Positions 1 through 64,000 are shown, counted from the stretch's first letter. The stretch is 64,000 bases of DNA from Myxococcales bacterium (GCA_016794525.1 JAEUJY010000073.1:1-64000); one strand, 5' to 3'. Notes: generated by a model from the letters alone, not told the origin. Numbers and translations: made by a program.

Positions 1-104
1 CTCCCCGCGGGCGGCTGGGTGCTCAGCCGCTTCTGGCGCTGCTCGCGGTCGGCGAGTGCCGCGTGGATCATCACGATCGTGGTGCCGATCGAGAACTCGA
101 CCAT
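1..104 (-). CDS. Partial hypothetical protein, N-terminus only
   Basis: An ATG at 104 on the minus strand opens a frame with no stop before the left edge of the window. The visible 34 residues start MVEFSIGTTIVMIHAALADR and continue with a basic, polar stretch. The first 20 residues are mildly hydrophobic and could be an amphipathic or membrane-associated helix. I do not recognise the protein, and the fragment is too short to assign. About 200 bases without a recognisable gene separate it from the next gene. Confidence 0.35.
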   Translation of the reverse strand, partial: MVEFSIGTTIVMIHAALADREQRQKRLSTQPPAG

Positions 105-301
105 CGCTCTTGGCAGCTGCCACAAGCGCCGCATGCGGACCTCCCCGGGTTGATGCCCTCACCTTGCGCCGCGGCGACCGCGCGCTCAACCGCCGGTCGC
201 GCGCGATCGACCTCGGGGGTGCAGGTTTTCACGCTCACCGCACCTGCGCCGCGGCGCGGCACGCGGTCACCCCGCGACGACGATCGGCGGGCGCGCGCCG
301 C

Positions 302-475
302 TCACGGCGACAGCATCGCCGCGCCGCTGATGGTCATCACCACCACGCACACGCACGCCAGGGCCACGCGCCAGCGGCTGTGCCACCACGGCGGCTGCGG
401 CGCCTTGGCCGGCGCGGCCGCGGGGGCGACCTCTCCATCGCGCCGGGCCCGGCGCGAGCGTGCTTGCTTGCCCAT
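302..475 (-). CDS. Small single-pass membrane protein (57 aa)
   Basis: The 57-residue product has a basic N-terminus (MGKQARSRRARRDGE), an Ala/Pro-rich linker, and one hydrophobic helix at about residues 36-54 (WRVALACVCVVVMTISGAA). This predicts an inner-membrane anchor with a positively charged cytosolic tail. It is transcribed in the same direction as the multicopper oxidase gene, 32 bases downstream of its stop, so the two may be co-transcribed. I recognise no family. The clean start, sensible topology and operon position support a real gene, although it is short. Confidence 0.5.
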   Translation of the reverse strand: MGKQARSRRARRDGEVAPAAAPAKAPQPPWWHSRWRVALACVCVVVMTISGAAMLSP

Positions 476-507
476 CGCGGCGCAGCATAGCGCGAACGCG
501 CCGGCGC

Positions 508-2034
508 TCACGGCGGGATCAGGAAGAACCGGCCCATCATGCCGTGGTCCTCGTGCTCGAGGATGTGGCAGTGGAACATGTACGGGACCGCGCGGTCGGC
601 CACGCCGGCGAAGCTCAGCAGCAGCCGCACCACCTGGCCGGGGCCGATCACGACGGTGTCCTTCCAGCCCGCCAGCGCCGCGGGCGGCGCCGCGCCGTCG
701 ACGTCGAGCACCTGGAACTGCCGGTGGTGGACGTGGAACGGGTGGGCCATGCCCGAGGTGTTGGTGATCGTCCACAGCTCGACGTCGCCGACCGGGATGT
801 CGAAGCTGATCGCCGCCGGCACCGTCGTCAGGTCGGTCATCTGCGTGCCGTTGATCGACACCGCGCCCATGCCCATCGCCAGGGTCACCTGGCGCGCGCG
901 CGCCGCGTCGCCCTCGGCCAGCCGCGCGATCGGCGCGAAGCTCCGCGGCGGCACGATCGTCGTCGGCGGCGGCGCGCCGACCTCGAACGTCGCCAGGTCG
1001 AAGGTCGCGCGATCGAGCCCGTCGGCGAGGTTGGCGCCCATCTGGCCGGTGAACAGCGCGCCGAACACCTCGCCCGAGTAGCTCTGCAGCGCCACCGTCG
1101 CGCCGGTGGCGTCGCCCGCGAAGTCGACCAGCAGCTCGACCCGCTCGCCGGGCGCGACCAGGACGCGGCTGGTGGTGACCGGCGCCTCGAGCAACCCGCC
1201 GTCGCTGGCGATCAGGCGAAAGCCGCGGCCGTCGGCGAAGCCGAGGTGGTAGGCGCGGGCGTTGGAGCCGTTCAGCACGCGCAGCCGCACCAGCCCGCGC
1301 GCGATCACGCCGCGCGGCTGCACCGCGCCGTTGACCAGCATCGTCTGGCCCTTCAGCCCGGCCATCATGTCGTGCATCGCGACCGTCGCGCCGCCGGAGT
1401 ACGGGTGGGTGCCGTCGGCGAAGAACCGGCGGTCCTGGATCACCAGCGGCAGATCGTCGACCCCGTAGGTCGACGGCAGGTCGGCCGGCGGCGTCGGCTC
1501 CTCGACGTAGATCACGCCGGCGAGGCCCATGTACACCTGCCGACCGGTCTGGTGCATCGGGTGCGGGTGGTACCAGGCGGTCATCGGCCGCTGCGTGACG
1601 TCGTACTCGGTCACCCAGGTGGCGCCGGGCGCGACCATCACGTACGGCCCGCCGTCGCTCGCCGCCGGCACGTGCATGCCGTGCCAGTGCAAGGTCGACG
1701 GCTCGGCCAGCGAGTTGGTGACCTCGAGCCGCACCCGCTCGCCGCGGCGGAACCGCAGCGTCGGGCCCAGGTAGGCGCCGTTGACGCCGTAGGTCGCGGT
1801 CGGGGCGCCGGCGCCGAAGTCGACGGTGCCGGCCTGCAGGTCGAGGCGGAACACCCGCACGCCGGCGATCAGCTCGCCGTCGTCGATCGGCGGCACCGGC
1901 AGCGGATCGCCGCCGTCGATCGTCACGCCGGGATCGGTGCCGCATCCGCCGAGCGTCACCGGCAGCGCGAGCGCGGTGCCGGCGGCGCCGCAGGCCTGGA
2001 GAAAACTGCGCCGCGACAGCGTGGGGCGAGTCAT
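508..2034 (-). CDS. Multicopper oxidase, Tat-exported lipoprotein
   Basis: This 508-residue protein is a three-cupredoxin-domain multicopper oxidase of the CueO/CotA/bilirubin oxidase type. All four copper-ligand motifs are visible: HWHGMH at about 116, WYHPHPMH at about 154, HPFHVHH at about 440, and HCHILEHEDHGMM at about 488. The N-terminus has a twin-arginine signal (SRRSFLQ) followed by a hydrophobic stretch and a GGC lipobox at Cys31, so it is probably a folded, Tat-exported lipoprotein. The family couples one-electron oxidation of phenols, bilirubin or Cu(I) to reduction of O2 to water. An AAAGGA ribosome binding site precedes the ATG. The adjacent ECF sigma factor resembles metal-responsive CorE types, so a role in copper tolerance is plausible but inferred. 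Confidence 0.92.
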   Translation of the reverse strand: MTRPTLSRRSFLQACGAAGTALALPVTLGGCGTDPGVTIDGGDPLPVPPIDDGELIAGVRVFRLDLQAGTVDFGAGAPTATYGVNGAYLGPTLRFRRGERVRLEVTNSLAEPSTLHWHGMHVPAASDGGPYVMVAPGATWVTEYDVTQRPMTAWYHPHPMHQTGRQVYMGLAGVIYVEEPTPPADLPSTYGVDDLPLVIQDRRFFADGTHPYSGGATVAMHDMMAGLKGQTMLVNGAVQPRGVIARGLVRLRVLNGSNARAYHLGFADGRGFRLIASDGGLLEAPVTTSRVLVAPGERVELLVDFAGDATGATVALQSYSGEVFGALFTGQMGANLADGLDRATFDLATFEVGAPPPTTIVPPRSFAPIARLAEGDAARARQVTLAMGMGAVSINGTQMTDLTTVPAAISFDIPVGDVELWTITNTSGMAHPFHVHHRQFQVLDVDGAAPPAALAGWKDTVVIGPGQVVRLLLSFAGVADRAVPYMFHCHILEHEDHGMMGRFFLIPP

Positions 2035-2154
2035 CGGGAAGTCCTTTCGAGCGGCGGGCGCGCCACGGCGCCGGCGCCGCGTTCAGCAGCCCGGGCGGGG
2101 CGGGGGCGCGTCGTCGTCAGCGGACCGCGCCGACCGGCGCGGCGGGGGGACGCC

Positions 2155-2244
2155 TCACGTGGGCACCCCGAGGCGGGGCAGCACCCAGCGGCGCAGCGCC
2201 AGCCACACCGAGAACGCGATCAGCAGGCCGAGCCAGTCGGGCAT
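2155..2244 (-). CDS. 29-residue leaderless membrane peptide
   Basis: The peptide begins MPDWLGLLIAFSVWLALRRW and ends LPRLGVPT: a single hydrophobic helix followed by two arginines. Two things support its reality. It has a normal ATG and stop. It also lies 5 bases downstream of a promoter nearly identical, in elements and spacing, to the one in front of the thioredoxin gene on the other side of the sigma gene. Transcription would begin at or very near the ATG, giving a leaderless message. The function is unknown. By context it should belong to the regulon of the divergent ECF sigma factor. It is below the usual gene-calling length limit. Confidence 0.55.
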   Translation of the reverse strand: MPDWLGLLIAFSVWLALRRWVLPRLGVPT

Positions 2245-2249
2245 CGTCG

Positions 2250-2279
2250 GGTGAGAGCCAGCCGGCGCCGAAAGGGTTC
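2250..2279 (-). promoter_or_regulatory. ECF-type promoter of the 29-residue peptide gene
   Basis: Read on the minus strand, this is GAACCC (2279-2274), a 17-base spacer ending GGCTGGC, then TCTCACC (2256-2250), followed by 5 bases and the ATG. It matches the thioredoxin promoter at 3164-3193 in both elements, in spacer length and in the GGCTGGC preceding the -10 element. GAACC-like -35 elements are typical of ECF sigma factors. The site lies in the divergent gap upstream of the ECF gene itself. Confidence 0.6.
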
Positions 2280-2322
2280 GCGGCCGGCGCCCCGGCGGTG
2301 CCGTGCTAGGGTCCCCGCCGGC

Positions 2323-3165
2323 ATGTCCGACCAGGCGCCACCCAGCGACGGCGACCCCGCGGCCGAGGCGGCGCTCCTCGACGCCGCCCGTGCCGGCGAC
2401 CGCGCCGCCCTCGAGCGGCTGATCGAGCAGCACCAGGCGCGGATCTACCGCTTCGGCCTCAAGATGTGCCGCGATCCCGAGGTCGCCAAGGACGTCGTCC
2501 AGGAGACGCTGATCGCGATGGCGCGGGGCGTCCGCGACTTCCGCGGCGGATCGTCGCTGTCGACCTGGCTGTACACGATCGCGCGCAGCTACTGCATCAA
2601 GGCGCGCCGCACCAGCAAGTTCGCGCCGCGCGACGTCGGCTCGCTCGACGCCGCGCCGGAGGCGATCGGCGTGGCCGACCCGGGGCCGCGCTCCGACGAG
2701 CAGCTCGGCGCGCGCCGGATCGAGCAGGCGCTCGAGCGCGCGATCGCCGCGCTCGACGACAAGTACCGCGAGGTGCTGGTGCTGCGCGACGTCGAGGGGC
2801 TGACCGCGCCCGAGGTGGCGGCGGTGCTGGGCCTCAGCGTCGACGCGGTCAAGAGCCGGCTGCACCGCGCGCGGCTCGACGTCCGGGCCCGGGTCGCGCC
2901 GGCGCTGCGCGACGAGGCCCCGCCGCCGTCGCGCAGCTGCCCCGACGTGCTCGGCGTGTTCTCGCGCCACCTCGAGGGCGAGGTCGACGCCGGCGCGTGC
3001 GCCGAGATGGAGCGGCACCTGGCCGGCTGCCCGTCGTGCCGCGGCGCGTGCGACTCGCTGCGCGGCGTGCTGGCGATGTGCCGCGCCGCGCCGGCCGACG
3101 TGCCCGCGCCGGTGCAGCGCTCGGTGCAGCGCGCCATCCGCGATCTGCTCGCGACCGAGGCCTGA
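2323..3165 (+). CDS. ECF sigma factor with fused C-terminal zinc-finger domain
   Basis: The 280-residue protein joins a standard ECF sigma factor (region 2 around ARIYRFGLKMC to GSSLSTWLYTIAR; region 4 around DVEGLTAPEVAAVLGLSVDA) to a C-terminal zf-HC2/ZAS-like domain. In the finger, Cys (SCPDV), His, Cys, Cys are spaced C-x25-H-x3-C-x2-C (RHLAGCPSC), the spacing I recall for the redox-sensing anti-sigma factor RsrA; further Cys residues follow (GAC, AMC). Cys-rich C-terminal tails on ECF factors are also the hallmark of metal-sensing CorE-type (ECF44) factors of myxobacteria. A self-contained sigma/sensor protein responding to metal or thiol stress is therefore likely. The neighbours, a multicopper oxidase and a thioredoxin, fit either reading. 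Confidence 0.9.
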   Translation: MSDQAPPSDGDPAAEAALLDAARAGDRAALERLIEQHQARIYRFGLKMCRDPEVAKDVVQETLIAMARGVRDFRGGSSLSTWLYTIARSYCIKARRTSKFAPRDVGSLDAAPEAIGVADPGPRSDEQLGARRIEQALERAIAALDDKYREVLVLRDVEGLTAPEVAAVLGLSVDAVKSRLHRARLDVRARVAPALRDEAPPPSRSCPDVLGVFSRHLEGEVDAGACAEMERHLAGCPSCRGACDSLRGVLAMCRAAPADVPAPVQRSVQRAIRDLLATEA

Positions 3166-3193
3166 ACCCTTCGCGCGGCGGCTGGCTCTCATC
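3164..3193 (+). promoter_or_regulatory. ECF-type promoter of the thioredoxin gene
   Basis: GAACCC at 3164-3169 overlaps the stop codon of the sigma gene. It is followed by a 17-base spacer ending GGCTGGC and TCTCATC at 3187-3193, then GGGC and the ATG at 3198. The layout copies the promoter at 2250-2279. With the start site expected 5-8 bases after the -10 element, the thioredoxin message would be leaderless or nearly so. Confidence 0.6.
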
Positions 3194-3197
3194 GGGC

Positions 3198-3638
3198 ATG
3201 TCGACCACGCCGAGCAAGCAGTCCACCATCGCGATCACCGAGCGCAACTTCGACGCGCTGCTCGCGGCCTCGGCCGCCGGCGGCATCCTGCTCATCGACT
3301 TCTGGGCCGCGTGGTGCGGCCCGTGCCGCGCGTTCGCGCCGGTGTTCGAGGCCGCCGCCGCGCGCCACCCCGACCTGGTGTTCGGCAAGGTCGACACCGA
3401 GGCCGAGCGCGGCCTGGCCGCGGCGTTCCGCGTCAGCGCGATCCCGACCCTGGCGGTGATGCGCGACGGCATCCTGCTCGCCGCGCAGCCGGGCGCGCTG
3501 CCCCCGGCGGCGCTCGACGCGCTGATCGCCAAGGTGCGTTCGCTCGACATGGACGAGGTGCGCCGCGAGATCGCCGCGCAGGCCGCCGCCCCGTCGGCCG
3601 GCAAGCCCGCGTCCGCCGCGCCCACCCCGGCGCGTTGA
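3198..3638 (+). CDS. Thioredoxin family protein
   Basis: A 146-residue cytosolic thioredoxin with the canonical active site in FWAAWCGPCR (about residues 34-43), the GKVDTEAE strand, and the cis-proline region SAIPTLAVMRDG. It differs from classical 105-residue thioredoxins in a C-terminal extension of about 35 residues ending in an Ala/Pro-rich tail. It should reduce protein disulfides with electrons from thioredoxin reductase. The ATG at 3198 is chosen because it falls just downstream of the ECF-type promoter and gives a conventional N-terminus. Placement directly after the zinc-finger ECF gene, under the same promoter type as the divergent peptide, suggests induction during thiol or metal stress. 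Confidence 0.9.
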   Translation: MSTTPSKQSTIAITERNFDALLAASAAGGILLIDFWAAWCGPCRAFAPVFEAAAARHPDLVFGKVDTEAERGLAAAFRVSAIPTLAVMRDGILLAAQPGALPPAALDALIAKVRSLDMDEVRREIAAQAAAPSAGKPASAAPTPAR

Positions 3639-3659
3639 TGAGGTCCGCGCCGCGGGCGA

Positions 3660-4481
3660 TCAGTTCCAGCGCAGCGCGAAGCCGTCGGGGGTGTCGTCGA
3701 CCTGCAGCGGCGACGGGCCGAGGTCGGCGCGGTAGTAGTCGTCGAGGATCGCCGCCAGCGCCGGGTGCTCGGCGGCCAGCGCCTCGCGCCGCAGGAAGTA
3801 CGTCTCGGTCGCGACCGCGAAGAACTCGGCCTCCGAGGTCGCGCCGTAAGGGTCGATCGCCGTCGGCAGCCCGGCCGCGGTCTCGGCCTGGTGCCGCGCG
3901 TAGGCGGTGGTGCACACCGCGGCCCAGCGCGCGGCCTCGCGGCGGGTCGGCAGCGGCGGCGCGCCGTCGATGTGGCCGGTGGCCATGTCGAGCTTGTGCG
4001 CGAACTCGTGCAGCACGACGTTGCCCGGCGCGCCGGCGCGGCCGCCGGCCAGCACCGCGTCCCACGCCAGCACCACCGGCCCGCGCAGCATCGCCTCGCC
4101 GATCACCGTCGTGCCGTGGCCGGTCGGCGCGCGCGGCTGCTCGAAGAAGCCGAGCGGCCGCGGCGGGCGCACCAGCGTCGTCGGGTACACCAGGATCGAG
4201 CTGACGTCGGCGTACAGGTCGCGCTCGGGGCGCCCCATGACCAGGAGCCCGGCCTGGGCGGCGATCGTCACCTGCATCTCCTCGGTGACGTCGAGCCCGC
4301 CGCAGCCGACCCAGTCGGTGTCGGCGATGAAGCCCTCGGCCCAGGCCAGGAGCGCGTCCCGACGCGCCGGCGACAGCCGCCGGGCCAAGGCCACGTTGGC
4401 GTCCAGGTAGCGGTGCCAGGCCGGGGGGACCGGCTGGCCGGGGGAGCGGGTGCGGCGGCGGGCGCTGAGCCACGAGAGCAT
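3660..4481 (-). CDS. mtfA: MtfA-type zinc-dependent peptidase
   Basis: This 273-residue protein has the length and layout of MtfA (YeeI), a cytosolic zinc metallopeptidase that in Escherichia coli binds the glucose regulator Mlc. The zinc-binding HExxH is clear in VVLHEFAHKLDMATG (about residue 160), and downstream acidic ligands of the family are present near EAEFFAVATETYF. The N-terminal WHRYLDANVALARRLSPARR and GGLDVTEEMQVTIAAQAGLL segments are typical of the family. The ATG at 4481 gives MLSWLSARRR; upstream in-frame starts would add a low-complexity tail. It is convergent with the thioredoxin gene and divergent from the expansin gene. Confidence 0.88.
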   Translation of the reverse strand: MLSWLSARRRTRSPGQPVPPAWHRYLDANVALARRLSPARRDALLAWAEGFIADTDWVGCGGLDVTEEMQVTIAAQAGLLVMGRPERDLYADVSSILVYPTTLVRPPRPLGFFEQPRAPTGHGTTVIGEAMLRGPVVLAWDAVLAGGRAGAPGNVVLHEFAHKLDMATGHIDGAPPLPTRREAARWAAVCTTAYARHQAETAAGLPTAIDPYGATSEAEFFAVATETYFLRREALAAEHPALAAILDDYYRADLGPSPLQVDDTPDGFALRWN

Positions 4482-4557
4482 GGGGATCAAGCTAAGGCCG
4501 CCGGCGCCCGCGTCGACTCGCCGATCGGGGAGGGGCGGCCCGTGCGACACTGCGACC

Positions 4558-5265
4558 ATGGGCCTGCCGCGCACCCTCGCCTCGACCTCGACGCTCGCGC
4601 TGATCCTGTCCGCCGGCTGCGGGGGCGACGACGGCGGCGGCCTGCCGGGCGGCAGCTGCGACGCCGTCCCGCCCGAGGCCAGCGGCGAGGGCACGTACTA
4701 CGCCGCCACCGGGGCCGGCAACTGCAGCTTCGATCCCTCGCCGCAGGATCTGATGGTCGCGGCGATGAACGCGGTCGACTACCGCACCGCGGCGTGGTGC
4801 GGGGCGTGTCTGGCGGTCACCGGCCCCAGCGGCTCGGTCACGGTGCGCGTGGTCGACCAGTGCCCCGAGTGCGCGCAGGGCGATCTCGACCTCAGCCCCG
4901 AGGCGTTCGCGCTGCTGGCGCCGCTGTCGGCCGGGCGGGTGCCGATCACCTGGCACATGGTCGCGTGCGACGTCAGCGGGCCGATCGCCTACCACTTCAA
5001 GGACGGCGCCAACCCGTTCTGGACCGCGCTGCAGGTGCGCAACCACCGCTACCCGATCGCCAAGGTCGAGGCGATGCAGGGCGGCGCGTACGTCGAGATC
5101 CCGCGGGTCGACTACAACTACTTCGTCGCGGCGTCGGGGCTGGGCGACGGGCCGTACCAGCTGCGGGTCACCGACCAGCGCGGCCACGTGCTCGAGGACA
5201 CCGGCGTCGCGCTGGGCGACGACGTCACCCGCACCGGCGCGGCGCAGTTCCCGGCCTGCCCCTGA
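4558..5265 (+). CDS. Bacterial expansin, lipoprotein
   Basis: The 235-residue product has a lipoprotein signal (LALILSAGC) and the two-domain fold of bacterial expansins such as Bacillus YoaJ/EXLX1. Family landmarks are GTYYAATGAGNCSF, the first-domain RVVDQCPEC (Asp equivalent to the YP-loop aspartate), DLDLSPEAF (the essential second aspartate), and the second-domain NPFWTALQVRNHRYPIAKVE and VDYNYFV with aromatic cellulose-binding residues. Expansins loosen plant cell-wall networks without hydrolysis. The replacement of the HFD motif matches the bacterial group. In a soil predator/scavenger it could help open plant-derived or peptidoglycan-containing polymers; this role is inferred. Confidence 0.85.
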   Translation: MGLPRTLASTSTLALILSAGCGGDDGGGLPGGSCDAVPPEASGEGTYYAATGAGNCSFDPSPQDLMVAAMNAVDYRTAAWCGACLAVTGPSGSVTVRVVDQCPECAQGDLDLSPEAFALLAPLSAGRVPITWHMVACDVSGPIAYHFKDGANPFWTALQVRNHRYPIAKVEAMQGGAYVEIPRVDYNYFVAASGLGDGPYQLRVTDQRGHVLEDTGVALGDDVTRTGAAQFPACP

Positions 5266-5327
5266 CCGCGGCCGGCCCCTGACCGCGGCTGGTTGTGTCG
5301 GCGGCGCCGACGTGGCAAGCAGGCGCC

Positions 5328-5588
5328 ATGAGCGATCACCACCCCACCGACTTCACCGGCTCGATCGACGCCGCGATCACCAGCGCCATCGTCGCCCGCA
5401 TCCCGGACGCCAAGGTCGAGGTCAGCGGCGGCGGCGGCCACTTCCGCATCGCCGTGGTGTCGACGGTGTTCGAGGGCAAGGGCCTGCTCGATCGCCAGCG
5501 CCTGGTGCTGTCGTCGATCAAGCACCTGCTGGCCGGCGACCGCGCCCCGGTCCACGCCGTCGACGAGCTGGTCACCAAGACGCCGTGA
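5328..5588 (+). CDS. BolA/IbaG family protein
   Basis: An 86-residue BolA-like protein. The family pattern is complete: a beta-strand with VEVSGGGGHFRIAVVS, the FEGKGLLDRQRLVLSSIKHLL helix and the C-terminal HAVDELVTKTP. BolA proteins pair with monothiol glutaredoxins to handle [2Fe-2S] clusters. The usual conserved Cys or His of the metal-binding loop appears here as the His of GGHF, consistent with the IbaG-like subgroup. The ATG at 5328 gives the usual family length; an in-frame upstream start would add 11 residues. It stands alone, 62 bases after the expansin gene. Confidence 0.88.
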   Translation: MSDHHPTDFTGSIDAAITSAIVARIPDAKVEVSGGGGHFRIAVVSTVFEGKGLLDRQRLVLSSIKHLLAGDRAPVHAVDELVTKTP

Positions 5589-5637
5589 GCCGGCGGCGGC
5601 GCCGTAACCTGCGGGGGCCGGGCGGCCTCCAACCGAG

Positions 5638-7893
5638 GTGCGCCGCTTCCTCCCCTTGACCTGTGCCGCCCTGGTGGCCGCGCCCGCGCTGGCGTGGGCC
5701 GCGCCGATGCGCGGCGTCGTGGTCGACGAGGCCGGGGCGCCGGTGGCCGAGGCCGCGGTGGTCATCGCCGGGGTCGAGGTCGCCACCGACGCCAGCGGCG
5801 GCTTCGCGATCGACGACGTCGATGCCGGCACCCAGGACGTGCTGGTGGTCGCCGATGGCTTCGAGCCGCTGCTCACCCGCGCGGCGCCGGGCCGCCCGCT
5901 GCGGCTGGTGCTGGTACGCGGCGGCCTGGTCAACGACGTCGAGCTGGTCACGCTCGAGGGCCAGGCGCCGTTCGTCGACGAGCCGGCGGCGTACGATCTC
6001 GATCCGGCGACGGTCGGCGCGGTCGCCGGCGCCGGCAACGACGCGCTCAAGGCGGTGCAGAGCCTGCCCGGCGTGGCGCGCATCCCGTTCGGCCTCGGCG
6101 GCCTGGTGCTGCGCGGCCAGAGCCCGCGCAACTCGAGCGTGTTCCTCGACGGCATCGAGGTCCCGCTGCTCTACCACTTCGGCGGCCTGGCCTCGTTCAT
6201 CCCGACGCCGCTGCTCGACGGGCTCGAGGTCATGCCCGGCACGTTCGGCGCGCGCTGGGGCCGCACCCAGGGCGGCGTCGTCGAGGTGCGGTCGCGGGCC
6301 GCGCGCACCGATCGCTGGCGCGGCGCCACCGAGATCAGCCTGACCGACGCCCAGGCCCGCGGCGAGGGCCCGCTGGCCGGCGGCGGCGTCGTGTTCGGGC
6401 TGCGCCGCTCGTACATCGACGGCATCCTCGCGGCGGCGACGCCCGACCTCACGCTGGCGCCGCGCTACGTCGACGGCCAGGCGCGCTGGGACCGCGGCAG
6501 CGAGTACGCGCGGGCCGGCCGGCTGACCGCGCAGGTGTTCGGCTCGGACGACCGGCTCACGTTCGCCAACCCCGGCGACGCGATGGACGACGGCACCTCG
6601 CTCAACTACCGCTCGCGGTTCGTGCGCGCGGCGATGACCTGGCGGCGGGTCGACGGCCCGTGGTCGGCCACGGTCACGCCGTCGGTCGGCGCCGACGAGG
6701 TGTCGCTGCGCATCGACGGGCAGGGCATCACCCGCCGCAACGTGCCGGTGGCGCTGCGGGCCGAGCTCGAGCGCGACTGGCGCGACGGGCGCCTGGCCGG
6801 CGGCCTCGATCTGCTCGGCACCCGCTACGGCTACGACATCAAGAACGCGGCGCCGCGCATGCCGGGCGCGCCGGAATCCGACGAGGTCACGCAGCGCGAC
6901 GGATCGCTGTGGGCCGGCGATCTGGGCGCGTGGGTCGAGGGCTTCTACCGCATCGCCGACGGGCGGCTCGGCGTGAAGCCCGGGCTGCGGCTCGATCGGT
7001 TCGGGCTGTCCGACGAGTGGGTCGCCGACCCGCGGCTGGCGATCACCCACGAGCTGCCCGGCGGCTGGACCATGGCCACCGCGATCGGCCGCTACCACCA
7101 GCCGCCGGCGGCGGTCGATCTCGATCCGGCGTTCGGCAACCAGGACCTGAAGGCGTCGGTCAGCACCCAGGCGTCGTTCGGCGTGACCGCGCCGCTGCCG
7201 CGCGCGTCGTCGGTGGCGGTCACCGCGTACTGGGAGCAGTCGCGCGGGCTGGCGGTCGACGCCGTGACCTCGGCCACCGCGCAGACGGCGGGCGGCCCCC
7301 AGGGCGGCGGCGTCGGCGCCGCCAGCCGCGAGCTCACCGACGAGCAGTTCGGCTCGTACAGCTACCGCGAGAACACCGGGCGCGGCCGCGGCGCCGGCCT
7401 CGAGGTCATGCTGCGCAAGCGCAGCGGCGCGTGGGCCGGGTGGGTCGCGTACACCTACGCGCGCGCCGAGCGGCGCGGCGATCCGCGCCTCGATCCCACC
7501 TGGCGCCCGTACGTGCTCGATCAGCCGCACGTGCTGACCGCGGTCGCGGCGGTGCCGATCGGCGCGTGGCAGCTGGGCGCGCGGCTGCGCTTCGCCAGCG
7601 GCAACCCGATCACGCCGGTGGCCGGCGCCTACTTCGACGTCGATCGCCAGGACTACCGGCCGGTCGACGGGCCGATCCTGTCCGAGCGCCTGCCCGCGTT
7701 CGCGCAGCTCGACCTGCGCGTCGATCGCACCTGGAAGCGGCGGTGGGGCGTCACCAAGCTGTTCCTCGACGTGCAGAACGTCTCCAACCGGCTCAACCCC
7801 GAGGGCGTCACCTACAACTTCGACTACAGCCGCCGCTCTTACACCCGCGGCCTGCCGGTGTTCCCATCGCTCGGCGTGGAGTTCACGCCGTGA
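5638..7893 (+). CDS. TonB-dependent receptor with carboxypeptidase-like N-terminal domain
   Basis: A 751-residue outer-membrane receptor starting at a GTG. It has a signal peptide (to AWA at about 22), a carboxypeptidase-regulatory-like beta-sandwich at about 24-100 (GVVVDEAGAPVAEAAVVIAG), a plug domain at about 130-220 (LVLRGQSPRNSSVFLDGIEV and GGVVEVRSR), and a 22-strand-type barrel to the C-terminus. The last residues (SLGVEFTP) are short of the usual terminal aromatic. It should import a bulky ligand such as an oligosaccharide, peptide or metal chelate using TonB energy; the ligand is not evident. Its stop overlaps the start of the following lipoprotein gene by GTGA, so the pair is translationally coupled. 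Confidence 0.9.
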   Translation: MRRFLPLTCAALVAAPALAWAAPMRGVVVDEAGAPVAEAAVVIAGVEVATDASGGFAIDDVDAGTQDVLVVADGFEPLLTRAAPGRPLRLVLVRGGLVNDVELVTLEGQAPFVDEPAAYDLDPATVGAVAGAGNDALKAVQSLPGVARIPFGLGGLVLRGQSPRNSSVFLDGIEVPLLYHFGGLASFIPTPLLDGLEVMPGTFGARWGRTQGGVVEVRSRAARTDRWRGATEISLTDAQARGEGPLAGGGVVFGLRRSYIDGILAAATPDLTLAPRYVDGQARWDRGSEYARAGRLTAQVFGSDDRLTFANPGDAMDDGTSLNYRSRFVRAAMTWRRVDGPWSATVTPSVGADEVSLRIDGQGITRRNVPVALRAELERDWRDGRLAGGLDLLGTRYGYDIKNAAPRMPGAPESDEVTQRDGSLWAGDLGAWVEGFYRIADGRLGVKPGLRLDRFGLSDEWVADPRLAITHELPGGWTMATAIGRYHQPPAAVDLDPAFGNQDLKASVSTQASFGVTAPLPRASSVAVTAYWEQSRGLAVDAVTSATAQTAGGPQGGGVGAASRELTDEQFGSYSYRENTGRGRGAGLEVMLRKRSGAWAGWVAYTYARAERRGDPRLDPTWRPYVLDQPHVLTAVAAVPIGAWQLGARLRFASGNPITPVAGAYFDVDRQDYRPVDGPILSERLPAFAQLDLRVDRTWKRRWGVTKLFLDVQNVSNRLNPEGVTYNFDYSRRSYTRGLPVFPSLGVEFTP

Positions 7894-8711
7894 GGGCGCT
7901 GGCGCTGATCGCGGCGCTGACGGCCGCCGCCTGCGCCGGCGACGAGCTGGCGCCGTCGACCCAGATCACCGCGCCGCGGCTGCTGGCGGTCGCGGCCGAT
8001 CCGCCGGTGACCACCATCGACGGCGCGGTCGCGCTGACCGCGCTGGTGGTCGACGCCGACGGCGCGGCCACCGCGGCACCGGTCGCGTGGCGCGCGTGCA
8101 CGCCGTGGCGGCTGGTGCGCGACCCCGATCTCGACTGCGCGCCGGCCGACAGCCTGCCGCTGGCGGTCGACGCCGCCGGCGCGGCGCGCCTCGACCTGGC
8201 CGCGGTGCGCGCGCGGTTCGGCGAGCCTGGCGCCCCGCTGCCGCCGCCGGGCGACTGCCCGGGGCCGACGCTGGCGGTGCCGGTGATCGCCACCGTCACC
8301 ATCGACGGCGTGCGGCTGGTCGCGCGCAAGGACGTCGGCGTCGCCGCCGCGCCGCGGCGCAGCCCGCAGATCGCGGCGATCACGCTCGACGACGGCCCGG
8401 CCGACGGCTTCGTGCCCGGCGGCACCCACCGCGTGGCCGCGGTGCCCGTGCGCGACACGCTCGATCAGGCCTGCACCGACGATCCGACGCCGGTGCCGGT
8501 GCGCGAGGGCGTGCGCACGTACTTCTACGTCTCGGCCGGCGGCCTGGCCGAGACCTCCGCCGACGTGAGCTACCAGCCCGACGACACCGCCGCGATCGGC
8601 TCGGTCGAGCTGACCGCGCCCACCGACGTCGATCGGCTGCGGCTGTGGGCGGTCATGATCGACGGCGACGGCGGCGTCGCCTGGGCCGGGCGCGAGCTCC
8701 GCGCGCGTTGA
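7890..8711 (+). CDS. Lipoprotein encoded with the TonB-dependent receptor
   Basis: A 273-residue predicted lipoprotein starting at GTG 7890 inside the receptor stop codon. The signal RALALIAALTAAACAG has a clear lipobox with Cys at about 15. The rest looks like two immunoglobulin-like beta-sandwich domains (ADPPVTTIDGAVALTALVVD and the second half around TYFYVSAGGLAETSADVSY). I do not recognise a named family. Strict coupling to the receptor suggests a surface or periplasmic partner, possibly a substrate-binding or scaffold lipoprotein. Confidence 0.8.
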   Translation: MRALALIAALTAAACAGDELAPSTQITAPRLLAVAADPPVTTIDGAVALTALVVDADGAATAAPVAWRACTPWRLVRDPDLDCAPADSLPLAVDAAGAARLDLAAVRARFGEPGAPLPPPGDCPGPTLAVPVIATVTIDGVRLVARKDVGVAAAPRRSPQIAAITLDDGPADGFVPGGTHRVAAVPVRDTLDQACTDDPTPVPVREGVRTYFYVSAGGLAETSADVSYQPDDTAAIGSVELTAPTDVDRLRLWAVMIDGDGGVAWAGRELRAR

Positions 8712-8793
8712 CCACCAGCGAGGTCAGACTGCCGGATCGCGCCGGGAAGAACAAGCCTTGTTCGTCGCCGCGCCATCCCCAGAATGGCCCGCC

Positions 8794-9660
8794 ATGCGCA
8801 TCCTGTTCTGCCGACCCGACAGCCCACAGGACACCGACGACCGCCTCGCGCTCGAGGCCGACGCGCTCGACGAGCTGGGCGTCCGCCACGACGCGATCGC
8901 GATCGAGGACGTCGTCGACGACGACCTCGACCGCGCGCTGGCGCCGCTGGGCGACCTCGACGACGACGTGCTGTACCGCGGCTGGATGCTCACCGCCGAC
9001 GAGTATGCCCGGCTCGACGCGGCGATCGCCGACCGCGGCGGCGCGCTGATCGTCGACCCCGACGCCTACGAGGCCGCGCACTACCTGCCGAGCTGGTTCG
9101 CCGCGGTGGCCGACCGCAGCCCCGCGACCTGCTGGACCTTGGGCACCGACGCCGCCGAGGCCTGGGCCCTGGCGCAGGCGCTCGGGCCGCCGCCGTACGT
9201 CGTCAAGGACCACGTCAAGTCGGCCAAGGAGCGGTGGGCCGAGGCGTGCTTCGTGCCGGCTGACGCCGACGCCGCGGCCTTCGCCGCGACCTGCGCCGCG
9301 CTGGTCGACGCCCGCGGCGATCGCTTCGAGCGCGGGCTGGTGGTCCGCCGGTACGTGCCGCTGGCGCCGGTCGATGGCGCCGCCGGCGAGCGCGACGAGC
9401 ACCGGCTGTTCTTCTGGCGCGGCCGGCTGATCGCGTCGGCGCCGTACCACGACGTCGACGTCGCTGATCCGCCGCTGGCGCCGTTCGCGCCGCTGGGCCG
9501 CGCCGTCGCGTCGCCGTTCTTCGCGCTCGACGTCGCGCGCACGGTCGACGGCCGCTGGATCGTGCTCGAGATCGGCGACGGCGGCGTGTCGACGCTGCCG
9601 CCGACGATGGACCCGCGCGCGCTGTACCGCGCGATCGTCGCCGGCGAGGTGCGCGCGTGA
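8794..9660 (+). CDS. ATP-grasp domain protein
   Basis: A 288-residue cytosolic protein resembling ATP-grasp proteins of the DUF4343 type. Typical features are the N-terminal RILFCRPDS, the YRGWMLTADEYARLD segment, YVVKDHVKSAKERW with the ATP-binding lysines at about residue 135, and the metal-binding C-terminal WIVLEIGDGGVSTLPP. ATP-grasp enzymes ligate a carboxylate to an amine or thiol via an acyl-phosphate; the substrate here cannot be read from the sequence. The ATG at 8794 gives the family-typical N-terminus; an upstream start adds 12 unlikely residues. The stop overlaps the next gene by GTGA. Confidence 0.82.
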   Translation: MRILFCRPDSPQDTDDRLALEADALDELGVRHDAIAIEDVVDDDLDRALAPLGDLDDDVLYRGWMLTADEYARLDAAIADRGGALIVDPDAYEAAHYLPSWFAAVADRSPATCWTLGTDAAEAWALAQALGPPPYVVKDHVKSAKERWAEACFVPADADAAAFAATCAALVDARGDRFERGLVVRRYVPLAPVDGAAGERDEHRLFFWRGRLIASAPYHDVDVADPPLAPFAPLGRAVASPFFALDVARTVDGRWIVLEIGDGGVSTLPPTMDPRALYRAIVAGEVRA

Positions 9661-10052
9661 GCGGCCGCCGCCGCCTGGCCCGCCGCGCGCGCGCCGCGCT
9701 CCGGCAGTGGCGCGCCACGCTGTCGACCGACGCCCGGGCCGGGCTCGCGCTGCCGTCGTGGCGCGATCAGCCGCTGACGCTGATCGGCGCGCCGGTCGAC
9801 CCCGAGCTGGCCTACGACGCCGCGCTGTGGACCGCGCAGCTCGTCGAGTACATCAACAGCCACGAGGAGGTCGGCTTCTACCTGCAGGAGCGCCGCTTCC
9901 ACATCTGCCGCGTCCACGCCGCGGCCCGGCGGGTCGTGCGCGCCGGCGTCATCCCCGCCGGCTTCACGTGCCCGCGCCGCGCCGCGGACTGTCCGTTCGC
10001 CGCAGCGGCGGCCTGCGTGCCCGGGCAGGCGGTGCAGCTGCGGTTGGCGTGA
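9657..10052 (+). CDS. Hypothetical protein with C-terminal Cys cluster
   Basis: A 131-residue basic protein starting at GTG 9657 within the stop codon of the ATP-grasp gene, so the two are co-translated. The middle (AYDAALWTAQLVEYINSHEE) looks helical. Near the C-terminus, Cys residues occur in HICRVH, FTCPRRAADCPF and AACVPG, a spacing that could bind zinc or an iron-sulfur cluster. No family is recognised. Coupling makes it a candidate substrate or accessory subunit of the ATP-grasp enzyme. Confidence 0.7.
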   Translation: MSGRRRLARRARAALRQWRATLSTDARAGLALPSWRDQPLTLIGAPVDPELAYDAALWTAQLVEYINSHEEVGFYLQERRFHICRVHAAARRVVRAGVIPAGFTCPRRAADCPFAAAAACVPGQAVQLRLA

Positions 10053-10101
10053 CCGGGCGCGCCCGACGCGCGCGCGGTGCGCGGCGCTGGTATGAAGCCG
10101 C

Positions 10102-10629
10102 ATGCGCGCCGCCGCCGTGATCGCCGCCGTGATCGCCACCGCCACCGCCACCGCCGCCGTCGCCGGGCCCGCGCGCGCCGAGCCGGCCGCGCTGACGCCC
10201 CAGGCCCACGCCGACCTCGGGCTGTCGGTCGTCGGCCTCGGCTACGAGCGGCCGGTCGCCGACCACGTCGCCGTCCAGGCGCAGGGCGGCATCTTCGGCA
10301 CGTACTTCTTGCCGTGGTTCGATCGCGGCGACGACGTGCAGGGCCTGCAGCTCGGCGCCCGGGTCACCTGGTTCGCGCGCGCCAGCGGTCGCGGCCTCTA
10401 CGTCGCGCCGTACTTCCGCGGCGTCGCGGTGCGCGGCGAGCGCGACGGCCAGTCCGGCCAGGGCCTCGGGTTCACCGCCGGCACGTTCGTCGGCTGGGCG
10501 ATCGGGCTCGGCGAGCGCCTCGACCTCCGGCTCGGCGCCGGCGCGCAGTGGATCTACTTCGACGCCGACCCGCTCGCGGCGTCGACGCCGTTCCTCGCCG
10601 CCGACATCTTGCTCGGCTACCGGCTGTGA
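10102..10629 (+). CDS. Outer-membrane beta-barrel protein
   Basis: A 175-residue protein with a signal peptide ending near ARAEPA (about 27). The body alternates short amphipathic strands and turns (VVGLGYERPVADHVAVQAQG, LGARVTWFARAS, GLYVAPYFRGVAV, DLRLGAGAQWIYF) and ends in ADILLGYRL. This pattern, with length and terminal aromatic/hydrophobic residue, fits an eight-stranded barrel of the OmpA/OmpW-like size class. No specific function is visible. Confidence 0.78.
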   Translation: MRAAAVIAAVIATATATAAVAGPARAEPAALTPQAHADLGLSVVGLGYERPVADHVAVQAQGGIFGTYFLPWFDRGDDVQGLQLGARVTWFARASGRGLYVAPYFRGVAVRGERDGQSGQGLGFTAGTFVGWAIGLGERLDLRLGAGAQWIYFDADPLAASTPFLAADILLGYRL

Positions 10630-10645
10630 GCCGCGCGCCGCGGCG

Positions 10646-12406
10646 TCACGGCGAGCAGTCGAAGATCGCGATGCGGCCCTCGACGGTCTGCGGCGTCTCC
10701 GAGGTCCAGCCCGCCGCGCCCTGATCGCCGGACGCCGCGGCCTGGACGACGTCGGCCGTCGCGCGGACGGTGCCGAGCGTGAACGCGGTGGTCCGCGGGT
10801 CGAGCTCACGGGTCAGGTGGTAGCCGCGGATCGAGCTGGGCACGGTGCCGTCGTCGATGCCGATCACCACCGGGCCGTCGGTGGCGCTGACCGCGACGCC
10901 GGTGTGGTGCAGGCCCGGGCCGAGCAGCCGCGACGCGCCGAGGTGCCCGGTGGCCAGATCGATCAGCCGCAGCCGGGTCGCGTCGAACGAGCCGGTCCGC
11001 GAGTACGCGATCAGGCCCTGGGCGCCGACCGCCGTCGCGCTCACCTGGACCGCGGCGACCAGCCCAGCGGCGACCGGGATGATCTCGGTGCGCGCGCAGC
11101 CGGTGAGCGCGTCGAACGACTGGAACTGCACGCCGGCGGCGCCGGAGTTGTCGTTCCACGGCCACACCACGCCGGCGGTGACGCCGTCGCTGACCACCGC
11201 CGGGTAGCCGACGCCAACCCCGGGCTGCGGCGTGGTCACGTCGAACACCCGGGTCACGGTCAGATCGGCGGCCACCGCGGCGGCGCGGATCCGGGTGGTG
11301 TTCGCGGTGGTCTCGCGGACCAGCCACGCGACGAACGCCCCCCCGGTCGCGGTCGGGACCAGGCGCGGGCGCAGGTCGAACACCGGGGTGCCGGAGATCG
11401 CGACGGCTGTGCCCACCGCCTGCCCGGCGGCGTCGCGGCGCGTGATCCAGATCTCGCTGCCGGTGGCGTTCGACTCGTACGCCACCAGCGTCGTCCCGCC
11501 GGCCGACGGCACGCTCTCGGCGGTCATCAGGTAGCGGGGCAGCTGGCGGAACGACTGCGGCGCCGCGCCGACCCCGGAGGCGCTGTACGGCGCGAGCACT
11601 GCGGTCCACAGCGACTCGAGCTTGAAGGCGCCGGTGAAGGTGAAGCCGCCGGCGGTGGCGCGCGGATAGATCGCGTAGTAGTCGCCCGACAAGGGCAGCG
11701 CGGAGAACATCACCCCGGCGGGCGGTGGCGGCTCGGCCGGCGGCGGCGGCACGTAGGGCGTGAGCGTCACCGGCGCGCAGGTGGTGGCGGTCAGCGCCGG
11801 CGCCGCGCTCACCCGGGCGGCGTAGGCGTAGACGCCCCCGGGGACGTCGGCGGTGTAGACCGTGCCGGTGCGCGCCGTGACGACCTGGGTGTAGGGCCCC
11901 GCCGCGGTCTCGCTGACGAACAGCGCGACGTCGTCGGGGTCGGGCAGCGCGCCGGCGTCGATCGCCAGCGTCGCCGGCGTGGCGAAGGCGACGCCCTCGG
12001 GCAGGAGCGCGTACACCGCCGACAGCGCGCGCCGCGACGCCGGGAGCTCGACGATGGTCGGCGTCACGGTGAGCGCGGTGGTCGCCGCCAGCGCGCCCGC
12101 CGGGACCGTCAGCGTCGGGCGCAGCGGGCCGGGCAGCGTGACGACGCCGCCGGTGGGGCCGAGCATCGCGGTCGCCGACGGGATCGGCGCCGGCGTGCCA
12201 CAGGCGGTCGGCGCCGCGTCGACGCTGACGGCGTCGGGGGTGGGCACGCCGTCGGGGAGCCCGCCGTCGCTGGGGGCGGGGCCGTCGGCGGTCGCGCCGT
12301 CGCTGGGGGCGGGACCGTCCCCAGCGTCGAGGGCCGGCGTGCCCGGCCCGCCGCCGCACGCGGCGAGGATCAGAGCCGAGAGGCTGATGCGAGTGGCCTG
12401 CGTCAT
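10646..12406 (-). CDS. Large lipoprotein with ZU5-like domain
   Basis: A 586-residue predicted lipoprotein: the signal RISLSALILAAC ends at a lipobox Cys near residue 17, followed by a repetitive linker rich in DGxAPSDG units (about 25-65). Next comes a ZU5-like segment (GPTGGVVTLP to VPAGALAATTALTVTPT), then a Pro-rich hinge at about 235-255 and a long C-terminal region with repeated beta strands (about 270-586) suggestive of a propeller. It is probably exposed on the cell surface. The start lies 8 bases downstream of a GCAAC-N15-CGTC promoter shared with two other lipoprotein genes nearby. No enzymatic motif is visible. Confidence 0.82.
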   Translation of the reverse strand: MTQATRISLSALILAACGGGPGTPALDAGDGPAPSDGATADGPAPSDGGLPDGVPTPDAVSVDAAPTACGTPAPIPSATAMLGPTGGVVTLPGPLRPTLTVPAGALAATTALTVTPTIVELPASRRALSAVYALLPEGVAFATPATLAIDAGALPDPDDVALFVSETAAGPYTQVVTARTGTVYTADVPGGVYAYAARVSAAPALTATTCAPVTLTPYVPPPPAEPPPPAGVMFSALPLSGDYYAIYPRATAGGFTFTGAFKLESLWTAVLAPYSASGVGAAPQSFRQLPRYLMTAESVPSAGGTTLVAYESNATGSEIWITRRDAAGQAVGTAVAISGTPVFDLRPRLVPTATGGAFVAWLVRETTANTTRIRAAAVAADLTVTRVFDVTTPQPGVGVGYPAVVSDGVTAGVVWPWNDNSGAAGVQFQSFDALTGCARTEIIPVAAGLVAAVQVSATAVGAQGLIAYSRTGSFDATRLRLIDLATGHLGASRLLGPGLHHTGVAVSATDGPVVIGIDDGTVPSSIRGYHLTRELDPRTTAFTLGTVRATADVVQAAASGDQGAAGWTSETPQTVEGRIAIFDCSP

Positions 12407-12414
12407 GTCCAGGT

Positions 12415-12438
12415 GACGCGGCGACCGGCGATCGTTGC
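12415..12438 (-). promoter_or_regulatory. GCAAC-N15-CGTC promoter, copy 1
   Basis: On the minus strand, GCAAC (12438-12434), 15 bases, then CGTC (12418-12415), 8 bases before the ATG of the ZU5 lipoprotein gene. Copies with identical element sequence and spacing precede two other lipoprotein genes (14141-14164 and 18194-18217). A -35 like GCAAC with a -10 of CGTC is the general form of an ECF promoter. Confidence 0.6.
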
Positions 12439-12453
12439 GGGCGATTCCGCCAC

Positions 12454-14130
12454 TCACGGGCAGGGCGCGGCCGGGCTGGCGCTCGACCGCACCTGCGCGG
12501 TGGCGCCCAGCGTCTCGCGGGCGAAGTCGACGTTGTTGTTGTCGGTGTCGACGCACGGCGACGTGCGCGAGATCGCCTCGGTGGGCCCGGTGCCGCCGGC
12601 CCAGCCGCCGGCCTCGCCGCAGCCGCTCCCGAAGCCGCCGTACAGATCGCTGGCGTCGGTGGGGCAGGTGCCGTCTGGCAGCGCCGCGGCGCCGCGCACC
12701 ACCGCCACCGAGTAGCCGGGGTTGATCAGGTCGACCGCGGCGCCGATGACGTCGGGCGCCGGCAGCGGCACGGTCGGCGTCGCGCCCGGCGTCGTGCGGC
12801 CAAGCTGGACCAGCGCGAAGCCGCCCGGCGGCAGCGTGTGGCCGGCCAGATCGATCGCGGTCCACGTCGTCGACTGCGACCGCACCTGCAGCGAGTAGGC
12901 CGCGAGGTCGACCGGCGCGGCGCTGCGGTTGAACAGCTCGACGAAGTCGGCGTCGTACGCCGCGGTGGTGGCGCCGCCGCTGTGGTAGACGCGCGCGATG
13001 CCCACCGCCGTCGGCGGCGCGGTCACCAGCGCCAGCGTGACCGGCACGTCGGTGACGCCGCCCGGCGTCAGCGTCACCGCGGTCGGCCCGGCGGTGGCGA
13101 TCGTCGCCGGCCCCGGGCGCACCAGCTCGCTGGTCATCGCGTAGGTCGCCGCCGGCACCAGCCAGCGGACCTCGCCGTCGGCGCACGGCGTCGCGCGGGC
13201 CAGGTCGGCGCCGCCGGGGCTGTCGAGCGCGATCGCCACCGTGTCGGCGCCGACCCCGGCGCAGGTGGCCGGCGCGCCGTCGCGGGTCACCGCCCAGGTC
13301 ACGTGCAGGGTCGCGCAGCCGGCGGCGCAGTCGGCGTCGGCGCAGTCGACGTTGCCGTCGAAGTCGTCGTCCTGCTGGTTGGTGCAGTCCTCGTGGACGC
13401 ACGCCGACGACGTCGAGCACATCGACTCGGTGCAGCAGTCGGGATCCTGGCAGTTGTCGAGACCGTCGCCGTCGTTGTCGCCGCCTTGATCGCCGCAGAT
13501 CTCGGTGCGGCGGCAGGCCGGCGTCGCGGCGCACTCGGCGTCGGAGCACTCGGACCAGCCGTCGTTGTCCTCGTCGCCAGCGCCGGTGCAGGACTCCATG
13601 TTGCACAGCTCCAGGCACTCGGCGTCGGCGCAGTCCACCATCCCGTCGCCGTCGTTGTCGCTCCCGTCGCCGCAGCGCTCGCCGACGGCCAGCGTGAACT
13701 GCTCCCACATCGCCGGTTCGTCGAAGGCCGCTTCGCGCCGCTCGATCGTGATCGGCCCCTGCGGCGCCGGTGGCCGCTGGCGCAGCTCGAGGCGGATGAA
13801 CTCCGGCAAGCTCGGCGTGACCGGCACGCCCCCGATCGCCTCGACCAGCACGATCTCGATGAGCTGGAACCGCGCGTTGCACGGCACGACCACCGGCGCG
13901 GCCGCCAGCGATCGCCGATCGGCGGTCAGCACGTCGGCCACCCACTCGTCGCCGCCGACCAGGCCGCACGGGCTGTCGGCGCTGCCGCCGAGCGCCCGCC
14001 GATCGATCGCCGCGCGGAGCTGCACGCGGATGGGCCCGGTCGGATCGGGCGGCGCGTCGTCGCCGCCGCAGGCCGCGGCGAGCACCGATGTCAGCAGGAT
14101 CGCGAGGATGGGCAAGGCACGGCGACGCAT
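12454..14130 (-). CDS. Lipoprotein with Cys-rich calcium-type repeats and lamin-tail domain
   Basis: The 558-residue product has a lipoprotein signal (LAILLTSVLAAAC, Cys about 21). Residues about 155-270 carry four short Cys/Asp-rich repeats of the form C-G-D-x-x-D-N-D-G-D-G-x-x-D-C-x-D-x-x-C, a common myxobacterial surface module likely stabilised by disulfides and Ca2+. A C-terminal region at about 385-558 (ARVYHSGGATTAAYDADFVE and PVDLAAYSLQVRS) matches the lamin-tail (LTD) beta-sandwich found in secreted bacterial proteins. It is likely an adhesive or structural cell-surface lipoprotein. It shares promoter type GCAAC-N15-CGTC with its neighbours. Confidence 0.85.
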   Translation of the reverse strand: MRRRALPILAILLTSVLAAACGGDDAPPDPTGPIRVQLRAAIDRRALGGSADSPCGLVGGDEWVADVLTADRRSLAAAPVVVPCNARFQLIEIVLVEAIGGVPVTPSLPEFIRLELRQRPPAPQGPITIERREAAFDEPAMWEQFTLAVGERCGDGSDNDGDGMVDCADAECLELCNMESCTGAGDEDNDGWSECSDAECAATPACRRTEICGDQGGDNDGDGLDNCQDPDCCTESMCSTSSACVHEDCTNQQDDDFDGNVDCADADCAAGCATLHVTWAVTRDGAPATCAGVGADTVAIALDSPGGADLARATPCADGEVRWLVPAATYAMTSELVRPGPATIATAGPTAVTLTPGGVTDVPVTLALVTAPPTAVGIARVYHSGGATTAAYDADFVELFNRSAAPVDLAAYSLQVRSQSTTWTAIDLAGHTLPPGGFALVQLGRTTPGATPTVPLPAPDVIGAAVDLINPGYSVAVVRGAAALPDGTCPTDASDLYGGFGSGCGEAGGWAGGTGPTEAISRTSPCVDTDNNNVDFARETLGATAQVRSSASPAAPCP

Positions 14131-14140
14131 CTAGCCGGAT

Positions 14141-14164
14141 GACGGCGGCCGGACGATCCGTTGC
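14141..14164 (-). promoter_or_regulatory. GCAAC-N15-CGTC promoter, copy 2
   Basis: On the minus strand, GCAAC (14164-14160), 15 bases and CGTC (14144-14141), 10 bases before the ATG of the lamin-tail lipoprotein gene. Upstream of the -35 element the sequence GACGATCGTCG is shared with copy 3, extending the match between those two promoters to about 18 bases. Confidence 0.6.
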
Positions 14165-14179
14165 GCGACGATCGTCGGC

Positions 14180-16765
14180 TCAGCGCCGATGCGCGGCGCG
14201 CCACGCCGCGAGGTCGGCGGCCAGCCGGGCGCCGGGGCTGTCGGGCGCGGCCCCGACGACGCGCGCCTCGGCGTCGGCCAGGGCGGCGTCGGCGCCGCGG
14301 CGGTCGCCGGCCCGGTCGCGGACCCGCGCGTGCGCGAAGGCCAGCCGGGCGCGCTCGATCGCCGTCTCGACCGGCGCGCACGTGGCGTCGGCCTGGGCCA
14401 GCGCCGCCGGCAACTCGGTCCCGCGGTCCATCGCCAGCAGCTCCTCGACCACGCCGACCCGCGCGGCGCAGCCCAGGGACGGCAGCTTGATCGCGTCGCT
14501 GGTCTCGGCCGCGCGCGTGAACGCCGCGGCGGCGCCGGCGTGATCGCCGAGGCTGCGCCGGGCCTGGGCCAGCCCGTCCCACAGCGCGCAGTTGGGCGCC
14601 GTCGCGAGCAACCGCTCGAAGATCGGGATCGCCTCGGTCGCGCGGTTCTGCCGCACCAGCGCCTCCGCCGTGTTGCCCAGCGGCGCGGCCACCCGGTTGG
14701 TGTCGCGGCCGTACAGCCGCTCGAAGTGATCGGCCGAGCGGCGATACAGCGCGATCGCCTCGTCGTAGCGCCCGAGCATGAACGCCACGTTGCCCGCCTC
14801 GGTGTCGACCTCGGCCACCCGGTAGTCATCCTCGCCGCGGGCGACGACCGTCCGGCGCCGCGCGTCGGCGCACACCTCGAGCGCCCTCGGCTCGGGGGTG
14901 CCCTGCTGCCACGCCCGCTGGCAGCGCGCGACCGCCAGCATCGCCACCGGCGCCGGCGGATCACCGGCCGCGGCCGCGACCTCGACCGCCAGCTCGTCGA
15001 CGAACGCCGCCAGCGCGTGCTCGCCGCGCTGGCCGTACGGGAACAACATCGCGACCAGCGCGTCGAGCGCGAGCGCCTGATCGCCGAGCTGGGTCGCGAT
15101 CGCCAGCACCTCGCGGCCGCTGCGGATCTGCGCCTCGAGATCGGTCGGCCCGAGCGCCTCGCCCTTGCCCAGCGCCGCCAGCGCGGCGATCCGCGCCAGG
15201 CCCGCGGCCTGCGCGGTGGCCGCGATCTCGTCGAAGATCGGCACCGCCTCCACGGGCCGGCGGGCGCCGACGATCGCCTGCGTCTCGGCCAGCTGGGTCT
15301 CCAGCGCGCGCGCCAGCGCCGCCTTGCCCGCCGGCACCGGGGCCGGCGGTCGGCTGCACGCGGTCGGGTCGGGCAGATCGGCCACCGCCTCCACCGCGCG
15401 CTCGACCGTCGCCGCGTCGGCCGTCGCGAACAGCCGCACCAGCGTGTCGGCGTGCACCCGCTGGATGTCGAGGCAGCTCGCGCGCGCCGCGCCCGCCGCG
15501 CCCAGGCGACACGCGTCGGCGCGGGCCGCGGCCCAGCGATCGCGGAACCGCGTCATCGCCGCGTCGACCGTGCCCGCGATCGGCGCCGAGCCCGGCGCCG
15601 CCGCCGCGAACGCGCGAGTCACGGCGTCGCGCTGGGGACCGTCCCACAGCCCCGGCGCGTCGACGCCGCAGCGCGGGGCCGCGCCGCCGCGGACGGTCAT
15701 CGTGATCGCGACCGCCGCGCCGGCCACCGTCACCAGCGCTGTCGCGATGGCCAGCCGGCGCCGCGTCGGGGCCGGCGCCGCGAACGGGCTCACCGCGGCC
15801 AGCGCCGCGCGCATGTCGGGCCAGCGCCCGTCGGGCTCCGCCGCCAGCGCCCGGGTGAGCGCGGCCTGCAGCCCGCGCGGCACGTCGCGCCCCGGGACGA
15901 CCTGCGGCTTGCCCGCGCGCGCCGCCACCACCAGCGCGGCGACGCTGTCGCCGGCGAACGGCCGGACGCCGAACAGCGCGGCCCACAGCGCCACCGCCCA
16001 CGCGAACTGGTCCGATCGCGCGGACGCCGGCGCGCCGTCGAGCAGCTCCGGCGCCATGTACGCCGGCGTGCCGGCCAGCGCGCCGGTCCGGGTCAGGGCC
16101 ACGCCGCCGGCGTCGCGCGGCACCGGGCTGCCCACCGCCAGCCCGCCGCTGGCCAGGCCGAAGTCCGTGACGCGGACCCGGCCGTCGCCGCCGATCAGCA
16201 CGTTGTCCGGCTTGAAGTCGCGGTGGACGATGCCGGCGGCGTGGGCCGCGGCCAGGCCTTCGCCGGCCTGCACGAACGCGTCGACGATCGCGCGCCGCGT
16301 CCGCGGCTGGGCGGCGAGCCACGACGTCAGCGTGCCGCCGTCGACCAGCTCCATCGCCAGGAACACCTCCCCGTCGTGGCGGCCGACCTCGTACGCGGCG
16401 ATCACGTTCGGGTGCGCGAGCCTGGCCAGCGCCCGGGCCTCGCGGACCAGCCGCGGCGCCACCGTCGCGTCGGGCTCGAGGCCGTGCTCGCGGCGGAGCA
16501 GCTTGACCGCCACCTTGCGATCGAGCGCCGGGTCGTGCGCCGCGAACACGATGCCCATGGCCCCGGCGCCCAGCGGCTCGCGCAGATGGTAGCGCCCGAT
16601 CGTGAGCGGCGCGGCGGGGCCGGCCTCGTCGCTGGTCAGCCGCGCGGCGGCGCGGCGACACACGTCGCAGCCGTCGAGGTGGGTCAGCAGCGCCGCGTGC
16701 GCGGCGGGCGCCAGCGCGCCGCGGCTCAGCCCGACCAGGTCGTCCTCGCTCGGACAGCCGTCCAT
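14180..16765 (-). CDS. Ser/Thr protein kinase with N-terminal anti-sigma-like zinc finger
   Basis: An 861-residue protein. It opens with a zinc-finger-like segment (Cys4, then LTHLDGCDVC at about 28-37), followed by a complete Hanks kinase domain at about 50-310: LGAGAMGIVFAAHD (P-loop), VAVKLL (Lys), HRDFKPDNVLI (catalytic loop), DFGLA, and GTPAYMAPE. A transmembrane helix follows (LAIATALVTVAGAAVAITMTV, about 345-365). The 480-residue extracytoplasmic part has TPR-like helical repeats. It is divergent from a sigma factor gene with only 36 bases and one perfect inverted repeat between them. Kinase-sigma pairs of this kind are known in myxobacteria, with phosphorylation or the zinc finger controlling the sigma factor; that link is inferred here. 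Confidence 0.9.
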   Translation of the reverse strand: MDGCPSEDDLVGLSRGALAPAAHAALLTHLDGCDVCRRAAARLTSDEAGPAAPLTIGRYHLREPLGAGAMGIVFAAHDPALDRKVAVKLLRREHGLEPDATVAPRLVREARALARLAHPNVIAAYEVGRHDGEVFLAMELVDGGTLTSWLAAQPRTRRAIVDAFVQAGEGLAAAHAAGIVHRDFKPDNVLIGGDGRVRVTDFGLASGGLAVGSPVPRDAGGVALTRTGALAGTPAYMAPELLDGAPASARSDQFAWAVALWAALFGVRPFAGDSVAALVVAARAGKPQVVPGRDVPRGLQAALTRALAAEPDGRWPDMRAALAAVSPFAAPAPTRRRLAIATALVTVAGAAVAITMTVRGGAAPRCGVDAPGLWDGPQRDAVTRAFAAAAPGSAPIAGTVDAAMTRFRDRWAAARADACRLGAAGAARASCLDIQRVHADTLVRLFATADAATVERAVEAVADLPDPTACSRPPAPVPAGKAALARALETQLAETQAIVGARRPVEAVPIFDEIAATAQAAGLARIAALAALGKGEALGPTDLEAQIRSGREVLAIATQLGDQALALDALVAMLFPYGQRGEHALAAFVDELAVEVAAAAGDPPAPVAMLAVARCQRAWQQGTPEPRALEVCADARRRTVVARGEDDYRVAEVDTEAGNVAFMLGRYDEAIALYRRSADHFERLYGRDTNRVAAPLGNTAEALVRQNRATEAIPIFERLLATAPNCALWDGLAQARRSLGDHAGAAAAFTRAAETSDAIKLPSLGCAARVGVVEELLAMDRGTELPAALAQADATCAPVETAIERARLAFAHARVRDRAGDRRGADAALADAEARVVGAAPDSPGARLAADLAAWRAAHRR

Positions 16766-16771
16766 CGCCCG

Positions 16772-16799
16772 CGCGATTGTATCTGATGGCACAATCGCG
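16772..16799. promoter_or_regulatory. Perfect inverted repeat between divergent kinase and sigma genes
   Basis: CGCGATTGT (16772-16780) and its exact reverse complement ACAATCGCG (16791-16799) flank a 10-base centre. The repeat fills most of the 36-base gap between the kinase ATG (16765, minus) and the sigma GTG (16802, plus). Arm length and one-turn centre spacing fit a dimeric regulator binding on one DNA face, controlling both genes. A hairpin role is also possible, but there is no T-tract. Confidence 0.6.
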
Positions 16800-16801
16800 A
16801 C

Positions 16802-17590
16802 GTGAGCAACCAGCGGATCGACGGCTGGCTCGCCGCGGCCCGCGCCGCCTGGCCCGACGTCGCGGTCGCCGAGCCGGTGTTCCGCGCGGCGATCGAGGCC
16901 CGCCTCGCGCTCGGCGTCGACGCCTCCGAGCTGGCAGGCGCCGACGTCTACCTCGCCGTCGCGTGTGCCGCGGGCGATCCGGCCGCCGTCGCGCACTTCG
17001 AGCGCGAGCACGTCGCGCGGGTCGCGGCCTGGCTGGGGAGCCACGAGCGCGATCAGCTCGTCATCGACGAGGTGCGCCAGCGTGTGCGTGCGCGGGCGCT
17101 GGCCGCGCGCGACGGCGCGCCACCCCGCATCGCCGACTTCAGCGGGCGCGGCCCGCTCGGCGCGTGGGTGCGCGTCATCGCCGTGCGCGAGCACGCCAGC
17201 CTGTGCCGGGCCGCGGTCGACGCCAGCGACGACGAGCTCGCCGACCTCGCCCGCACCGGCGAGCTGACGCCCGAGCTGGCCAGCCTGCGCGCCCGCTACC
17301 TGCCGACCGTCACCGCGGCGTTCCGCGCCGCCATCGCCGCGCTGCCCGCGCGCACCCGCACGATCATGCGGCTGTGCTACGTCGACGGCACCTCGCTCGA
17401 CGCGATCGGCCGGCTGTACGGCGTCAACAAGAGCACCGTCAGCCGCTGGCTGGCGACCGCGCGCGCCGACCTCCTGGCCGACGCGCGCGCCCGGGTCCGC
17501 GCCGCGCTCGCGCTGCCATCCGCCGACGTCGACAGCCTGCTCGGCGCGATGCCGCGCGATCTCGAGCTCTCGCTCCACGGGTTGCTCTGA
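16802..17590 (+). CDS. RNA polymerase sigma-70 family factor, TIGR03001-like
   Basis: A 262-residue sigma factor of the kind abundant in Myxococcota. The N-terminal half (about 1-100) is a divergent region 2 (DVYLAVACAAGDPAAVAHFE, LGAWVRVIAVREH). The C-terminal region 4 has a clear helix-turn-helix (DAIGRLYGVNKSTVSRWLAT, about 200-220). The GTG start lies 2 bases after the inverted repeat, so little or no leader is available. It sits next to a kinase with an anti-sigma-like zinc finger and among three genes with a common ECF-type promoter; it is the obvious candidate to recognise that promoter. Confidence 0.88.
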   Translation: MSNQRIDGWLAAARAAWPDVAVAEPVFRAAIEARLALGVDASELAGADVYLAVACAAGDPAAVAHFEREHVARVAAWLGSHERDQLVIDEVRQRVRARALAARDGAPPRIADFSGRGPLGAWVRVIAVREHASLCRAAVDASDDELADLARTGELTPELASLRARYLPTVTAAFRAAIAALPARTRTIMRLCYVDGTSLDAIGRLYGVNKSTVSRWLATARADLLADARARVRAALALPSADVDSLLGAMPRDLELSLHGLL

Positions 17591-17615
17591 CGCGCCCACG
17601 GCCGCGCCCCGCCGA

Positions 17616-18185
17616 TCACTGCCCCGCCGGGATCGACGCGATCGTCATCCAGTACTGGATCTCGGCGCAGCTGGCGTCGGCCTTGAGCACGTAGCGCCAG
17701 GTGCCCCCGAGCGGCTTGAAGTCCCCGCTCCACGGGATCTGCGCGATCAGCTCCGACGTCTCCTCGCGGGGCTCGCTGCGGTCGTAGCCGCCGATCGGCA
17801 GCGGGTTGCCGTTCATCCACTTGCCGCCGGGCTCGTGCCACGCCCACTCCCAGTGGGTGCACGACCGCGGCGATCCCGCCGCCTCCGACTGTCCGTGGAT
17901 CGTCCAGCGCAGGCGCTCGCCGGGGGGGAGGTCGATCAGGTAGGTGTGCTGCTCGTTGGCCCGCAGCACGCCCTCGACCCGATCGCCGACGCGGACCGTC
18001 CACTCGCCCGCGCCCTGGTGCGCGCCGGGGCCGACCAGCTGCAGGGCGGCCGGCGCGGCGGGGGCGGCCGCGCCGCTCGATGGGGCGGCCGGCGTCGTGG
18101 CGGTGGGCCAGGCGCCGGTGCCGGTCGCGGTGCAGGCCGTCGTCAGCGCGACCAGGGTCGCGCACGTACCAAGCGAGAGCTTCAT
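17616..18185 (-). CDS. Lipoprotein, pre-peptidase-like beta-sandwich
   Basis: A 189-residue lipoprotein (signal CATLVALTTAC, Cys about 18), with an Ala/Pro/Ser-rich linker to about residue 48 and then one beta-rich domain (GEWTVRVGDRVEGVLRANEQ, HTYLIDLPPGERLRWTIHG, KWMNGNPLPIGGYDRSEP, WRYVLKADASCAEIQYWMTI). The arrangement resembles pre-peptidase C-terminal or other jelly-roll carbohydrate-binding domains, but I cannot assign it. It carries promoter copy 3 of the GCAAC-N15-CGTC set, linking it to the two lipoprotein genes on the other side of the sigma/kinase pair. Confidence 0.8.
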   Translation of the reverse strand: MKLSLGTCATLVALTTACTATGTGAWPTATTPAAPSSGAAAPAAPAALQLVGPGAHQGAGEWTVRVGDRVEGVLRANEQHTYLIDLPPGERLRWTIHGQSEAAGSPRSCTHWEWAWHEPGGKWMNGNPLPIGGYDRSEPREETSELIAQIPWSGDFKPLGGTWRYVLKADASCAEIQYWMTIASIPAGQ

Positions 18186-18193
18186 GCCGGGGT

Positions 18194-18217
18194 GACGCGG
18201 GGCCCGCCGATCGTTGC
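18194..18217 (-). promoter_or_regulatory. GCAAC-N15-CGTC promoter, copy 3
   Basis: On the minus strand, GCAAC (18217-18213), 15 bases and CGTC (18197-18194), 8 bases before the ATG of the lipoprotein gene. The 15-base spacer and the 8-base distance to the ATG equal those of copy 1, and the upstream GACGATCGTCG matches copy 2. Confidence 0.6.
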
Positions 18218-18294
18218 ACGACGATCGTCACCGCCCCCGCAGCTCCGGCGGTCCGCCGGTTGTCGCCGCGGCGCGCCCGGGTGAAAGTCGGCGC

Positions 18295-19485
18295 GTGATC
18301 ACCCCGCTCGATCCGCTGGCGCTGCGCCCGCACTACCGCCAGTTCCTCGCGGTCCCCGAGGGCGCGCCGCGCCGCGTCCTGCTCACCGGGCACTCCCACC
18401 AGGCGTGGCCCGACGTCGCGCGCGCCGGGCAGGACGCCGCGTTCGCCGACGCCGCGCTGCACGTCGACGACAAGTGGGGCCGGGTGTTCGCGGTGCAGGA
18501 CGAGCTGCGCCGCTACATCGCCGCGCGGATCGGCGCCCGCCCCGGCGAGCTGGCGTTCGCGTCCAACACCCACGAGCTGGTCGCGCGCTTCCTGTCGGCG
18601 CTCGACCTGCGCGCGCGGCCGCACCTGGTCACCACCACCGGCGAGTTCCACTCGATGGATCGCCAGCTGCGGCGCCTCGGCGAGGCCGGCGTCGAGATCA
18701 CGTGGGTCGACGCCGCGCCGGCCGACACCCTCGCCGAGCGGCTGGCCGCCGCGGTGCGCGACGACACCGCCGCCGTGCTGGCGTCGAGCGTGCTGTTCGA
18801 GACGTCGACGATCGTGCCGCACCTCGCCGCGGTCACCGCCGCCGCGCGCCGCCGCGGCGCCCAGGTGCTGATCGACGCGTACCACGCGTGGCACGTCGTG
18901 CCGTTCGCGCTGGCCGACCTGGGTGGCGACGAGGTGTTCGTCGTCGCCGGCGGCTACAAGTACGCGCAATGGGGCGAGGGCGTGTGCTTCCTGCGGGTGC
19001 CGCCGCACGGCGCCGCGCTGCGGCCGCTGTACACCGGCTGGTTCGCCGGCTTCGCCGAGCTCGACGCGCCCCGCGATCGCGCGCGCGTCACCGGCTACCA
19101 GGCCGACGGCGCCAGCGCGTTCGCCGGCAGCACCTTCGATCCCGCCAGCTTCTACCGGGCCGCCGCCGTCGCCCGCTTCGCCGAGGAGCGCGGGCTCGAC
19201 GTGCCGCGGCTGCGCGCGCTGTCGCTGGTCCAGACCCAGCGCCTGATCGACGCCGCCACCCGCCACGACCTCGCGCTGGCCACGCCGCGCGACCCCGCGC
19301 GCCGCGGCGGCTTCGTCGCCATCGAGACCCCGCGCGCCGGCGCGCTGGTCGCCGCGCTGCGCGCCGAGGGCATCTACACCGACGCCCGCGGCAGCCGGCT
19401 GCGCCTCGGCCCGGCGCCCTACGTCACCGACGACGAGCTCGACCTCGGCGTCGCCGCGGTGGCGCGCCTCATCGCCGCCGGGTGA
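18295..19485 (+). CDS. Kynureninase-like PLP-dependent enzyme (class V aminotransferase fold)
   Basis: A 396-residue PLP enzyme. Recognisable points are the substrate/phosphate region FASNTHELVARFLSAL, the aspartate pairing with the PLP ring in LIDAYHAW, and the Schiff-base lysine in VVAGGYKYAQWGEG (about residue 222), which resembles the SYKYLNGGPG of kynureninases. Kynureninase hydrolyses kynurenine to anthranilate and alanine; related class V enzymes are desulfurases or aminotransferases, so the substrate is uncertain. The start is the GTG at 18295. It overlaps the following acetyltransferase gene by GTGA, and no other tryptophan-catabolism gene is nearby. Confidence 0.82.
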   Translation: MITPLDPLALRPHYRQFLAVPEGAPRRVLLTGHSHQAWPDVARAGQDAAFADAALHVDDKWGRVFAVQDELRRYIAARIGARPGELAFASNTHELVARFLSALDLRARPHLVTTTGEFHSMDRQLRRLGEAGVEITWVDAAPADTLAERLAAAVRDDTAAVLASSVLFETSTIVPHLAAVTAAARRRGAQVLIDAYHAWHVVPFALADLGGDEVFVVAGGYKYAQWGEGVCFLRVPPHGAALRPLYTGWFAGFAELDAPRDRARVTGYQADGASAFAGSTFDPASFYRAAAVARFAEERGLDVPRLRALSLVQTQRLIDAATRHDLALATPRDPARRGGFVAIETPRAGALVAALRAEGIYTDARGSRLRLGPAPYVTDDELDLGVAAVARLIAAG

Positions 19486-20015
19486 GCGCGGTGCTCGCGA
19501 CCGCGCGTCTGCGCCTGCGCCCGTTCACCGCCGCCGACGTGCCGGCGGTGTTCGCGATGAGTCACGAGGCCGGGCTGCGCCGCTGGCTGCCCGATCAGGT
19601 CTACCGCGACGAGGCCGAGGCCGCCGACGTGCTCGCCGCGCTCGCCGCCCACACCGCCCAGCCCCCCGCGCCGCACCTGCGGCCGTTCGTGCTCGGCGTC
19701 GAGCACACCGCGACCGCCGCGCTGATCGGCCACGTCGGCCTCAGCCCCGCGCGGGGCTCGGTCGAGATCGGCTACGCCATCGGCGACGCCTGGCAGGGCC
19801 AAGGCTTCGCCCGCGAGGCCGTCGACGCGATGGCCGCGTGGGCGCTGGACACGCGCGGCCTGCCCGAGGTGCTCGGCATCGTCGCCGCCGACAACCTCGC
19901 CTCGATCGCCGTGCTCGCGAAGGCCGGCTTCGCGCCGGTGGCGCCGGTCGCACCGCCCGCGTCGGCCGCGTCGCACCAGCGCGTCTATCGCCGCCGGCCC
20001 GCCACGATCAGTTGA
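19482..20015 (+). CDS. GNAT family N-acetyltransferase (RimJ/RimL-like)
   Basis: A 177-residue acetyltransferase beginning at GTG 19482. The N-terminal TARLRLRPFTAADVPAVFAM and the acetyl-CoA region EIGYAIGDAWQGQGFAREA (motif A, Q-x-x-G-x-A type) are typical of the RimJ/RimL branch that acetylates N-termini of ribosomal proteins or small amines. GIVAADNLASIAVLAKAGF is the standard motif B. The substrate is unknown. It is translationally coupled to the upstream PLP enzyme and overlaps the convergent downstream gene by 8 bases, tail to tail. Confidence 0.88.
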   Translation: MSAVLATARLRLRPFTAADVPAVFAMSHEAGLRRWLPDQVYRDEAEAADVLAALAAHTAQPPAPHLRPFVLGVEHTATAALIGHVGLSPARGSVEIGYAIGDAWQGQGFAREAVDAMAAWALDTRGLPEVLGIVAADNLASIAVLAKAGFAPVAPVAPPASAASHQRVYRRRPATIS

Positions 20016-20922
20016 GCTCGATCGCGGCGACCTGCTGGGTCTGGCCGCCTTCGCCCAGCGTCACCGTGACCGCGGCCTCGCCGGCGCGCACCTGCACGCG
20101 GTAGGTGTGGGCGCCGGCTGGCGGGACGTCGACGAACGTGAACGCGACCGGCACGTTGTCGTAGCGCGCGTTGCTGGCGATCTGGAAGCCGTAGGCCGCG
20201 TGGCCGAGGTTGACGCCGTCGCGGGTGATCGTGACCGCGCCCCACGAGCCGTAGGTCGCCAGCGGCGGCGAGGTCGGATCGAGGTTCGTCGAGACCGTCA
20301 CCAGCACCGGCTTGCCGTGGGTCGTGACCGTCGCCGCGAGCCCGGGGATGTCGACGAAGGTCAGGCTCGAGGTGACGAACTGCGTGCTCGTCGACGCCAC
20401 GCCGTAGGTCGGGTCGGCGACGATCTTGCCGGCGACGTGCAGCCGCTCGGTCGGCGCCGCGACGCCGAGGCCGACCCGGCCGCTGTCGGTCACCGTCAGG
20501 CGGTCGCCAGCTGGCGTGGCCAGCGTGCCCACGCTGTGCGCCAGGTCGGCCACGCCGGCGCGGATCGCGTACGGCACCGCGCGCACGGCGAGGCGCTGCG
20601 CCATGTCGACGCCGTTCACGCGCAGCTGCACGTACCGCACGCTGCCGTCGAAGACGGTCGGGGTGAGCGGCGTCGTCGCGCCGAGCGTGTGGGCGACGAA
20701 GCCGGCCTGCGCGTCGAGCGTGAGCTCGGGCTCTTCCCATAGCATCGTCCCCAGCGCGGGCTGATCGTAGATCTGGACGCGCACCGCGACCGGCCCCTCG
20801 ACCGGCGCGCCGGCGGCGACGATGCGCGCAGCGATCGGGACGGTGCCGGGCGTGGCGCGCGCGGGGCCGGCGCTGGCGAGCACCAGGACGAGGGACGTGA
20901 GGAGGAGCAGTCGTGTGATCAT
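20008..20922 (-). CDS. Secreted protein with tail-fibre-like C-terminal motif
   Basis: A 304-residue exported protein (MITRLLLLTSLVLVLASAG, cleavage near ARA). The N-terminal half is beta-rich (PVAVRVQIYDQPALGTMLWE). A central GRVGLGVAAPTERLHVAGKI segment is the motif that in many secreted and phage tail-fibre proteins precedes a trimeric fibre or S74-type chaperone domain, but no such peptidase follows. The start at 20922 has a GAGG ribosome binding site; an alternative ATG at 20934 overlaps the upstream stop codon as ATGA. Co-transcribed with the short upstream lipoprotein gene. The function is unknown. Confidence 0.78.
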   Translation of the reverse strand: MITRLLLLTSLVLVLASAGPARATPGTVPIAARIVAAGAPVEGPVAVRVQIYDQPALGTMLWEEPELTLDAQAGFVAHTLGATTPLTPTVFDGSVRYVQLRVNGVDMAQRLAVRAVPYAIRAGVADLAHSVGTLATPAGDRLTVTDSGRVGLGVAAPTERLHVAGKIVADPTYGVASTSTQFVTSSLTFVDIPGLAATVTTHGKPVLVTVSTNLDPTSPPLATYGSWGAVTITRDGVNLGHAAYGFQIASNARYDNVPVAFTFVDVPPAGAHTYRVQVRAGEAAVTVTLGEGGQTQQVAAIELN

Positions 20923-20930
20923 GGTGGACC

Positions 20931-21263
20931 TCATGGATGGACGGGGGAGCCCGCCTGGATGGTGGTGGTGCCGCCGCCGATCGCGGTCGGATCGCTGGGG
21001 ACGCCGATGGCGAGCTCGACGGCGTACGTGCCGCCGGTCAGGCGCGCGCTGCCGCCGACGAGCTCGAGGCGGGTCGGGCCCGCGGCGGCATCGGCTGGTG
21101 GCGCGTCGACGGCCGCGTCGGTGGTACCGTCGACGGCCGCGTCGGTGGGCGGCGCGGCGTCGGCGGGGTGGCTCACACCGCCGCAGGCGGCGGCCGCCAG
21201 CAGCGCGGTCGCGAACCACGCGCGCCGGCGAGCGAGGAACGTCCGGATCAGCAAGGCAGGCAT
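20931..21263 (-). CDS. Short lipoprotein with Asp/Ala-rich repeats
   Basis: A 110-residue predicted lipoprotein (FATALLAAAACGG, Cys about 28 after an RARR-type basic N-region). Residues about 32-60 form a linker with near-repeats of TDAAVDG/TDAAVDA, encoded by an imperfect 27-base tandem repeat. The remaining domain (RLELVGGSARLTGGTYAVEL) is a short beta structure. It lies immediately upstream of the tail-fibre-like secreted protein gene, with a stop/start overlap, so the two probably act together at the surface. Confidence 0.72.
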   Translation of the reverse strand: MPALLIRTFLARRRAWFATALLAAAACGGVSHPADAAPPTDAAVDGTTDAAVDAPPADAAAGPTRLELVGGSARLTGGTYAVELAIGVPSDPTAIGGGTTTIQAGSPVHP

Positions 21264-21408
21264 CGCGCACCGCCAAAGCAAGCGCCGTTCCGGGTCGCGT
21301 CAGCGCCCACGCACCGCCCGGCGTCCCGGTGTCCACGATCGTGGAGCGGCCCGGCCCGGCCGTCCACACGATCGGACGCGGGGGGGCCCGACCAACAGCC
21401 TGCCGCGG

Positions 21409-21525
21409 ATGCTCCGCGAGCGCCCGTTCGCGAGCTGGCGCGATGAGTGGCCCGCCGCGGCGCTGCGCGGCGTCCGCGCGGCGTTTCGGACGAACGAGCG
21501 GCTGACCAACGCTCGCGATTGGTAG
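21409..21525 (+). pseudogene. Possible orphan C-terminal gene fragment
   Basis: In the otherwise empty 295-base gap between the lipoprotein and VOC genes, a 38-residue frame ends in RTNERLTNARDW. It has strong G/C third positions and a protein-like composition but no upstream domain. It could be the degraded 3' end of a lost gene. I cannot name the family, and high genomic GC alone can produce such frames. Confidence 0.2.
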
Positions 21526-21558
21526 GGCAAGCCGCCGGATCGGTGGCCTCGCCGCGCG

Positions 21559-21903
21559 CTACCGCTGCCAGAGGCCGAGCTGCACGCCGCCGTGGATCAG
21601 GATCGCGAACGTGCCGCGCTGGCCCTGGCGGGTCGGCGGGTAGGCCACCATCGCGCCCGCGGCCTCGGCTTGGGCGGCGGCCTGGTGGATGTCGTCGACC
21701 GCCTGGTAGACGCGCACGATCGGCTGCTCGTGCGCCGCCAGCGGCGCGCGGATGCCGACCAGGCTGCCGTCGGCACACGTCGCGACCCGCGCGTGGCCGA
21801 GATCGGGGTCGGGGCTGCCGAACTCCAGGCCGTGGACGCGATGGTAGAGGCCGACGAGCTGTTCGCCGTCGGGGCTGACGATCTCGAGGTACTGCACGGG
21901 CAT
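21559..21903 (-). CDS. VOC (glyoxalase/bleomycin-resistance) family protein
   Basis: A 114-residue single VOC domain, with paired beta-alpha-beta-beta-beta modules visible: YLEIVSPDGEQLVGLYHRVH, IVRVYQAVDDIHQAAAQAEA, and GTFAILIHGGVQLGLWQR. Members are metal-dependent lyases, dioxygenases or drug-binding proteins. The first-position His ligand is replaced (PVQYLEIV), so catalytic activity is uncertain. The start at 21903 gives the normal domain boundary; an upstream in-frame ATG would add an Arg-rich tail. It is divergent from the GH114 gene. Confidence 0.82.
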   Translation of the reverse strand: MPVQYLEIVSPDGEQLVGLYHRVHGLEFGSPDPDLGHARVATCADGSLVGIRAPLAAHEQPIVRVYQAVDDIHQAAAQAEAAGAMVAYPPTRQGQRGTFAILIHGGVQLGLWQR

Positions 21904-22009
21904 GAGCGCTGGCTCCAGTCGCCGCACGGAGGTGCGTCGGCGGAGCCTACCGAGGCCGCGCACGCGGGGGAAGCGACCGCGCGCCGCGCGATCGCGCTAC
22001 GATGCCGGC

Positions 22010-22873
22010 ATGCGCGCGCCTCGCTCCGCGGTCGTCCTGGTCCTCGCGCTCGGCTGCGGCGGCGGCGCTGCCGGGCGGGACGCGGCGACCGACGGCCCGC
22101 TGGTCACCGACGACGGCGGCGCCCCCGACAGCGGCGGCCCCGACGGCGGCGGAGCGCTCGCGCTGCCGCCGCCCAACGGCGGCCTCGACTACCAGCTCGG
22201 CGGCGCCTACCCGCCGCCGGCCGGCGTCACGATCGTGTCGCGCGACCGCGAGGCCGCGCCCGCCGCGGGCCTGTACAACATCTGCTACGTCAACGGCTTC
22301 CAGATCCAGCCCGGCGAGGCCAGCTGGTGGCTGGCCAACCACGGCGACCTGATCCTGCGCGACGCCGGCGGGCAGCCGGTCATCGATCCCGACTGGAACG
22401 AGATGCTGATCGACACCAGCACCGCGGCCAAGCGCACGGCGGTCGCGGCGATCGTCGGCGAGTGGATCCGCGGCTGCGATCAGGCCGGGTTCGACGCCGT
22501 CGAGATCGACAACCTCGACACCTTCTCGCGGTCGGTCGGGCGCTTGACCGAGGCCCACAACGTCGCGCAGATGCGCCTGTTCGCCGACGCCTCGCACGCC
22601 GCTGGCATGGCCATCGCCCAGAAGAACTCGGCGGAGATCGTCGGGCGCAAGGCCGACATGGGCACCGACTTCGTCGTCAGCGAGGAGTGCAACCGCTACG
22701 GCGAGTGCGACGTCTACGTCGGCGCTTACGGCGACCACGTGCTGATGATCGAATACCGCACGCCCGACTACGACGCCGGCTGCGCCGCCTACGGCAGCCG
22801 CTTCTCGATCGTGCGCCGCGACCTGAACCTCGTGCCGCAGGGCGCCGCCGGCTACGTGTTCGCCGGCTGCTAG
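22010..22873 (+). CDS. GH114 endo-alpha-1,4-polygalactosaminidase-like lipoprotein
   Basis: A 287-residue lipoprotein (signal SAVVLVLALGC, Cys about 15) with an Asp/Gly-rich linker and a GH114 (TM1410/Ega3-type) TIM barrel. Family points are GLYNICYVNGF, the acidic pair in GFDAVEIDNLDTF (about residues 163-175), AIAQKNSAEIV and FVVSEECNRYGEC. GH114 enzymes cut alpha-1,4-galactosamine polymers such as fungal galactosaminogalactan or bacterial exopolysaccharide. An outer-surface glycosidase of this class fits a bacterium that attacks biofilms or fungal matrix. The preceding ATG at 22002 is out of frame. Confidence 0.85.
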   Translation: MRAPRSAVVLVLALGCGGGAAGRDAATDGPLVTDDGGAPDSGGPDGGGALALPPPNGGLDYQLGGAYPPPAGVTIVSRDREAAPAAGLYNICYVNGFQIQPGEASWWLANHGDLILRDAGGQPVIDPDWNEMLIDTSTAAKRTAVAAIVGEWIRGCDQAGFDAVEIDNLDTFSRSVGRLTEAHNVAQMRLFADASHAAGMAIAQKNSAEIVGRKADMGTDFVVSEECNRYGECDVYVGAYGDHVLMIEYRTPDYDAGCAAYGSRFSIVRRDLNLVPQGAAGYVFAGC

Positions 22874-22894
22874 GCGTGCCCGCCCGTCGACGGC

Positions 22895-23236
22895 TCAGCG
22901 CGGCGCGCCGGCGTCGCGGGCCGTCGGGCGCGGCCGATCCCAGCCCTCGGGCAGCGCGGTGGCGACCAGCGTGGCGGCGAGCGCCGCGAGCAGGGCGACC
23001 ATCCACACCGGCACGAGGCAGATCGTGCCGCCGCCGTCGTGGTGCATGAGCGGGCGCCCCGGTCGTCGCAGCCGCACGACGAGGTCGATCGCGACCGTGA
23101 GCCCGCAGCCCGCGAGCGCACCGGCGAACACGCCCACGCCGACCGCGATCAGCCCGATCCACGCGGCAAAGCCCGCGGCCAGGAACGCCACGCCGCGGAG
23201 GTTGAACAGGACCAGCATCGACGCGGATGGTGCCAT
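22895..23236 (-). CDS. Small multi-pass membrane protein
   Basis: A 113-residue protein with three likely transmembrane helices: GVAFLAAGFAAWIGLIAVGV, ALAGCGLTVAIDLVV and PVWMVALLAALAATLVATAL. Basic loops (VVRLRRPGRP) would face the cytosol. Starts at 23236 (MAPSAS) or 23218 (MLVLFN) are both possible; the first is used. No known family or catalytic residue. It is convergent with the GH114 gene and divergent from the next small lipoprotein gene. Confidence 0.65.
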   Translation of the reverse strand: MAPSASMLVLFNLRGVAFLAAGFAAWIGLIAVGVGVFAGALAGCGLTVAIDLVVRLRRPGRPLMHHDGGGTICLVPVWMVALLAALAATLVATALPEGWDRPRPTARDAGAPR

Positions 23237-23306
23237 CGCGCCGCCGGGCCAGCCAGCCGGGGCCGGCCGCGCGCATTCTGCGGCGATCTCGTGCGACGGT
23301 CGGCCC

Positions 23307-23627
23307 ATGTCGCTCACCCTCCCTCGCCGCCGCGCGCTGGCGCCGACGCTCGTCGCCGTCGCCCTGGTCGCCGCCTGCGGCTCGCGCGCGCCGAGCGCCG
23401 CCAACCTGGAGATCTGCAAGCAGGCCGCCGAGCGCTACCTGCGGTGCGTCGGCGAGGTCATGGGCTCCGACGCGCAGCGGATGGCGGCGGCGCCCGGCAA
23501 GGACGGCACCACCGCGTGCGCCCGCAGCCAGCGCACCGTCGACTGGTACCGCGGCAAGTGCCTCCCCACGGCCACCTGCCAGGAGTTCATGGCCTGCACG
23601 TTGGATCTGGCGATGCAGGAGCCGTGA
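23307..23627 (+). CDS. Small Cys-containing lipoprotein
   Basis: A 106-residue predicted lipoprotein (LVAVALVAAC, Cys about 24). The mature part has four to six cysteines (LEICKQ, LRCVG, TACARS, GKCLP, ATCQEF, MACTL), suggesting two or three disulfides and a compact helical fold in the periplasm. No family is recognised. It is followed after 15 bases by another short exported protein gene in the same direction. Confidence 0.72.
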   Translation: MSLTLPRRRALAPTLVAVALVAACGSRAPSAANLEICKQAAERYLRCVGEVMGSDAQRMAAAPGKDGTTACARSQRTVDWYRGKCLPTATCQEFMACTLDLAMQEP

Positions 23628-23642
23628 CGGTATGACCGCGGG

Positions 23643-24203
23643 ATGCGCACCCCATCGCTCGCCGCCATCGCCACCGTCGCCGTCGCCCTGCTGCCGCTGA
23701 CCGCCCGCGCCACCACCGCCACGATCGTGAGCGGCAACGGCGCGGTCGTCGAGTTCGAGCAGATCTCCGACGACGGCTGCGTCGTCACGTCCGGCCAGCT
23801 GGTGCTCCTGCGCAACGCCGCCGGCGCCGATCGCCCCGAGGGCGTGCTCGCGGTCGCGACCCAGGTCGACACCTGCGACCCCGACGACTTCGGCAACGGC
23901 TTCGGCGGCGTCGCCGCGCTGCCGTTCACCGCCAGCGGCCTCGCCGCGGCCCACACCGCCGGCACCGTCGTCCTCGACGGCTGGAACGGCGGCCAGCTCA
24001 CGATCGACCTCGACCTCACCTGGACCGGCACCGGCCGCGTCAGCACCCAGGCGTCGCGCTTCCGCGGCGAGGGCACGTTCGACTTCCAGGTCAGCTCGAG
24101 CCGCGCCGCCACGCTGGCCGGCCACCTCGACGTCGACGGCGCGCCCGCCGATCTCGACGGCGCGCTGCTCATCCGCGGCGTCGCCGGCTCGATCCTGCGC
24201 TGA
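23643..24203 (+). CDS. Secreted hypothetical protein
   Basis: A 186-residue exported protein (signal AAIATVAVALLPLTARA, cleavage at about 23). The mature domain is beta-rich with two Cys that may pair (DDGCVVTS, DTCDPDD) and alternating Thr/Gly strands. No motif I can assign. It is probably co-transcribed with the Cys-containing lipoprotein just upstream. Confidence 0.72.
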   Translation: MRTPSLAAIATVAVALLPLTARATTATIVSGNGAVVEFEQISDDGCVVTSGQLVLLRNAAGADRPEGVLAVATQVDTCDPDDFGNGFGGVAALPFTASGLAAAHTAGTVVLDGWNGGQLTIDLDLTWTGTGRVSTQASRFRGEGTFDFQVSSSRAATLAGHLDVDGAPADLDGALLIRGVAGSILR

Positions 24204-24260
24204 TCGCGGGTCCGGCGGTCCAGCGCCGCGCCGCGGGCCGCGAAGGCGTAGACTGGGGAG

Positions 24261-27152
24261 ATGGTCGAGCGCGAGGTCACCGAGCCCGCCGCGGCGACGG
24301 CGCCGTCGACCGAGGCGCCGTGGTCCACCGACCAGGCCTCGTGGCCGGCCGACCAGCCGCCCGACCAGCCGCCCGGCCAGCCGCCCAGCCAGCCGCTCAG
24401 CCCCGACGAGGTCGACGCGGCGGCGGCAGCCTTGCGCGACGGGGACGGGGCGGCGACCGCGACGATGAACTCGCCGCCGCCGGCCCCGCGCGGGCGGCGC
24501 CTGCCGCGCCAGGAGCGCGGCACGGTGATCGGGCGCTACGTCGTGATCGACCTGCTGGGCAAGGGCGGCATGGGCGACGTCTACGCCGCCTACGATCCCG
24601 AGCTCGATCGCCGGATCGCGCTCAAGCTGGTGCGCGACCTCACCGGGCAGGGCCGCGAGCGCTTGATCGCCGAGGCCAAGGCGATGGCCCGCGTGTCGCA
24701 TCCCAACGTCTGCGCGGTCCACGACGCCGGCCGCTTCACCGACGGCGTGTTCATCGCGATGGAGCTGGTCGATGGCCAGACCCTCACCGAGTGGCGCCGC
24801 ACGCCGCGCGGCTGGCGCGAGATCCTGGCCGTGTTCGCGGCCGCCGGCGCCGGGCTGTGCGCCGCCCACGCCGCCGGCATCGTCCACCGCGACTTCAAGC
24901 CCGGCAACGTCATGATCGATCGCGGCGGTCGGGTGCGCGTCCTCGACTTCGGCCTCGCGCGCCTCGGCACGCCGACCCTGCCGCTCGACCCCGACACGCC
25001 CGAGGACGAGGCGCCGGATCCCGACGCCAGCCCCAAGATCCTCGCCAGCCGCGTGATGGGCACGCCGTCGTACATGGCGCCCGAGCAGCGGCGGCCCGGC
25101 GTCCACGACGCCCGCGTCGATCAGTACGCGTTCGCGGTCGCGCTGTACGAGGCGCTGTACGGCGAGCGGCCGTTCGCCGGGGATCACGCCGACGAGATCG
25201 CGGTCAACGCGCTCGCCTACCGGGTGCGCCCGCCGCCCCGCGATCGCGACGTGCCGGCGTGGCTGCGGCGGCCGCTGCTCAAGGCGCTGCAGCCCGAGCC
25301 CGCCGATCGCTTCGCGTCGCTGCCGGCGCTCCTGGCCGAGCTGGCCCGCGATCCGGCGCTGCGCCGCCGGCGCGTCGCGTTCGGCGTGGCGGCGCTCGGG
25401 CTCGGCGCGCTCGCGGTCGTCGGCGTGACCCGCCGGCCCGCCGCCGCGCCGCCGTGCCGCGGCGTCGACGCGCCCGCCCTCGCGCTGTGGACCGACGCGG
25501 CGCGGGCGCGGGTGGCCGCCGCGTTCCGCGCCACCGGGCGGCCCGCCGTCGAGGGCTGGACCGCGCGCGTCGCCGACGAGCTGGCGCGCCGGGCGCGGTC
25601 GCTGGGGGCCAGCCGCGTCGCCGCCTGCGAGGCGACGAGCGTGCGCCACGCGCAGTCGCCGGCGCTGCTCGATCGTCGGATGGCGTGCCTCGATCGCCGG
25701 GGCGCCGAGCTGGCCGCGCTGATCGACCGCCTCGGCGCCGCGCCCGACGCCGCGCTGATGGACCGCGCGCTCGACGCCGTCGCGCGCCTGCCGCCGATCG
25801 ACGCGTGCGCCGACGCCGGCGCGCTCTTGTCGGCCGCGCCGCGCCCGACCGATCCCGCGCGGCAGCAGGAGCTGACCGCCGCCGAGGCCGCCGTCGCCGA
25901 GGTCCGCGCCGCCGCGTACGCCGCCGACGTCCGCCACACCCGCGCCCAGGCCCGGGCCGGCGTCGAGCTGGCCGAGCGCGCCGGCTGGAGCGTGCTGGTC
26001 GCCGAGGCGCTGGTCGCCGACGTCGACGCCGCGCTGAACGCGGGCGAGTACGACGGCCTCGCCGACGAGATCTTCCGCGCCGCCCGGCTGGCGTCGGAGG
26101 CGCGCGCCGAGCCGACGGTGGCCGACGCCTGGATCGGCGCGGTCCGGGTGCTGAACGCGCTCGGCCAGCCGCGCGAGGCGCTGGCGCTGGCCCGCGCCGC
26201 CGACGCCGCGCTGGCCCGCCTCGATCGACCGGGCCCGCAGCAGGCCGAGCTGTTCGAGGCCGAGGCGTCGGCGCTCGAGGCCACCGGCGACTTCGCCGCG
26301 GCCATGGCCCGCGACGATCAGGCGCTCGCGCTGCGCGTCGCCGATGGCGACGACGACGCGCTCCAGCTCGGCCACCTGCTCAACCACAAGGCCATCCTCG
26401 CCTCGCGGCAGGGTGATCACGCCGCCGCCGAGGCGCTCCACCGTCGGGTGCTCGAGGTGCGCACGCGCCTGCTCGGCGACGCCCACCCCGACGTCGCGTC
26501 GTCGCTCGACAACCTCGGCGCGGTCATCTACCACCAGGGCCGGCTCGACGAGGCCGCCGCGCTGTACCAGCAAGCGCTGGCCGCGCGCCGCGCGGCGCTG
26601 GGCCCCGACCACGAGGACGTCGGCACCTCGCTCAACAACCTCGGCGGCGTCTACCTCGATCGCGGCGACCTGGCCGCCGCCGACGATCACTTCACGCGCG
26701 CGCTCGCCACCTGGGAGCGCGTGCTCGGCCCCGACCACCCGTCCTTGGCCATCGCGCTCGGCAACCTCGGCGACGTCGCGCTGGCCCGCGGCGACGCCGC
26801 CCGCGCGCTCGCCGTGTGCCGCCGCGCCTACGACCTCGAGGCCCGCGCCTCCGGCGATGGCTCGCCCGAGCTGGCCTACAGCCTCACCTGCGAGGGCGAG
26901 GCGCTCACCGCCGCCGGCCAGCCGGCCGCCGCCCTCGAGGTCCTCGAGCGCGCCCTCGCGCTGCGCGAGGCCGCCGCCGTCGACGCCGCCGAGCTCGCGC
27001 GCACCCGCCTCGCCCTCGCCGTCGCCGTCGCCGCGCGCGGCCTCGATCGCGCGCGGGTCGTCCGCCTCGCCACCGCCGCCCGCGACGCCTTCACCGGTCC
27101 CACCGCCGCCGCCCGCCGCGCCCGCGCCGACGCGCTGCTGCGTGGCCGCTGA
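24261..27152 (+). CDS. Ser/Thr protein kinase with C-terminal TPR repeats
   Basis: A 963-residue membrane-anchored kinase. A Pro/Gln-rich N-terminus (about 30-55, repeats of PPDQ/PPGQ/PPSQ) precedes a complete Hanks domain at about 90-370: LLGKGGMGDVYAAYD, IALKLV, HRDFKPGNVMI, DFGLARLG, GTPSYMAPEQ. A transmembrane helix follows (VAFGVAALGLGALAVVGV, about 372-390). The C-terminal 560 residues contain tetratricopeptide repeats, clearest as GDHAAAEALHRRVLEVRTRL and the following DEAAALYQQALAARRAALGP copies at about 720-850. The TPR part should bind partners outside the membrane, a common myxobacterial layout. The cognate substrate is not evident. Confidence 0.92.
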   Translation: MVEREVTEPAAATAPSTEAPWSTDQASWPADQPPDQPPGQPPSQPLSPDEVDAAAAALRDGDGAATATMNSPPPAPRGRRLPRQERGTVIGRYVVIDLLGKGGMGDVYAAYDPELDRRIALKLVRDLTGQGRERLIAEAKAMARVSHPNVCAVHDAGRFTDGVFIAMELVDGQTLTEWRRTPRGWREILAVFAAAGAGLCAAHAAGIVHRDFKPGNVMIDRGGRVRVLDFGLARLGTPTLPLDPDTPEDEAPDPDASPKILASRVMGTPSYMAPEQRRPGVHDARVDQYAFAVALYEALYGERPFAGDHADEIAVNALAYRVRPPPRDRDVPAWLRRPLLKALQPEPADRFASLPALLAELARDPALRRRRVAFGVAALGLGALAVVGVTRRPAAAPPCRGVDAPALALWTDAARARVAAAFRATGRPAVEGWTARVADELARRARSLGASRVAACEATSVRHAQSPALLDRRMACLDRRGAELAALIDRLGAAPDAALMDRALDAVARLPPIDACADAGALLSAAPRPTDPARQQELTAAEAAVAEVRAAAYAADVRHTRAQARAGVELAERAGWSVLVAEALVADVDAALNAGEYDGLADEIFRAARLASEARAEPTVADAWIGAVRVLNALGQPREALALARAADAALARLDRPGPQQAELFEAEASALEATGDFAAAMARDDQALALRVADGDDDALQLGHLLNHKAILASRQGDHAAAEALHRRVLEVRTRLLGDAHPDVASSLDNLGAVIYHQGRLDEAAALYQQALAARRAALGPDHEDVGTSLNNLGGVYLDRGDLAAADDHFTRALATWERVLGPDHPSLAIALGNLGDVALARGDAARALAVCRRAYDLEARASGDGSPELAYSLTCEGEALTAAGQPAAALEVLERALALREAAAVDAAELARTRLALAVAVAARGLDRARVVRLATAARDAFTGPTAAARRARADALLRGR

Positions 27153-27455
27153 TCACGTGCGGCGCGCCGGCGTCGCGGCGCGCACCCATCGCTCGAACCA
27201 GAACGTGCCGAACGGCACGAGCGAGGCGATGGCGCCGACGATCACGTGGCGGCGGGGCCAGGCCTGCGCGTCGGCCGCGCGCCACAGCGCGGCGAGGAAC
27301 AGCACGAAGAGCACCCCGTGCAGCGTGCCGACGACGCGCACCGCGAGCGGCTGTCCCGCGAGGTACTTGAGCGGCATCGCGACGCCGAGGAGGAGCAGGA
27401 ACGAGGCGCCCTCGAGGCGACCGATCCAGAACAGCTGACGCAGGACGGCAGGCAT
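27153..27455 (-). CDS. DUF3817 membrane protein
   Basis: A 100-residue protein with three hydrophobic helices and the family pattern FWIGRLEGASFLLLLGVAMPLKYLAG, then VVGTLHGVLFVLFLAAL. DUF3817 proteins are small inner-membrane proteins of unknown role, often stand-alone. Its stop adjoins the stop of the TPR kinase gene directly (27152/27153), convergent. The upstream region carries a 12-base palindrome. Confidence 0.85.
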   Translation of the reverse strand: MPAVLRQLFWIGRLEGASFLLLLGVAMPLKYLAGQPLAVRVVGTLHGVLFVLFLAALWRAADAQAWPRRHVIVGAIASLVPFGTFWFERWVRAATPARRT

Positions 27456-27472
27456 CCCCCAAGGATGCTCCG

Positions 27473-27484
27473 GAACCGCGGTTC
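27473..27484. promoter_or_regulatory. 12-base palindrome upstream of the DUF3817 gene
   Basis: GAACCGCGGTTC is perfectly self-complementary, 18 bases upstream of the DUF3817 ATG (27455). It includes the GAACC core found in ECF promoters on both strands, and could be an operator. In GC-rich DNA a chance palindrome is possible. Confidence 0.25.
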
Positions 27485-27503
27485 GACGCGATCGCCCGCG
27501 GGA

Positions 27504-28001
27504 TCACGCAGGGCCGCGCGCCGCCGGCGGCACCTCGACCAGGCCCCCGTCGGGCCCCGGCACCAGCCGGGGCAGCTCGTCGGGCGAGATCGCCAGCGGA
27601 CGCATCGACGAGTTCTGGCTGCGGTCGCGGCGAGCCTCGGCCGCGCGCTCGCGGCGCGCCCGCTGGGTGCGCAGCCAGGGCGGCGGGCGCTTCCGCGGCG
27701 GCGCCAGCTCGCCCAGCGCGCGCAGCTCGTCGAAGTCGCCGCGGCTCCAGGCCTCGTTGTTGGCGCGCATCGCCGCGTCGGCCACCTCGCGGCTCACCGG
27801 GGCGCCGTCCGCGTCGACGCCGAAATCGATCGTCACCAGCGCCGCCCGCGCCGCCGCGTCCCCGCGCCGGGCCCGGTCCTCCAGCTCCGCCACGTCGCGC
27901 TGGCGGTACAGCCGGCCATCCTTCCCGCGCAGGTACGTCGCGCCGCTCGCCACATCCATCTCCAGCATCACCCGCAGGCTCGAGTACTCGTCTTGCGTCA
28001 T
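27504..28001 (-). CDS. Hypothetical protein
   Basis: A 165-residue soluble protein beginning MTQDEYSSLRVMLEMDVASG. It is helical with a central charged region (RRGDAAARAALVTIDFGVDA) and a basic, Pro-rich segment (PPRKRPPPWLRTQRARRERA) that could bind nucleic acid. No family is recognised. It is divergent from the beta-propeller gene with a 76-base gap. Confidence 0.65.
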   Translation of the reverse strand: MTQDEYSSLRVMLEMDVASGATYLRGKDGRLYRQRDVAELEDRARRGDAAARAALVTIDFGVDADGAPVSREVADAAMRANNEAWSRGDFDELRALGELAPPRKRPPPWLRTQRARRERAAEARRDRSQNSSMRPLAISPDELPRLVPGPDGGLVEVPPAARGPA

Positions 28002-28077
28002 GCCCCGGCTATCGACCGCCCCGCGCCGCGGTTGCGTGGTTTGGCGCGCGCGTCGATCGCCGTGGTACGCCTCGGTC

Positions 28078-29004
28078 ATGCGGGTTATCGCGACCACCGC
28101 GACGGCGGTGCTCCCACCGCGGGTCGCGTTCGCGCGGGCCTGGGACCATGGCTGGGTGGCCGCCACCGACCACGGCGTCGTGGTCGTGCTCGACGCGACG
28201 CTGACGGTCGCCGCGACCATCGACGCCGGTGGACCGGTCATGGACGTCAGCCTGGCCGACGCGCTGATCGTCGCGGACCGCCAGGCGCTGCGCGCGTCCG
28301 ACCCGCGCACCGGCGCGCTCCGCTGGCGCATCGCCGGCGAGCACCTCGCATGTCGGCACGCGGGCGCGTGGTTGTGGACCGCCGAGCGGCGCGCATCCGA
28401 CGCGCTGGTCGCCGTCGCGCGTGACCCCGCCAGCGGCGCCGTCATCCGCGAGGTCGCGCTCGACGATCCGTTCGGCGGGTCCGAGGTGATGCTGTTCGCG
28501 CACCCGGAGCCCGGTGCGGTCGTCGCGTGGATCGCCGCCGGCCAGGATGGCCAGGTGACCTACGCTGTCACCGCGGCCGGCCTCCGTGAGCTCGCGCCGC
28601 GCGATTGCCTGCCACCCGTGTTCGTCGCCAGCGGCGAGACCTACCTCGCGATGGTCGACGGTGCGCTCGAACACCGGCGCACCGCGACCGGCGCGGTCAT
28701 CGCCGCCGCGACGTGGCCCGACGACGACGACGGTCCCGGCGACGACGTCCAGGCGCTCCCGGGCGGCGTCGCGAGCTGGGCCTCGGCGTACGGGCGCGTG
28801 CACGTCGTCGACCTCGCGACGATGGCGTTCGTCGACGAGATCGTCATCGCCGGGCACCCGCACCGCCCGTTCGCCGCCGGCGACCCGACGCCATCGACCT
28901 CGTTCCACTACGCCGTGCCCGGTCCCGCCGGCCTCATCCTCAGCGTCCACACCGGCGGCGCGCTCGCCGCGTCGCGGATCGCCGACTGGGGCGCGCATGG
29001 ATGA
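28078..29004 (+). CDS. Beta-propeller-like protein
   Basis: A 308-residue protein without an obvious signal peptide. About seven repeats of beta strands with phrases such as GWVAATDHGVVVVLDATLTV, LRASDPRTGALRWRIAG, GRVHVVDLATMAFVDE suggest a PQQ/WD40-type propeller, a platform for protein interaction. No enzymatic residues stand out. The ATG at 28078 is the only reasonable start before the propeller. Confidence 0.7.
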   Translation: MRVIATTATAVLPPRVAFARAWDHGWVAATDHGVVVVLDATLTVAATIDAGGPVMDVSLADALIVADRQALRASDPRTGALRWRIAGEHLACRHAGAWLWTAERRASDALVAVARDPASGAVIREVALDDPFGGSEVMLFAHPEPGAVVAWIAAGQDGQVTYAVTAAGLRELAPRDCLPPVFVASGETYLAMVDGALEHRRTATGAVIAAATWPDDDDGPGDDVQALPGGVASWASAYGRVHVVDLATMAFVDEIVIAGHPHRPFAAGDPTPSTSFHYAVPGPAGLILSVHTGGALAASRIADWGAHG

Positions 29005-29049
29005 GCTCGACCTGCGCGCGGCGAGCCGGCGCCCGGCCGGCCGCGCGCG

Positions 29050-29646
29050 TCAGTCCCAGGCCGCGGCGCGCGCCCAGCCCTCGCCGAGCAAGCGGAAGAA
29101 GTTCCACTGCTCCTCGCGGGTCGCCGCGGGCGCATCGGCGAGCGTCACGAAGCGGCGGTCGAGCATCACCGTCGAGATCTCCGCGAGCAGCGGGCGCGCC
29201 GCGTCGGCGTCTTCGCGGTCGAGCGCCGTCAGCGCCGCGCGGAGCTGCTGGTGCCACGCCGCCGCGTCGCGGTGCAGCGCGGCGATCTCTTCGAGCTCGA
29301 TCGAGATCCACGCTCCGTCGTAGGTCGCGAGGTGCGCGAGCAGCAGATCGATGTGGTAGCCGATCGGCCCGCGATCGGTGAACAGCGCCTGCAGCCACGC
29401 GCGCCGGGCCCGTAGCCGCGCCACCGCGTCGGCCGTCGGCGCCAGCGGCGCCTCGACCGTGACCGGCGGCTTCCGCGGAAACGTCTGGGACGTGAGGTCA
29501 GCGCTCGAGAACAGCGCCAGCCAGGTGAGCGGGACGCAGCCGGCGCTCGCGAGCGCGGTGTGCGCGTCGGCCTGGTACGCGAGGTCGCCGAACGAGGGGT
29601 AGATACGAGCCCACGGGGTGACCGTCAGGTACGCGCGATTCGACAT
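29050..29646 (-). CDS. Hypothetical protein
   Basis: A 198-residue soluble protein (MSNRAYLTVTPWARIYPSFG...). It has an N-terminal beta-like half and a helical C-terminal half with repeated aromatic residues (GAWISIELEEIAALHRDAAAW, EQWNFFRLLGEGWAR). I cannot place it in a family. The stand-alone gene is convergent with the propeller gene and divergent from the following metallopeptidase gene. Confidence 0.68.
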   Translation of the reverse strand: MSNRAYLTVTPWARIYPSFGDLAYQADAHTALASAGCVPLTWLALFSSADLTSQTFPRKPPVTVEAPLAPTADAVARLRARRAWLQALFTDRGPIGYHIDLLLAHLATYDGAWISIELEEIAALHRDAAAWHQQLRAALTALDREDADAARPLLAEISTVMLDRRFVTLADAPAATREEQWNFFRLLGEGWARAAAWD

Positions 29647-29696
29647 CGCGGCAGAGCGTATCCGACGAGGCAGCGCACCGGGTGTACGCTCGCCGG

Positions 29697-31175
29697 ATGA
29701 CGGGAACCGGTGGCGCGCCGGCGGTGCTGACGGCGGTGCTGACGGCGCTGGCGGTGATCGCCTGTGGCCGCGGCGACGACCGGCCGAAGCCGACCGATCG
29801 GCCCGCGACCGCGTCGGGGACCGCGCCCGGCGCCGCCGCGCCGACCGCCGATGCGCCGGTGCCGAACCTGACGCCGAACGAGCTGCTGGCCCGCGGCACG
29901 CCCACCCTCGTCGTCGGCACGCTCGGCGATGACGCCGCCGACCGCGCGATCGTCACGCAGGCCGGGCGGCTGCGCGAGCTGTTCCCCGGCGCCGCGATCG
30001 TGCCCGACACGTCGATCGACGTCGCGGCCGGACCCGCCGGCTGGCCGCCCAACCCGATCCTCTACGGCGGCGCGCACGTCAACGCCGCGGTCGCGGCCCT
30101 CGACGCCGAGCTGCCGCTCCACGTCGACGCCACCCAGCTCGTCGTCGGCGGCGAGACCTACGGCCCCGGCGCCCGCGTCCTCGCGGTGATCCCCGCCGCG
30201 GCCCGCTACCCGGCGTTCTTGCTCTACGCCGGCACCGGCACGCCGGGCGTCGCCGAGATCAACGCGATCCGCCACGGCGTCGAGCCGCTGCTGCTGGCCG
30301 ACGTGCACGGTCGGCTGCAGACCGGGACCTGGGTGCGAGGCGCCGACGGCAAGGTCACCGCGACGCTGGCGGCGCGGGCGCGGCGGATCGCGTGGCGCAC
30401 CGTCGAGCGCGCGGTCGCCGGCGCCCCCATCCGGGTCGCGTTCCCCGCGCAGCTCGCGGCGGCGCCCGACGAGGCGGCCGTGGTCGAGGCGGTCGCGCGC
30501 GGCGTCGCCCGCGCGGCCAAGCGCCTGGAGGTCGCGGCGCCGCCGGCGATGACGGTCTACGTGTACCCGGACCGCCGGAGCAAGGAGACGCTGACCGGCG
30601 AGCAGGGCGATGGCCACGCCGACCCGGCGGGCGCCGCGCTCCACGTGATCCGCTTCGACCCCGCGCCCGACGGTGGCCTCGAGCGCCTGCTCGTCCACGA
30701 GGCCACCCACGTGATCACCGGTCAGCTGTGGGGCCCCGCCGGCTCGGCGCTGCTCGGCGAGGGCATCGCGGTGTGGGCGTCGGGCCAGTACGGCGGACGG
30801 TCCCTCGCCGACTGGCAGCGCACGCTCGGCGAGCGCCCGCCGGTCGCCGCGCTGCTCCCGATGCGCGCGTTCCGCAGCAAGCCGGAGGCCGACACCTACC
30901 CCGTCGGCGGCCTGCTGGTCACCATCGCGATCGAGCAGGTCGGCCTCGCCGCCGTGCGCGACCAAGCTACGTCGTCAACCAGAGGTAGCCGAGCGCGGTC
31001 AGCGCCACCGCCGTGGCGACGGCGAGGAGGGCGCGGGCCCAGTACGGCACCTCCCACGGGCGCGCGGGCGCGCGGCAGGCCTCGGGCGGCAGCACCCGGG
31101 CGCGGTCGGGGATCAGCTCGCTCAGCTGCGCCGCGGTCGGCGGCGGCGGCGCCGGTGGTCGCCCCGGCTCGCTGA
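29697..31175 (+). CDS. Lipoprotein zinc metallopeptidase (gluzincin-like), 3' end disrupted
   Basis: The first ~420 residues are a lipoprotein (signal LTALAVIAC, Cys about 21) with a linker, an all-beta N-terminal region, and a peptidase segment with HExxH in LLVHEATHVITGQLWG (about 340) followed by GEGIAVWAS, the second-Glu motif of gluzincins. Past about 30960 the frame continues into sequence antisense to the DUF4388 gene, turning basic and repetitive (STRGSRARSAPPPWRRRGG) up to a stop at 31175. The natural C-terminus is apparently lost and the last ~70 residues are unlikely to be native. The protein may still be stable, but a truncation or assembly join is likely. Confidence 0.7.
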   Translation: MTGTGGAPAVLTAVLTALAVIACGRGDDRPKPTDRPATASGTAPGAAAPTADAPVPNLTPNELLARGTPTLVVGTLGDDAADRAIVTQAGRLRELFPGAAIVPDTSIDVAAGPAGWPPNPILYGGAHVNAAVAALDAELPLHVDATQLVVGGETYGPGARVLAVIPAAARYPAFLLYAGTGTPGVAEINAIRHGVEPLLLADVHGRLQTGTWVRGADGKVTATLAARARRIAWRTVERAVAGAPIRVAFPAQLAAAPDEAAVVEAVARGVARAAKRLEVAAPPAMTVYVYPDRRSKETLTGEQGDGHADPAGAALHVIRFDPAPDGGLERLLVHEATHVITGQLWGPAGSALLGEGIAVWASGQYGGRSLADWQRTLGERPPVAALLPMRAFRSKPEADTYPVGGLLVTIAIEQVGLAAVRDQATSSTRGSRARSAPPPWRRRGGRGPSTAPPTGARARGRPRAAAPGRGRGSARSAAPRSAAAAPVVAPAR

Positions 31176-31890
31176 CGAACTCCAGCTCGACCTCGAGGCT
31201 CTCGGCGCGGGGCGGGCGCGAGGGCGGGCTCGGATCGCGCGGCGGCGCGCCCACCGCCGGGAGCGACGGCGAGGTCCCGCGCGCGAAGCGGCGCTCGAGC
31301 GCGAACGGCTGCGTCGGCGCGCGCCGCACCTTGGGCCACCCTTCGATGTCGAGGTCGAGCGGCGGCGCCGCCAGCCGGAACCGCGCGTCCGACCACGCCA
31401 GCACCACCACCACCGCGTCGTCGTCGAAGAAGCCGTTGAGCTCGACGCGCTCGAGCTCGCCCGCCCGGTAGTGCAGCTCGGCGCGATCGAAGCCCGACAC
31501 CACGGTGATCCGGAAGGTGAGCGCGTGGTGCTCGCAGTGGCGCATCAGGGCGATCAGCGGCACGCCGGTGACGTCGCCCTGACAGCTCGCGCTGCCGCCG
31601 AGCGCGCCGGTGAGGTCGGGCAGGCGCTGCGTGAGCTCGTACCAGCCATCGTCCAGGTGGCGCACCCGGTGCAGCGCGCCCGCGCCGCGGGCGTCGCCGA
31701 ACTCGGCGTGATCGACCGCGCCGGCGCGCAGCTCGATGAGGCCGTGGGCGACGCCGGTCTCGATCCGGATCTGGCCGGTGACCAGGTGGCGACGGCACGC
31801 CGCGAGGATCCGATCGAGCGGCACGTCCGCGAACGATCCTTCCAGGTGGTTGCGCGAGACGTAGACGGGCGCGGTGGCGGGTCGACGCAT
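30967..31890 (-). CDS. DUF4388 domain protein with C-terminal membrane anchor
   Basis: A 307-residue protein. The N-terminal ~130 residues match DUF4388 (GSFADVPLDRILAACRRHLV, AGAVDHAEFGDARGAGALHR, GWYELTQRLP), a domain frequent in myxobacteria and associated with signalling and gliding. A second related half (about 135-210) follows, then a Pro-rich linker and one C-terminal helix (YWARALLAVATAVALTALGYLWL) that would tail-anchor it. The start at 31890 gives MRRPATAPVYVSRN; an upstream in-frame ATG at 31950 is possible. Its 3' end lies opposite the unnatural tail of the metallopeptidase. Confidence 0.8.
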   Translation of the reverse strand: MRRPATAPVYVSRNHLEGSFADVPLDRILAACRRHLVTGQIRIETGVAHGLIELRAGAVDHAEFGDARGAGALHRVRHLDDGWYELTQRLPDLTGALGGSASCQGDVTGVPLIALMRHCEHHALTFRITVVSGFDRAELHYRAGELERVELNGFFDDDAVVVVLAWSDARFRLAAPPLDLDIEGWPKVRRAPTQPFALERRFARGTSPSLPAVGAPPRDPSPPSRPPRAESLEVELEFVSEPGRPPAPPPPTAAQLSELIPDRARVLPPEACRAPARPWEVPYWARALLAVATAVALTALGYLWLTT

Positions 31891-32065
31891 CCCCACCGCC
31901 GGAGCGAATCGCGTGCCATCGCCTCGACACCAGGAGTCGCGAGCTTCCATCGCACACGCCGTCGAACTGCCTGGCGACTCGTCTTGCCAGCTCCGGAATC
32001 TGGAGAATGGCGTCGACGTCGAACGGAGGTTCGTGACCCCGCGCTGTGCCGCGCCGCTCCCGCCG

Positions 32066-32323
32066 CTACTGCACGAGCAGCGAGTAGCCCGCGAACGTCG
32101 CCGCCGCGGCGACGCCGAACACCAGCGCGTGGGTCAGCAGGCCGGGCGGGCGCGGCGGCGGGGTCGGCCCCGGCGACGCCTGCATCGCGGCCAGCTCCTG
32201 CCGCGCGGCCTCGAGCCGCTGGTCTTGCTCCGCGCGCGCGACCTTCTGCCGCTCGAGCTCGGCGATCTCGGTGATGAGCGCGTCGGCGCGAGCGCCGCGC
32301 GCGGATTCGTCGTCGCGGTACAT
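32066..32323 (-). CDS. Small coiled-coil membrane protein
   Basis: An 85-residue protein: about 55 residues of charged coiled coil (LITEIAELERQKVARAEQDQ, RLEAARQELAAMQ), a Pro-rich hinge, and one C-terminal helix (LTHALVFGVAAAATFAGYSLLV). The ATG overlaps the stop of the upstream VWA gene as TGATG, so the pair is translationally coupled and probably functions as one complex. Confidence 0.75.
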   Translation of the reverse strand: MYRDDESARGARADALITEIAELERQKVARAEQDQRLEAARQELAAMQASPGPTPPPRPPGLLTHALVFGVAAAATFAGYSLLVQ

Positions 32324-33573
32324 CAGAGGTTGTATCCCTTCTTGGTGGCGGTCTTGCGGGTGCCCTTGATCAGCTCGGACTCGAGCGAGGGCGCGTCGGT
32401 GGTGCCGCGCTTCGCGGCCTCGGCCTTGAGGAACGCCTCGCGCTCGGCCTCGAGCTTGGCGATCTCGGCCTTCAGCGCGGCGCGGCGGCTGGCCTGGGCC
32501 GCGACCACCGCCTGCTTCTCCTCGAGCGACTTGCCGCGCAGGTCGGCCGGCAGCTCCTCCTCCTTGGCGCGGCCCAGGAAGCCGGCGTCGCCCTCGACCG
32601 CGTCGACCAGGTCCCAGCTGTCGTTGCGGTACGCCTTCTTGGCCTTGAGCGCGTTGCGCTCGACCGCGACCTTGGCGCCCAGCTTGGCCGACGTCGCGTC
32701 GGCCGCCGCCTGGCGCGCCACCGCCGCCTGACCGCCCGCGCCGTACGCGAGGTACGTCCCGTTCAGCTCGCCACCCAGCCGCAGGATCTCCGCGTCCTGG
32801 GGCGCCGGGATGTGCGCGGCCACGCGGTCCTGATCGATCGTGGTCAGGTCCGACTGCGCCAGCTTCGCCGCGGAGCCCCACGTCTGGCTCTCGCTGTCGC
32901 CGTTGTTGGTGCCGCAGAAGATCAGCTGCACCGCGATGTCCTTGGCCGCCGCCGCCGCCATCGCCGCCGTCGCCGACACCCGGCCCTGATCGAACGACTC
33001 GTTGCCGGCCACGAAGACGAACCGCAGCGCCGCCGGGTCGTTCGACCACGCCAGCGACGTCACCGCCGTCTGGATCGCCTGGCCCGCGAACTCGCTGCCG
33101 CCGTTGGTGAACAGCGCGCCCAGCTTCTCGGAGGCCTGGTCGAGGTCCGACGTGAACGGCAGCACCTGCCGGATGTAGCCGCCCTCCTCGGGCAGCGTGT
33201 CGTTGCCGTACTCGAAGATCGCCAGCTCGATCTTCACCCCGCGCACCTTCCCATCGACCACCCGCGTCATGCGGCCCAGCTGGTCGACCATCTTCCACAG
33301 GTGCGACCGCGCCTGGTTGATGAGGCCGTCCATGCTGCTCGACGTATCGAGCAACAGCGCCACCTGCACCGTGTCTACCGCCGTGTCGCGCACCGGCTCC
33401 GCCGGCTGCACCAGCGCCACCGGCGGCGGGCCCGCGTGCCGTGCCGGGGGCGCCGCGCCACCCAGCCGGGCGACCGCGAAGGCCACCCCCGCCGCTCCCC
33501 CCAGCGTCGCGACGAGGGTCAGGCTGTGACGACGAAACCAGCGGTTCAGGCGAGCAGGCGCGATCGGCGGCAT
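32323..33573 (-). CDS. VWA domain membrane protein with C-terminal coiled coil
   Basis: A 416-residue protein: a signal-anchor helix (HSLTLVATLGGAAGVAFAVARL, about 16-37), a von Willebrand A domain at about 65-240 with the metal-ion (MIDAS) motif DTSSSMD and the later GGSEFAGQAI, and a long charged coiled coil at about 300-416. The ATG at 33573 is preferred over an upstream GTG (33597) because GAAGGAG sits 8 bases before it. VWA proteins of this kind mediate metal-dependent assembly or adhesion outside the membrane. Coupled to the small coiled-coil protein downstream. Confidence 0.82.
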   Translation of the reverse strand: MPPIAPARLNRWFRRHSLTLVATLGGAAGVAFAVARLGGAAPPARHAGPPPVALVQPAEPVRDTAVDTVQVALLLDTSSSMDGLINQARSHLWKMVDQLGRMTRVVDGKVRGVKIELAIFEYGNDTLPEEGGYIRQVLPFTSDLDQASEKLGALFTNGGSEFAGQAIQTAVTSLAWSNDPAALRFVFVAGNESFDQGRVSATAAMAAAAAKDIAVQLIFCGTNNGDSESQTWGSAAKLAQSDLTTIDQDRVAAHIPAPQDAEILRLGGELNGTYLAYGAGGQAAVARQAAADATSAKLGAKVAVERNALKAKKAYRNDSWDLVDAVEGDAGFLGRAKEEELPADLRGKSLEEKQAVVAAQASRRAALKAEIAKLEAEREAFLKAEAAKRGTTDAPSLESELIKGTRKTATKKGYNL

Positions 33574-33713
33574 CCGGACGGCTCCTTCGAGGTTCACCCT
33601 CCAGACGCGCGACCCGCCGCTCGGTTGTATTTCGGTGTGTCAGGCCCGTGTCAGGGCGCCTCGCCCGCGCGCCGAGACGGGCGCGCCCCGCGACCCCATG
33701 TCAGGGTGGGCGC

Positions 33714-34097
33714 ATGCATCCGGCGTTGGCGGCGTTGTCACCCAGGCAGGCGAGTGCGCTCTACGATGACCCCGAGGCGCTGGAGGCCTGGCTCGGTCAG
33801 CACCAGCTGGGGTATCGCGAGGCGATCGCCGTCATCGGCGAGCTCATGCTCGACGTCGAGACCGCGCCGCCCGTCGTGCGACCGAACCGCCGCGACGCCG
33901 CGGAGCTCCTCGCGTACGTCGAGCGCGCGGCCCGGCTGCCCGCGCGGCTGCGTGCGGTCGCCACGCTGTGCCTGAAAGACGGCGCCACGCTCGACCAGGC
34001 GGCGGCGCGCCTCGGCATCGCCCGTGCGACCGTGCGCGTCCACCTGCGCCGCTTGCGAGCGCTGCAGCGTACCGCCGCCGCCCGGGCGTCGCGCTGA
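33714..34097 (+). CDS. Helix-turn-helix DNA-binding protein (sigma region 4-like)
   Basis: A 127-residue protein. The C-terminal half has a helix-turn-helix in DGATLDQAAARLGIARATVR followed by VHLRRLRALQ, like sigma region 4 or LuxR-type domains. The N-terminal half is helical, perhaps for dimerisation (ALSPRQASALYDDPEALEAW). Upstream, TGTCAGG occurs three times between about 33637 and 33707, a possible operator. It directly precedes the triple palindrome at 34148-34269, which it could bind; both links are inferred. Confidence 0.72.
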   Translation: MHPALAALSPRQASALYDDPEALEAWLGQHQLGYREAIAVIGELMLDVETAPPVVRPNRRDAAELLAYVERAARLPARLRAVATLCLKDGATLDQAAARLGIARATVRVHLRRLRALQRTAAARASR

Positions 34098-34147
34098 TCG
34101 GCGGGGCCGGTCGCGGTCCGGAGAGTCCCTGTTCTCATTCGGCGTCG

Positions 34148-34269
34148 TTACCCAGTGGGTAAGTGCCGGCCAACGAAGTCGAGAGGATGCGCCGACGCCC
34201 ATTACCCAGTGGGTAGCCGCGCTCGAGCAAGGCCGCGATTGGACACAGGCGCCGTTACCCACTGGGTAA
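34148..34269. repeat. Three phased TTACCCAGTGGGTAA palindromes
   Basis: A 15-base odd palindrome occurs at 34148-34162 (exact), 34202-34216 (one mismatch in the last base) and 34255-34269 (exact, opposite centre base). Distances between copies are 54 and 53 bases, five helical turns, so all boxes lie on one DNA face. They are in the 347-base gap between the HTH gene and the zinc-binding protein gene; no coding frame with good support spans the gap. The three are identical only within the boxes, not in the DNA between them, which argues for binding sites rather than a duplicated element. Confidence 0.75.
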
Positions 34270-34444
34270 CCGCGCCGTGGGGCCATCACCAGCATCGGGA
34301 TCCTCTCGTCTCCGGGCGGCGGCGCCTGCATCCACGGGCGGACGTGGTGGTGGGCGGGCACCGCCGCGGACACGTCGACGATCAGTCCGTGAACCGACCC
34401 CGGCGGTGTTGACCGGCCCCGCCGTCCCGGCATACGCCATCGCG

Positions 34445-36277
34445 ATGGCGAGCTGCCTCCACTGTGACGGCGCGAAGGGCAAGCGCGACTGTCCTGCGCT
34501 CGGCGGCATGATCTGTCCGCCCTGTTGCGGCCGGCACCGACTCGGCGCGATCGCCTGCCCACCCGGGTGCCGGTGGCTCGGCGGGCTGGCGGTGGTGCGC
34601 GAACCCAGCGCGCGGGCCTTCACGCGTGACGACTACGCGGCGGCGGTCGACAAGCTGATGGCGTTCGTCCTGTCGCCGCGCGAGGCCGCGGCCCGGCACG
34701 AGTCGCTCGCCTTCCTGCGCGACATGATCGAAGAGGCGGGCGGGCGGGGCGGGCTCGACGGCGACGGAATCCGGGAGTGGATGGGCCCCGTGATCGATGG
34801 CTTCCTCGGGTACGGCGCGCGCGATCGCGACCGCCGGCGCGCGGTCGATCGGTTGATCGCCGCGCGCGGGCGCGATCTCGCCGCCGGCGAGGTCGCCGCG
34901 CTCGGTGCGCTCGCGCAGGCGCGGGCGTCCTTGTTCGAGGTCGTGGCGGTGCAAGTCGGCGCCGGCCTGACGCTGCGCGATCGCCTCGGCGACGGCGAGA
35001 TCCAGGTGCGCGAGGTGACGGCGAGCACGCAGCTCCGGCCCGGCGACGTCATCTTCGCGTGGGTCATGGCGGTGGGCGACCACCTCGAGCTGACCGGCGC
35101 GTCGATGCAGGTGCCGCCTGCGCACGTCGCCACGGTCGCGACCGCGCTCGCCGACGAGCTGGACGAGCTGCGCGCGGAGACGCCGGCCGCCGATGTCGCC
35201 GAGATCGCCGACGTCGCCCTCGACGCGCTCGCGGAGGCCGTCGCCGCCTGGCGCCCGCCGGAGCTGGTCACGACGCACGGCGAGCCGCTGCTGTTCTGCG
35301 CCGCGCACTACACGGTCGGCGACGGCGCGGCGGTCCGGGCGCGGCTGGTCGCCCACGCCGACATCGACGGCGACGACCTGGACGGCGGCGGCCCGATGAC
35401 GTGGCTCGATCGCGCGCCGAACCCTGCGCTCGCCAACGGCCCGACCGTCCTGGGCCAGCTGCGCGTCGCTGATGGCGAGCTGGTGCTCGAGACCAACTCG
35501 CGCGCGCGGCTCGCGCGCGGTCGCGCCATGATCGAGGAGACGCTCGGGCAGCTGGCGGCGCACCGCGCCGATACGTTCCAGGACCCGGAGGCGGCGCTGC
35601 GCGACGGCGCGGCGTCGCCGTCCGCGTCGACCTCCCCGGAGGTGCCACCCGAGGTCGCGGCCGAGATCATCGGCCGGTACCTACGCGCCCACTACACCCG
35701 CTGGATGGACGAGCCGTTGCCGGCGCTCGATGGCAAGACCCCGCGCAAGGCCGCGCGGACCGCGGCCGGCAAGCGGAGCGTCGCGGCGCTGGTCGATGAC
35801 GCCGAGCGGATGTCGCTGAGGATGCCGGGCCAGGCCGCCCCCGGCTCCTTCGATTGGCTCCGGCGCGAGCTCGGGCTGCCGGTCCACGAGGCGAGTGACG
35901 ACGGCCTCGGCTACGACGCCGACCTTGCGCCCGATCCGTCGGCCTGGTTGGGCGCCGCCGAGGACGTGCGCGAGCAGGCGGTCCGCGCCTACCACGCCCG
36001 GCTCATCGATCAGCCACCGGTGGCGAAGCCCGGCCTTCACGCCGCGCTGCACGTGATCGTCGAGAACCAGGTCGCCGCCGGCGATCCGGAAGAGACGGCG
36101 GCGACGCTGCACCGCCTCGTCAGCGCCGGCACGACGCGTCACGAGGCGATCCACGCGGTCGCCTCGGTGGTCCTGCGCGAGATGGACGCCGTGGTCAGGC
36201 AAAAGCGCCGCTACGATCGCGTGCGCGTCGCGCGCGAGCTAGACCAGCTGCGCGCGCGCGACTGGCAAGGGTCATGA
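34445..36277 (+). CDS. Zinc-binding protein with MbcA/ParS-like and DUF1841-like regions
   Basis: A 610-residue cytosolic protein. The N-terminal 45 residues hold eight Cys (SCLHCDGAKG, RDCPALGGMICPPCCGRHR, IACPPGC) predicted to bind zinc in a compact knuckle. A middle region (about 60-400) is unassigned. At about 415-450, MDEPLPALDGKTPRKAARTA resembles the segment of MbcA/ParS-type antitoxin domains, which often sits beside SEC-C-like zinc motifs. The C-terminal HVIVENQVAAG, LHRLVSAGTTRHEAIHAVAS resembles DUF1841. It could be a large regulator or toxin-antitoxin-related protein. The three phased palindromes upstream suggest tight control. Confidence 0.75.
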   Translation: MASCLHCDGAKGKRDCPALGGMICPPCCGRHRLGAIACPPGCRWLGGLAVVREPSARAFTRDDYAAAVDKLMAFVLSPREAAARHESLAFLRDMIEEAGGRGGLDGDGIREWMGPVIDGFLGYGARDRDRRRAVDRLIAARGRDLAAGEVAALGALAQARASLFEVVAVQVGAGLTLRDRLGDGEIQVREVTASTQLRPGDVIFAWVMAVGDHLELTGASMQVPPAHVATVATALADELDELRAETPAADVAEIADVALDALAEAVAAWRPPELVTTHGEPLLFCAAHYTVGDGAAVRARLVAHADIDGDDLDGGGPMTWLDRAPNPALANGPTVLGQLRVADGELVLETNSRARLARGRAMIEETLGQLAAHRADTFQDPEAALRDGAASPSASTSPEVPPEVAAEIIGRYLRAHYTRWMDEPLPALDGKTPRKAARTAAGKRSVAALVDDAERMSLRMPGQAAPGSFDWLRRELGLPVHEASDDGLGYDADLAPDPSAWLGAAEDVREQAVRAYHARLIDQPPVAKPGLHAALHVIVENQVAAGDPEETAATLHRLVSAGTTRHEAIHAVASVVLREMDAVVRQKRRYDRVRVARELDQLRARDWQGS

Positions 36278-36383
36278 GGGGCGAGCAGGACGGCGTGAGC
36301 CCCGACGAGGCATGGCCGCCGCGCATGGGGCCGCGGCCAGTCGGCGGGGGTTGGGGCACGTAGCCCGGGCGCGCCGCGCCTCG

Positions 36384-37307
36384 TCACATCGGCGGCGAGG
36401 CGGTCCGGTCCTCGACGAAGATGGCGTCCGGCACGATCAGCGAGCCGGTGGACACCCACTGCTCGGCGGCGCGCACCCCGCCGATCCCGATCGTCCCGGT
36501 GGCCGGTCCGGCCGGCCCGATCGCCATCGTGCCGATGACCGCGACGCCGGCGGCGCTGGTCGCCACGTCGGTCGCGGGCGTGAACCCGCCGCGGCTGGCG
36601 TCGACGAAGCGCACGTCGGCGCCGGGGCGCAGGTTGATGAACGTCTCGGCGGTCGGCTGCACGCCCGCCGCCGGCGAGCCGTCGCGGTTCTTGAACAGGA
36701 ACGCGATGAGCCCGCGGTGCGCCGCGTCCGCCATGCCGCCGCTGGCCAGGTCGGCGCGCCACTGCGCCGCGAGCGCCGCCGACGGCGCGGCGATCGTGTG
36801 AGCGAGGTGGCAGGGGTCGCTCGCGCCGTTGGCGCACGCGCGGTTGTCCGACAGCGTCAGCGCGCGCCCGCCGCCTTCGACGCGGAACAGCATGATCGGG
36901 AACAACGCCCCGGCCCCCGCGTACACCGCGAGCGGCCCGAACCGGCCCTCCGCGTCGGTCGTCACCGTCGCCAGCAGCGGACAGTCGGCCGCGGGGATGT
37001 CGCCCTCGGTGTCCCACGCCGTCGTGATGGCCACCGTCGCGCCGGGCACCGGCTGCCCGGTCGTGAAGTCGACGATCGTCCCGCTGACCTCGACGACGAT
37101 CGCGCGCCGGACGTCCGGCTGGACGCAGTGCGCCGGGGCCGGCACCGGCTCGGCCGGCACGAGCGTGTCCTCGCCGCAGGCGGCGAGCGCCAGGGCGGCG
37201 AGCCCGACCGCCAGCGTGGCGCGGCGCGGCGAGGCGACGTGGGTCGGCGAGCAGAGGCGGGTGAGGGAGGCGGCAGGGGCGGAGGCGGCGGAGGCGGAGG
37301 CGGGCAT
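36384..37307 (-). CDS. Lipoprotein with carboxypeptidase-regulatory-like domain
   Basis: A 307-residue protein with a basic N-region and lipobox (AVGLAALALAAC, Cys about 45). Residues about 65-130 resemble a carboxypeptidase-regulatory/prealbumin-like sandwich (VEVSGTIVDFTTGQPVPGAT, TVTTDAEGRFGPLAVYAG). The C-terminal half has two more beta domains with Cys (DNRACANGASDPCHLAH). Probably a surface-exposed structural lipoprotein. The start at 37307 leaves an unusually long Ala/Ser-rich leader; the true start may be further in. Confidence 0.72.
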   Translation of the reverse strand: MPASASAASAPAASLTRLCSPTHVASPRRATLAVGLAALALAACGEDTLVPAEPVPAPAHCVQPDVRRAIVVEVSGTIVDFTTGQPVPGATVAITTAWDTEGDIPAADCPLLATVTTDAEGRFGPLAVYAGAGALFPIMLFRVEGGGRALTLSDNRACANGASDPCHLAHTIAAPSAALAAQWRADLASGGMADAAHRGLIAFLFKNRDGSPAAGVQPTAETFINLRPGADVRFVDASRGGFTPATDVATSAAGVAVIGTMAIGPAGPATGTIGIGGVRAAEQWVSTGSLIVPDAIFVEDRTASPPM

Positions 37308-37528
37308 GGTGGCCGAACCCGTAGCAACGCCTGTGCCCCGCGCCCCGGGGCCGCGGCGGCGGCCGAGGCGCGCCGGTGGTGAAGCCTCACCGATGTCGAG
37401 CTGTGCAGTCCCCACCGCTGGTGACGGCGCGCCAGCTCCGCAGCGTCTCGATGAGATCGGCGTCCGCCACGTGTTACCGTCGATGAGCGGTCACGTGGCC
37501 GCAGGGGTGGTCGCGCGGCGCGACCGCC

Positions 37529-38032
37529 TCACTGGGCCCACAGCTCGAGGTGCGCCTCGCCGCCCGACGGCAGATCGCCGTGATGGAACTCGACGCGGTT
37601 GATCGCCCGGGCGCCGTCGGGCAACGCGATCGGCCGGCTCCAGGTCCCCGCCGTGAACACCAGGCGGGTCCGCGGCGTGAACGACGTGCCGTCGGCGAAG
37701 ATCACGGTCACCGCGTCCAGCTCGACGCCGCCGTGCTCGGCCTTGAGCTTGATCGTCGAGAACGCCCGCCCGTGGCGCGCGAGCGCGATCACGCCCCGCG
37801 CGGCGCGTCCCCGGACCCAGCGCTCGCCCAGCCGGGTCCACCCGCGGGTGTCGTCGACGACCCGCGCCGGCGGCTCGCCGTACCGCGCCGGCACCGGCCG
37901 CGCCGGGAAGATGCATCCGCCGAGCGCCACGAGGACGATCGCGCCGCGGAGGAGGCCGTCGTGGGGGCGTCCGATGGGCCGCGTGCGCGTCGTGCGCGTC
38001 TGGCTCACTCGCGTCACGGTGGTGGGCTCCAC
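37529..38032 (-). CDS. Lipoprotein with single beta-sandwich domain
   Basis: A 167-residue predicted lipoprotein (GAIVLVALGGC, Cys about 41) with a mature domain of about 110 residues (WTRLGERWVRGRAARGVIAL, FSTIKLKAEHGGVELDAVTV, AINRVEFHHGD, AHLELWAQ). The strand order resembles DUF2541-like proteins such as E. coli YaaI; this is a tentative match. It lies in the same direction as, and 10 bases after, the small zinc-finger gene, so the two may form an operon. Confidence 0.72.
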   Translation of the reverse strand: MEPTTVTRVSQTRTTRTRPIGRPHDGLLRGAIVLVALGGCIFPARPVPARYGEPPARVVDDTRGWTRLGERWVRGRAARGVIALARHGRAFSTIKLKAEHGGVELDAVTVIFADGTSFTPRTRLVFTAGTWSRPIALPDGARAINRVEFHHGDLPSGGEAHLELWAQ

Positions 38033-38042
38033 GCCGTCGCGC

Positions 38043-38336
38043 TCACCGCCGGAGCGTAGCGCAGCTCATCCCCGGGATGGCTGCCGCCCGAGGCGTTCCG
38101 TCGCGCGTGCGCCGGTCGGCCGCGCGCAGGTCGCGCTCGTCGACCGCGCCGGTCATCCACGCCACGAGGAAGTCGAGGCTCTGGCGCGTCTTGGCCCACA
38201 CGGTGTGCCCCCGCACCGAAGCGCGGTACCAGAGCTCGAAGTCCTGTCCGTGCTCGGGCGCCAGCTCGCGGATCAGGCCGCAGTGGATGCACGTGATGCG
38301 TTCGCAGCGGAGGCCGACGGAGGACGCGCAGCGCAT
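38043..38336 (-). CDS. Small zinc-ribbon-like protein, possibly 5'-truncated
   Basis: A 97-residue frame starting at ATG 38336. LRCERITCIHCG holds Cys pairs of a zinc ribbon, followed by a conserved-looking segment (QDFELWYRASVRGHTVWAKT, SLDFLVAWMTGAV). Its 5' end coincides with the start of the queG-like fragment on the other strand, so the original N-terminus may have been lost by rearrangement. I do not recognise the family. Confidence 0.5.
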   Translation of the reverse strand: MRCASSVGLRCERITCIHCGLIRELAPEHGQDFELWYRASVRGHTVWAKTRQSLDFLVAWMTGAVDERDLRAADRRTRDGTPRAAAIPGMSCATLRR

Positions 38337-38430
38337 GCGGGCGGCGCTGGAGGCGCGCGTGGATGAGCCGAGTCCACGGATTCGCGAGCATGTCGCGGCG
38401 GCGATCAGGGCGCTGGGGCCGGGGAGGTAG
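38335..38430 (+). pseudogene. queG-like 3' fragment, copy 1
   Basis: Thirty-one residues, RAALEARVDEPSPRIREHVA followed by AAIRALGPGR and a stop, resemble the C-terminal HEAT-like end of epoxyqueuosine reductase (QueG), typically ALEARLDDPSPLVREHV. No upstream QueG domains exist here. A second copy lies at 43714-43812 in the same orientation. Differences between copies are conservative at the protein level (D/E, I/V, R/Q), which shows that the plus-strand frame was once under selection. Confidence 0.5.
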
Positions 38431-38510
38431 CCTCGACGGGGCGACGCTCGCGGCGACGTCACCCCGACGGGGTGATGGTGCGCCTCCACGCCGCCGACTA
38501 TGGTCCGTCG

Positions 38511-39215
38511 ATGAAACATGCCACGAAGGGGTGGGCGGCGGCGCTGTTGCTCGTCGGCTGCTCGATGTCGGCGAACCTGAACGGTCGGTCGTTCGGGACG
38601 ACGCCCGGCGCGTCATCATCGGCCGGCGGCGCCGCCGCGCAGGTCACGATGCCCGACCTGGCCGGGAAGACGCCCGAACAGGCGGTGGCGATCCTCCGGA
38701 GCGCGGGCATCAACGTGGTCGACACGCACGAGAACGATTCGGACCTGTGCGGAGAGAACGACGACCACTCGATGACGCCGCAAGGCACGATCTGCAAGCA
38801 CACGCCGATGGCCGGCGCGTCGGTGTCGCCGCAGTCGGTGCGGCTGGCGTACACGGTTGAACACGATCGCTACGAAGGCGGCAGCTCGCCGCGTCCGTGG
38901 CGTCGCATGCCCGCGCTGGTCGGCATGACGCTCGATGCCGCGCGGGCAACGCTCGCGCGCGCCGAGCTCTCGATCGACGCGAACTTCGACGTCGAGGTGG
39001 TCGAGTCCGAGAGCTGCGCGCCGGGGACGGTGTGCGAGACCAGCCCGCCGGCGAAGATCCGCAAGATGCTCGGACCCCGCGGTCGCATCTACGTCGGCGC
39101 GCCCCGCGCGGCGGTCGCTCCAGCACCGCCGATAGCACCGACACCGCCGGCCGCGCCGGCGCAGCCAACCGCCCCAGCGTCCCAGCCATCGGCGCAGCCC
39201 GACGTCTACTTCTGA
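38511..39215 (+). CDS. PASTA-domain lipoprotein
   Basis: A 234-residue lipoprotein (GWAAALLLVGC, Cys about 17). Two PASTA-type repeats are visible: MPDLAGKTPEQAVAILRSAG at about 46 and MPALVGMTLDAARATLARAE at about 132, each followed by a region with Cys that could form a disulfide (DLCGEN, TICKHT; ESCAPGTVCET). A Pro/Ala tail closes it. PASTA domains bind peptidoglycan stems. The 10-base gap to the next gene, with a strong GAGGAGG site, indicates co-expression with the repeat protein. Confidence 0.82.
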   Translation: MKHATKGWAAALLLVGCSMSANLNGRSFGTTPGASSSAGGAAAQVTMPDLAGKTPEQAVAILRSAGINVVDTHENDSDLCGENDDHSMTPQGTICKHTPMAGASVSPQSVRLAYTVEHDRYEGGSSPRPWRRMPALVGMTLDAARATLARAELSIDANFDVEVVESESCAPGTVCETSPPAKIRKMLGPRGRIYVGAPRAAVAPAPPIAPTPPAAPAQPTAPASQPSAQPDVYF

Positions 39216-39225
39216 GGAGGCACCC

Positions 39226-41709
39226 ATGCGCCAGCCCACCATGCTCCGCCGCTTGCCGTGGCTCGCTGCCACCGTTGCGCTCACGCTCCTGTGCGCTCCC
39301 CGCGACCGCGCCCGCGCCGACGAGAAGAGCGACCTGATCTACAAGATCGAGGGCAGCCTGCGCACCGCGGCCTCGGCCCTCGCGTACCTGCCGAACGAGT
39401 CCAGCGACTCACCCATCGACAAGGCGCGCGACTACGTGCGCCAGGCCCACGATCTCGCGGACCAGCTCAAGCAGGTCGCCGGTGACGACAGCGACGCCCG
39501 CCGCATCGCCGAGAACTTCCGCGACATCGAAGACGACTGGAACGACGCTGCCAACCAGCTCCGCCAGCTCAAGGGTGGCCAGCGCCGCGCCGAGCCGGTC
39601 GCGACCGCGTGCGCGACGCGCGACGAGGAGCTGAAGCGCAAGGCCACCGACTACGGGCGCGCCAACGACCCGGATGGCCTGACCGAGCTGCCGCGCCTCG
39701 CCGCGACGGCGCAGGACGCCACACGGCGCGAACTCGACGAGCTGCGTTCGCACGACGGGCGCATGGATGACTACGCGGACGACGCCGACGACTTCCGCGG
39801 CGATGGGCCGTGGCGCGACCTGGCCTCGGCCACCGCGTCGGCGGCGCAGCAGACCTACGCGGTGTGGCGCAAGAGCTGGGAGGCGACCCAGGCCACCTGC
39901 AACAACCTCACGCTGGGCGTCGAGCACCCGACGGTCAAGCAGGTCCTGTCCGACCTATCGAACTCGGCCGGCGGCCGCAAGGCGGTCATCGAGCAGCTCA
40001 ACCGCGACGCCCGCGACCTGGGCTCGGCGCTGGCTGGCGTGGCCGAGGACTCGGGCATGGGCTCGGTCGAGCGCGCGAAGGCGCTCCTGCAAGCGATCGA
40101 GCGCGGCATCGAGACGCTGGGCCGCACCGCCACCACCGACCGCGAGACCAAGGTCATCCTCGAGAAGTGGCCCGACGGCGTGCGTCAGCTGAAGGAGGCC
40201 CTCGACGACCTCGAGGACCTGAAGGTCCACCAGCACGACATGGACCCGCTGCCCGAGAAGTGCCAGCTCAAGGAGCGCGAACTCAAGGACGCCATCGCCC
40301 GGAACGGCGACGACGCCGACGGCATCGACGAGCTTCCCAAGCTGGCCGAGCAGATGGCCGAGCCCGTCCGCGCGGGCCTGGCCAAGGCCGACGAGCGCAT
40401 GCGCGAGGAGGAGGGCGACCGCGACCGCGCCAAGGCGATCTCGGCCAGCGAGGGCCCGTGGAGCGACATCCGCGCGGCCGAGCAGCGCGACGCCGACGAG
40501 ACCTTCCGCACGTACGAGGATGGCTACAAGAAGACCAAGGAGGCCTGCGCGGATGTGGTGAAGGGCAAGGACTCGCCGATCGCGAAGGCGGCCGTCGAGG
40601 CGTTGCAGAAGAAGTCGACCGGGCGGGGCGACCTCGTCAAGGACCTCGAAACGAAGATCGATGCCGCCGCCCAACGACTCAACGGCGCGGCATCGCGAAC
40701 TGGCGACGGGGATGTCACCACCGCGGTCACCCTGGGCAACGAGATGACCGACGCGCTGGCACGCCTCCGCAGCACTCCCGGGAACGACCGACGCGTGAAG
40801 GAAGTGCTGGAGCGTTGGCCCGGCTACGTCGAGCAGTACAAGGCCGCCGTCGCCAACCTCGTCCTGCTCAAGCGTGCCCAGTACGATGCGGATGGCCTGG
40901 TCGCCGAGTGCAAGCGCGACGATGACGCCTTGCTCGACTACGTCGCCCAGTTCAAGAATCCGGCTGGCATCGCCCCCATCGAGGCACGGGCCGCCAAGGA
41001 CCAGGCCACGACCGAGGCCAGGCTGCAGCCCCACCGCGCTCGGCGTTCGCAGCTCGACGCGTGGCGTGGCGCCGCGGCCGGCTTCCAGCTCAGCGATGGC
41101 AAGTGGAGCTACCTGTCCGGCTACGTGCGCTCGGCGGCGCAGGGCATGTTCGACTACTGGGTGGCGCGTGAAGCCGAGGGCGAGAAGGCGTGCGACGGGC
41201 TCTTGAAGGGCGCGGACCATCCGAAGGTCGCGCAGGCGCTGAACATGCTTCGCGGCCGGATTCCGCCAGCGGCGCGCCACGCCAGCGAGCACGACTCCAC
41301 GTGCGTCGGCGTTCCGGCCGGCGGCTTCTGCACACAAGACGATCAGTGCCTCGATCGAAAATGCGCATCCAACGAGTGCACACGCTGTCCGTACCCGGAG
41401 GATGGCCAGTGTCACCCGCCGGGGACCTGCAGCCAAGCAGACTACGACGCACGGAAGCGCCACAAGGACGAGATGTGCGAGAAGCCGCTCAGCTCCAAGC
41501 CGTTCAACGTCGGCGGCAAGGTTGACTGCAGCGAGCTCGAGCAGCGATGCATCAACGCGGCGGTTTGCCTCAACTCGCGAAAGGACGTGGCTGACTGTTT
41601 CAAAGGTGGCGACAGCCGCCACCGATCCGAGATCGAGACGATCAGCAAGGTGCTCGAGACCTGTGAGGCGCTGCTCAAGGAGAAGCGCGCCCGGGATCTC
41701 TGCCAGTGA
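39226..41709 (+). CDS. Secreted protein of three ~216-residue helical repeats plus Cys-rich tail
   Basis: An 827-residue exported protein (signal WLAATVALTLLCA, cleavage near ARADEK) with a good GAGGAGG ribosome binding site. The body is three homologous helical units of about 216 residues: the first Cys of each unit falls at 129, 346, 562, the second at 225, 441, 656, a Trp at 105, 315, 531, and GPW/GKW at 194, 410, 625. The two Cys in each unit may pair. Residues about 700-827 form a Cys-rich tail (GGFCTQDDQCLDRKC, CTRCPYPEDGQC). I recognise no family. Translation is coupled to the following CPCC/DUF6714 gene by a GTGA overlap. Confidence 0.82.
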   Translation: MRQPTMLRRLPWLAATVALTLLCAPRDRARADEKSDLIYKIEGSLRTAASALAYLPNESSDSPIDKARDYVRQAHDLADQLKQVAGDDSDARRIAENFRDIEDDWNDAANQLRQLKGGQRRAEPVATACATRDEELKRKATDYGRANDPDGLTELPRLAATAQDATRRELDELRSHDGRMDDYADDADDFRGDGPWRDLASATASAAQQTYAVWRKSWEATQATCNNLTLGVEHPTVKQVLSDLSNSAGGRKAVIEQLNRDARDLGSALAGVAEDSGMGSVERAKALLQAIERGIETLGRTATTDRETKVILEKWPDGVRQLKEALDDLEDLKVHQHDMDPLPEKCQLKERELKDAIARNGDDADGIDELPKLAEQMAEPVRAGLAKADERMREEEGDRDRAKAISASEGPWSDIRAAEQRDADETFRTYEDGYKKTKEACADVVKGKDSPIAKAAVEALQKKSTGRGDLVKDLETKIDAAAQRLNGAASRTGDGDVTTAVTLGNEMTDALARLRSTPGNDRRVKEVLERWPGYVEQYKAAVANLVLLKRAQYDADGLVAECKRDDDALLDYVAQFKNPAGIAPIEARAAKDQATTEARLQPHRARRSQLDAWRGAAAGFQLSDGKWSYLSGYVRSAAQGMFDYWVAREAEGEKACDGLLKGADHPKVAQALNMLRGRIPPAARHASEHDSTCVGVPAGGFCTQDDQCLDRKCASNECTRCPYPEDGQCHPPGTCSQADYDARKRHKDEMCEKPLSSKPFNVGGKVDCSELEQRCINAAVCLNSRKDVADCFKGGDSRHRSEIETISKVLETCEALLKEKRARDLCQ

Positions 41710-42455
41710 CGTCCGCCGAACAGCGTTTTGCCTGTCAATGTTGCGGATGGCGGGTGCTCGACGAACCGACCCCGGGCTCGTACACGACCTGCCCGATCTG
41801 CGACTGGACCGACGACGCGTTGGCCACGCCTGCGGCCCGCGAAGCGCTGTATCAGGCGCGCGCTTGTTACGCCGCGACCGGCGCCAGCAGCCGCGATTCA
41901 CTGGGTGCCGTCCGAGCCGCTGCACCGGGCGAGCTGCGCGTGTCCGATGGGCTCGTGGCGCTGTCGAACTCGCCACGGGCCGAGGCGGCCGCAGCCGCCC
42001 GGGAGGCGATCGTCCGCGCCTTCGGTGACGTGCCCCCTGGAGACCGCGTGACGCTCACGGGAGCGTACCGGGCCGACGGAGACGGCAGCACGCCGCGCAT
42101 CGACTGGGACGACTGGGACACCAACTGGCGCGACATACCTGGGGAGGTCCTCGACTTCTTCGGCAACGCGACCAGCGTCTTCGTCTTCGGCAACCTGGCG
42201 AGCTTCCGGTACTACCTGCCGGCCTACATGCTTCGCGCCATCGAGACCGGGGACGCGATGCGAGTCGTCTCCGCGCTCGACCGCAAGACGCCGGGGACGA
42301 CGCCCGAGTGGTCGGCGGAGGTCGAGGCCCTCAACCCAGCGCAACGGGCTGCGGTGGTCGAGTTCCTTCGCTTCGTTGTCGACTTCCTCGGGCCCGACGA
42401 TCGTGCGGAGCGTGCGCTCGAGCGGATCTGGCTGCCGGCGACGGCGGCGCCGTAG
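41706..42455 (+). CDS. CPCC zinc-ribbon / DUF6714-like fusion protein
   Basis: A 249-residue protein beginning at GTG 41706 inside the preceding stop. Residues 1-40 match the CPCC Cys-rich family (CQCCGWRVLDEP, TTCPICDWTDD; Cys10, 12/13, 29, 32), a zinc ribbon. Residues about 75-245 match DUF6714 (AFGDVPPGDRVTLTG, IPGEVLDFFGN, FRYYLPAYMLRAIETGD), a family often found near toxin-immunity and defence genes. The combination in one chain looks like a fusion. Function unknown; a role in immunity to a secreted toxin is a guess from the family context. Confidence 0.75.
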   Translation: MTSAEQRFACQCCGWRVLDEPTPGSYTTCPICDWTDDALATPAAREALYQARACYAATGASSRDSLGAVRAAAPGELRVSDGLVALSNSPRAEAAAAAREAIVRAFGDVPPGDRVTLTGAYRADGDGSTPRIDWDDWDTNWRDIPGEVLDFFGNATSVFVFGNLASFRYYLPAYMLRAIETGDAMRVVSALDRKTPGTTPEWSAEVEALNPAQRAAVVEFLRFVVDFLGPDDRAERALERIWLPATAAP

Positions 42456-42641
42456 GCGCGTGCGAAGGGACTGGACGAACTACAACGCCGGGACGGTCTC
42501 GCGTGCGCCGAAGTCGGGCGGCCCGCCGCGATCCGCTCGACGGGGCGAGTGCATCCGAGCGGGCTCGCGACCGAGGGCGGCCACGTCTATCGGATGAAGG
42601 CGCGTCGCAGGCCTCCGGTCGTCGCTCACGCATGGGCGCGA

Positions 42642-43658
42642 TCAGCGTGTCGTCGATCTGGACCGCTGAGCCGGAGCGTTGCTCGCTGCGCTGCGGAAGA
42701 TCTCCGCGCGGTGAAAGTCGAGGAAGCGTTCCTGGGCGTCGCTGAAGTGACCCACCTCGGGTGGATGGTCGGGATCGAGGCCAAGCTTGACCAGCGACTT
42801 CTCGTGGGCAACGGCAGAGACCAGGACGCGACCATCGGCGAAGGAAATGAATCCGCGGTCGAAGAGGAAGTCAGCCTGGGGGGCGAGGAGGAGTCCGTTG
42901 TCGCCGCTGAGACGCTCCTGATTGCTCGCGTGGCGCCAAGGCTTGATGTGGCTCGCGATGAGGTATGTCGGGTTGGCCACGCGCGTGATCCGGCAACGTA
43001 GCTCGAGGCGAGCGACGTTCTGCCTGAACACTCCCTGGCCGCGGCGGGCCTTCACCAAGGCGTCACGCTCGGTGCGGTCGGATGTCGCGGTGGCGAGTCT
43101 GCGAACTTCTTCTTCTTCCCACCGAGTCCGTTCAACCTCCTCCGACGATGCGAGGAGGAGACCGCGCGCGTCGTGCAAGATCAGGCGATTGCCGCAGTCC
43201 GCGAGGAGATCCTCGAGGACCAGACCGAGCGCATCAGGAAGCTCGGCGAGGTAGACCGACTGGAGGCCCTTGCCGCTGGCGGAATTCAACGGCGCATACT
43301 TGGCGGGAAGCAGCGGCTGGATGCGCGACCATGCCTCGCGCGGGGCCAGCGGGACATCGAGCGGAAAGTACTGCACGTCGGCGCGGTAGCCGATAACGCT
43401 CCAGTTGCGGCCCGCGTCGCCGAACTCCTCAGGCTTGGGTGCGTCGTAGCCGAACGAGGAAACGGTTCCCATAGCCCGGACATGGCCCTCCCAGTAGGAG
43501 AAGACCCGGTCGCCTGGCGCGACCTCCTTCATGTTCTCGTAGAACTGGTTGCGCGCGCCGTCGGCGCGACGCTTCGGTGACCAAAGATAGCCGCCGGCAA
43601 TCTCGTGCCGGTGCGTTTGCTTCTGGTTGACCCACCAATAGCGCAACGGGAGCAGCAT
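42642..43658 (-). CDS. EVE-HNH endonuclease (predicted modification-dependent restriction)
   Basis: A 338-residue protein. The N-terminal ~140 residues form an EVE-like (PUA-fold) domain (YWWVNQKQTHRHEIAGGYLW, FYENMKEVAPGDRVFSYWEG), the class of reader that binds 5-methylcytosine or other modified bases. The C-terminal part at about 205-300 is an HNH nuclease (ASHIKPWRHASNQERLSGDN, GLLLAPQADFLFDRGF). EVE-HNH and SRA-HNH proteins are Type IV restriction enzymes that cut modified phage DNA. It is less GC-rich than the left flank and lies next to the defence-type operon. Confidence 0.85.
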   Translation of the reverse strand: MLLPLRYWWVNQKQTHRHEIAGGYLWSPKRRADGARNQFYENMKEVAPGDRVFSYWEGHVRAMGTVSSFGYDAPKPEEFGDAGRNWSVIGYRADVQYFPLDVPLAPREAWSRIQPLLPAKYAPLNSASGKGLQSVYLAELPDALGLVLEDLLADCGNRLILHDARGLLLASSEEVERTRWEEEEVRRLATATSDRTERDALVKARRGQGVFRQNVARLELRCRITRVANPTYLIASHIKPWRHASNQERLSGDNGLLLAPQADFLFDRGFISFADGRVLVSAVAHEKSLVKLGLDPDHPPEVGHFSDAQERFLDFHRAEIFRSAASNAPAQRSRSTTR

Positions 43659-43713
43659 ACCCCACCCGGGGCCGGGTCACGCGCGTGGATGCGGGCTCGC
43701 GCGCGTCACGCGC

Positions 43714-43812
43714 CGCGCGGCGCTGGAGGCGCGCGTGGAGGATGCGAGTCCGCAGGTCCGCGAGCATGTCGCGGCGGCGATCAGGGCGCTGGAGCGGGGG
43801 AGGCGCGCCTGA
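43714..43812 (+). pseudogene. queG-like 3' fragment, copy 2
   Basis: Thirty-two residues, RAALEARVEDASPQVREHVA then AAIRALERGRRA and a stop, are the second copy of the QueG-like C-terminus seen at 38335-38430, in the same orientation about 5.4 kb away. No QueG catalytic or 4Fe-4S parts are present. The fragment lies immediately upstream of the EVE-HNH gene start. About 220 bases between it and the next gene (44037) hold nothing I can support. Confidence 0.5.
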
Positions 43813-44036
43813 CGGCGTGTCACGGTGAAGTCAGCGTGCGCGTTGAGGCGTGAGCTATCAATGGGGCCGGGATGCCCGTCAGTGCCACGCGGGTCGCATC
43901 CAACACAGGCCGGGCCTACGTGTACCTCGGTGGCCGGCGCGACGTTCGACAACACGCTGAATGGCGCCGTCGGCCACCCAATTGGGGTGATTGCTGGATC
44001 TTGGTGGCGGGGCGTACCGTGCGGCGAGGGGGAGAC

Positions 44037-45323
44037 ATGATTTTCTGTCCGCACTGCGGTGCTGATCGCCGGACGGTGGCACCAATCGCCGCTTGTCCCG
44101 CGTGTGGTGTGAAGGTCGACGTCGATCGGCTTGCGACGGGGGCTCAGGTGCTGGCGCCTCCGCCACGGCTCGCCGCCACGACGGCCGAGGTCGACCTCCC
44201 CGAAGAAGACATCCCCGCGCGCGCCTTCAATCGCCGCCCGCTCATCGCTGGCGCGATGGTTGCGGTCGCGATGGTCGCGTTGCTTGTGTTCGTCGTCAGC
44301 CGCAGCGGCGAGCGCACCTCGTCTGGTACCGCCGCAGCTAGCGCGACCACCGCAGCCCCCGCCGAGCCACCACCCCCGCCCCCGCCGCAGATGCCCAAGC
44401 GGATCGTGCTGCGAGTCGAGCGGGTCCAGGTCGCTGCCACAGAGCGTGAGTGGGATGGCCCCGTCGCCGAAACCAGCTACAAGAAGCTGTGTTCCGATGT
44501 CGCTGGCGTGGTTGCCGTCGTGCGCCCCGCGGGGGCCCTCGCGAGCGTCGTCTGCGACCTCATGAGCGAGAAGCAGCGTCAGACCGACCCGCGCGAGCCG
44601 GACCTCCGCGTCGAGCTCCGGAGCGGCCCCGTCGTCTACACGAGCTACGTGGCCCCCGACCGGCGGGCACATCAGTTCGGCTACTCCTTCGTGATCCCGG
44701 ATGAGTCCATCCCGGCTCAGGGGCTGGTGCTGGCAGTCCTGGACGACGACGACGGCGCTCTCGGCGGCGAGGAAATCGGCTCGGTCCGACTGTCCCGCGA
44801 TCAGCTCATCACCATGGCGACGACCGGCGAGCTGGGCGCGCTGTCCGCCGAATCGCTGAGCCTGCTCGAGGTCACGGTCACGCCGCACGACGGCCGGCTG
44901 CGCAAGGCGGAGTTCGACCTGGCAACCAACTCCGGTGGCGAGACCGTCCGGGGCATCGCCGTCAACGCCGGCGACGTCGTGCGAATCGAGGCTTCGGGTA
45001 CCTGGCAGATCGGCACGTACAACAACGACGAACTCGGTCCTGAGGGCTTCACCGACGGCCGGCTGCAGTCGTCAAACCTGCCGCTCTTCGCTCGAGTCAA
45101 CCACGGCTCGACGGTCGCGCTGGTTGGCCAGCAGGGCAAGCTGGTGGTTCTCCCCGTCCATCCGTGCACCCGCGTTGTCAGCCCATTCGCCGGTGTCATC
45201 TGGGTTGGGATCAACGATCGCAAGATCAACGACAACCAAGGCAGCGCTCACTTCCGCGTCTTCACGCGGGCCGCGAAGGCTAGCGAGTGGGCAAGCCCGG
45301 CGGCGTTGCTGGGTTGTGAATGA
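44037..45323 (+). CDS. Zinc-ribbon membrane protein with LecA-like C-terminal domain
   Basis: A 428-residue protein with a GGGGGAG ribosome binding site. It opens with a double zinc ribbon (MIFCPHCGADRRT, AACPACGVKV), then one transmembrane helix (PLIAGAMVAVAMVALLVFVV, about 75-95), a Pro-rich linker, a C2-like beta domain (about 125-290), and a C-terminal domain resembling the LecA/PA-I galactophilic lectin (GDVVRIEASGTWQIGTY, GPEGFTD, GVIWVGINDRKINDNQG). A cytosolic ribbon with an exposed sugar-binding domain suggests a cell-surface receptor; the ligand is inferred from fold only. Convergent with the defence operon. Confidence 0.75.
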   Translation: MIFCPHCGADRRTVAPIAACPACGVKVDVDRLATGAQVLAPPPRLAATTAEVDLPEEDIPARAFNRRPLIAGAMVAVAMVALLVFVVSRSGERTSSGTAAASATTAAPAEPPPPPPPQMPKRIVLRVERVQVAATEREWDGPVAETSYKKLCSDVAGVVAVVRPAGALASVVCDLMSEKQRQTDPREPDLRVELRSGPVVYTSYVAPDRRAHQFGYSFVIPDESIPAQGLVLAVLDDDDGALGGEEIGSVRLSRDQLITMATTGELGALSAESLSLLEVTVTPHDGRLRKAEFDLATNSGGETVRGIAVNAGDVVRIEASGTWQIGTYNNDELGPEGFTDGRLQSSNLPLFARVNHGSTVALVGQQGKLVVLPVHPCTRVVSPFAGVIWVGINDRKINDNQGSAHFRVFTRAAKASEWASPAALLGCE

Positions 45324-45461
45324 TGACGGGCGAAGTGCGGCCGCGTAGGTCGCCGACTCGTCCGCAGATCGTCCCAAATCTGTATCGCTGGCATCCCCAT
45401 CGAGTAGTCTTGGCGGTGGCTCGATGCCTTGTCGGTCGCACCAACCGTTTCTCGGTCAGCG

Positions 45462-46646
45462 CTATGCCGAAGGCGACGGTGAGGCGATGTGATAGACCTC
45501 GGTCCACGGCTTGATCTCCAGACGCGTCCGCTTCTCTTGCCAGCCGCCGTCTAGGACGCGGATCCGTTGGCCGACGGTCAACGCAGGCAACAACGGGGCG
45601 ACGGACGACGCGTGGACCACGGCGATGCTGCGACCGGCGTCGGCGCTGGCCATGAAGCCGTGGGGCTGGGGTGGGCTGGCGACGAGAAGCTCTGCGTCGC
45701 CTTGGCCATCCACAAGTGCGGCCTCCTCGGCCCGGTGCCACCCAGCGTCGCACCGCGCACGTACGGCACATGAACGACACAGGTCGCTGGGCATCGCCCG
45801 CGCCGGCCGCTCCCTCAGCATCCCCTGGAGCAGGGGCAGTTCGAGCCGCAGGGCCCTCTCGGTTGCCAGAAGATCCGACGTCGACACGGACCATGACTCG
45901 GTGCCGTGTAAGTACTGGGCGCTGATTCGTGTCGGCGCCGCCCTTGTCGCGCGCCACCAGAGGAGCGCATAACGGACTAGCTGGCGTCGGTGCTTCTCGC
46001 TCGGCTTGCCAATCTTGAAGTCAACGATCTCAATGCTATCGCCGCTCAATTGCACGCGGTCAAGGACGCCCAAGAACGGAAGCTCAGGGTGCGTCAGCTT
46101 CACCTCTGAAAGCGCACCCCGCTGTGCCAGAAGGACGTTCAGGTCGGCGCCGTCGGCGCCATCACCGGCCGCTGCGAATGCGTGCTGGGAGGCCTGACCG
46201 TGCAACGAGACGTGCGAGTTGGGCTTGTACTGGGCACGGAACAAGCGGACGGCACGGTTGGTCAGGTCCTCGGCGCTCGTCCGTAGACGGAAAGCGGGGC
46301 CGGGCCTGGGATGGGCCGTCAACCGTTTCTGCCACTCGGCGACGGCGCGCGCGAAGCCTGGGAAGAAGTCCGCGTCCTTCAGCGCCGCCGCAAACTCCGG
46401 GCCGCCGAACGGCGGGTTGCCCCGCTGGCCGCACGCACGCGTCAGACGGTCGAGCGCCTCGTGAACGATCTGCCCCTCGATGGCTGCCGGGTGCGGACGC
46501 ACCGGGAAGCGAGCGAAGTCGCCCCAGCGCGAGCGCAAGAGCTGCCATCGACGTGGGCATGCCTCGATGTCGTCTATCGAGGTGCTGCTCCAGATGGATG
46601 GCGGCTCAGCCCACGCGGTGGGCGCTTGCAGCTCGTAGAAGCTCAT
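45462..46646 (-). CDS. PD-(D/E)XK nuclease with Cas4/AddB-like Fe-S Cys cluster
   Basis: The 394-residue last gene of the operon. Nuclease core residues are visible: a His in VHEALDRL (about 62), Asp196 (LGVLDRVQL), the D-x-K in IVDFKIGK (Asp209, Lys211), and Gln222/Tyr226 downstream. Four Cys (30 in IEACPRRW; 290, 293, 299 in CRSCAVRARC) frame the nuclease as in Cas4 and AddB, where they hold a 4Fe-4S cluster. A C-terminal OB-like extension (about 355-390) follows. It should be a single-strand or end-processing nuclease. The ATG overlaps the helicase stop as ATGA. Confidence 0.88.
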   Translation of the reverse strand: MSFYELQAPTAWAEPPSIWSSTSIDDIEACPRRWQLLRSRWGDFARFPVRPHPAAIEGQIVHEALDRLTRACGQRGNPPFGGPEFAAALKDADFFPGFARAVAEWQKRLTAHPRPGPAFRLRTSAEDLTNRAVRLFRAQYKPNSHVSLHGQASQHAFAAAGDGADGADLNVLLAQRGALSEVKLTHPELPFLGVLDRVQLSGDSIEIVDFKIGKPSEKHRRQLVRYALLWWRATRAAPTRISAQYLHGTESWSVSTSDLLATERALRLELPLLQGMLRERPARAMPSDLCRSCAVRARCDAGWHRAEEAALVDGQGDAELLVASPPQPHGFMASADAGRSIAVVHASSVAPLLPALTVGQRIRVLDGGWQEKRTRLEIKPWTEVYHIASPSPSA

Positions 46647-49600
46647 CCAAACGCCCCATTCGGCAGTTTCAGGCGCGCCACGGCGGCGGGGAGATCGTGC
46701 AGCAGGTCGAACCCGTCGAGTGACACGGCCTCGAGGAACTGCGAGCGCGCGGCAGCAATCACCGGAGAATCGTGGGCGAGCGGATCGATGAGCGGATGGT
46801 GGACATCGACGCAGACCCGAGAGTTGGCCAGTTGAATGATGAGCGGGACGTGCGTGCGGCCGAGGTTCACGCTCTCCTCACACGCGATGCCTCGCAGCGC
46901 GAGGAGCTGGCGCAGCGCCACGAGCGCGCGGTCCTTGTCCTGGTCGGTCAGGCTCGGAAGCTCGCCCGTGCGCAGGTGGCGAAGGAGCGCGAGCGCGAGG
47001 TGGCGGTCGAGCGAGGCGTGAATCCAGTTGTTGCCGTAGTGGCGGATGCACCGGTAGCAGGACGACGCGCAGTCGCACCCTCCGAGCAGCGCCCCGGTAG
47101 CATCGAGCACCTCGGGCAAAGCGTTGCCGACGGCGCGCGCGTAGCCTGCGCCGCCCGGCAGGAGGTCGTACAGGTAGAGTTGCGCCTCGTCGGGGCGTCC
47201 ACCCATCACGGGCGTCCACCATCCCGACAGCTCGCCTTCATCGATCTGCAGCGTGCGTGACGCCGCTAGGCCGAGCGCCTCGACCAGCGACGACAGCGCC
47301 ATGCGCGAGGCGCGCGTGATGAGGCCCGTCGTGGTCGCCGCGCCGAGCTGCACCGGTGTCGTCACGCGCAGGCGCAGAAGCAGTGCATCAGTCGGGAACT
47401 CGTGTCCGAGATAGAACGGGCCGTCGGCGACGCCTGCACAGACCTTCCCTCGCTCGAGTGGGTGATCGTGCGAGGTCGGCGCGCCTTTCCTCATGAGCTT
47501 CGTCGTGGTGAAGCCCGGGCCGTACTCCGGCTCCGAGCGACCACAGTCGGGGCACACGCGGAAGCCGCGCTGGCCGACGCCCTTGTTGACCATAACCAAG
47601 CGGCGAGGGCCGGTCCATCGACGAAGCCGACCGGCGCACCCATCCTCCTCCGTCCACGCCGAGGGCGGGTCCTGCGGTTCCAGCCGCGCGCGGTCGGTCA
47701 TGCCCGCGTAGCTGATGGCCTGGCCGCGATCGATCTCGCGTTTCGCGTTGAGGTCGGGCGCGAATCCAGCGGGCGTGATGAAGGCGGTGCGCGTGAGCTG
47801 ATCGCTTCCGCAGACCGGACACAGCGTCGCCTGTGCCATCGCGCCGTCCATCGTCGCCCACGAGCAGTCGCTGCACGACGTGTACGGGCGCTGCCGCTGA
47901 ATCGTGTGCGCCGGGCTCGGCTCGTAGGGCGAGTAGAGTGCCGCTGACTCGAACCGCAACTTGTCGATGGTGAGGCTTCGGCCGGGAGCGTACTCCGTGA
48001 GTGCGAGCTGAAGATCTCGTTGCGGTTCGTAGTCAAAGGTCCGCTTGTTGGGAGCGTCGCCTGGCTGTCGAAGCTTCGAAACCCAGAACGTAACAACGTC
48101 CGTCGGAAACGCATAGCGTGGGAACACTGCGTTGCCGATGAGCGTATCGAGCAGAGGCTCTTCGAGGCGACGCTCTAATGACTCGCGCTCGAGGTCCGCG
48201 AGGGTCTCACGGGTCGCATACTCCGCAACGGGGAGCACGGCGCGAATGCACCGCTTGGTGTTGTCGATGGCCTCGCTAATCGTGTTCTCAACCTCGGCGA
48301 CGGGCTCGTTGAGGCCGAAGCTGAAAGTGGGCACCCAGCCCGCGAGTTCACGCTGCAAGACGCCGGCGTTCTCGTCGAGCCACGCCTCGAGCTTGAGCAG
48401 CGAGCACGGGTGCGCCTCAGAGAGGAACTGCTCGACGGAGCCCAGCGAGCCAAGGAGGTCGTAGCTGGTCGGGTCCGGTGGCACGCGCTCGTGGAAGAAG
48501 CGCTGCACGAGATAGGCGTGGACGTGCCGCGTGAGCACTTGTTGGTTCTCAACGTAGACGACCGGCGCGCGTACATCGCCCGAGATCATCTGCTCAGGGT
48601 GGTCGAAGAAGTGGGCGTCGTGAGAGGTGCCGTGGGCGTAGGTGACGACCGACGCAATCGAGCGTCCTCGGCGGCCCGCGCGACCGGCGCGCTGCTGATA
48701 GTTAGCGACGTGAGGTGGCACGTTGCGCAGCGCGACGCCGGAGAGCGCGCCAATGTCGATGCCGACCTCCATCGTTGTCGTGCAGCTCAAGACGTCGATT
48801 GGTGAGAGGTTGTCGAGGGGCACGTCTTGGAAGCGCAGTTCGTACTCCTCGACCTTGTTGAAGGCGCTTTCGTTGGGTTGACCAGTGAGCTGCGCGGAGT
48901 GCTCGGCCGCTGAGAGTCCGAACGGCTCAAGCGCGCGCTCATCGAACGCGCGCCGCACTTGCTGACGGTAGAAGCCAGTGCGGGCGTCGAGGTAGTCGGA
49001 GTCGACCTCAACGACAGCGCCCAGACACGCAGGGCACGCGTCGGCCAGCGCCTCGGGATGGATGCGCGCACAGTCCTGGCAACGCAGCCAGGCGGCGTCG
49101 AGCCGCAGGTGCAAGCTCAAGCCTGGAAGTTGGAAGTAGTAGACATCATTCTCAAAGTGTAAGAGGCCTTTGTCCCGCACGACGTGCTGCAGCCACTTGT
49201 TCACTGCCTCGGCCTTGGTCGTGTCGCCGCCAAGGACGTGAGCCACGTACTGATTGAAGCGGTTGGGGAGGACATGCTCGCTGCGGGCCGCATTGATGCC
49301 CTGCGGCTGGGCCCAGCCTTCGCCGAGCTTGCGCGTCTCCGCGCCATCGGGGCGGAACGAGCGGCGCTCCAGGTGCTGTCGCAGCCAGGCGCGAAACAGC
49401 ACTTTCTGAGCATCGGCGTCGAGGCCGACGTTCGGAAAGTCACTGAAAAGCATGTCAGTGATGTCCGGGTCTTCCTCGATGGTGGCGAGGGCGAGCGCGG
49501 GCAGTGAGTAGTAGCGGTCGGTGAGTTCGCTGAAAAGCGCCTTCGCGAACGAGCGCGTAGCGGGAAGCCAGCCTCGATTCGCCATCGCGAGCGTCTGCTG

Positions 49601-52462
49601 CAGTGTCTTGCCCTTCATTTGCCCGAGGTGGTTGTGGAACTCCTCCTCGTCGGCAGCTGGAAAGAGGTCATAGCCGCGCTTTGCGCACAGATGCACAATC
49701 GCGGGGTACAGGTACAGCATCGCCGACATGCCTGCCTTCTCGCGAAGCTCGTGGGCTGCGAGTGCGACGACTTGCCGGAATAAATCGCGTGCATGGCTGT
49801 GCTCAAGCGCGGGCGCCAGTCGAGCAGCCTTCTGTCGTCCGTCGCTGAAGACCAGCACCTTGCGCCCGCGGTTCGGCAGGCGCGGGTCCTTCTTCTGCGG
49901 CGGTTGCTCCGCGAACTGTGCCTCGATGAGCGCGGTGAAAGGCTGCTCGCCGCGCGTTCTAAAGTCGAGGATGCGGGCTTTTGCGTGTGCCGCGGGCTGG
50001 CACATGGCGCAACGATCGAACAATGCGTCTCGTTTGCCGTCGCCGTCGAGCCAGAGCGCCAGGTCGCGAACCTCGTCGTCAGGGAAGCGAGTGCCGGTGT
50101 CGAGATAGCCGGTGCGCAGGTGTAGTCGCACGATCTCTGTGCGGTCGGTGTAGCGCGGCGCGGTCGGCAGAAGCTGCAGGCGGAACAGCGCGCCCTCTGT
50201 TTCGCCCCAGAGGAAAGAGAGCCGGTCGAGTGACTCCTCATGCGAGTAGGCGAGCAGGAACGGGCTGCCGCAATCGCGGCACGACGCGATCTCGAAGACG
50301 CGGCAACCACACGCGTCACACACCGCGCCGGGCGACGTGAACAGCTTGCCCAGGATCGCCTGCTCGCCCGGCTCGCTCTGACGTCCACCGCACCGCGGGT
50401 TCACGCAGGCATAGAGCCCGTGCAGGCCACGGAAGAGCCCATGTACGCGCGTCGGCACGAGGCCCGGCTCGTCGGCCTTATTGCGCGCCAGGGTGGACAC
50501 CGTGAGCAGCGCTTCGAGCGCGCGGCGCGCCTCCAGATGGCCCGGGAACACTCGCCGGGCGAGCTCGCTCAGCGCGACCGCGTGGCCAGCCGCCTCCTTC
50601 ACGAGCTGGTTGACCCACGGCTTGTTCTTCAAGGCTGCGTGCAGGGCAGCAAGCACTTCGTTCTCGCTGGCGTCCGTGGCGAGGCTCTCCGGGAGCAGCG
50701 GCGCGAGCTTTTCGCGGAGCGCGGGCGCGTCGAGCGCCTCGTTGATGCCATCGAGGTCGAGCGAGGCCAGCGCGTCGGCCACGTCCTTCGGCGCCGGGCT
50801 GGCAGGCGTCGGTACCTCACGCGTGCCGGTGATGGCCTCAAAGCTCTCGGGGGGCTTGCCGGTGATGTCGGCGGCGAACCGCCTGACGGCTTCGACCGCC
50901 GCCGCGCCTTCGCCGAGCGACGCGGACGTGGCGATGACGCGCAGCTTGTCGGGGCGGTCGTGGATACCAAGACGTGCGCGCAAGCGGCGGATGAGGAACG
51001 CGACCTCCGCGCCCTTGGCTCCCCGGTACATGTGCGCCTCGTCGAGGACGAGCAGGAGCTGCGTGCCGTCCTGGTCGAGCCACCGCTTCGTCTCGGCGAA
51101 GATGGGGCGCTCGAACGGGCGCATCAGCATGTACTCGAGCATCGAGTAGTTCGTGACGAGCACGTCGGGCGCGTGGCCAGGCCGGCTGCCTGCGCCGTGG
51201 ACCATCTCTTGCCTCGTCAGCAGCTCTCGATCATTTGGGCTCGTGTGAAGGCGCCGTTCCCAGTTGTGGTCCGTGTACTCCTGCCCGGCGCGCTTGCCGC
51301 TCTGGTACGTCCGGCGGCGCGCCTCGCTCTGCGCGTAGAAGGCCTGAAGGTCCTTGGCGGGATAGCGGCCCAGACGCCGGAGGCGCTCTTCGACCTCGGG
51401 CGAGAGGCCCAGGTAGTACTCGAGAACCGGCTTCACGCGCTCGGCGTCGCGTGCGGTCGAGCGCGGCCCGGGGTACGCCGTGCGGCCGGTGTACATGCCG
51501 AAGCGCGGGAAGCGGCGATCCTTTCCGAGCCCCTTGAAGGCGTCGGCGACGGCAGCGTCGCCGAGCAACAGGCGCAAGCGGGAGAGCTGGTCGTTCACCA
51601 GCGCGTTCATCGGGTAGAGGATCAGCGCACGCACACCGGGCTGCTCGAAGGTCTTGGGCGAGCGCACCGCCTCGTCGTAGAGCGAGCCCAGCATCGGCAC
51701 GAGGAAGCACTCGGTCTTGCCGGAGCCCGTGCCCGTGGCGACGACGATGTCCTTCCGCTCGACGAGAAACTCGCGGAAGGCGCGCTCCTGATGCATGTAG
51801 AGCGACGGAAAGAGGACCGTGCGCTCGTCCTCCGGCGTGCTTTGCGCCGACGCCGTCTTGGCGAGCTTCGAGAAGAAGCCGGCGATCTCCGGCGTGAACC
51901 CGATGTCCCCGTAGGTCGCCTTCGACGTCGCGTAGCGCGTGGTGGTCTCGATGTAGGGTTCCTGCGCGAGCAGGTGGCCGCCCGCCTCCTCTTCGAGCAG
52001 GCGACGACGTGAGCGGACCAGCGTCGGATCGTTCAGCGGGTAAGCGCTCTCGATGTAGCCCTGCAGAGCCTCCTGAAGGCGGCGCACGAGGCGCGTCGGC
52101 GTGAAGCGCTCGTCGCCCGTCGGGTCGCGCTCGAGGACCGAGGGCGGGCGCGTCGATTGCGCGGGTTTGCGCACGGTGGCCTTGCGGGTGGTCTTCTCGG
52201 CCTTCGTGACCTTGCCGCCCGCGCGATCCGACCACGCCGCGAGCGCCTTGTCGGCGGCGGGACTCAGCTCAGCGATGACCTCGGCCACTTGCTCCGGCGA
52301 CCAGCCGTCGAAGAGCGCGTCGAGCACCGCGTCGGACACCTCGACGATGTTCGTGAAGCTGAGCTTGTCGCCCTTGTCGAGCTTCTTGCGGAGGAAGCTG
52401 ACGATGTCCGCGTCGATGAGACGACCTTCATCGGCGTAGTTGTGGAGGTTCACGTTGCTCAT
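46643..52462 (-). CDS. Very large DEAH helicase with C-terminal DUF1998-type Zn cluster
   Basis: A 1939-residue superfamily 2 helicase. Walker A is GTGSGKT (244-250), motif II DEAH (474-477), motif III TSASLG (about 512), and a second RecA-like domain has motif VI QQRAGRAGRRGRS (near 48660 on the minus strand, about residue 1265). Between the RecA halves lies a large insertion with CxxC pairs (CVNPRCGG, CDACGC). The C-terminal CDCASSCYRCIRHYGNNW (about 1795) is the four-Cys MZB/DUF1998 signature of MrfA, DISARM DrmA/DrmB and Druantia DruE. The N-terminal 200 residues have no recognised domain. Starts at ATG 52462, overlapping the upstream stop as ATGA. Confidence 0.9.
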   Translation of the reverse strand: MSNVNLHNYADEGRLIDADIVSFLRKKLDKGDKLSFTNIVEVSDAVLDALFDGWSPEQVAEVIAELSPAADKALAAWSDRAGGKVTKAEKTTRKATVRKPAQSTRPPSVLERDPTGDERFTPTRLVRRLQEALQGYIESAYPLNDPTLVRSRRRLLEEEAGGHLLAQEPYIETTTRYATSKATYGDIGFTPEIAGFFSKLAKTASAQSTPEDERTVLFPSLYMHQERAFREFLVERKDIVVATGTGSGKTECFLVPMLGSLYDEAVRSPKTFEQPGVRALILYPMNALVNDQLSRLRLLLGDAAVADAFKGLGKDRRFPRFGMYTGRTAYPGPRSTARDAERVKPVLEYYLGLSPEVEERLRRLGRYPAKDLQAFYAQSEARRRTYQSGKRAGQEYTDHNWERRLHTSPNDRELLTRQEMVHGAGSRPGHAPDVLVTNYSMLEYMLMRPFERPIFAETKRWLDQDGTQLLLVLDEAHMYRGAKGAEVAFLIRRLRARLGIHDRPDKLRVIATSASLGEGAAAVEAVRRFAADITGKPPESFEAITGTREVPTPASPAPKDVADALASLDLDGINEALDAPALREKLAPLLPESLATDASENEVLAALHAALKNKPWVNQLVKEAAGHAVALSELARRVFPGHLEARRALEALLTVSTLARNKADEPGLVPTRVHGLFRGLHGLYACVNPRCGGRQSEPGEQAILGKLFTSPGAVCDACGCRVFEIASCRDCGSPFLLAYSHEESLDRLSFLWGETEGALFRLQLLPTAPRYTDRTEIVRLHLRTGYLDTGTRFPDDEVRDLALWLDGDGKRDALFDRCAMCQPAAHAKARILDFRTRGEQPFTALIEAQFAEQPPQKKDPRLPNRGRKVLVFSDGRQKAARLAPALEHSHARDLFRQVVALAAHELREKAGMSAMLYLYPAIVHLCAKRGYDLFPAADEEEFHNHLGQMKGKTLQQTLAMANRGWLPATRSFAKALFSELTDRYYSLPALALATIEEDPDITDMLFSDFPNVGLDADAQKVLFRAWLRQHLERRSFRPDGAETRKLGEGWAQPQGINAARSEHVLPNRFNQYVAHVLGGDTTKAEAVNKWLQHVVRDKGLLHFENDVYYFQLPGLSLHLRLDAAWLRCQDCARIHPEALADACPACLGAVVEVDSDYLDARTGFYRQQVRRAFDERALEPFGLSAAEHSAQLTGQPNESAFNKVEEYELRFQDVPLDNLSPIDVLSCTTTMEVGIDIGALSGVALRNVPPHVANYQQRAGRAGRRGRSIASVVTYAHGTSHDAHFFDHPEQMISGDVRAPVVYVENQQVLTRHVHAYLVQRFFHERVPPDPTSYDLLGSLGSVEQFLSEAHPCSLLKLEAWLDENAGVLQRELAGWVPTFSFGLNEPVAEVENTISEAIDNTKRCIRAVLPVAEYATRETLADLERESLERRLEEPLLDTLIGNAVFPRYAFPTDVVTFWVSKLRQPGDAPNKRTFDYEPQRDLQLALTEYAPGRSLTIDKLRFESAALYSPYEPSPAHTIQRQRPYTSCSDCSWATMDGAMAQATLCPVCGSDQLTRTAFITPAGFAPDLNAKREIDRGQAISYAGMTDRARLEPQDPPSAWTEEDGCAGRLRRWTGPRRLVMVNKGVGQRGFRVCPDCGRSEPEYGPGFTTTKLMRKGAPTSHDHPLERGKVCAGVADGPFYLGHEFPTDALLLRLRVTTPVQLGAATTTGLITRASRMALSSLVEALGLAASRTLQIDEGELSGWWTPVMGGRPDEAQLYLYDLLPGGAGYARAVGNALPEVLDATGALLGGCDCASSCYRCIRHYGNNWIHASLDRHLALALLRHLRTGELPSLTDQDKDRALVALRQLLALRGIACEESVNLGRTHVPLIIQLANSRVCVDVHHPLIDPLAHDSPVIAAARSQFLEAVSLDGFDLLHDLPAAVARLKLPNGAFG

Positions 52463-54525
52463 GGGGCGCTCTCCACGTGCCAGTGGTTGAGGTCGAGATC
52501 GACGACGGCGGGATGCCGACATCCTTTGGGAGACATCAGCATCAAGCCGCGCATCGCGCGCGTGAGCCCAACGTAGAGAACACGCCGCTCGTGGCGTGCG
52601 CGCTCGGCGAATAGGTCTGGCTCTTCGAAGTCCTCGGGCACGGGCCAGTTGCCGCTGTCGAGGCCCGCGACGATGACGATGGGAAACTCCAGGCCCTTGG
52701 CCGCGTGCAGCGTCAGGACTCGCACGACGTCCGCCTTGAGGTCGAGATCGCGGCCAGGGAAGAAGCGAGCCGGGACGCCCTGCGCCTGAAGCTCCGTGGC
52801 CAGCGTTTCGCCTGCGGAAGCGACGGGTACGAGCACGGCGGCGGCGCTCGCCTTCAGGTGAAGGTGCCGCGCCATCTGCCGGACGAAGCGTGCGATCCAC
52901 TCGGCCTGCTTGTCGGCGGCGATGTCACGCACCAGCACCGGAAGCGGCCCTTCGTGGACACTATTCGAGGCCACCAGCTCCTCGTCCTCACCGGCCACGA
53001 GCACCGAGAACGCAGCGCGGTCGATCTCGCGCGTCGAGCGGTAGTTGCGCGAGAGCAGCGCCGTGCGACCTCGGAACTGGAGGCGCGGGTGCGCCGAACT
53101 CCACGTGTAGTTGCGCGAGTAGAGCGACTGCTTGTTGTCGGCGGCGAAGAACAGGCCTTCGGCGGTCCTGCAGACCTCGGCCATCAGCGCGAGCGAGACG
53201 GGGCTCAGGTCCTGCGCCTCATCGACGACGACGTAGTCATAGCGGACCGCCTGCGCGTCCTCGGCGAGGAGCTTCAGCGCCTCTCGACGTAACGCCGCGT
53301 ATCGCTCACCCGCGCCCTTGCTGTATGCCTCGTAAAGCTCCCAGACCGCCGCGCGTGCTCGCTCGTTGAGCGGCAGACCGCGACCCGGGCGCGCCGCCGC
53401 CTGGTACTCGGTGAGATTCGTCAGCCCGCGTCCCTCGATGATCCACTCGAACTCTTCGAGCAGCCACGCATCGGTTAGGCGGTCCAGCGCCCGCGCACGT
53501 AGCTTCGCCTCGAAGGCCGAGCCCCCGGGCGTGTGGGTCGCTCGGAGCTTGGCCAGCCGCTTGAGAGCGTCGTTGTCGGATTCGAGCTGGCCGACTTTGC
53601 GAGCCTTGCCGACGACACGCCACGCGATCTGGTCGCACGTCGCGACCTCGACGCGCTTCATCTGCTCAGGCGACAGAAGCTGTTCGAGGAGCTGCTGCGT
53701 CACGGTGAGCAGCGAGCGCGTGTAGGTCGTGAATAGCACGCGCTCGGCGCCAGTCGCACCGGGCCGTTCGAGGAGCGCCTTCACGCGGTACAGCGCGACG
53801 GTGCTCTTACCCGTGCCTGCACCGCCGCGCACCATCGTGGGGCCCTTCATCGCCCACTGGGTCAGCTTGAGCTGGTCCTCGTCGAGCCGCAGCAGGAAGC
53901 CGAGGAGGTCGCCTTCCTTGAATCGCACCAGGTCCTTCGTCGACTGCACGACGAGATCGGGCTGCTGGTCGAGCCGCTCGATGGTCGGCGGGAACAGGCG
54001 GTCGACGATGCGACTGAGAACGTCGGGAGGCACTGGGGCTTCGAGCAACGCTTCTTCCGTCTTGCAGCGCAACAGCGTCGGCACCGCCGAGACGGGCACG
54101 CCGAGCTCACGCAGCAGCTCCTGCGTGATGGGCTCGGGCAGCGTCGTCTCGGGCGCGGTCGTCTTGAACTGGAAGACCTTCGGCTGCGCGGCCGCGATGA
54201 GCGCATCGAGGTTGTCGTCGCCGTCGTCGGGGGCCGGGGCGTCAGCGGTCTCGTTGGGCACGCCGTCGTAGGTGTCTTCGGTGCGTCGCCGGATGCCGAG
54301 CAGGCTGATCCAGTCTTCGCCGAAGCGATAGAACACGCGATGGTCCGTCACGCGCATGCGGTAGACGCCGTCGGCGCCCTTGAGCTTCTTCTTCACCTTC
54401 CCATCGGGGAGCGGGTCGGAGACGAGCGCGTCGATCTTGTCCCAGAGCAACGCGGCGCGGTCCGAGGGGAACGTCGCGATCTCCCGCATGCAGCTCGGTT
54501 TGATGGTGAGTTGTCGTCGCGTCAC
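52459..54525 (-). CDS. UvrD/Rep-type helicase with RelE/ParE-like N-terminus
   Basis: A 688-residue protein starting at GTG 54525. Residues 1-85 have the RelE/ParE fold pattern (REIATFPSDRAALLWDKIDA, DGKVKKKLKGADGVYRMRVT, HRVFYRFGEDW). After an acidic linker, SF1 helicase motifs follow: Walker A GGAGTGKST (about 232-240), DEAQDLSP (about 438), and LTLHAAKGLEFPIVIV. The helicase resembles UvrD/PcrA, a 3'-5' DNA translocase. The N-terminal toxin-like fold could act as an RNase or, more likely, as a recognition domain. The GTGA overlap on the 5' side and ATGA overlap on the 3' side fix it inside the operon. Confidence 0.88.
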   Translation of the reverse strand: MTRRQLTIKPSCMREIATFPSDRAALLWDKIDALVSDPLPDGKVKKKLKGADGVYRMRVTDHRVFYRFGEDWISLLGIRRRTEDTYDGVPNETADAPAPDDGDDNLDALIAAAQPKVFQFKTTAPETTLPEPITQELLRELGVPVSAVPTLLRCKTEEALLEAPVPPDVLSRIVDRLFPPTIERLDQQPDLVVQSTKDLVRFKEGDLLGFLLRLDEDQLKLTQWAMKGPTMVRGGAGTGKSTVALYRVKALLERPGATGAERVLFTTYTRSLLTVTQQLLEQLLSPEQMKRVEVATCDQIAWRVVGKARKVGQLESDNDALKRLAKLRATHTPGGSAFEAKLRARALDRLTDAWLLEEFEWIIEGRGLTNLTEYQAAARPGRGLPLNERARAAVWELYEAYSKGAGERYAALRREALKLLAEDAQAVRYDYVVVDEAQDLSPVSLALMAEVCRTAEGLFFAADNKQSLYSRNYTWSSAHPRLQFRGRTALLSRNYRSTREIDRAAFSVLVAGEDEELVASNSVHEGPLPVLVRDIAADKQAEWIARFVRQMARHLHLKASAAAVLVPVASAGETLATELQAQGVPARFFPGRDLDLKADVVRVLTLHAAKGLEFPIVIVAGLDSGNWPVPEDFEEPDLFAERARHERRVLYVGLTRAMRGLMLMSPKGCRHPAVVDLDLNHWHVESAP

Positions 54526-55505
54526 GTGGCCTCCACAATGAGACCGAGACGCTCGCCCAGTAGCTTCGTGATCTGGTCTTCGTTGTCCGTAGAGATCTCC
54601 CAGCGCATGCCCTTACTCTCCGCGACGGGAACCGCGTGCAGCGAGAGCCAGCGGTACTCGGGGCGCGGCAACCAACCGGGAGCCTCAAGGATCACTCTCT
54701 TGCCGGAGCGCTCGACGCGCAGGAGCGAGGCCGCCTTGACCGTTCGCGAGAGCGCGAAGCGGGCGCGGTCGGCGTCGTCGGGGTTCAGCGTGATGAACGG
54801 GCTCGTCGCGGGAGATGCGCTCTTCGTCCACGCGCGATGGTGGCCACCAAAGCGCGTGCGCGCCCACCAGAGCTGGCCTCCGTTGCTGCGCCGCCAGCGC
54901 GCCCCTTCCGGCGTGACCTGCCAGGCGCGCCATTCGAGTGCCCCATCCTTCTCGAGCGAGCCCGCGCCGAGCGCCTGCCATTCGAGCCGCTGGTCGAGCT
55001 TCTCCAGGAAGCCTGCGTCGGCGTTCGGCGCGCGGTCGAGGCCAGCCCACGCTTCGGGCGGGACCATTACGCCGCTCACCTTGGCGACGGCTTCGGTAAG
55101 CCCGTCGACCGAGGTGAGCGTGCGTGAGGCGCCCTTCGCGGCGACCTGGCGTCCGAGCGCCTTCGCAAGCGCGCGCGTCGGCAGGCTGCTGAAGACGCGA
55201 GCGCTCTTCTCGATGGCAACCACGCGCGTGGGCGTTGCGTAGAGGATGCCGCCCGGGTTGAGCATCACGTCGCCCTCGCGCTCGAGCGCGTCGCAGGCCC
55301 CGTCGAGGCGCTCCTCATCGAGGGCGATGGCGGGCGCGAGCAGTCGCGCGACGCGCGAAAGCGTCGCCGCGCGCGGCGCGTGCTTCCGGGCGTGAACCTC
55401 GGCGCGCACGAGGTCGCAGAGCGCTTCGATGGAGTCTGGGGCTCCGGCTTGGCTCTGGGCGAGCCGCTTCACTGCTTCTTCGCGGGTGACATGCGAGAGC
55501 GTCAT
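54522..55505 (-). CDS. Unknown operon protein, possible winged-helix N-terminus
   Basis: A 327-residue protein I cannot assign. The N-terminal ~120 residues are helical with one winged-helix-like segment (LSRVARLLAPAIALDEERLD, GDVMLNPGGILYATPTRVVA). The C-terminal half has a beta-rich region with many aromatics (LEWRAWQVTPEGARWRRSNG, QLWWARTRFGGHHRAWTKS). Start at 55505 overlaps the ATPase stop as TGATG; stop overlaps the UvrD GTG. As the only gene without a recognised function in the operon, it is a candidate sensor or adaptor. Confidence 0.8.
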   Translation of the reverse strand: MTLSHVTREEAVKRLAQSQAGAPDSIEALCDLVRAEVHARKHAPRAATLSRVARLLAPAIALDEERLDGACDALEREGDVMLNPGGILYATPTRVVAIEKSARVFSSLPTRALAKALGRQVAAKGASRTLTSVDGLTEAVAKVSGVMVPPEAWAGLDRAPNADAGFLEKLDQRLEWQALGAGSLEKDGALEWRAWQVTPEGARWRRSNGGQLWWARTRFGGHHRAWTKSASPATSPFITLNPDDADRARFALSRTVKAASLLRVERSGKRVILEAPGWLPRPEYRWLSLHAVPVAESKGMRWEISTDNEDQITKLLGERLGLIVEAT

Positions 55506-57195
55506 CACAAACCCTCCGTGAGGTCGTTCAGCATGTCGTCCACGCTGCCGAGATTCATCGCGTGGTCGAATGACCACTCGCGCCGCCGGAGTTGGCGGTC
55601 CCCCTTGCGGTGCGTCGCCCAGCGGGTGCCGTCGGTGACGATCGCGTCGCGCACCCTCGCGGCAGTGCAGGCGTTGTCGATCCACTCGCGCAGGTCGCGC
55701 AGCACGCTGTCGACGTCCGTGGTGAGCACGAGGAGACGCGACGGCGACCGCGTGATGCTTCCGTTAGTCCGCTCGTCGATGGTGAGCAGCCACGCGGCGA
55801 GGTCGTGAGGCGCGTCTGCGCCGTCGGGTATGGCGAGCGAGTCGACGCCATATCCGAGGCGCGTCGTCGTCGGCTCGAACCACATGGGCATGAGCTGCAA
55901 CCACATGCCCTTGAGGTTCTGCACGCGCTCGGAGCGCTGTTGCCAGAGCGCGATGAGCTGCGCGCGGACCTCTTCCAGCGAGGCGCGGCCATCGAGAGGG
56001 ACCAAGCGGCGACCCAGCTCACGGAAGTCGACAACGAGATCTGCGACGGATGCTCGTGCGGCACGGGCCTCGAGAAGTGGATGGACGTCCTCGAAGGATA
56101 CAGTCCGGTCGTCGTTGCCGTAGACCGTCGCGATCGTCTCCTGGCTCGCCGCGAGACCACCCCAGCGCACGGCGATGGGCCACCCAGGTGGGGCCGTCGC
56201 TACGAGCGACGCCAGCCCGTGCGGCACGCTCGTCGTCCACGCTGCGCTGATGTACTCGGTCACGCTCTGAGCGACCTCGAAGATCAGCGTTGCGGTCTGC
56301 ACGTTGGTCCGTGAATGCAGCAGCGCGCAGGCCCACCGCCCCGCCGTGGGTGTCCCGAGAGAGACCAGCCCGCTTGTCGAGAGAGGCAGGCGTTCCGTGA
56401 GTGCGGGGCCGTGGAGGAACAGCATGACCTCGTCCCCGTCTTCGAGGGCGACGCCGGTAACGTTCACGAGCAGCTCCGTCCCCTCGTCGAACACCGGATA
56501 GATGTCGCCGCGAGCGTTGGTGCGCCACGCCAAAGCAGTGGCCAGAGCCCACTCAAGGCGCGGCGATGCTTCGCCGATGTCAATGCCGAGGGCCTTCAGC
56601 GCGGCGCTCGTCGCCGGCGAGAGCTGCGCCGCGAGGTCGAGGGACCAGATGCGCCAGCCGTCGCCCAGCTCGGTGCCGAGGTCGTCTCCAACCTTCGGCG
56701 GGAGCAGCAGCCGATAGGACTGCCCGAGAGAGAGGGTGGTGCTCAGAACGAACTGTCCCACGCCGTCTGCGTCGACGCGGAACACGCGCGGCGTCGTGAC
56801 GTCGAGCGCGCCGAGGGCGAGCTGGTCGAGGCCGATATCTTGTTCGTCCTCGAAGCCCACGGCCTCCCACCTCCACGGACCGGTTCCAGGCTGTACCGAC
56901 ACGCGCGTCGGGCGCAGCTTCGCGTTCGTCGCAAGCATGAAGGCGTCCCACTCGGTGCCGACGACGCGGAGCTTCTTCACGAAGGGCGGCAACCCATCGA
57001 GCGGACCGATCTCGAGCTGGAGACCACCCGCAGCGACGTCGAGGCACACCAGCTTCGTCTGCCACGCGACGCTGGAATCTGCAGCCGCTTCGTCGGCGTC
57101 TGCGTCGGGGGCCACGCCGTCGAAGAACGACGCCACGCGACGCCCGAGGCGCTTCGCCTGCTCGTCGAGCCCCGCTTGGCCGGTGATGTTGCGTT
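55505..57195 (-). repeat. C-terminal paralogous module, copy in the sacsin-like gene
   Basis: Approximately the last 560 codons of the sacsin-like gene. They align end to end with codons about 305-864 of the upstream gene (60061-61740) in the same order: LGRRVASFFDG, GLPPFVKKLRVVG, PGTGPWRWEAVGFE, DGWRIWSLDLAAQLSP, ITRSPSR, TDGxRW and the terminal LGS-D-ML-DL-EGL. An ancient tandem duplication is the simplest explanation. Confidence 0.85.
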
Positions 57196-60061
57196 GGCCC
57201 GGGCGTGCTGCTCGTTCGGGGTGGTGGTCGCCGCTGGATGAGCGAGGTCCACGAGCGCCGTTGGCGCGCGGCTCGGTCGGTTCCGCGGCGGCGCTTTCGC
57301 CTTCGGTGTCGTTCGTCGTCGGCTCATCAGCGCCGGCCAGGCTCAGGTCGGGCGCGTCGTTGTCCTCCGAGGGAGTCGCCTCGTCGGCGTTCTGGGCTTC
57401 GTCAGCCTCGCCGACATCCTCGGCCTCGCCAGCATCATCGCGGGCTTCCTCGTCGGCCTTCGCAGCCTCCGTCTCCGCGCCGTCGTCTGCCGTATCATCG
57501 TCATCAGTTGCCGCTTCATCAGGCGGCGAAGCCGCAGGCTTGTTGGCGATGCCGATGCGGGCCAAGTCTGCGACGCTGGTGATGCCGAGCTTTCGCAGCA
57601 GGTCGAGCGCTGCGGGCTCGATCCCGGCTTCCTTCGCGAGCTGGTCGATGATCGGTGGCTTGAACGCGATCTTGCTGAGCAGGAACGGGTTGGTCTTCCA
57701 GCCGAGTCTCTCGAAGGTCACGAGCGCGGGGCGCACGAGATCGCCGCTGGCGTCGGGCACCCACGCCGACGTGGCGAGACGACGGACGAAGGCGGCCGGG
57801 AACGGAGGCGCTTTGCGCTGGCCGTAGTGCGTCCACGTGTAGGAGCCCTCGAACACGCCACGCCCGCGCCGCTCTTCGAGATCGCCGAGGGCTTCCCATA
57901 GCAGACGCGCGCGTTCGGCGCGTTGCTCCTGCGAGAGCGACGGCAGCAGACTGAGCAGCGCTTCGAAGCCCAGCAGCTCCCAATCGATGACGACGTCGTT
58001 CTGGCCCGAGGTTTCCTCGTGGCCTGTTCGACTACGGAGTTCCCGGCGCTCCTCCCACGTGAGCGCGTTCGAGGTCTGCACCGGGCGTGGGTACCTGAGC
58101 GCTCCGCAAGCCTCGAGCAGCTCACGGACGGCTTCGCCGCGCAGGCACTCGTAGTTGTCGTCGACGACAAACACGCCAGGGACGCCCGCGAACAGCGCCT
58201 TCAGCCGGTCCGTTGCGATGTAGGCCTCGCCTGGCTTTGCCGCGGTTGGCTTCCCGTCGCCGGTATCGACAACCATGACGAAGAGGGCTTCGCGCAGCGC
58301 TGCGAGTAGCTTGTCTCGCTGCGCCGTTGAGTCGACCTTGAACGCGTTGCGGATCCGCTCCATGTCGGCGGCGTATGCCCTTTCGTTGCGGTGGGCCGCG
58401 CGTGCCCGGTATTTGGGCAACACATTCCAGACCACGTCGTCGACCTGGTCCGGCGCCGTGAGCCCGAGCGAGGCGAGGAAGCTGCGTGCCTCGGGGGCCC
58501 GGCATACAGTGCGACGGACGGTCGGGAAGCTGGTCTCGATGTCGCTTGGCAGGAACGCGTTCAACTTTGCGTTCTCGCGCGCGATGACGTGCGTTCCGTC
58601 GGCGAGACGAACCAGGGAAAGTGCACTGAAGAGGCCCGCGAGCGCTTTTTGCCCGCTCAAGAACGCATAGAGGCGCGTCAGCCACTCGTCGGACTGCGCT
58701 TCGAGGAACGCCTTGCCCAGCTTCACGACGATCTTCTCGGGCGTAATCTCTGGAACCTCGAGTTCCCGCAACAGGTACGCGCGAAGCTCGGGTGCCCGGT
58801 CCTGCGTGATGTCGGCGGTGAGCCACGCGCAGCCTCTTGCGTCGAACAGCTGCTCGAGCTGCCCGGCGCTGAAGAGATCGCGCAGGTCCTGCGTGCGTGC
58901 CAGCCTCGCGTGTGCTGCGGTGACGTGGCCGCCGTCGAAGCGTGGGAGAAGCGCTTCTTCCAGGAAGGCCTTTCGCGCCGCGTCGAAGAGCGGCGTGAAC
59001 ATCGCGCCCTCGGGGAACTTGGCTCGGTCTATCGGAAGGCAGCGCAGCGCCGAGGCATCGAGCATCCCGTTGTCGCGAAGCCAGCGAACGGCGACCACCT
59101 GCAAGTCAGCCGTCTCGCGCACGAGCTGCTGGTTCCACGGGTCGTTGCGCTGAACGTTGTCGCGGCTGGGGGTCGTGCGATACGGCCCCTGGACGAGGAA
59201 GCCAAGGTTCGTCGCTACGACGGTGGGGAAGTAGACTACGAGATGCGACGCCGCGATCGGCTGCACCGCCCATCGCCCAGGTTCATCCTTGGTGGGCGTG
59301 ACCGAGAAGGCGATCTCCACGCGCCCGACGTTCTCTCCGGCGTTCGAGGGCACGTCGCGGTGGAACACGAGCCAGTTCTGGTCGACCTCGGGCTTGCCCG
59401 TCTCCTGGCCGATGACCTTGATGCGGTGGACGTTCGCAGCGAGAGCTTCCGGCGCGCTCCGCATGTAGACGCCGGAGGCGCCGCCCTCGATGCTCCAGTT
59501 GATCTCGTCGATGTGGCGGAGGAATAGCAGCGCGCCGGGGCCGAGGTGCTGGAAACCGTTGGCGATCTCCTGCTCCGCGCGGCTGTCGCCCGACCTAAGG
59601 GGCAGGATGATCTGAGTCTCGCCTGCGGCGCGGGCCGACGACGCCACTGCCTTCGGCTGGACGTAGTTCTCGACGGCGAAGTCCTCGGCGCCCGAGTGAA
59701 TCTCGGGGCGGTCGGTGAATGTGTAGACCGACTTGAAGCCGATGCCGAAGCGGCCGATGGAGTACTGGTCCTTCGTGCTCTGGGCGATGCCGCAGACGCC
59801 GCGCACATCAGCCTCGTCGAACGGCCTCCCGAAGTGCGAGAGCTTCAGCCGGCCGGGCGACAGCGTGAAGGTGACGCTCCGAGGTCCGTTCGCGTCGCCG
59901 CGTCGACCGAGCGCGTCCTCGGCGTTCTGGAGCAGCTCGAAGAGGAAGTGCGTGCGGTCGTCGTAGCGGTCGGCGAGCAGCATCGGTCCGATGCGGCCGA
60001 TGTCAGTGCCATACCGCGTGCGGTTCTCGTCGCCGATGGCAGCGTAGTTCGACGGCGCCAT
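55505..60061 (-). CDS. Sacsin/Hsp90-like (GHKL) ATPase with large C-terminal module
   Basis: A 1518-residue protein. The N-terminal ~200 residues are a GHKL ATPase of the sacsin/Hsp90 type: N box FELLQNAEDA (Asn46, Asp49), and the G box GRFGIGFKSVY (about 103-113). A long alpha/beta middle (about 200-840) follows, then a strongly acidic linker (about 845-950, many D/E/A). The last ~560 residues form a module found again, about two-thirds identical by eye, in the upstream S24-like protein. Such ATPases act as nucleotide-dependent clamps or chaperones; several defence systems use them. The ATG at 60061 is used; a GTG one codon earlier (60064) is equally possible. Confidence 0.85.
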   Translation of the reverse strand: MAPSNYAAIGDENRTRYGTDIGRIGPMLLADRYDDRTHFLFELLQNAEDALGRRGDANGPRSVTFTLSPGRLKLSHFGRPFDEADVRGVCGIAQSTKDQYSIGRFGIGFKSVYTFTDRPEIHSGAEDFAVENYVQPKAVASSARAAGETQIILPLRSGDSRAEQEIANGFQHLGPGALLFLRHIDEINWSIEGGASGVYMRSAPEALAANVHRIKVIGQETGKPEVDQNWLVFHRDVPSNAGENVGRVEIAFSVTPTKDEPGRWAVQPIAASHLVVYFPTVVATNLGFLVQGPYRTTPSRDNVQRNDPWNQQLVRETADLQVVAVRWLRDNGMLDASALRCLPIDRAKFPEGAMFTPLFDAARKAFLEEALLPRFDGGHVTAAHARLARTQDLRDLFSAGQLEQLFDARGCAWLTADITQDRAPELRAYLLRELEVPEITPEKIVVKLGKAFLEAQSDEWLTRLYAFLSGQKALAGLFSALSLVRLADGTHVIARENAKLNAFLPSDIETSFPTVRRTVCRAPEARSFLASLGLTAPDQVDDVVWNVLPKYRARAAHRNERAYAADMERIRNAFKVDSTAQRDKLLAALREALFVMVVDTGDGKPTAAKPGEAYIATDRLKALFAGVPGVFVVDDNYECLRGEAVRELLEACGALRYPRPVQTSNALTWEERRELRSRTGHEETSGQNDVVIDWELLGFEALLSLLPSLSQEQRAERARLLWEALGDLEERRGRGVFEGSYTWTHYGQRKAPPFPAAFVRRLATSAWVPDASGDLVRPALVTFERLGWKTNPFLLSKIAFKPPIIDQLAKEAGIEPAALDLLRKLGITSVADLARIGIANKPAASPPDEAATDDDDTADDGAETEAAKADEEARDDAGEAEDVGEADEAQNADEATPSEDNDAPDLSLAGADEPTTNDTEGESAAAEPTEPRANGARGPRSSSGDHHPERAARPGQRNITGQAGLDEQAKRLGRRVASFFDGVAPDADADEAAADSSVAWQTKLVCLDVAAGGLQLEIGPLDGLPPFVKKLRVVGTEWDAFMLATNAKLRPTRVSVQPGTGPWRWEAVGFEDEQDIGLDQLALGALDVTTPRVFRVDADGVGQFVLSTTLSLGQSYRLLLPPKVGDDLGTELGDGWRIWSLDLAAQLSPATSAALKALGIDIGEASPRLEWALATALAWRTNARGDIYPVFDEGTELLVNVTGVALEDGDEVMLFLHGPALTERLPLSTSGLVSLGTPTAGRWACALLHSRTNVQTATLIFEVAQSVTEYISAAWTTSVPHGLASLVATAPPGWPIAVRWGGLAASQETIATVYGNDDRTVSFEDVHPLLEARAARASVADLVVDFRELGRRLVPLDGRASLEEVRAQLIALWQQRSERVQNLKGMWLQLMPMWFEPTTTRLGYGVDSLAIPDGADAPHDLAAWLLTIDERTNGSITRSPSRLLVLTTDVDSVLRDLREWIDNACTAARVRDAIVTDGTRWATHRKGDRQLRRREWSFDHAMNLGSVDDMLNDLTEGL

Positions 60062-61740
60062 CACAGGCCCTCCGCGAGGTCGCCAAGCATCTCATCGATG
60101 CTGCCGAGGCCGATGGCGTGTTCGAGGCTCCATACCTGCTGCTTGAGCTGCTGGCTGCCCTTGCGGTGCGTGGTCCAGCGAGCGCCATCGGTGATGATCG
60201 CGTCACGCACCTTCGCTGCCGAGCACGCGCTGTCGATCCACGTGCGGTGGTCGCGCAGCACGGCGTCGAGGTCCGTGGTGAGCACGAGGACGCGCGACGG
60301 CGAGCGCGTGATGCTGCCCATCATGCGCTCGTCGACCGTGAGGCCCCACGCCGTGAGGTCGTGAGGTGCCTCGACGTCGCTCTGCAGCGTTGCCTCTCCG
60401 AGGCCGTAGCCGAAGAGCTCGGTGACGGGCTCGAACCACGGCTTCCTGAGCTGGAGCCACGCGCCCTTGCGGCTCTGCACGAGACCGGAGCACTGCTGCC
60501 AGAGCGCCGTGAGCTGCTCGCGCACGTGCTTCAGCGATGCGCGGCCGTCGTGGGGCAGCACGCGGCGCCCCAGCTCGCCGAAGTCGACGACGAGGTCGGC
60601 AATGCGGGTACGGGCGGCGCGGGCACTTATGGTCGATACGACGCTGTCGATGGGCACCGTGCCGTCGTCGTGGCCGTACAGCGTTTCCAGCGTCTCCTCG
60701 TATGTAGCGACGACGCGCCAACGCAGCGAGACGGGCCAGCCGGGCGGCGCCGTTGCTTCGAGCGAAGCCGGCCCGGTGTGGGCGACCGCCGAGAACGACG
60801 GCGCGACGTTTTCGAGCGCGCTCTCGGCGACCTCGAAGAGCAGAGCCGTGGGCTGCACGCTGGTACGAGCATGCACGAGCGCGCAGGCCCATCGGCCCAC
60901 GGCAGGCGCGCCAAGCGAGACGAGCTCACTCGACGACAGCCCCAGCCGTTCCGTGCCGGCAGGCCCGTGGAGGAACAGCACGGCTTCGTCTTCGTCGTCT
61001 GCCGCGATTCCGCTCACGTTGACTAGCAGCTCGGCGCCCGCCTCGAATACGGGGTAGCTGTCGCCGCGCGGGTTCGTGCGCCAGGAGACGGCAGGCGCGA
61101 GCGCCCATTCAAGGCGCGGCCAGGCCTCACCGACGTCGAGACCGAGGACGGTCAGCATCTGCCGAGTGGTAGGCGAGAGCTGCGCGGCCAGGTCGAGGGA
61201 CCAGATGCGCCAGCCGTCATCCAGGGGCGTGCCGAGATCGCTCCCGACGCCCGGCGAGAGCAGCAGCCGGTATGCCTGCCCGAGGGCGAGCGTGGTGCTC
61301 TTGATGCGCTGGCCGACGCCGTCGGCGTCGACGCGGAACACGAGGACCGCCGGCACGTCGAGCGCTTCGAGGGCGAGCCTTTCTAAGCCGAGGTCCTGCT
61401 CCTCCTCGAATCCCACGGCTTCCCAGCGCCAGGGGCCCGTTCCCGGCCGCACGGGCACGCGGGCGGGGCGCGTGCGCGCGTTGGCGGCGAGCACGAAGCC
61501 ATCCCACTCGTGGCTGCCCACGACGCGGAGCTTCTTCACGAAGGGCGGCAGGCCCTCGAGCGGGCCTACCTCCAAGTAGAGGCCGCCAGCGGCGACGTCG
61601 AAGCACACGAGCTGCGCCTGCCACCCGGGGCTCTCCGTCGCGGCCGTGTCCTCATCGTCCGGGTCAGGCGCGGAGCCGTCGAAGAACGACGCCACCCGCC
61701 GACCGAGCCGCGTGGCCTGCTCGTCACCCGTGAGATCGCG
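60061..61740 (-). repeat. C-terminal paralogous module, copy in the S24-like gene
   Basis: Codons about 305-864 of the S24-like gene, the upstream partner of the module at 55505-57195. Both modules end at their stop codons with the same residues (LAEGL/LTEGL), so the duplication probably covered the whole 3' part of one gene. The module has no recognised domain; it is largely beta-rich with repeated Trp. Confidence 0.85.
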
Positions 61741-62655
61741 CCGCCCCACGTGGCGCCTTGCCTTCGGGCGCCGCTCGTAGTCGTCGGTCGAGAGTGCCTG
61801 CACCACCTTGGCCACGACGGTGATGTCGTCGTCGTCCTCGGGCCGAAGCTCGATGTTCGGGTAGCGCTCCTTGTTCGGGTTCAGTGAGACGAGCGCGACC
61901 TTGTTGTGGCGACCCTCCTTGTCGCGCTGGTCGGCCACGTACTTCTTGACCGCGTAGTTGCCGGTCTCCGGGTCGGAGAACGCGCCGCGCACCAGCACGC
62001 TCAGGTTCTGCTTGGTGCCCGACGGCCACAGCTCGAAGACCGCGTACCCGCCGTCGACGAGGCCGCTCTTGCCGTCGTCCATGCTGTGGCCCTCGATGGC
62101 CGCGATGAACATGCGGTCGTTGAGCCGACGCCCGGGCAGCGAGACGCGCACCCAGCCGAGCGTCTCAATCACCTGGTCCTGCGCGCGCTTCCCCCACTCG
62201 CCGGCGGGCTCAGAGGCGGCCGCTGCCTTCAGGCTATGGAGCGGCAGGTGCGTTCGGTACCTCTCGAGATCGCCGACGTTGTCCTCTACCACCGGTTGGC
62301 GCGACAGCTCGCTTGCCGCAAGGTGGACCTCGTCGTGGCGCAGCACGAGGCGCGGGTCGTCGGCGCAGAACACGCAGCGGCGCCCGAACACTTCGCCCGC
62401 GCGCTTCAGCGCGCGGGCGAGCGCGACCGAGCTGCGCCGCTCGGCGTGGAGCCAGCGGTACACCGCGTCGTTGACGACGAGGTCCTCGGCGAGCATCCAG
62501 CGGCCCCAGGGCGTCTCGCGGAAGCGCAGGTCTTCTCGCAGCCGCGCGTCCTCGCCGAGGCTCCAGTGCGAGGGTTCGAGCAGCTCACGCTCGCTGAACG
62601 TCGTGGGCGAGTCGGCGAGGCGCATGACGAGGGCGTCGAAGGAAGCGCGGGTCAT
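60061..62655 (-). CDS. S24-peptidase-like protein with shared C-terminal module
   Basis: An 864-residue protein. Residues about 160-270 match the S24 (LexA/UmuD) protease fold: Ser191 in EGHSMDDG and Lys237/238 in GNYAVKKYV form the Ser-Lys dyad, with the usual GLVDGGYAVFELWP and VALVSLNPNKERYPNIEL around them. A Cys pair (RRCVFCADD, 94/97) precedes it. Residues about 305-864 are the module shared with the next gene. In S24 proteins the dyad cleaves a regulatory segment upon DNA damage. An S24 domain beside the nuclease genes suggests a protease trigger that switches the system on. Start at 62655 overlaps the McrC stop as ATGA. Confidence 0.82.
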   Translation of the reverse strand: MTRASFDALVMRLADSPTTFSERELLEPSHWSLGEDARLREDLRFRETPWGRWMLAEDLVVNDAVYRWLHAERRSSVALARALKRAGEVFGRRCVFCADDPRLVLRHDEVHLAASELSRQPVVEDNVGDLERYRTHLPLHSLKAAAASEPAGEWGKRAQDQVIETLGWVRVSLPGRRLNDRMFIAAIEGHSMDDGKSGLVDGGYAVFELWPSGTKQNLSVLVRGAFSDPETGNYAVKKYVADQRDKEGRHNKVALVSLNPNKERYPNIELRPEDDDDITVVAKVVQALSTDDYERRPKARRHVGRRDLTGDEQATRLGRRVASFFDGSAPDPDDEDTAATESPGWQAQLVCFDVAAGGLYLEVGPLEGLPPFVKKLRVVGSHEWDGFVLAANARTRPARVPVRPGTGPWRWEAVGFEEEQDLGLERLALEALDVPAVLVFRVDADGVGQRIKSTTLALGQAYRLLLSPGVGSDLGTPLDDGWRIWSLDLAAQLSPTTRQMLTVLGLDVGEAWPRLEWALAPAVSWRTNPRGDSYPVFEAGAELLVNVSGIAADDEDEAVLFLHGPAGTERLGLSSSELVSLGAPAVGRWACALVHARTSVQPTALLFEVAESALENVAPSFSAVAHTGPASLEATAPPGWPVSLRWRVVATYEETLETLYGHDDGTVPIDSVVSTISARAARTRIADLVVDFGELGRRVLPHDGRASLKHVREQLTALWQQCSGLVQSRKGAWLQLRKPWFEPVTELFGYGLGEATLQSDVEAPHDLTAWGLTVDERMMGSITRSPSRVLVLTTDLDAVLRDHRTWIDSACSAAKVRDAIITDGARWTTHRKGSQQLKQQVWSLEHAIGLGSIDEMLGDLAEGL

Positions 62656-64000
62656 GTGGTGGCGCCCGCCGCTTTCGGCTCTAAGGGCGTCGTCTCGGCG
62701 AGGCCGAGACCCTCACGGACGATGGCTGCGAGCTCGTCTGCAAGCGCTGTCTTCCCGTCGTGCGTCCAGAGCCTCCGGTTCAGGTTGACGAAACGCACTC
62801 CCACCGTGCCCACGTCTGAGTCGTTGCGTCCGCGAGCCTGGAGGTCGCGCTTCGTGACGTTCGTCGCACTCGGATAGAGCAGGTGGGCGCGCTGGCAGTC
62901 GTAGCGATGGAGGTACGCGTAGAGCTGGTAGAGATCCGGCCGGCTCGGGCGCCCCCCTTCCTCTTCGACGAGGCGCTTCCACTTGGTATCGATGATCAGC
63001 GTCCTCCGCGCGCCCGCCATCTCGTGAACGAACACGAGGTCGGGCGCCATGCGCAGCACCTTCTCGTGCCCGTCAAGGTAGAGGTTGTGACGCAGCCCCT
63101 TGGCCTGCGGGAACAGCCTCGCATCCGCGAAGCGGGGCATGACCTCGGCGACGAGGAACGCGGCGATGTAGCGCTCGAACACCTGCTCCATGTCGAAGAG
63201 CAGCGAGAAGGTCTCGACCTCGCCGCTGCGCGCGTCGGGCGCCTGGCCTTCGAGCAGCATGCAGGCGAAGCCGTAGACATCCTCGAAGCGCTCGTTCTGT
63301 CTGGTGAACACCGGGCCCGGCTCGTGGTGACGGAACGGCACATCCGCCACGTCATCTAGGATCGCGAGCACCTGGTGGCACTTGACGAGCATCGAGGGGG
63401 GCAGCGCACGCGTAGCCAGCACGCGGCAGGCCTGCTTGAGGCGCACCGAGACCGGCGTGACCTCGGAGAGCACATCGTGCCGGCAGTAGAAGCGGGCCTT
63501 CTGGGCTCCGTTCTGCGCCATGTGCCGCGACAGCACGAGCTTGCCACGCAGCGTCGCGAGGTTGCCTTCCTCGGTCGCGTAGCAGCGATCGAGGCCGCGC
63601 TGCAGCTCGAACAGCGTCCGCTCGAGAAAGGCGTCGACGAGCTGGTCGTGGAGGTTGCTCCGCGAGAGCGCCTGCTCGGCCAACCCGCGCGCCCGGACGG
63701 CGACGAGGCCCCCGCGCAGCAACATCTCCGTCAGGTTGCCGCGGATGTTGCCGACCGTCTCGTCGCTGTCCTGCGCGGCGGGATCGTCGGCCTTGGGCAA
63801 GATCTCGACCTGAAGGCCAGGAACCTGCATCACGCCGACCCACGGCCCGACGAGGCAGTGGTTGCGCCGCCAACGGAAGATCGCCGACTCACCACGGTCC
63901 TCGCGTACAGCCTCGCTACGTAGGAGCCGGTCGTAGAGCCGGGGGGGCAGCACACGGCGCGAGAGCGTTCCGAGCCCGCCGCTGTCGCCGTCGGAATCGG
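62652..64000 (-). CDS. McrC-family restriction protein, 5' end beyond window
   Basis: At least 449 residues are visible and the frame stays open to the right edge. A GTG at 63953 is possible but in-frame codons continue upstream (DGDSGGLGTLSRRVLPPRLY), so the true start is outside. Family segments are FRWRRNHCLVGPWVGVMQVP, GLQVEILPKADDPAAQDSDE, LRGGLVAVRARGLAEQALSR, LRGKLVLSRHMAQN, and the C-terminal PD-(D/E)XK nuclease core APDLVFVHEMAG, TLIIDTKWKRL. McrC is the nuclease partner of the McrB GTPase, which would be expected just upstream. The stop overlaps the S24-like start as ATGA. Confidence 0.88.
   Translation of the reverse strand, partial: DSDGDSGGLGTLSRRVLPPRLYDRLLRSEAVREDRGESAIFRWRRNHCLVGPWVGVMQVPGLQVEILPKADDPAAQDSDETVGNIRGNLTEMLLRGGLVAVRARGLAEQALSRSNLHDQLVDAFLERTLFELQRGLDRCYATEEGNLATLRGKLVLSRHMAQNGAQKARFYCRHDVLSEVTPVSVRLKQACRVLATRALPPSMLVKCHQVLAILDDVADVPFRHHEPGPVFTRQNERFEDVYGFACMLLEGQAPDARSGEVETFSLLFDMEQVFERYIAAFLVAEVMPRFADARLFPQAKGLRHNLYLDGHEKVLRMAPDLVFVHEMAGARRTLIIDTKWKRLVEEEGGRPSRPDLYQLYAYLHRYDCQRAHLLYPSATNVTKRDLQARGRNDSDVGTVGVRFVNLNRRLWTHDGKTALADELAAIVREGLGLAETTPLEPKAAGATT

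Follow-up and report, generated by a model that had tools for sequence, protein, structure and literature searches.

Within a 64,000-nucleotide stretch of DNA from a Myxococcales bacterium (GCA_016794525.1, JAEUJY010000073.1:1-64000; hereafter the window), a gene for an ECF sigma factor lies between two copies of the same predicted promoter. The genes and elements of this locus are the following.

508-2034, minus strand: multicopper oxidase with a TAT-like signal (Pfam Cu-oxidase domains)
2083-2244, minus strand: predicted micro-selenoprotein gene, 53 amino acids when the frame is read through, MPDWLGLLIAFSVWLALRRWVLPRLGVPT-U-GVPPPRRSARSADDDAPPPRPGC
2124-2143, minus strand: predicted bSECIS hairpin, GCCGCGCC(GGUC)GGCGCGGU, with its loop 19 nt past the UGA
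2155-2157, minus strand: in-frame UGA, the putative selenocysteine U30; TGA at this position in 38 homologues, TGC or TGT in 6
2250-2279, minus strand: P1, predicted ECF promoter, with -35 GAACCC at 2274-2279 and -10 TCTCA at 2252-2256 (exact match)
2307-2312, plus strand: TAGGGT, a possible housekeeping -10 element for the sigma gene, recognized by eye only
2323-3165, plus strand: ECF sigma factor with a C-terminal ZAS domain, 280 amino acids (Pfam and profile search)
3164-3193, plus strand: P2, predicted ECF promoter reading into thioredoxin (exact match)
3198-3638, plus strand: thioredoxin (WCGPC), 146 amino acids (Pfam PF00085, 9.6e-22)

A preliminary description of this DNA had proposed a matched pair of ECF promoters, and both sites proved to be exact copies of GAACCC-N17-TCTCAYC that stand far above chance. 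As that description had also noted, GGCTGGC precedes TCTCA at each site, and the ATGs follow the 30-mer closely, at 5 nt (2244, minus strand) and 4 nt (3198, plus strand). Shuffling the 64-kb window 100 times gave a chance expectation of 0 for the exact 30-base pattern. A weight matrix built from 30 sites, all of them from other genomes, scored P1 at 39.5 bits and P2 at 37.4 bits, against 7.9 bits for the runner-up among some 128,000 positions in the window. P1 reads into the micro-selenoprotein and multicopper oxidase genes and is kept ahead of orthologues in six other genomes (G025, G030, G032, G228, G403 and G520). The -35 element of P2 overlaps the stop codon of the sigma gene (TGAACCC), and the same overlap is found in G028, G024 and G191.

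The genome-wide search with the 30-base pattern that had been suggested earlier found the pattern three times in the 9.8-Mb genome: at P1, at P2 and at one unlinked position.

G000, contig C116, 11197-11226 (L001, 1501-1530), minus strand: third genomic promoter copy (exact pattern)

A second, unlinked thioredoxin gene (WCAPC) has its ATG 4 nt past this site. Loosening the pattern to up to two mismatches added nothing to these three sites and gave 0 matches for the backward-read control; these genome-wide scans used patterns, and the weight matrix was applied to the 64-kb window. In other Myxococcota the core of the motif is GAAYCCTTY-N11-GGCTCTCA (28 nt; Y is C or T), and a scan of 377 genomes of the phylum gave 24 matches against 2 for the backward-read control, so that the promoter is indeed searchable. 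About 15 genomes have the motif beside an orthologous sigma gene (G000, G001, G007, G008, G018, G024, G025, G026, G028, G029, G030, G032, G152, G191 and G364), which supports the local regulon that had been deduced from the position of the sigma gene between the two sites; G028, G032 and G024 carry more than one copy at the sigma locus, as the window does. Among 35 genomes of the order, the motif was present in 10 of the 15 with the sigma factor and in 3 of the 20 without it (one-sided Fisher p = 0.0025; G026 was scored as sigma-positive from a sigma C terminus at a contig end). Five sigma-carrying genomes of the family had no exact GAACCC match, and GAATCC variants were found in two of these five. 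Matches in G017 and G021, also within the order, were set aside as likely chance, with a 29-nt spacing and no fitting gene, and among the matches listed by a contig scan with GAACCCN13-15GGCTCTCA most were due to chance. Outside the phylum, nearly all of the matches inspected (L077-L099) had no gene start at a promoter-compatible position. The promoter probably belongs to a phylum-wide switch built on a sigma factor with its own zinc-finger anti-sigma domain, which would probably activate thioredoxin and sulfur-detoxification genes.

The identification of the gene at 2323-3165 as an ECF sigma factor was confirmed, with sigma2 at residues 33-98 (PF04542) and sigma4 at residues 135-185 (PF08281), both above cut-off, and no sigma3; what had been missed was the domain fused to it, as well as the second thioredoxin. 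This C-terminal part, at about residues 206-274, is a zinc-binding anti-sigma (ZAS) domain with the signature H232-x3-C236-x2-C239 and a zf-HC2 match of 9.6e-8; compared as a profile with PDB chains, it matched RsiW (2.9e-8), RslA (5.6e-4) and RsrA (2.5e-3). No variation was seen across 13-15 orthologues at C206, C226, H232, C236, C239, C243 and C253, or at C49 and C91 of sigma2; from residue 91 there is no further cysteine until 206. The protein ends 27 residues past the last conserved cysteine in a charged helix and has no C-terminal transmembrane helices. AlphaFold modelled confident domains with no reliable arrangement between them (pLDDT 84, pTM 0.40), and a PDB structure search with the model of the ZAS domain alone listed no ZAS chain, a result that speaks neither for nor against the assignment. 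The fusion of such a domain to an ECF sigma factor is itself already known from ECF48, ECF52 and ECF53, mostly together with transmembrane helices (PMC8999054). In G008 the sigma orthologue (L206, 5641-6189) seems to have no ZAS domain: its frame ends early and no such domain is found in the other frames; a promoter copy and a thioredoxin gene lie about 1 kb from it.

The stretch upstream of the sigma gene holds no sense-strand copy of the ECF motif, so its control is probably post-translational. The sequence TAGGGT lies 10 nt before the sigma ATG and was not detected as a promoter by a consensus scan; the leader of the sigma mRNA may be very short and may come from a housekeeping promoter.

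The gene behind P1 had been described as encoding a 29-residue membrane peptide. This peptide corresponds to the N-terminal half of a predicted 53-residue selenoprotein, the in-frame UGA having been taken for a stop. The protein has one hydrophobic helix, which is probably transmembrane, and in relatives its frame continues past the UGA as LPRLGVPT-U-xVPxPRRSAR...GC. A profile search of 317 genomes of the class gave matches in 45 genomes. Reading these matches yielded 38 UGA genes (in 37 genomes) and six genes with TGC or TGT at this position (LGIPTCMSGACxVP); one other match was a YgaP-like transmembrane protein and one was unreadable. The family occurs in at least 43 genomes of the class, and its cysteine versions are confined to one family (f12). 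All 38 UGA copies have a frame that stays open for 15-39 codons past the UGA, and in the stretch between the UGA and the stem, mismatch at codon positions 1, 2 and 3 is 0.35, 0.36 and 0.64, the third being the most variable.

The hairpin provides a second line of evidence. Bacterial SECIS elements are modelled with a loop of 3-9 nt, a stem of 4-16 bp, a G in the first two loop positions, a distance of 16-37 nt from the UGA and a minimum free energy of at most -7.5 (PMC13188914). The window hairpin, with 8 bp, a GGUC loop and -21.7 kcal/mol, agrees with this model, and so does the geometry of 37 of the 38 UGA copies, against 1 of the 6 cysteine copies. Among the UGA copies the loop lies 16-23 nt past the UGA, pairing holds in 100% of the cells of the inner helix, and one pair covaries between CG (16) and UA (9). 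The genome also carries a tRNA-Sec (C60:35353-35448; RF01852, 72.9 bits with a gathering threshold of 47; ARAGORN anticodon TCA). No sel genes were recognized among the ORFs scanned near it, where GcvT was the only gene named, and SelB gave no match over cut-off in this assembly (97% complete, 177 contigs); of the 16 genomes searched in the group, 13 have a SelB match above cut-off.

The alternative that the UGA is a true stop, with the hairpin serving a 29-residue peptide as a terminator, attenuator or other regulatory element, can draw on the missing SelB match in the assembly and on the position of the GC-rich hairpin immediately past the UGA. Six homologues, however, have TGC or TGT in place of the UGA with the frame continuing, the frame is open in every UGA copy and the set carries a coding signature, the hairpin is followed by no T-run, its loop, spacing and compensatory changes agree with a bSECIS, and a tRNA-Sec is encoded. 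On the strength of the Sec/Cys pairs, the SECIS and the coding signature we rejected this alternative as highly improbable. Nearly every test applied to the sequence instead supports reading the UGA as selenocysteine, in what would be an undescribed family of micro-selenoproteins. No Pfam or NCBIfam family matches the protein, and its motif is absent from the 119 selenoprotein families and subfamilies tabulated in a 2026 review (PMC13188914); three entries of that table carry no motif, and the library searched included the NCBIfam models for them. The family resembles the bSECIS selenoproteins of that review in its in-frame UGA, its GGUC-loop SECIS 16-23 nt away and its Sec/Cys pairs, and differs from them in being a single-helix membrane protein of about 48-60 residues with the motif LPRLGVPTU-x-VP.

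Over 45 micro-selenoprotein loci, the neighbours included thioredoxin (14), DUF302 (13) and ECF sigma (9) genes. The promoter is perfect before seven copies and present in a weaker form before about eight; many distant copies have no motif, and the protein is therefore not tied to a sigma factor of the window type everywhere. On one contig (L308; G281, C94), two micro-selenoprotein genes lie about 2.9 kb apart. Two YgaP-like transmembrane proteins (DUF2892), in L307 (G013; GVSTCAVPPRRS) and at L214 4083 (G032), end in GVSTC, which is close to the GVSTU-AVPxPRRSA of the micro-selenoprotein, and a shared origin of the tail is possible. Proteins of both types are found under the motif, but the YgaP-like protein has two helices and contains cysteine, unlike the single-helix micro-selenoprotein, and the similarity between the two profiles spans only 10 columns. 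The literature searched held no link of a selenoprotein to DUF302 or YgaP.

The multicopper oxidase gene starts (2034) 48 nt past the stop codon of the micro-selenoprotein gene (2083-2085), behind the Shine-Dalgarno sequence AAAGGA (2042-2047), and no terminator was found between the two. The oxidase probably comes second in an operon read from P1, a position that the preliminary description had overlooked. That description had rightly seen only a poor promoter match before the oxidase, and a good promoter is indeed absent there, presumably because the gene is transcribed from P1. In G007 a related oxidase lies behind a site of its own (GAATCCTTT...GGCTCTCA).

We counted leader lengths from the last base of TCTCA to the start codon at more than 30 sites and found two classes. 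At 19 sites, including P1, P2 and the third genomic site, the start lies 5-11 nt away, which leaves no room for a Shine-Dalgarno sequence; in the other class it lies 15-22 nt away, with a Shine-Dalgarno-like stretch in 13 of 13 sites. No starts fall 12-14 nt after TCTCA, and a few lie beyond 22 nt. Three genes of the short class have a second in-frame start behind GGAGG, at +17, +18 and +25 (L094, L050 and L036). The two classes and their Shine-Dalgarno pattern fit a transcription start about 5-8 nt past the -10 element. The window thioredoxin, with its ATG 6 nt past TCTCA and no Shine-Dalgarno sequence, is predicted to be leaderless, and both window mRNAs, whose ATGs lie 6-7 nt past the -10 element, probably start at or a few bases from the ATG. 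The earlier proposal that both genes are leaderless is therefore plausible for this locus; it does not extend to the promoter in general, because many relatives have a leader of 15-22 nt with a Shine-Dalgarno sequence.

The genes directly downstream of the motif in the window and its relatives encode thioredoxin (many times), DUF302, YgaP-like transmembrane, OsmC and TauE proteins. Further targets are rhodanese, a YeeE/YedE-type Sulf_transp protein, an MBL-rhodanese, a Blh-like MBL protein, a persulfide-dioxygenase-like protein, multicopper oxidase and a class II amidotransferase. A CoA-disulfide-reductase-like flavoprotein gene follows a motif-like site with an aberrant spacing of 27 nt; in L225 (G228), such a gene and a lipoprotein-like gene are divergent, and the stretch between them bears two motif-like sites, one on each strand. 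In L204 (G007), the site at 1326 (minus strand) precedes a gene for a 57-residue cysteine-rich protein, MCRAITCKKCKRPSWAGCGAHVEMVL..., of no clear family. No P1B-type ATPase was seen 3' of any motif site, and neither thioredoxin reductase nor methionine sulfoxide reductase was recognized directly 3' of one. Matches before redox or metal genes had been named in advance as support for the promoter, and the targets are redox and sulfur genes. In Acinetobacter, the persulfide regulators FisR and BigR control persulfide dioxygenase, TauE and YeeE/YedE (PMC7315123). On the basis of this downstream gene set, the motif probably defines a thiol or reactive-sulfur regulon; as for the inducing signal, a metal, to which the multicopper oxidase would point, or disulfide stress would fit as well.

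Several other readings have to be weighed against this one. One is that the sigma factor is a metal sensor like CorE, whose cysteine-rich C terminus would bind copper and be required for activation, and that the regulon is a copper regulon. The window sigma factor does share with CorE and CorE2 (ECF44/ECF238) of Myxococcus xanthus (PMC3107203) the phylum, a cysteine-rich C terminus, an adjoining multicopper oxidase gene (cuoB adjoins corE) and the lack of an anti-sigma gene, and a second oxidase lies under the motif in G007. CorE proteins, however, are defined by a CXC in the sigma2-sigma4 linker (PMC8999054), where the window protein has no cysteine, and the CorE cysteine-rich domain carries C181, C184, C189, C192, C194 and C206 within 38 residues (PMC3107203), a pattern absent here, where cysteines 206, 226, 236, 239, 243 and 253 lie in a ZAS-like domain with HxxxCxxC. 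The targets in relatives are mostly thiol and sulfur genes, and no P1B-type ATPase is among them. Membership of the CorE group was rejected for want of the linker CXC and for the different cysteine pattern; copper as the signal is kept as an alternative that we consider unlikely. It would be less probable still that some other ECF sigma factor encoded in the genome, instead of the adjacent one, recognizes the motif. The genome has 48 ECF-like matches, and G013, a fragmented assembly, has the motif with no sigma orthologue found, but about 15 genomes have the motif flanking a sigma factor of the window type, several of them showing the overlap of stop codon and -35 element, and motif and sigma factor co-occur.

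A stronger competitor, which we regard as quite possible although short of even odds, is that the promoters answer to general disulfide or oxidative stress, as in SigR-RsrA, and that sulfane sulfur plays no particular part. Thioredoxin is among the SigR targets. Two thioredoxin genes lie under the promoter here, and the ZAS domain is related to RsrA, RslA and RsiW; like SigR-RsrA of Streptomyces, SigL-RslA and SigW-RsiW, the system combines an ECF sigma factor with a zinc anti-sigma domain bearing HxxxCxxC. Unlike these pairs, it has both in one polypeptide with no separate anti-sigma gene, uses a different promoter, and includes sulfane-sulfur genes and a predicted selenoprotein. The recurrent targets in relatives are genes of the sulfane-sulfur type (rhodanese, MBL-rhodanese, TauE, YeeE, YgaP-like transmembrane protein and DUF302), and the two reductases mentioned above were not among them. 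The set resembles the FisR, BigR and CstR regulons (PMC7315123), with persulfide dioxygenase, rhodanese, TauE and YeeE/YedE as targets, but those regulators are sigma54 activators or ArsR/CsoR-type repressors, whereas the regulator here is a sigma factor. The literature searched held no link of an ECF sigma factor to persulfide. Sigma factors with regulatory extensions are otherwise represented by ECF48, ECF52, ECF53 and some ECF270 members (PMC8999054). ECF48, ECF52 and ECF53 likewise carry a ZAS-type domain fused at the C terminus, but their extensions are long, they carry transmembrane helices, and proteolysis is believed to release them, whereas the window sigma factor is short and soluble.

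The reading that best explains the locus as a whole, to which we assign a probability of about 0.77, is that the adjacent sigma factor drives both sites, that its anti-sigma domain is built in, and that it serves a thiol or sulfur regulon that includes a selenoprotein. In its reduced state, with zinc bound, the ZAS domain would most likely keep sigma2 and sigma4 inactive within the one polypeptide, and modification of its thiols by oxidation, persulfidation or metal displacement would release the sigma factor. We infer that the active sigma factor would then read GAAYCCTTY-N11-GGCTCTCA before thioredoxins and reactive-sulfur or thiol-repair genes, which in this genome would be the thioredoxin at P2, the second, unlinked thioredoxin and the operon of micro-selenoprotein and multicopper oxidase. 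The SECIS would direct read-through of the UGA at 2155-2157 to yield the micro-selenoprotein, and the selenol of this protein, lying at the membrane face, would probably act on persulfide or disulfide sulfur in concert with thioredoxin, DUF302 and rhodanese proteins. A more specific version, in which the one-piece sigma factor senses sulfane sulfur (persulfide) directly by its zinc-finger thiols and controls a regulon for persulfide handling, with a new family of membrane micro-selenoproteins whose selenol passes sulfur on at the membrane, is offered as a tentative proposal that we hold to be somewhat less probable than its negation.

Taken in this way, the locus would join a soluble sigma factor with a built-in anti-sigma domain, a defined promoter and undescribed small membrane selenoproteins, which were unlinked in the literature searched. 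The UGA gene is an example of how annotation may hide micro-selenoproteins, because gene finders truncate such genes at the UGA. In Myxococcota the promoter probably serves a thiol or reactive-sulfur regulon, and it may be usable as a reporter for the signal that the sigma factor senses.
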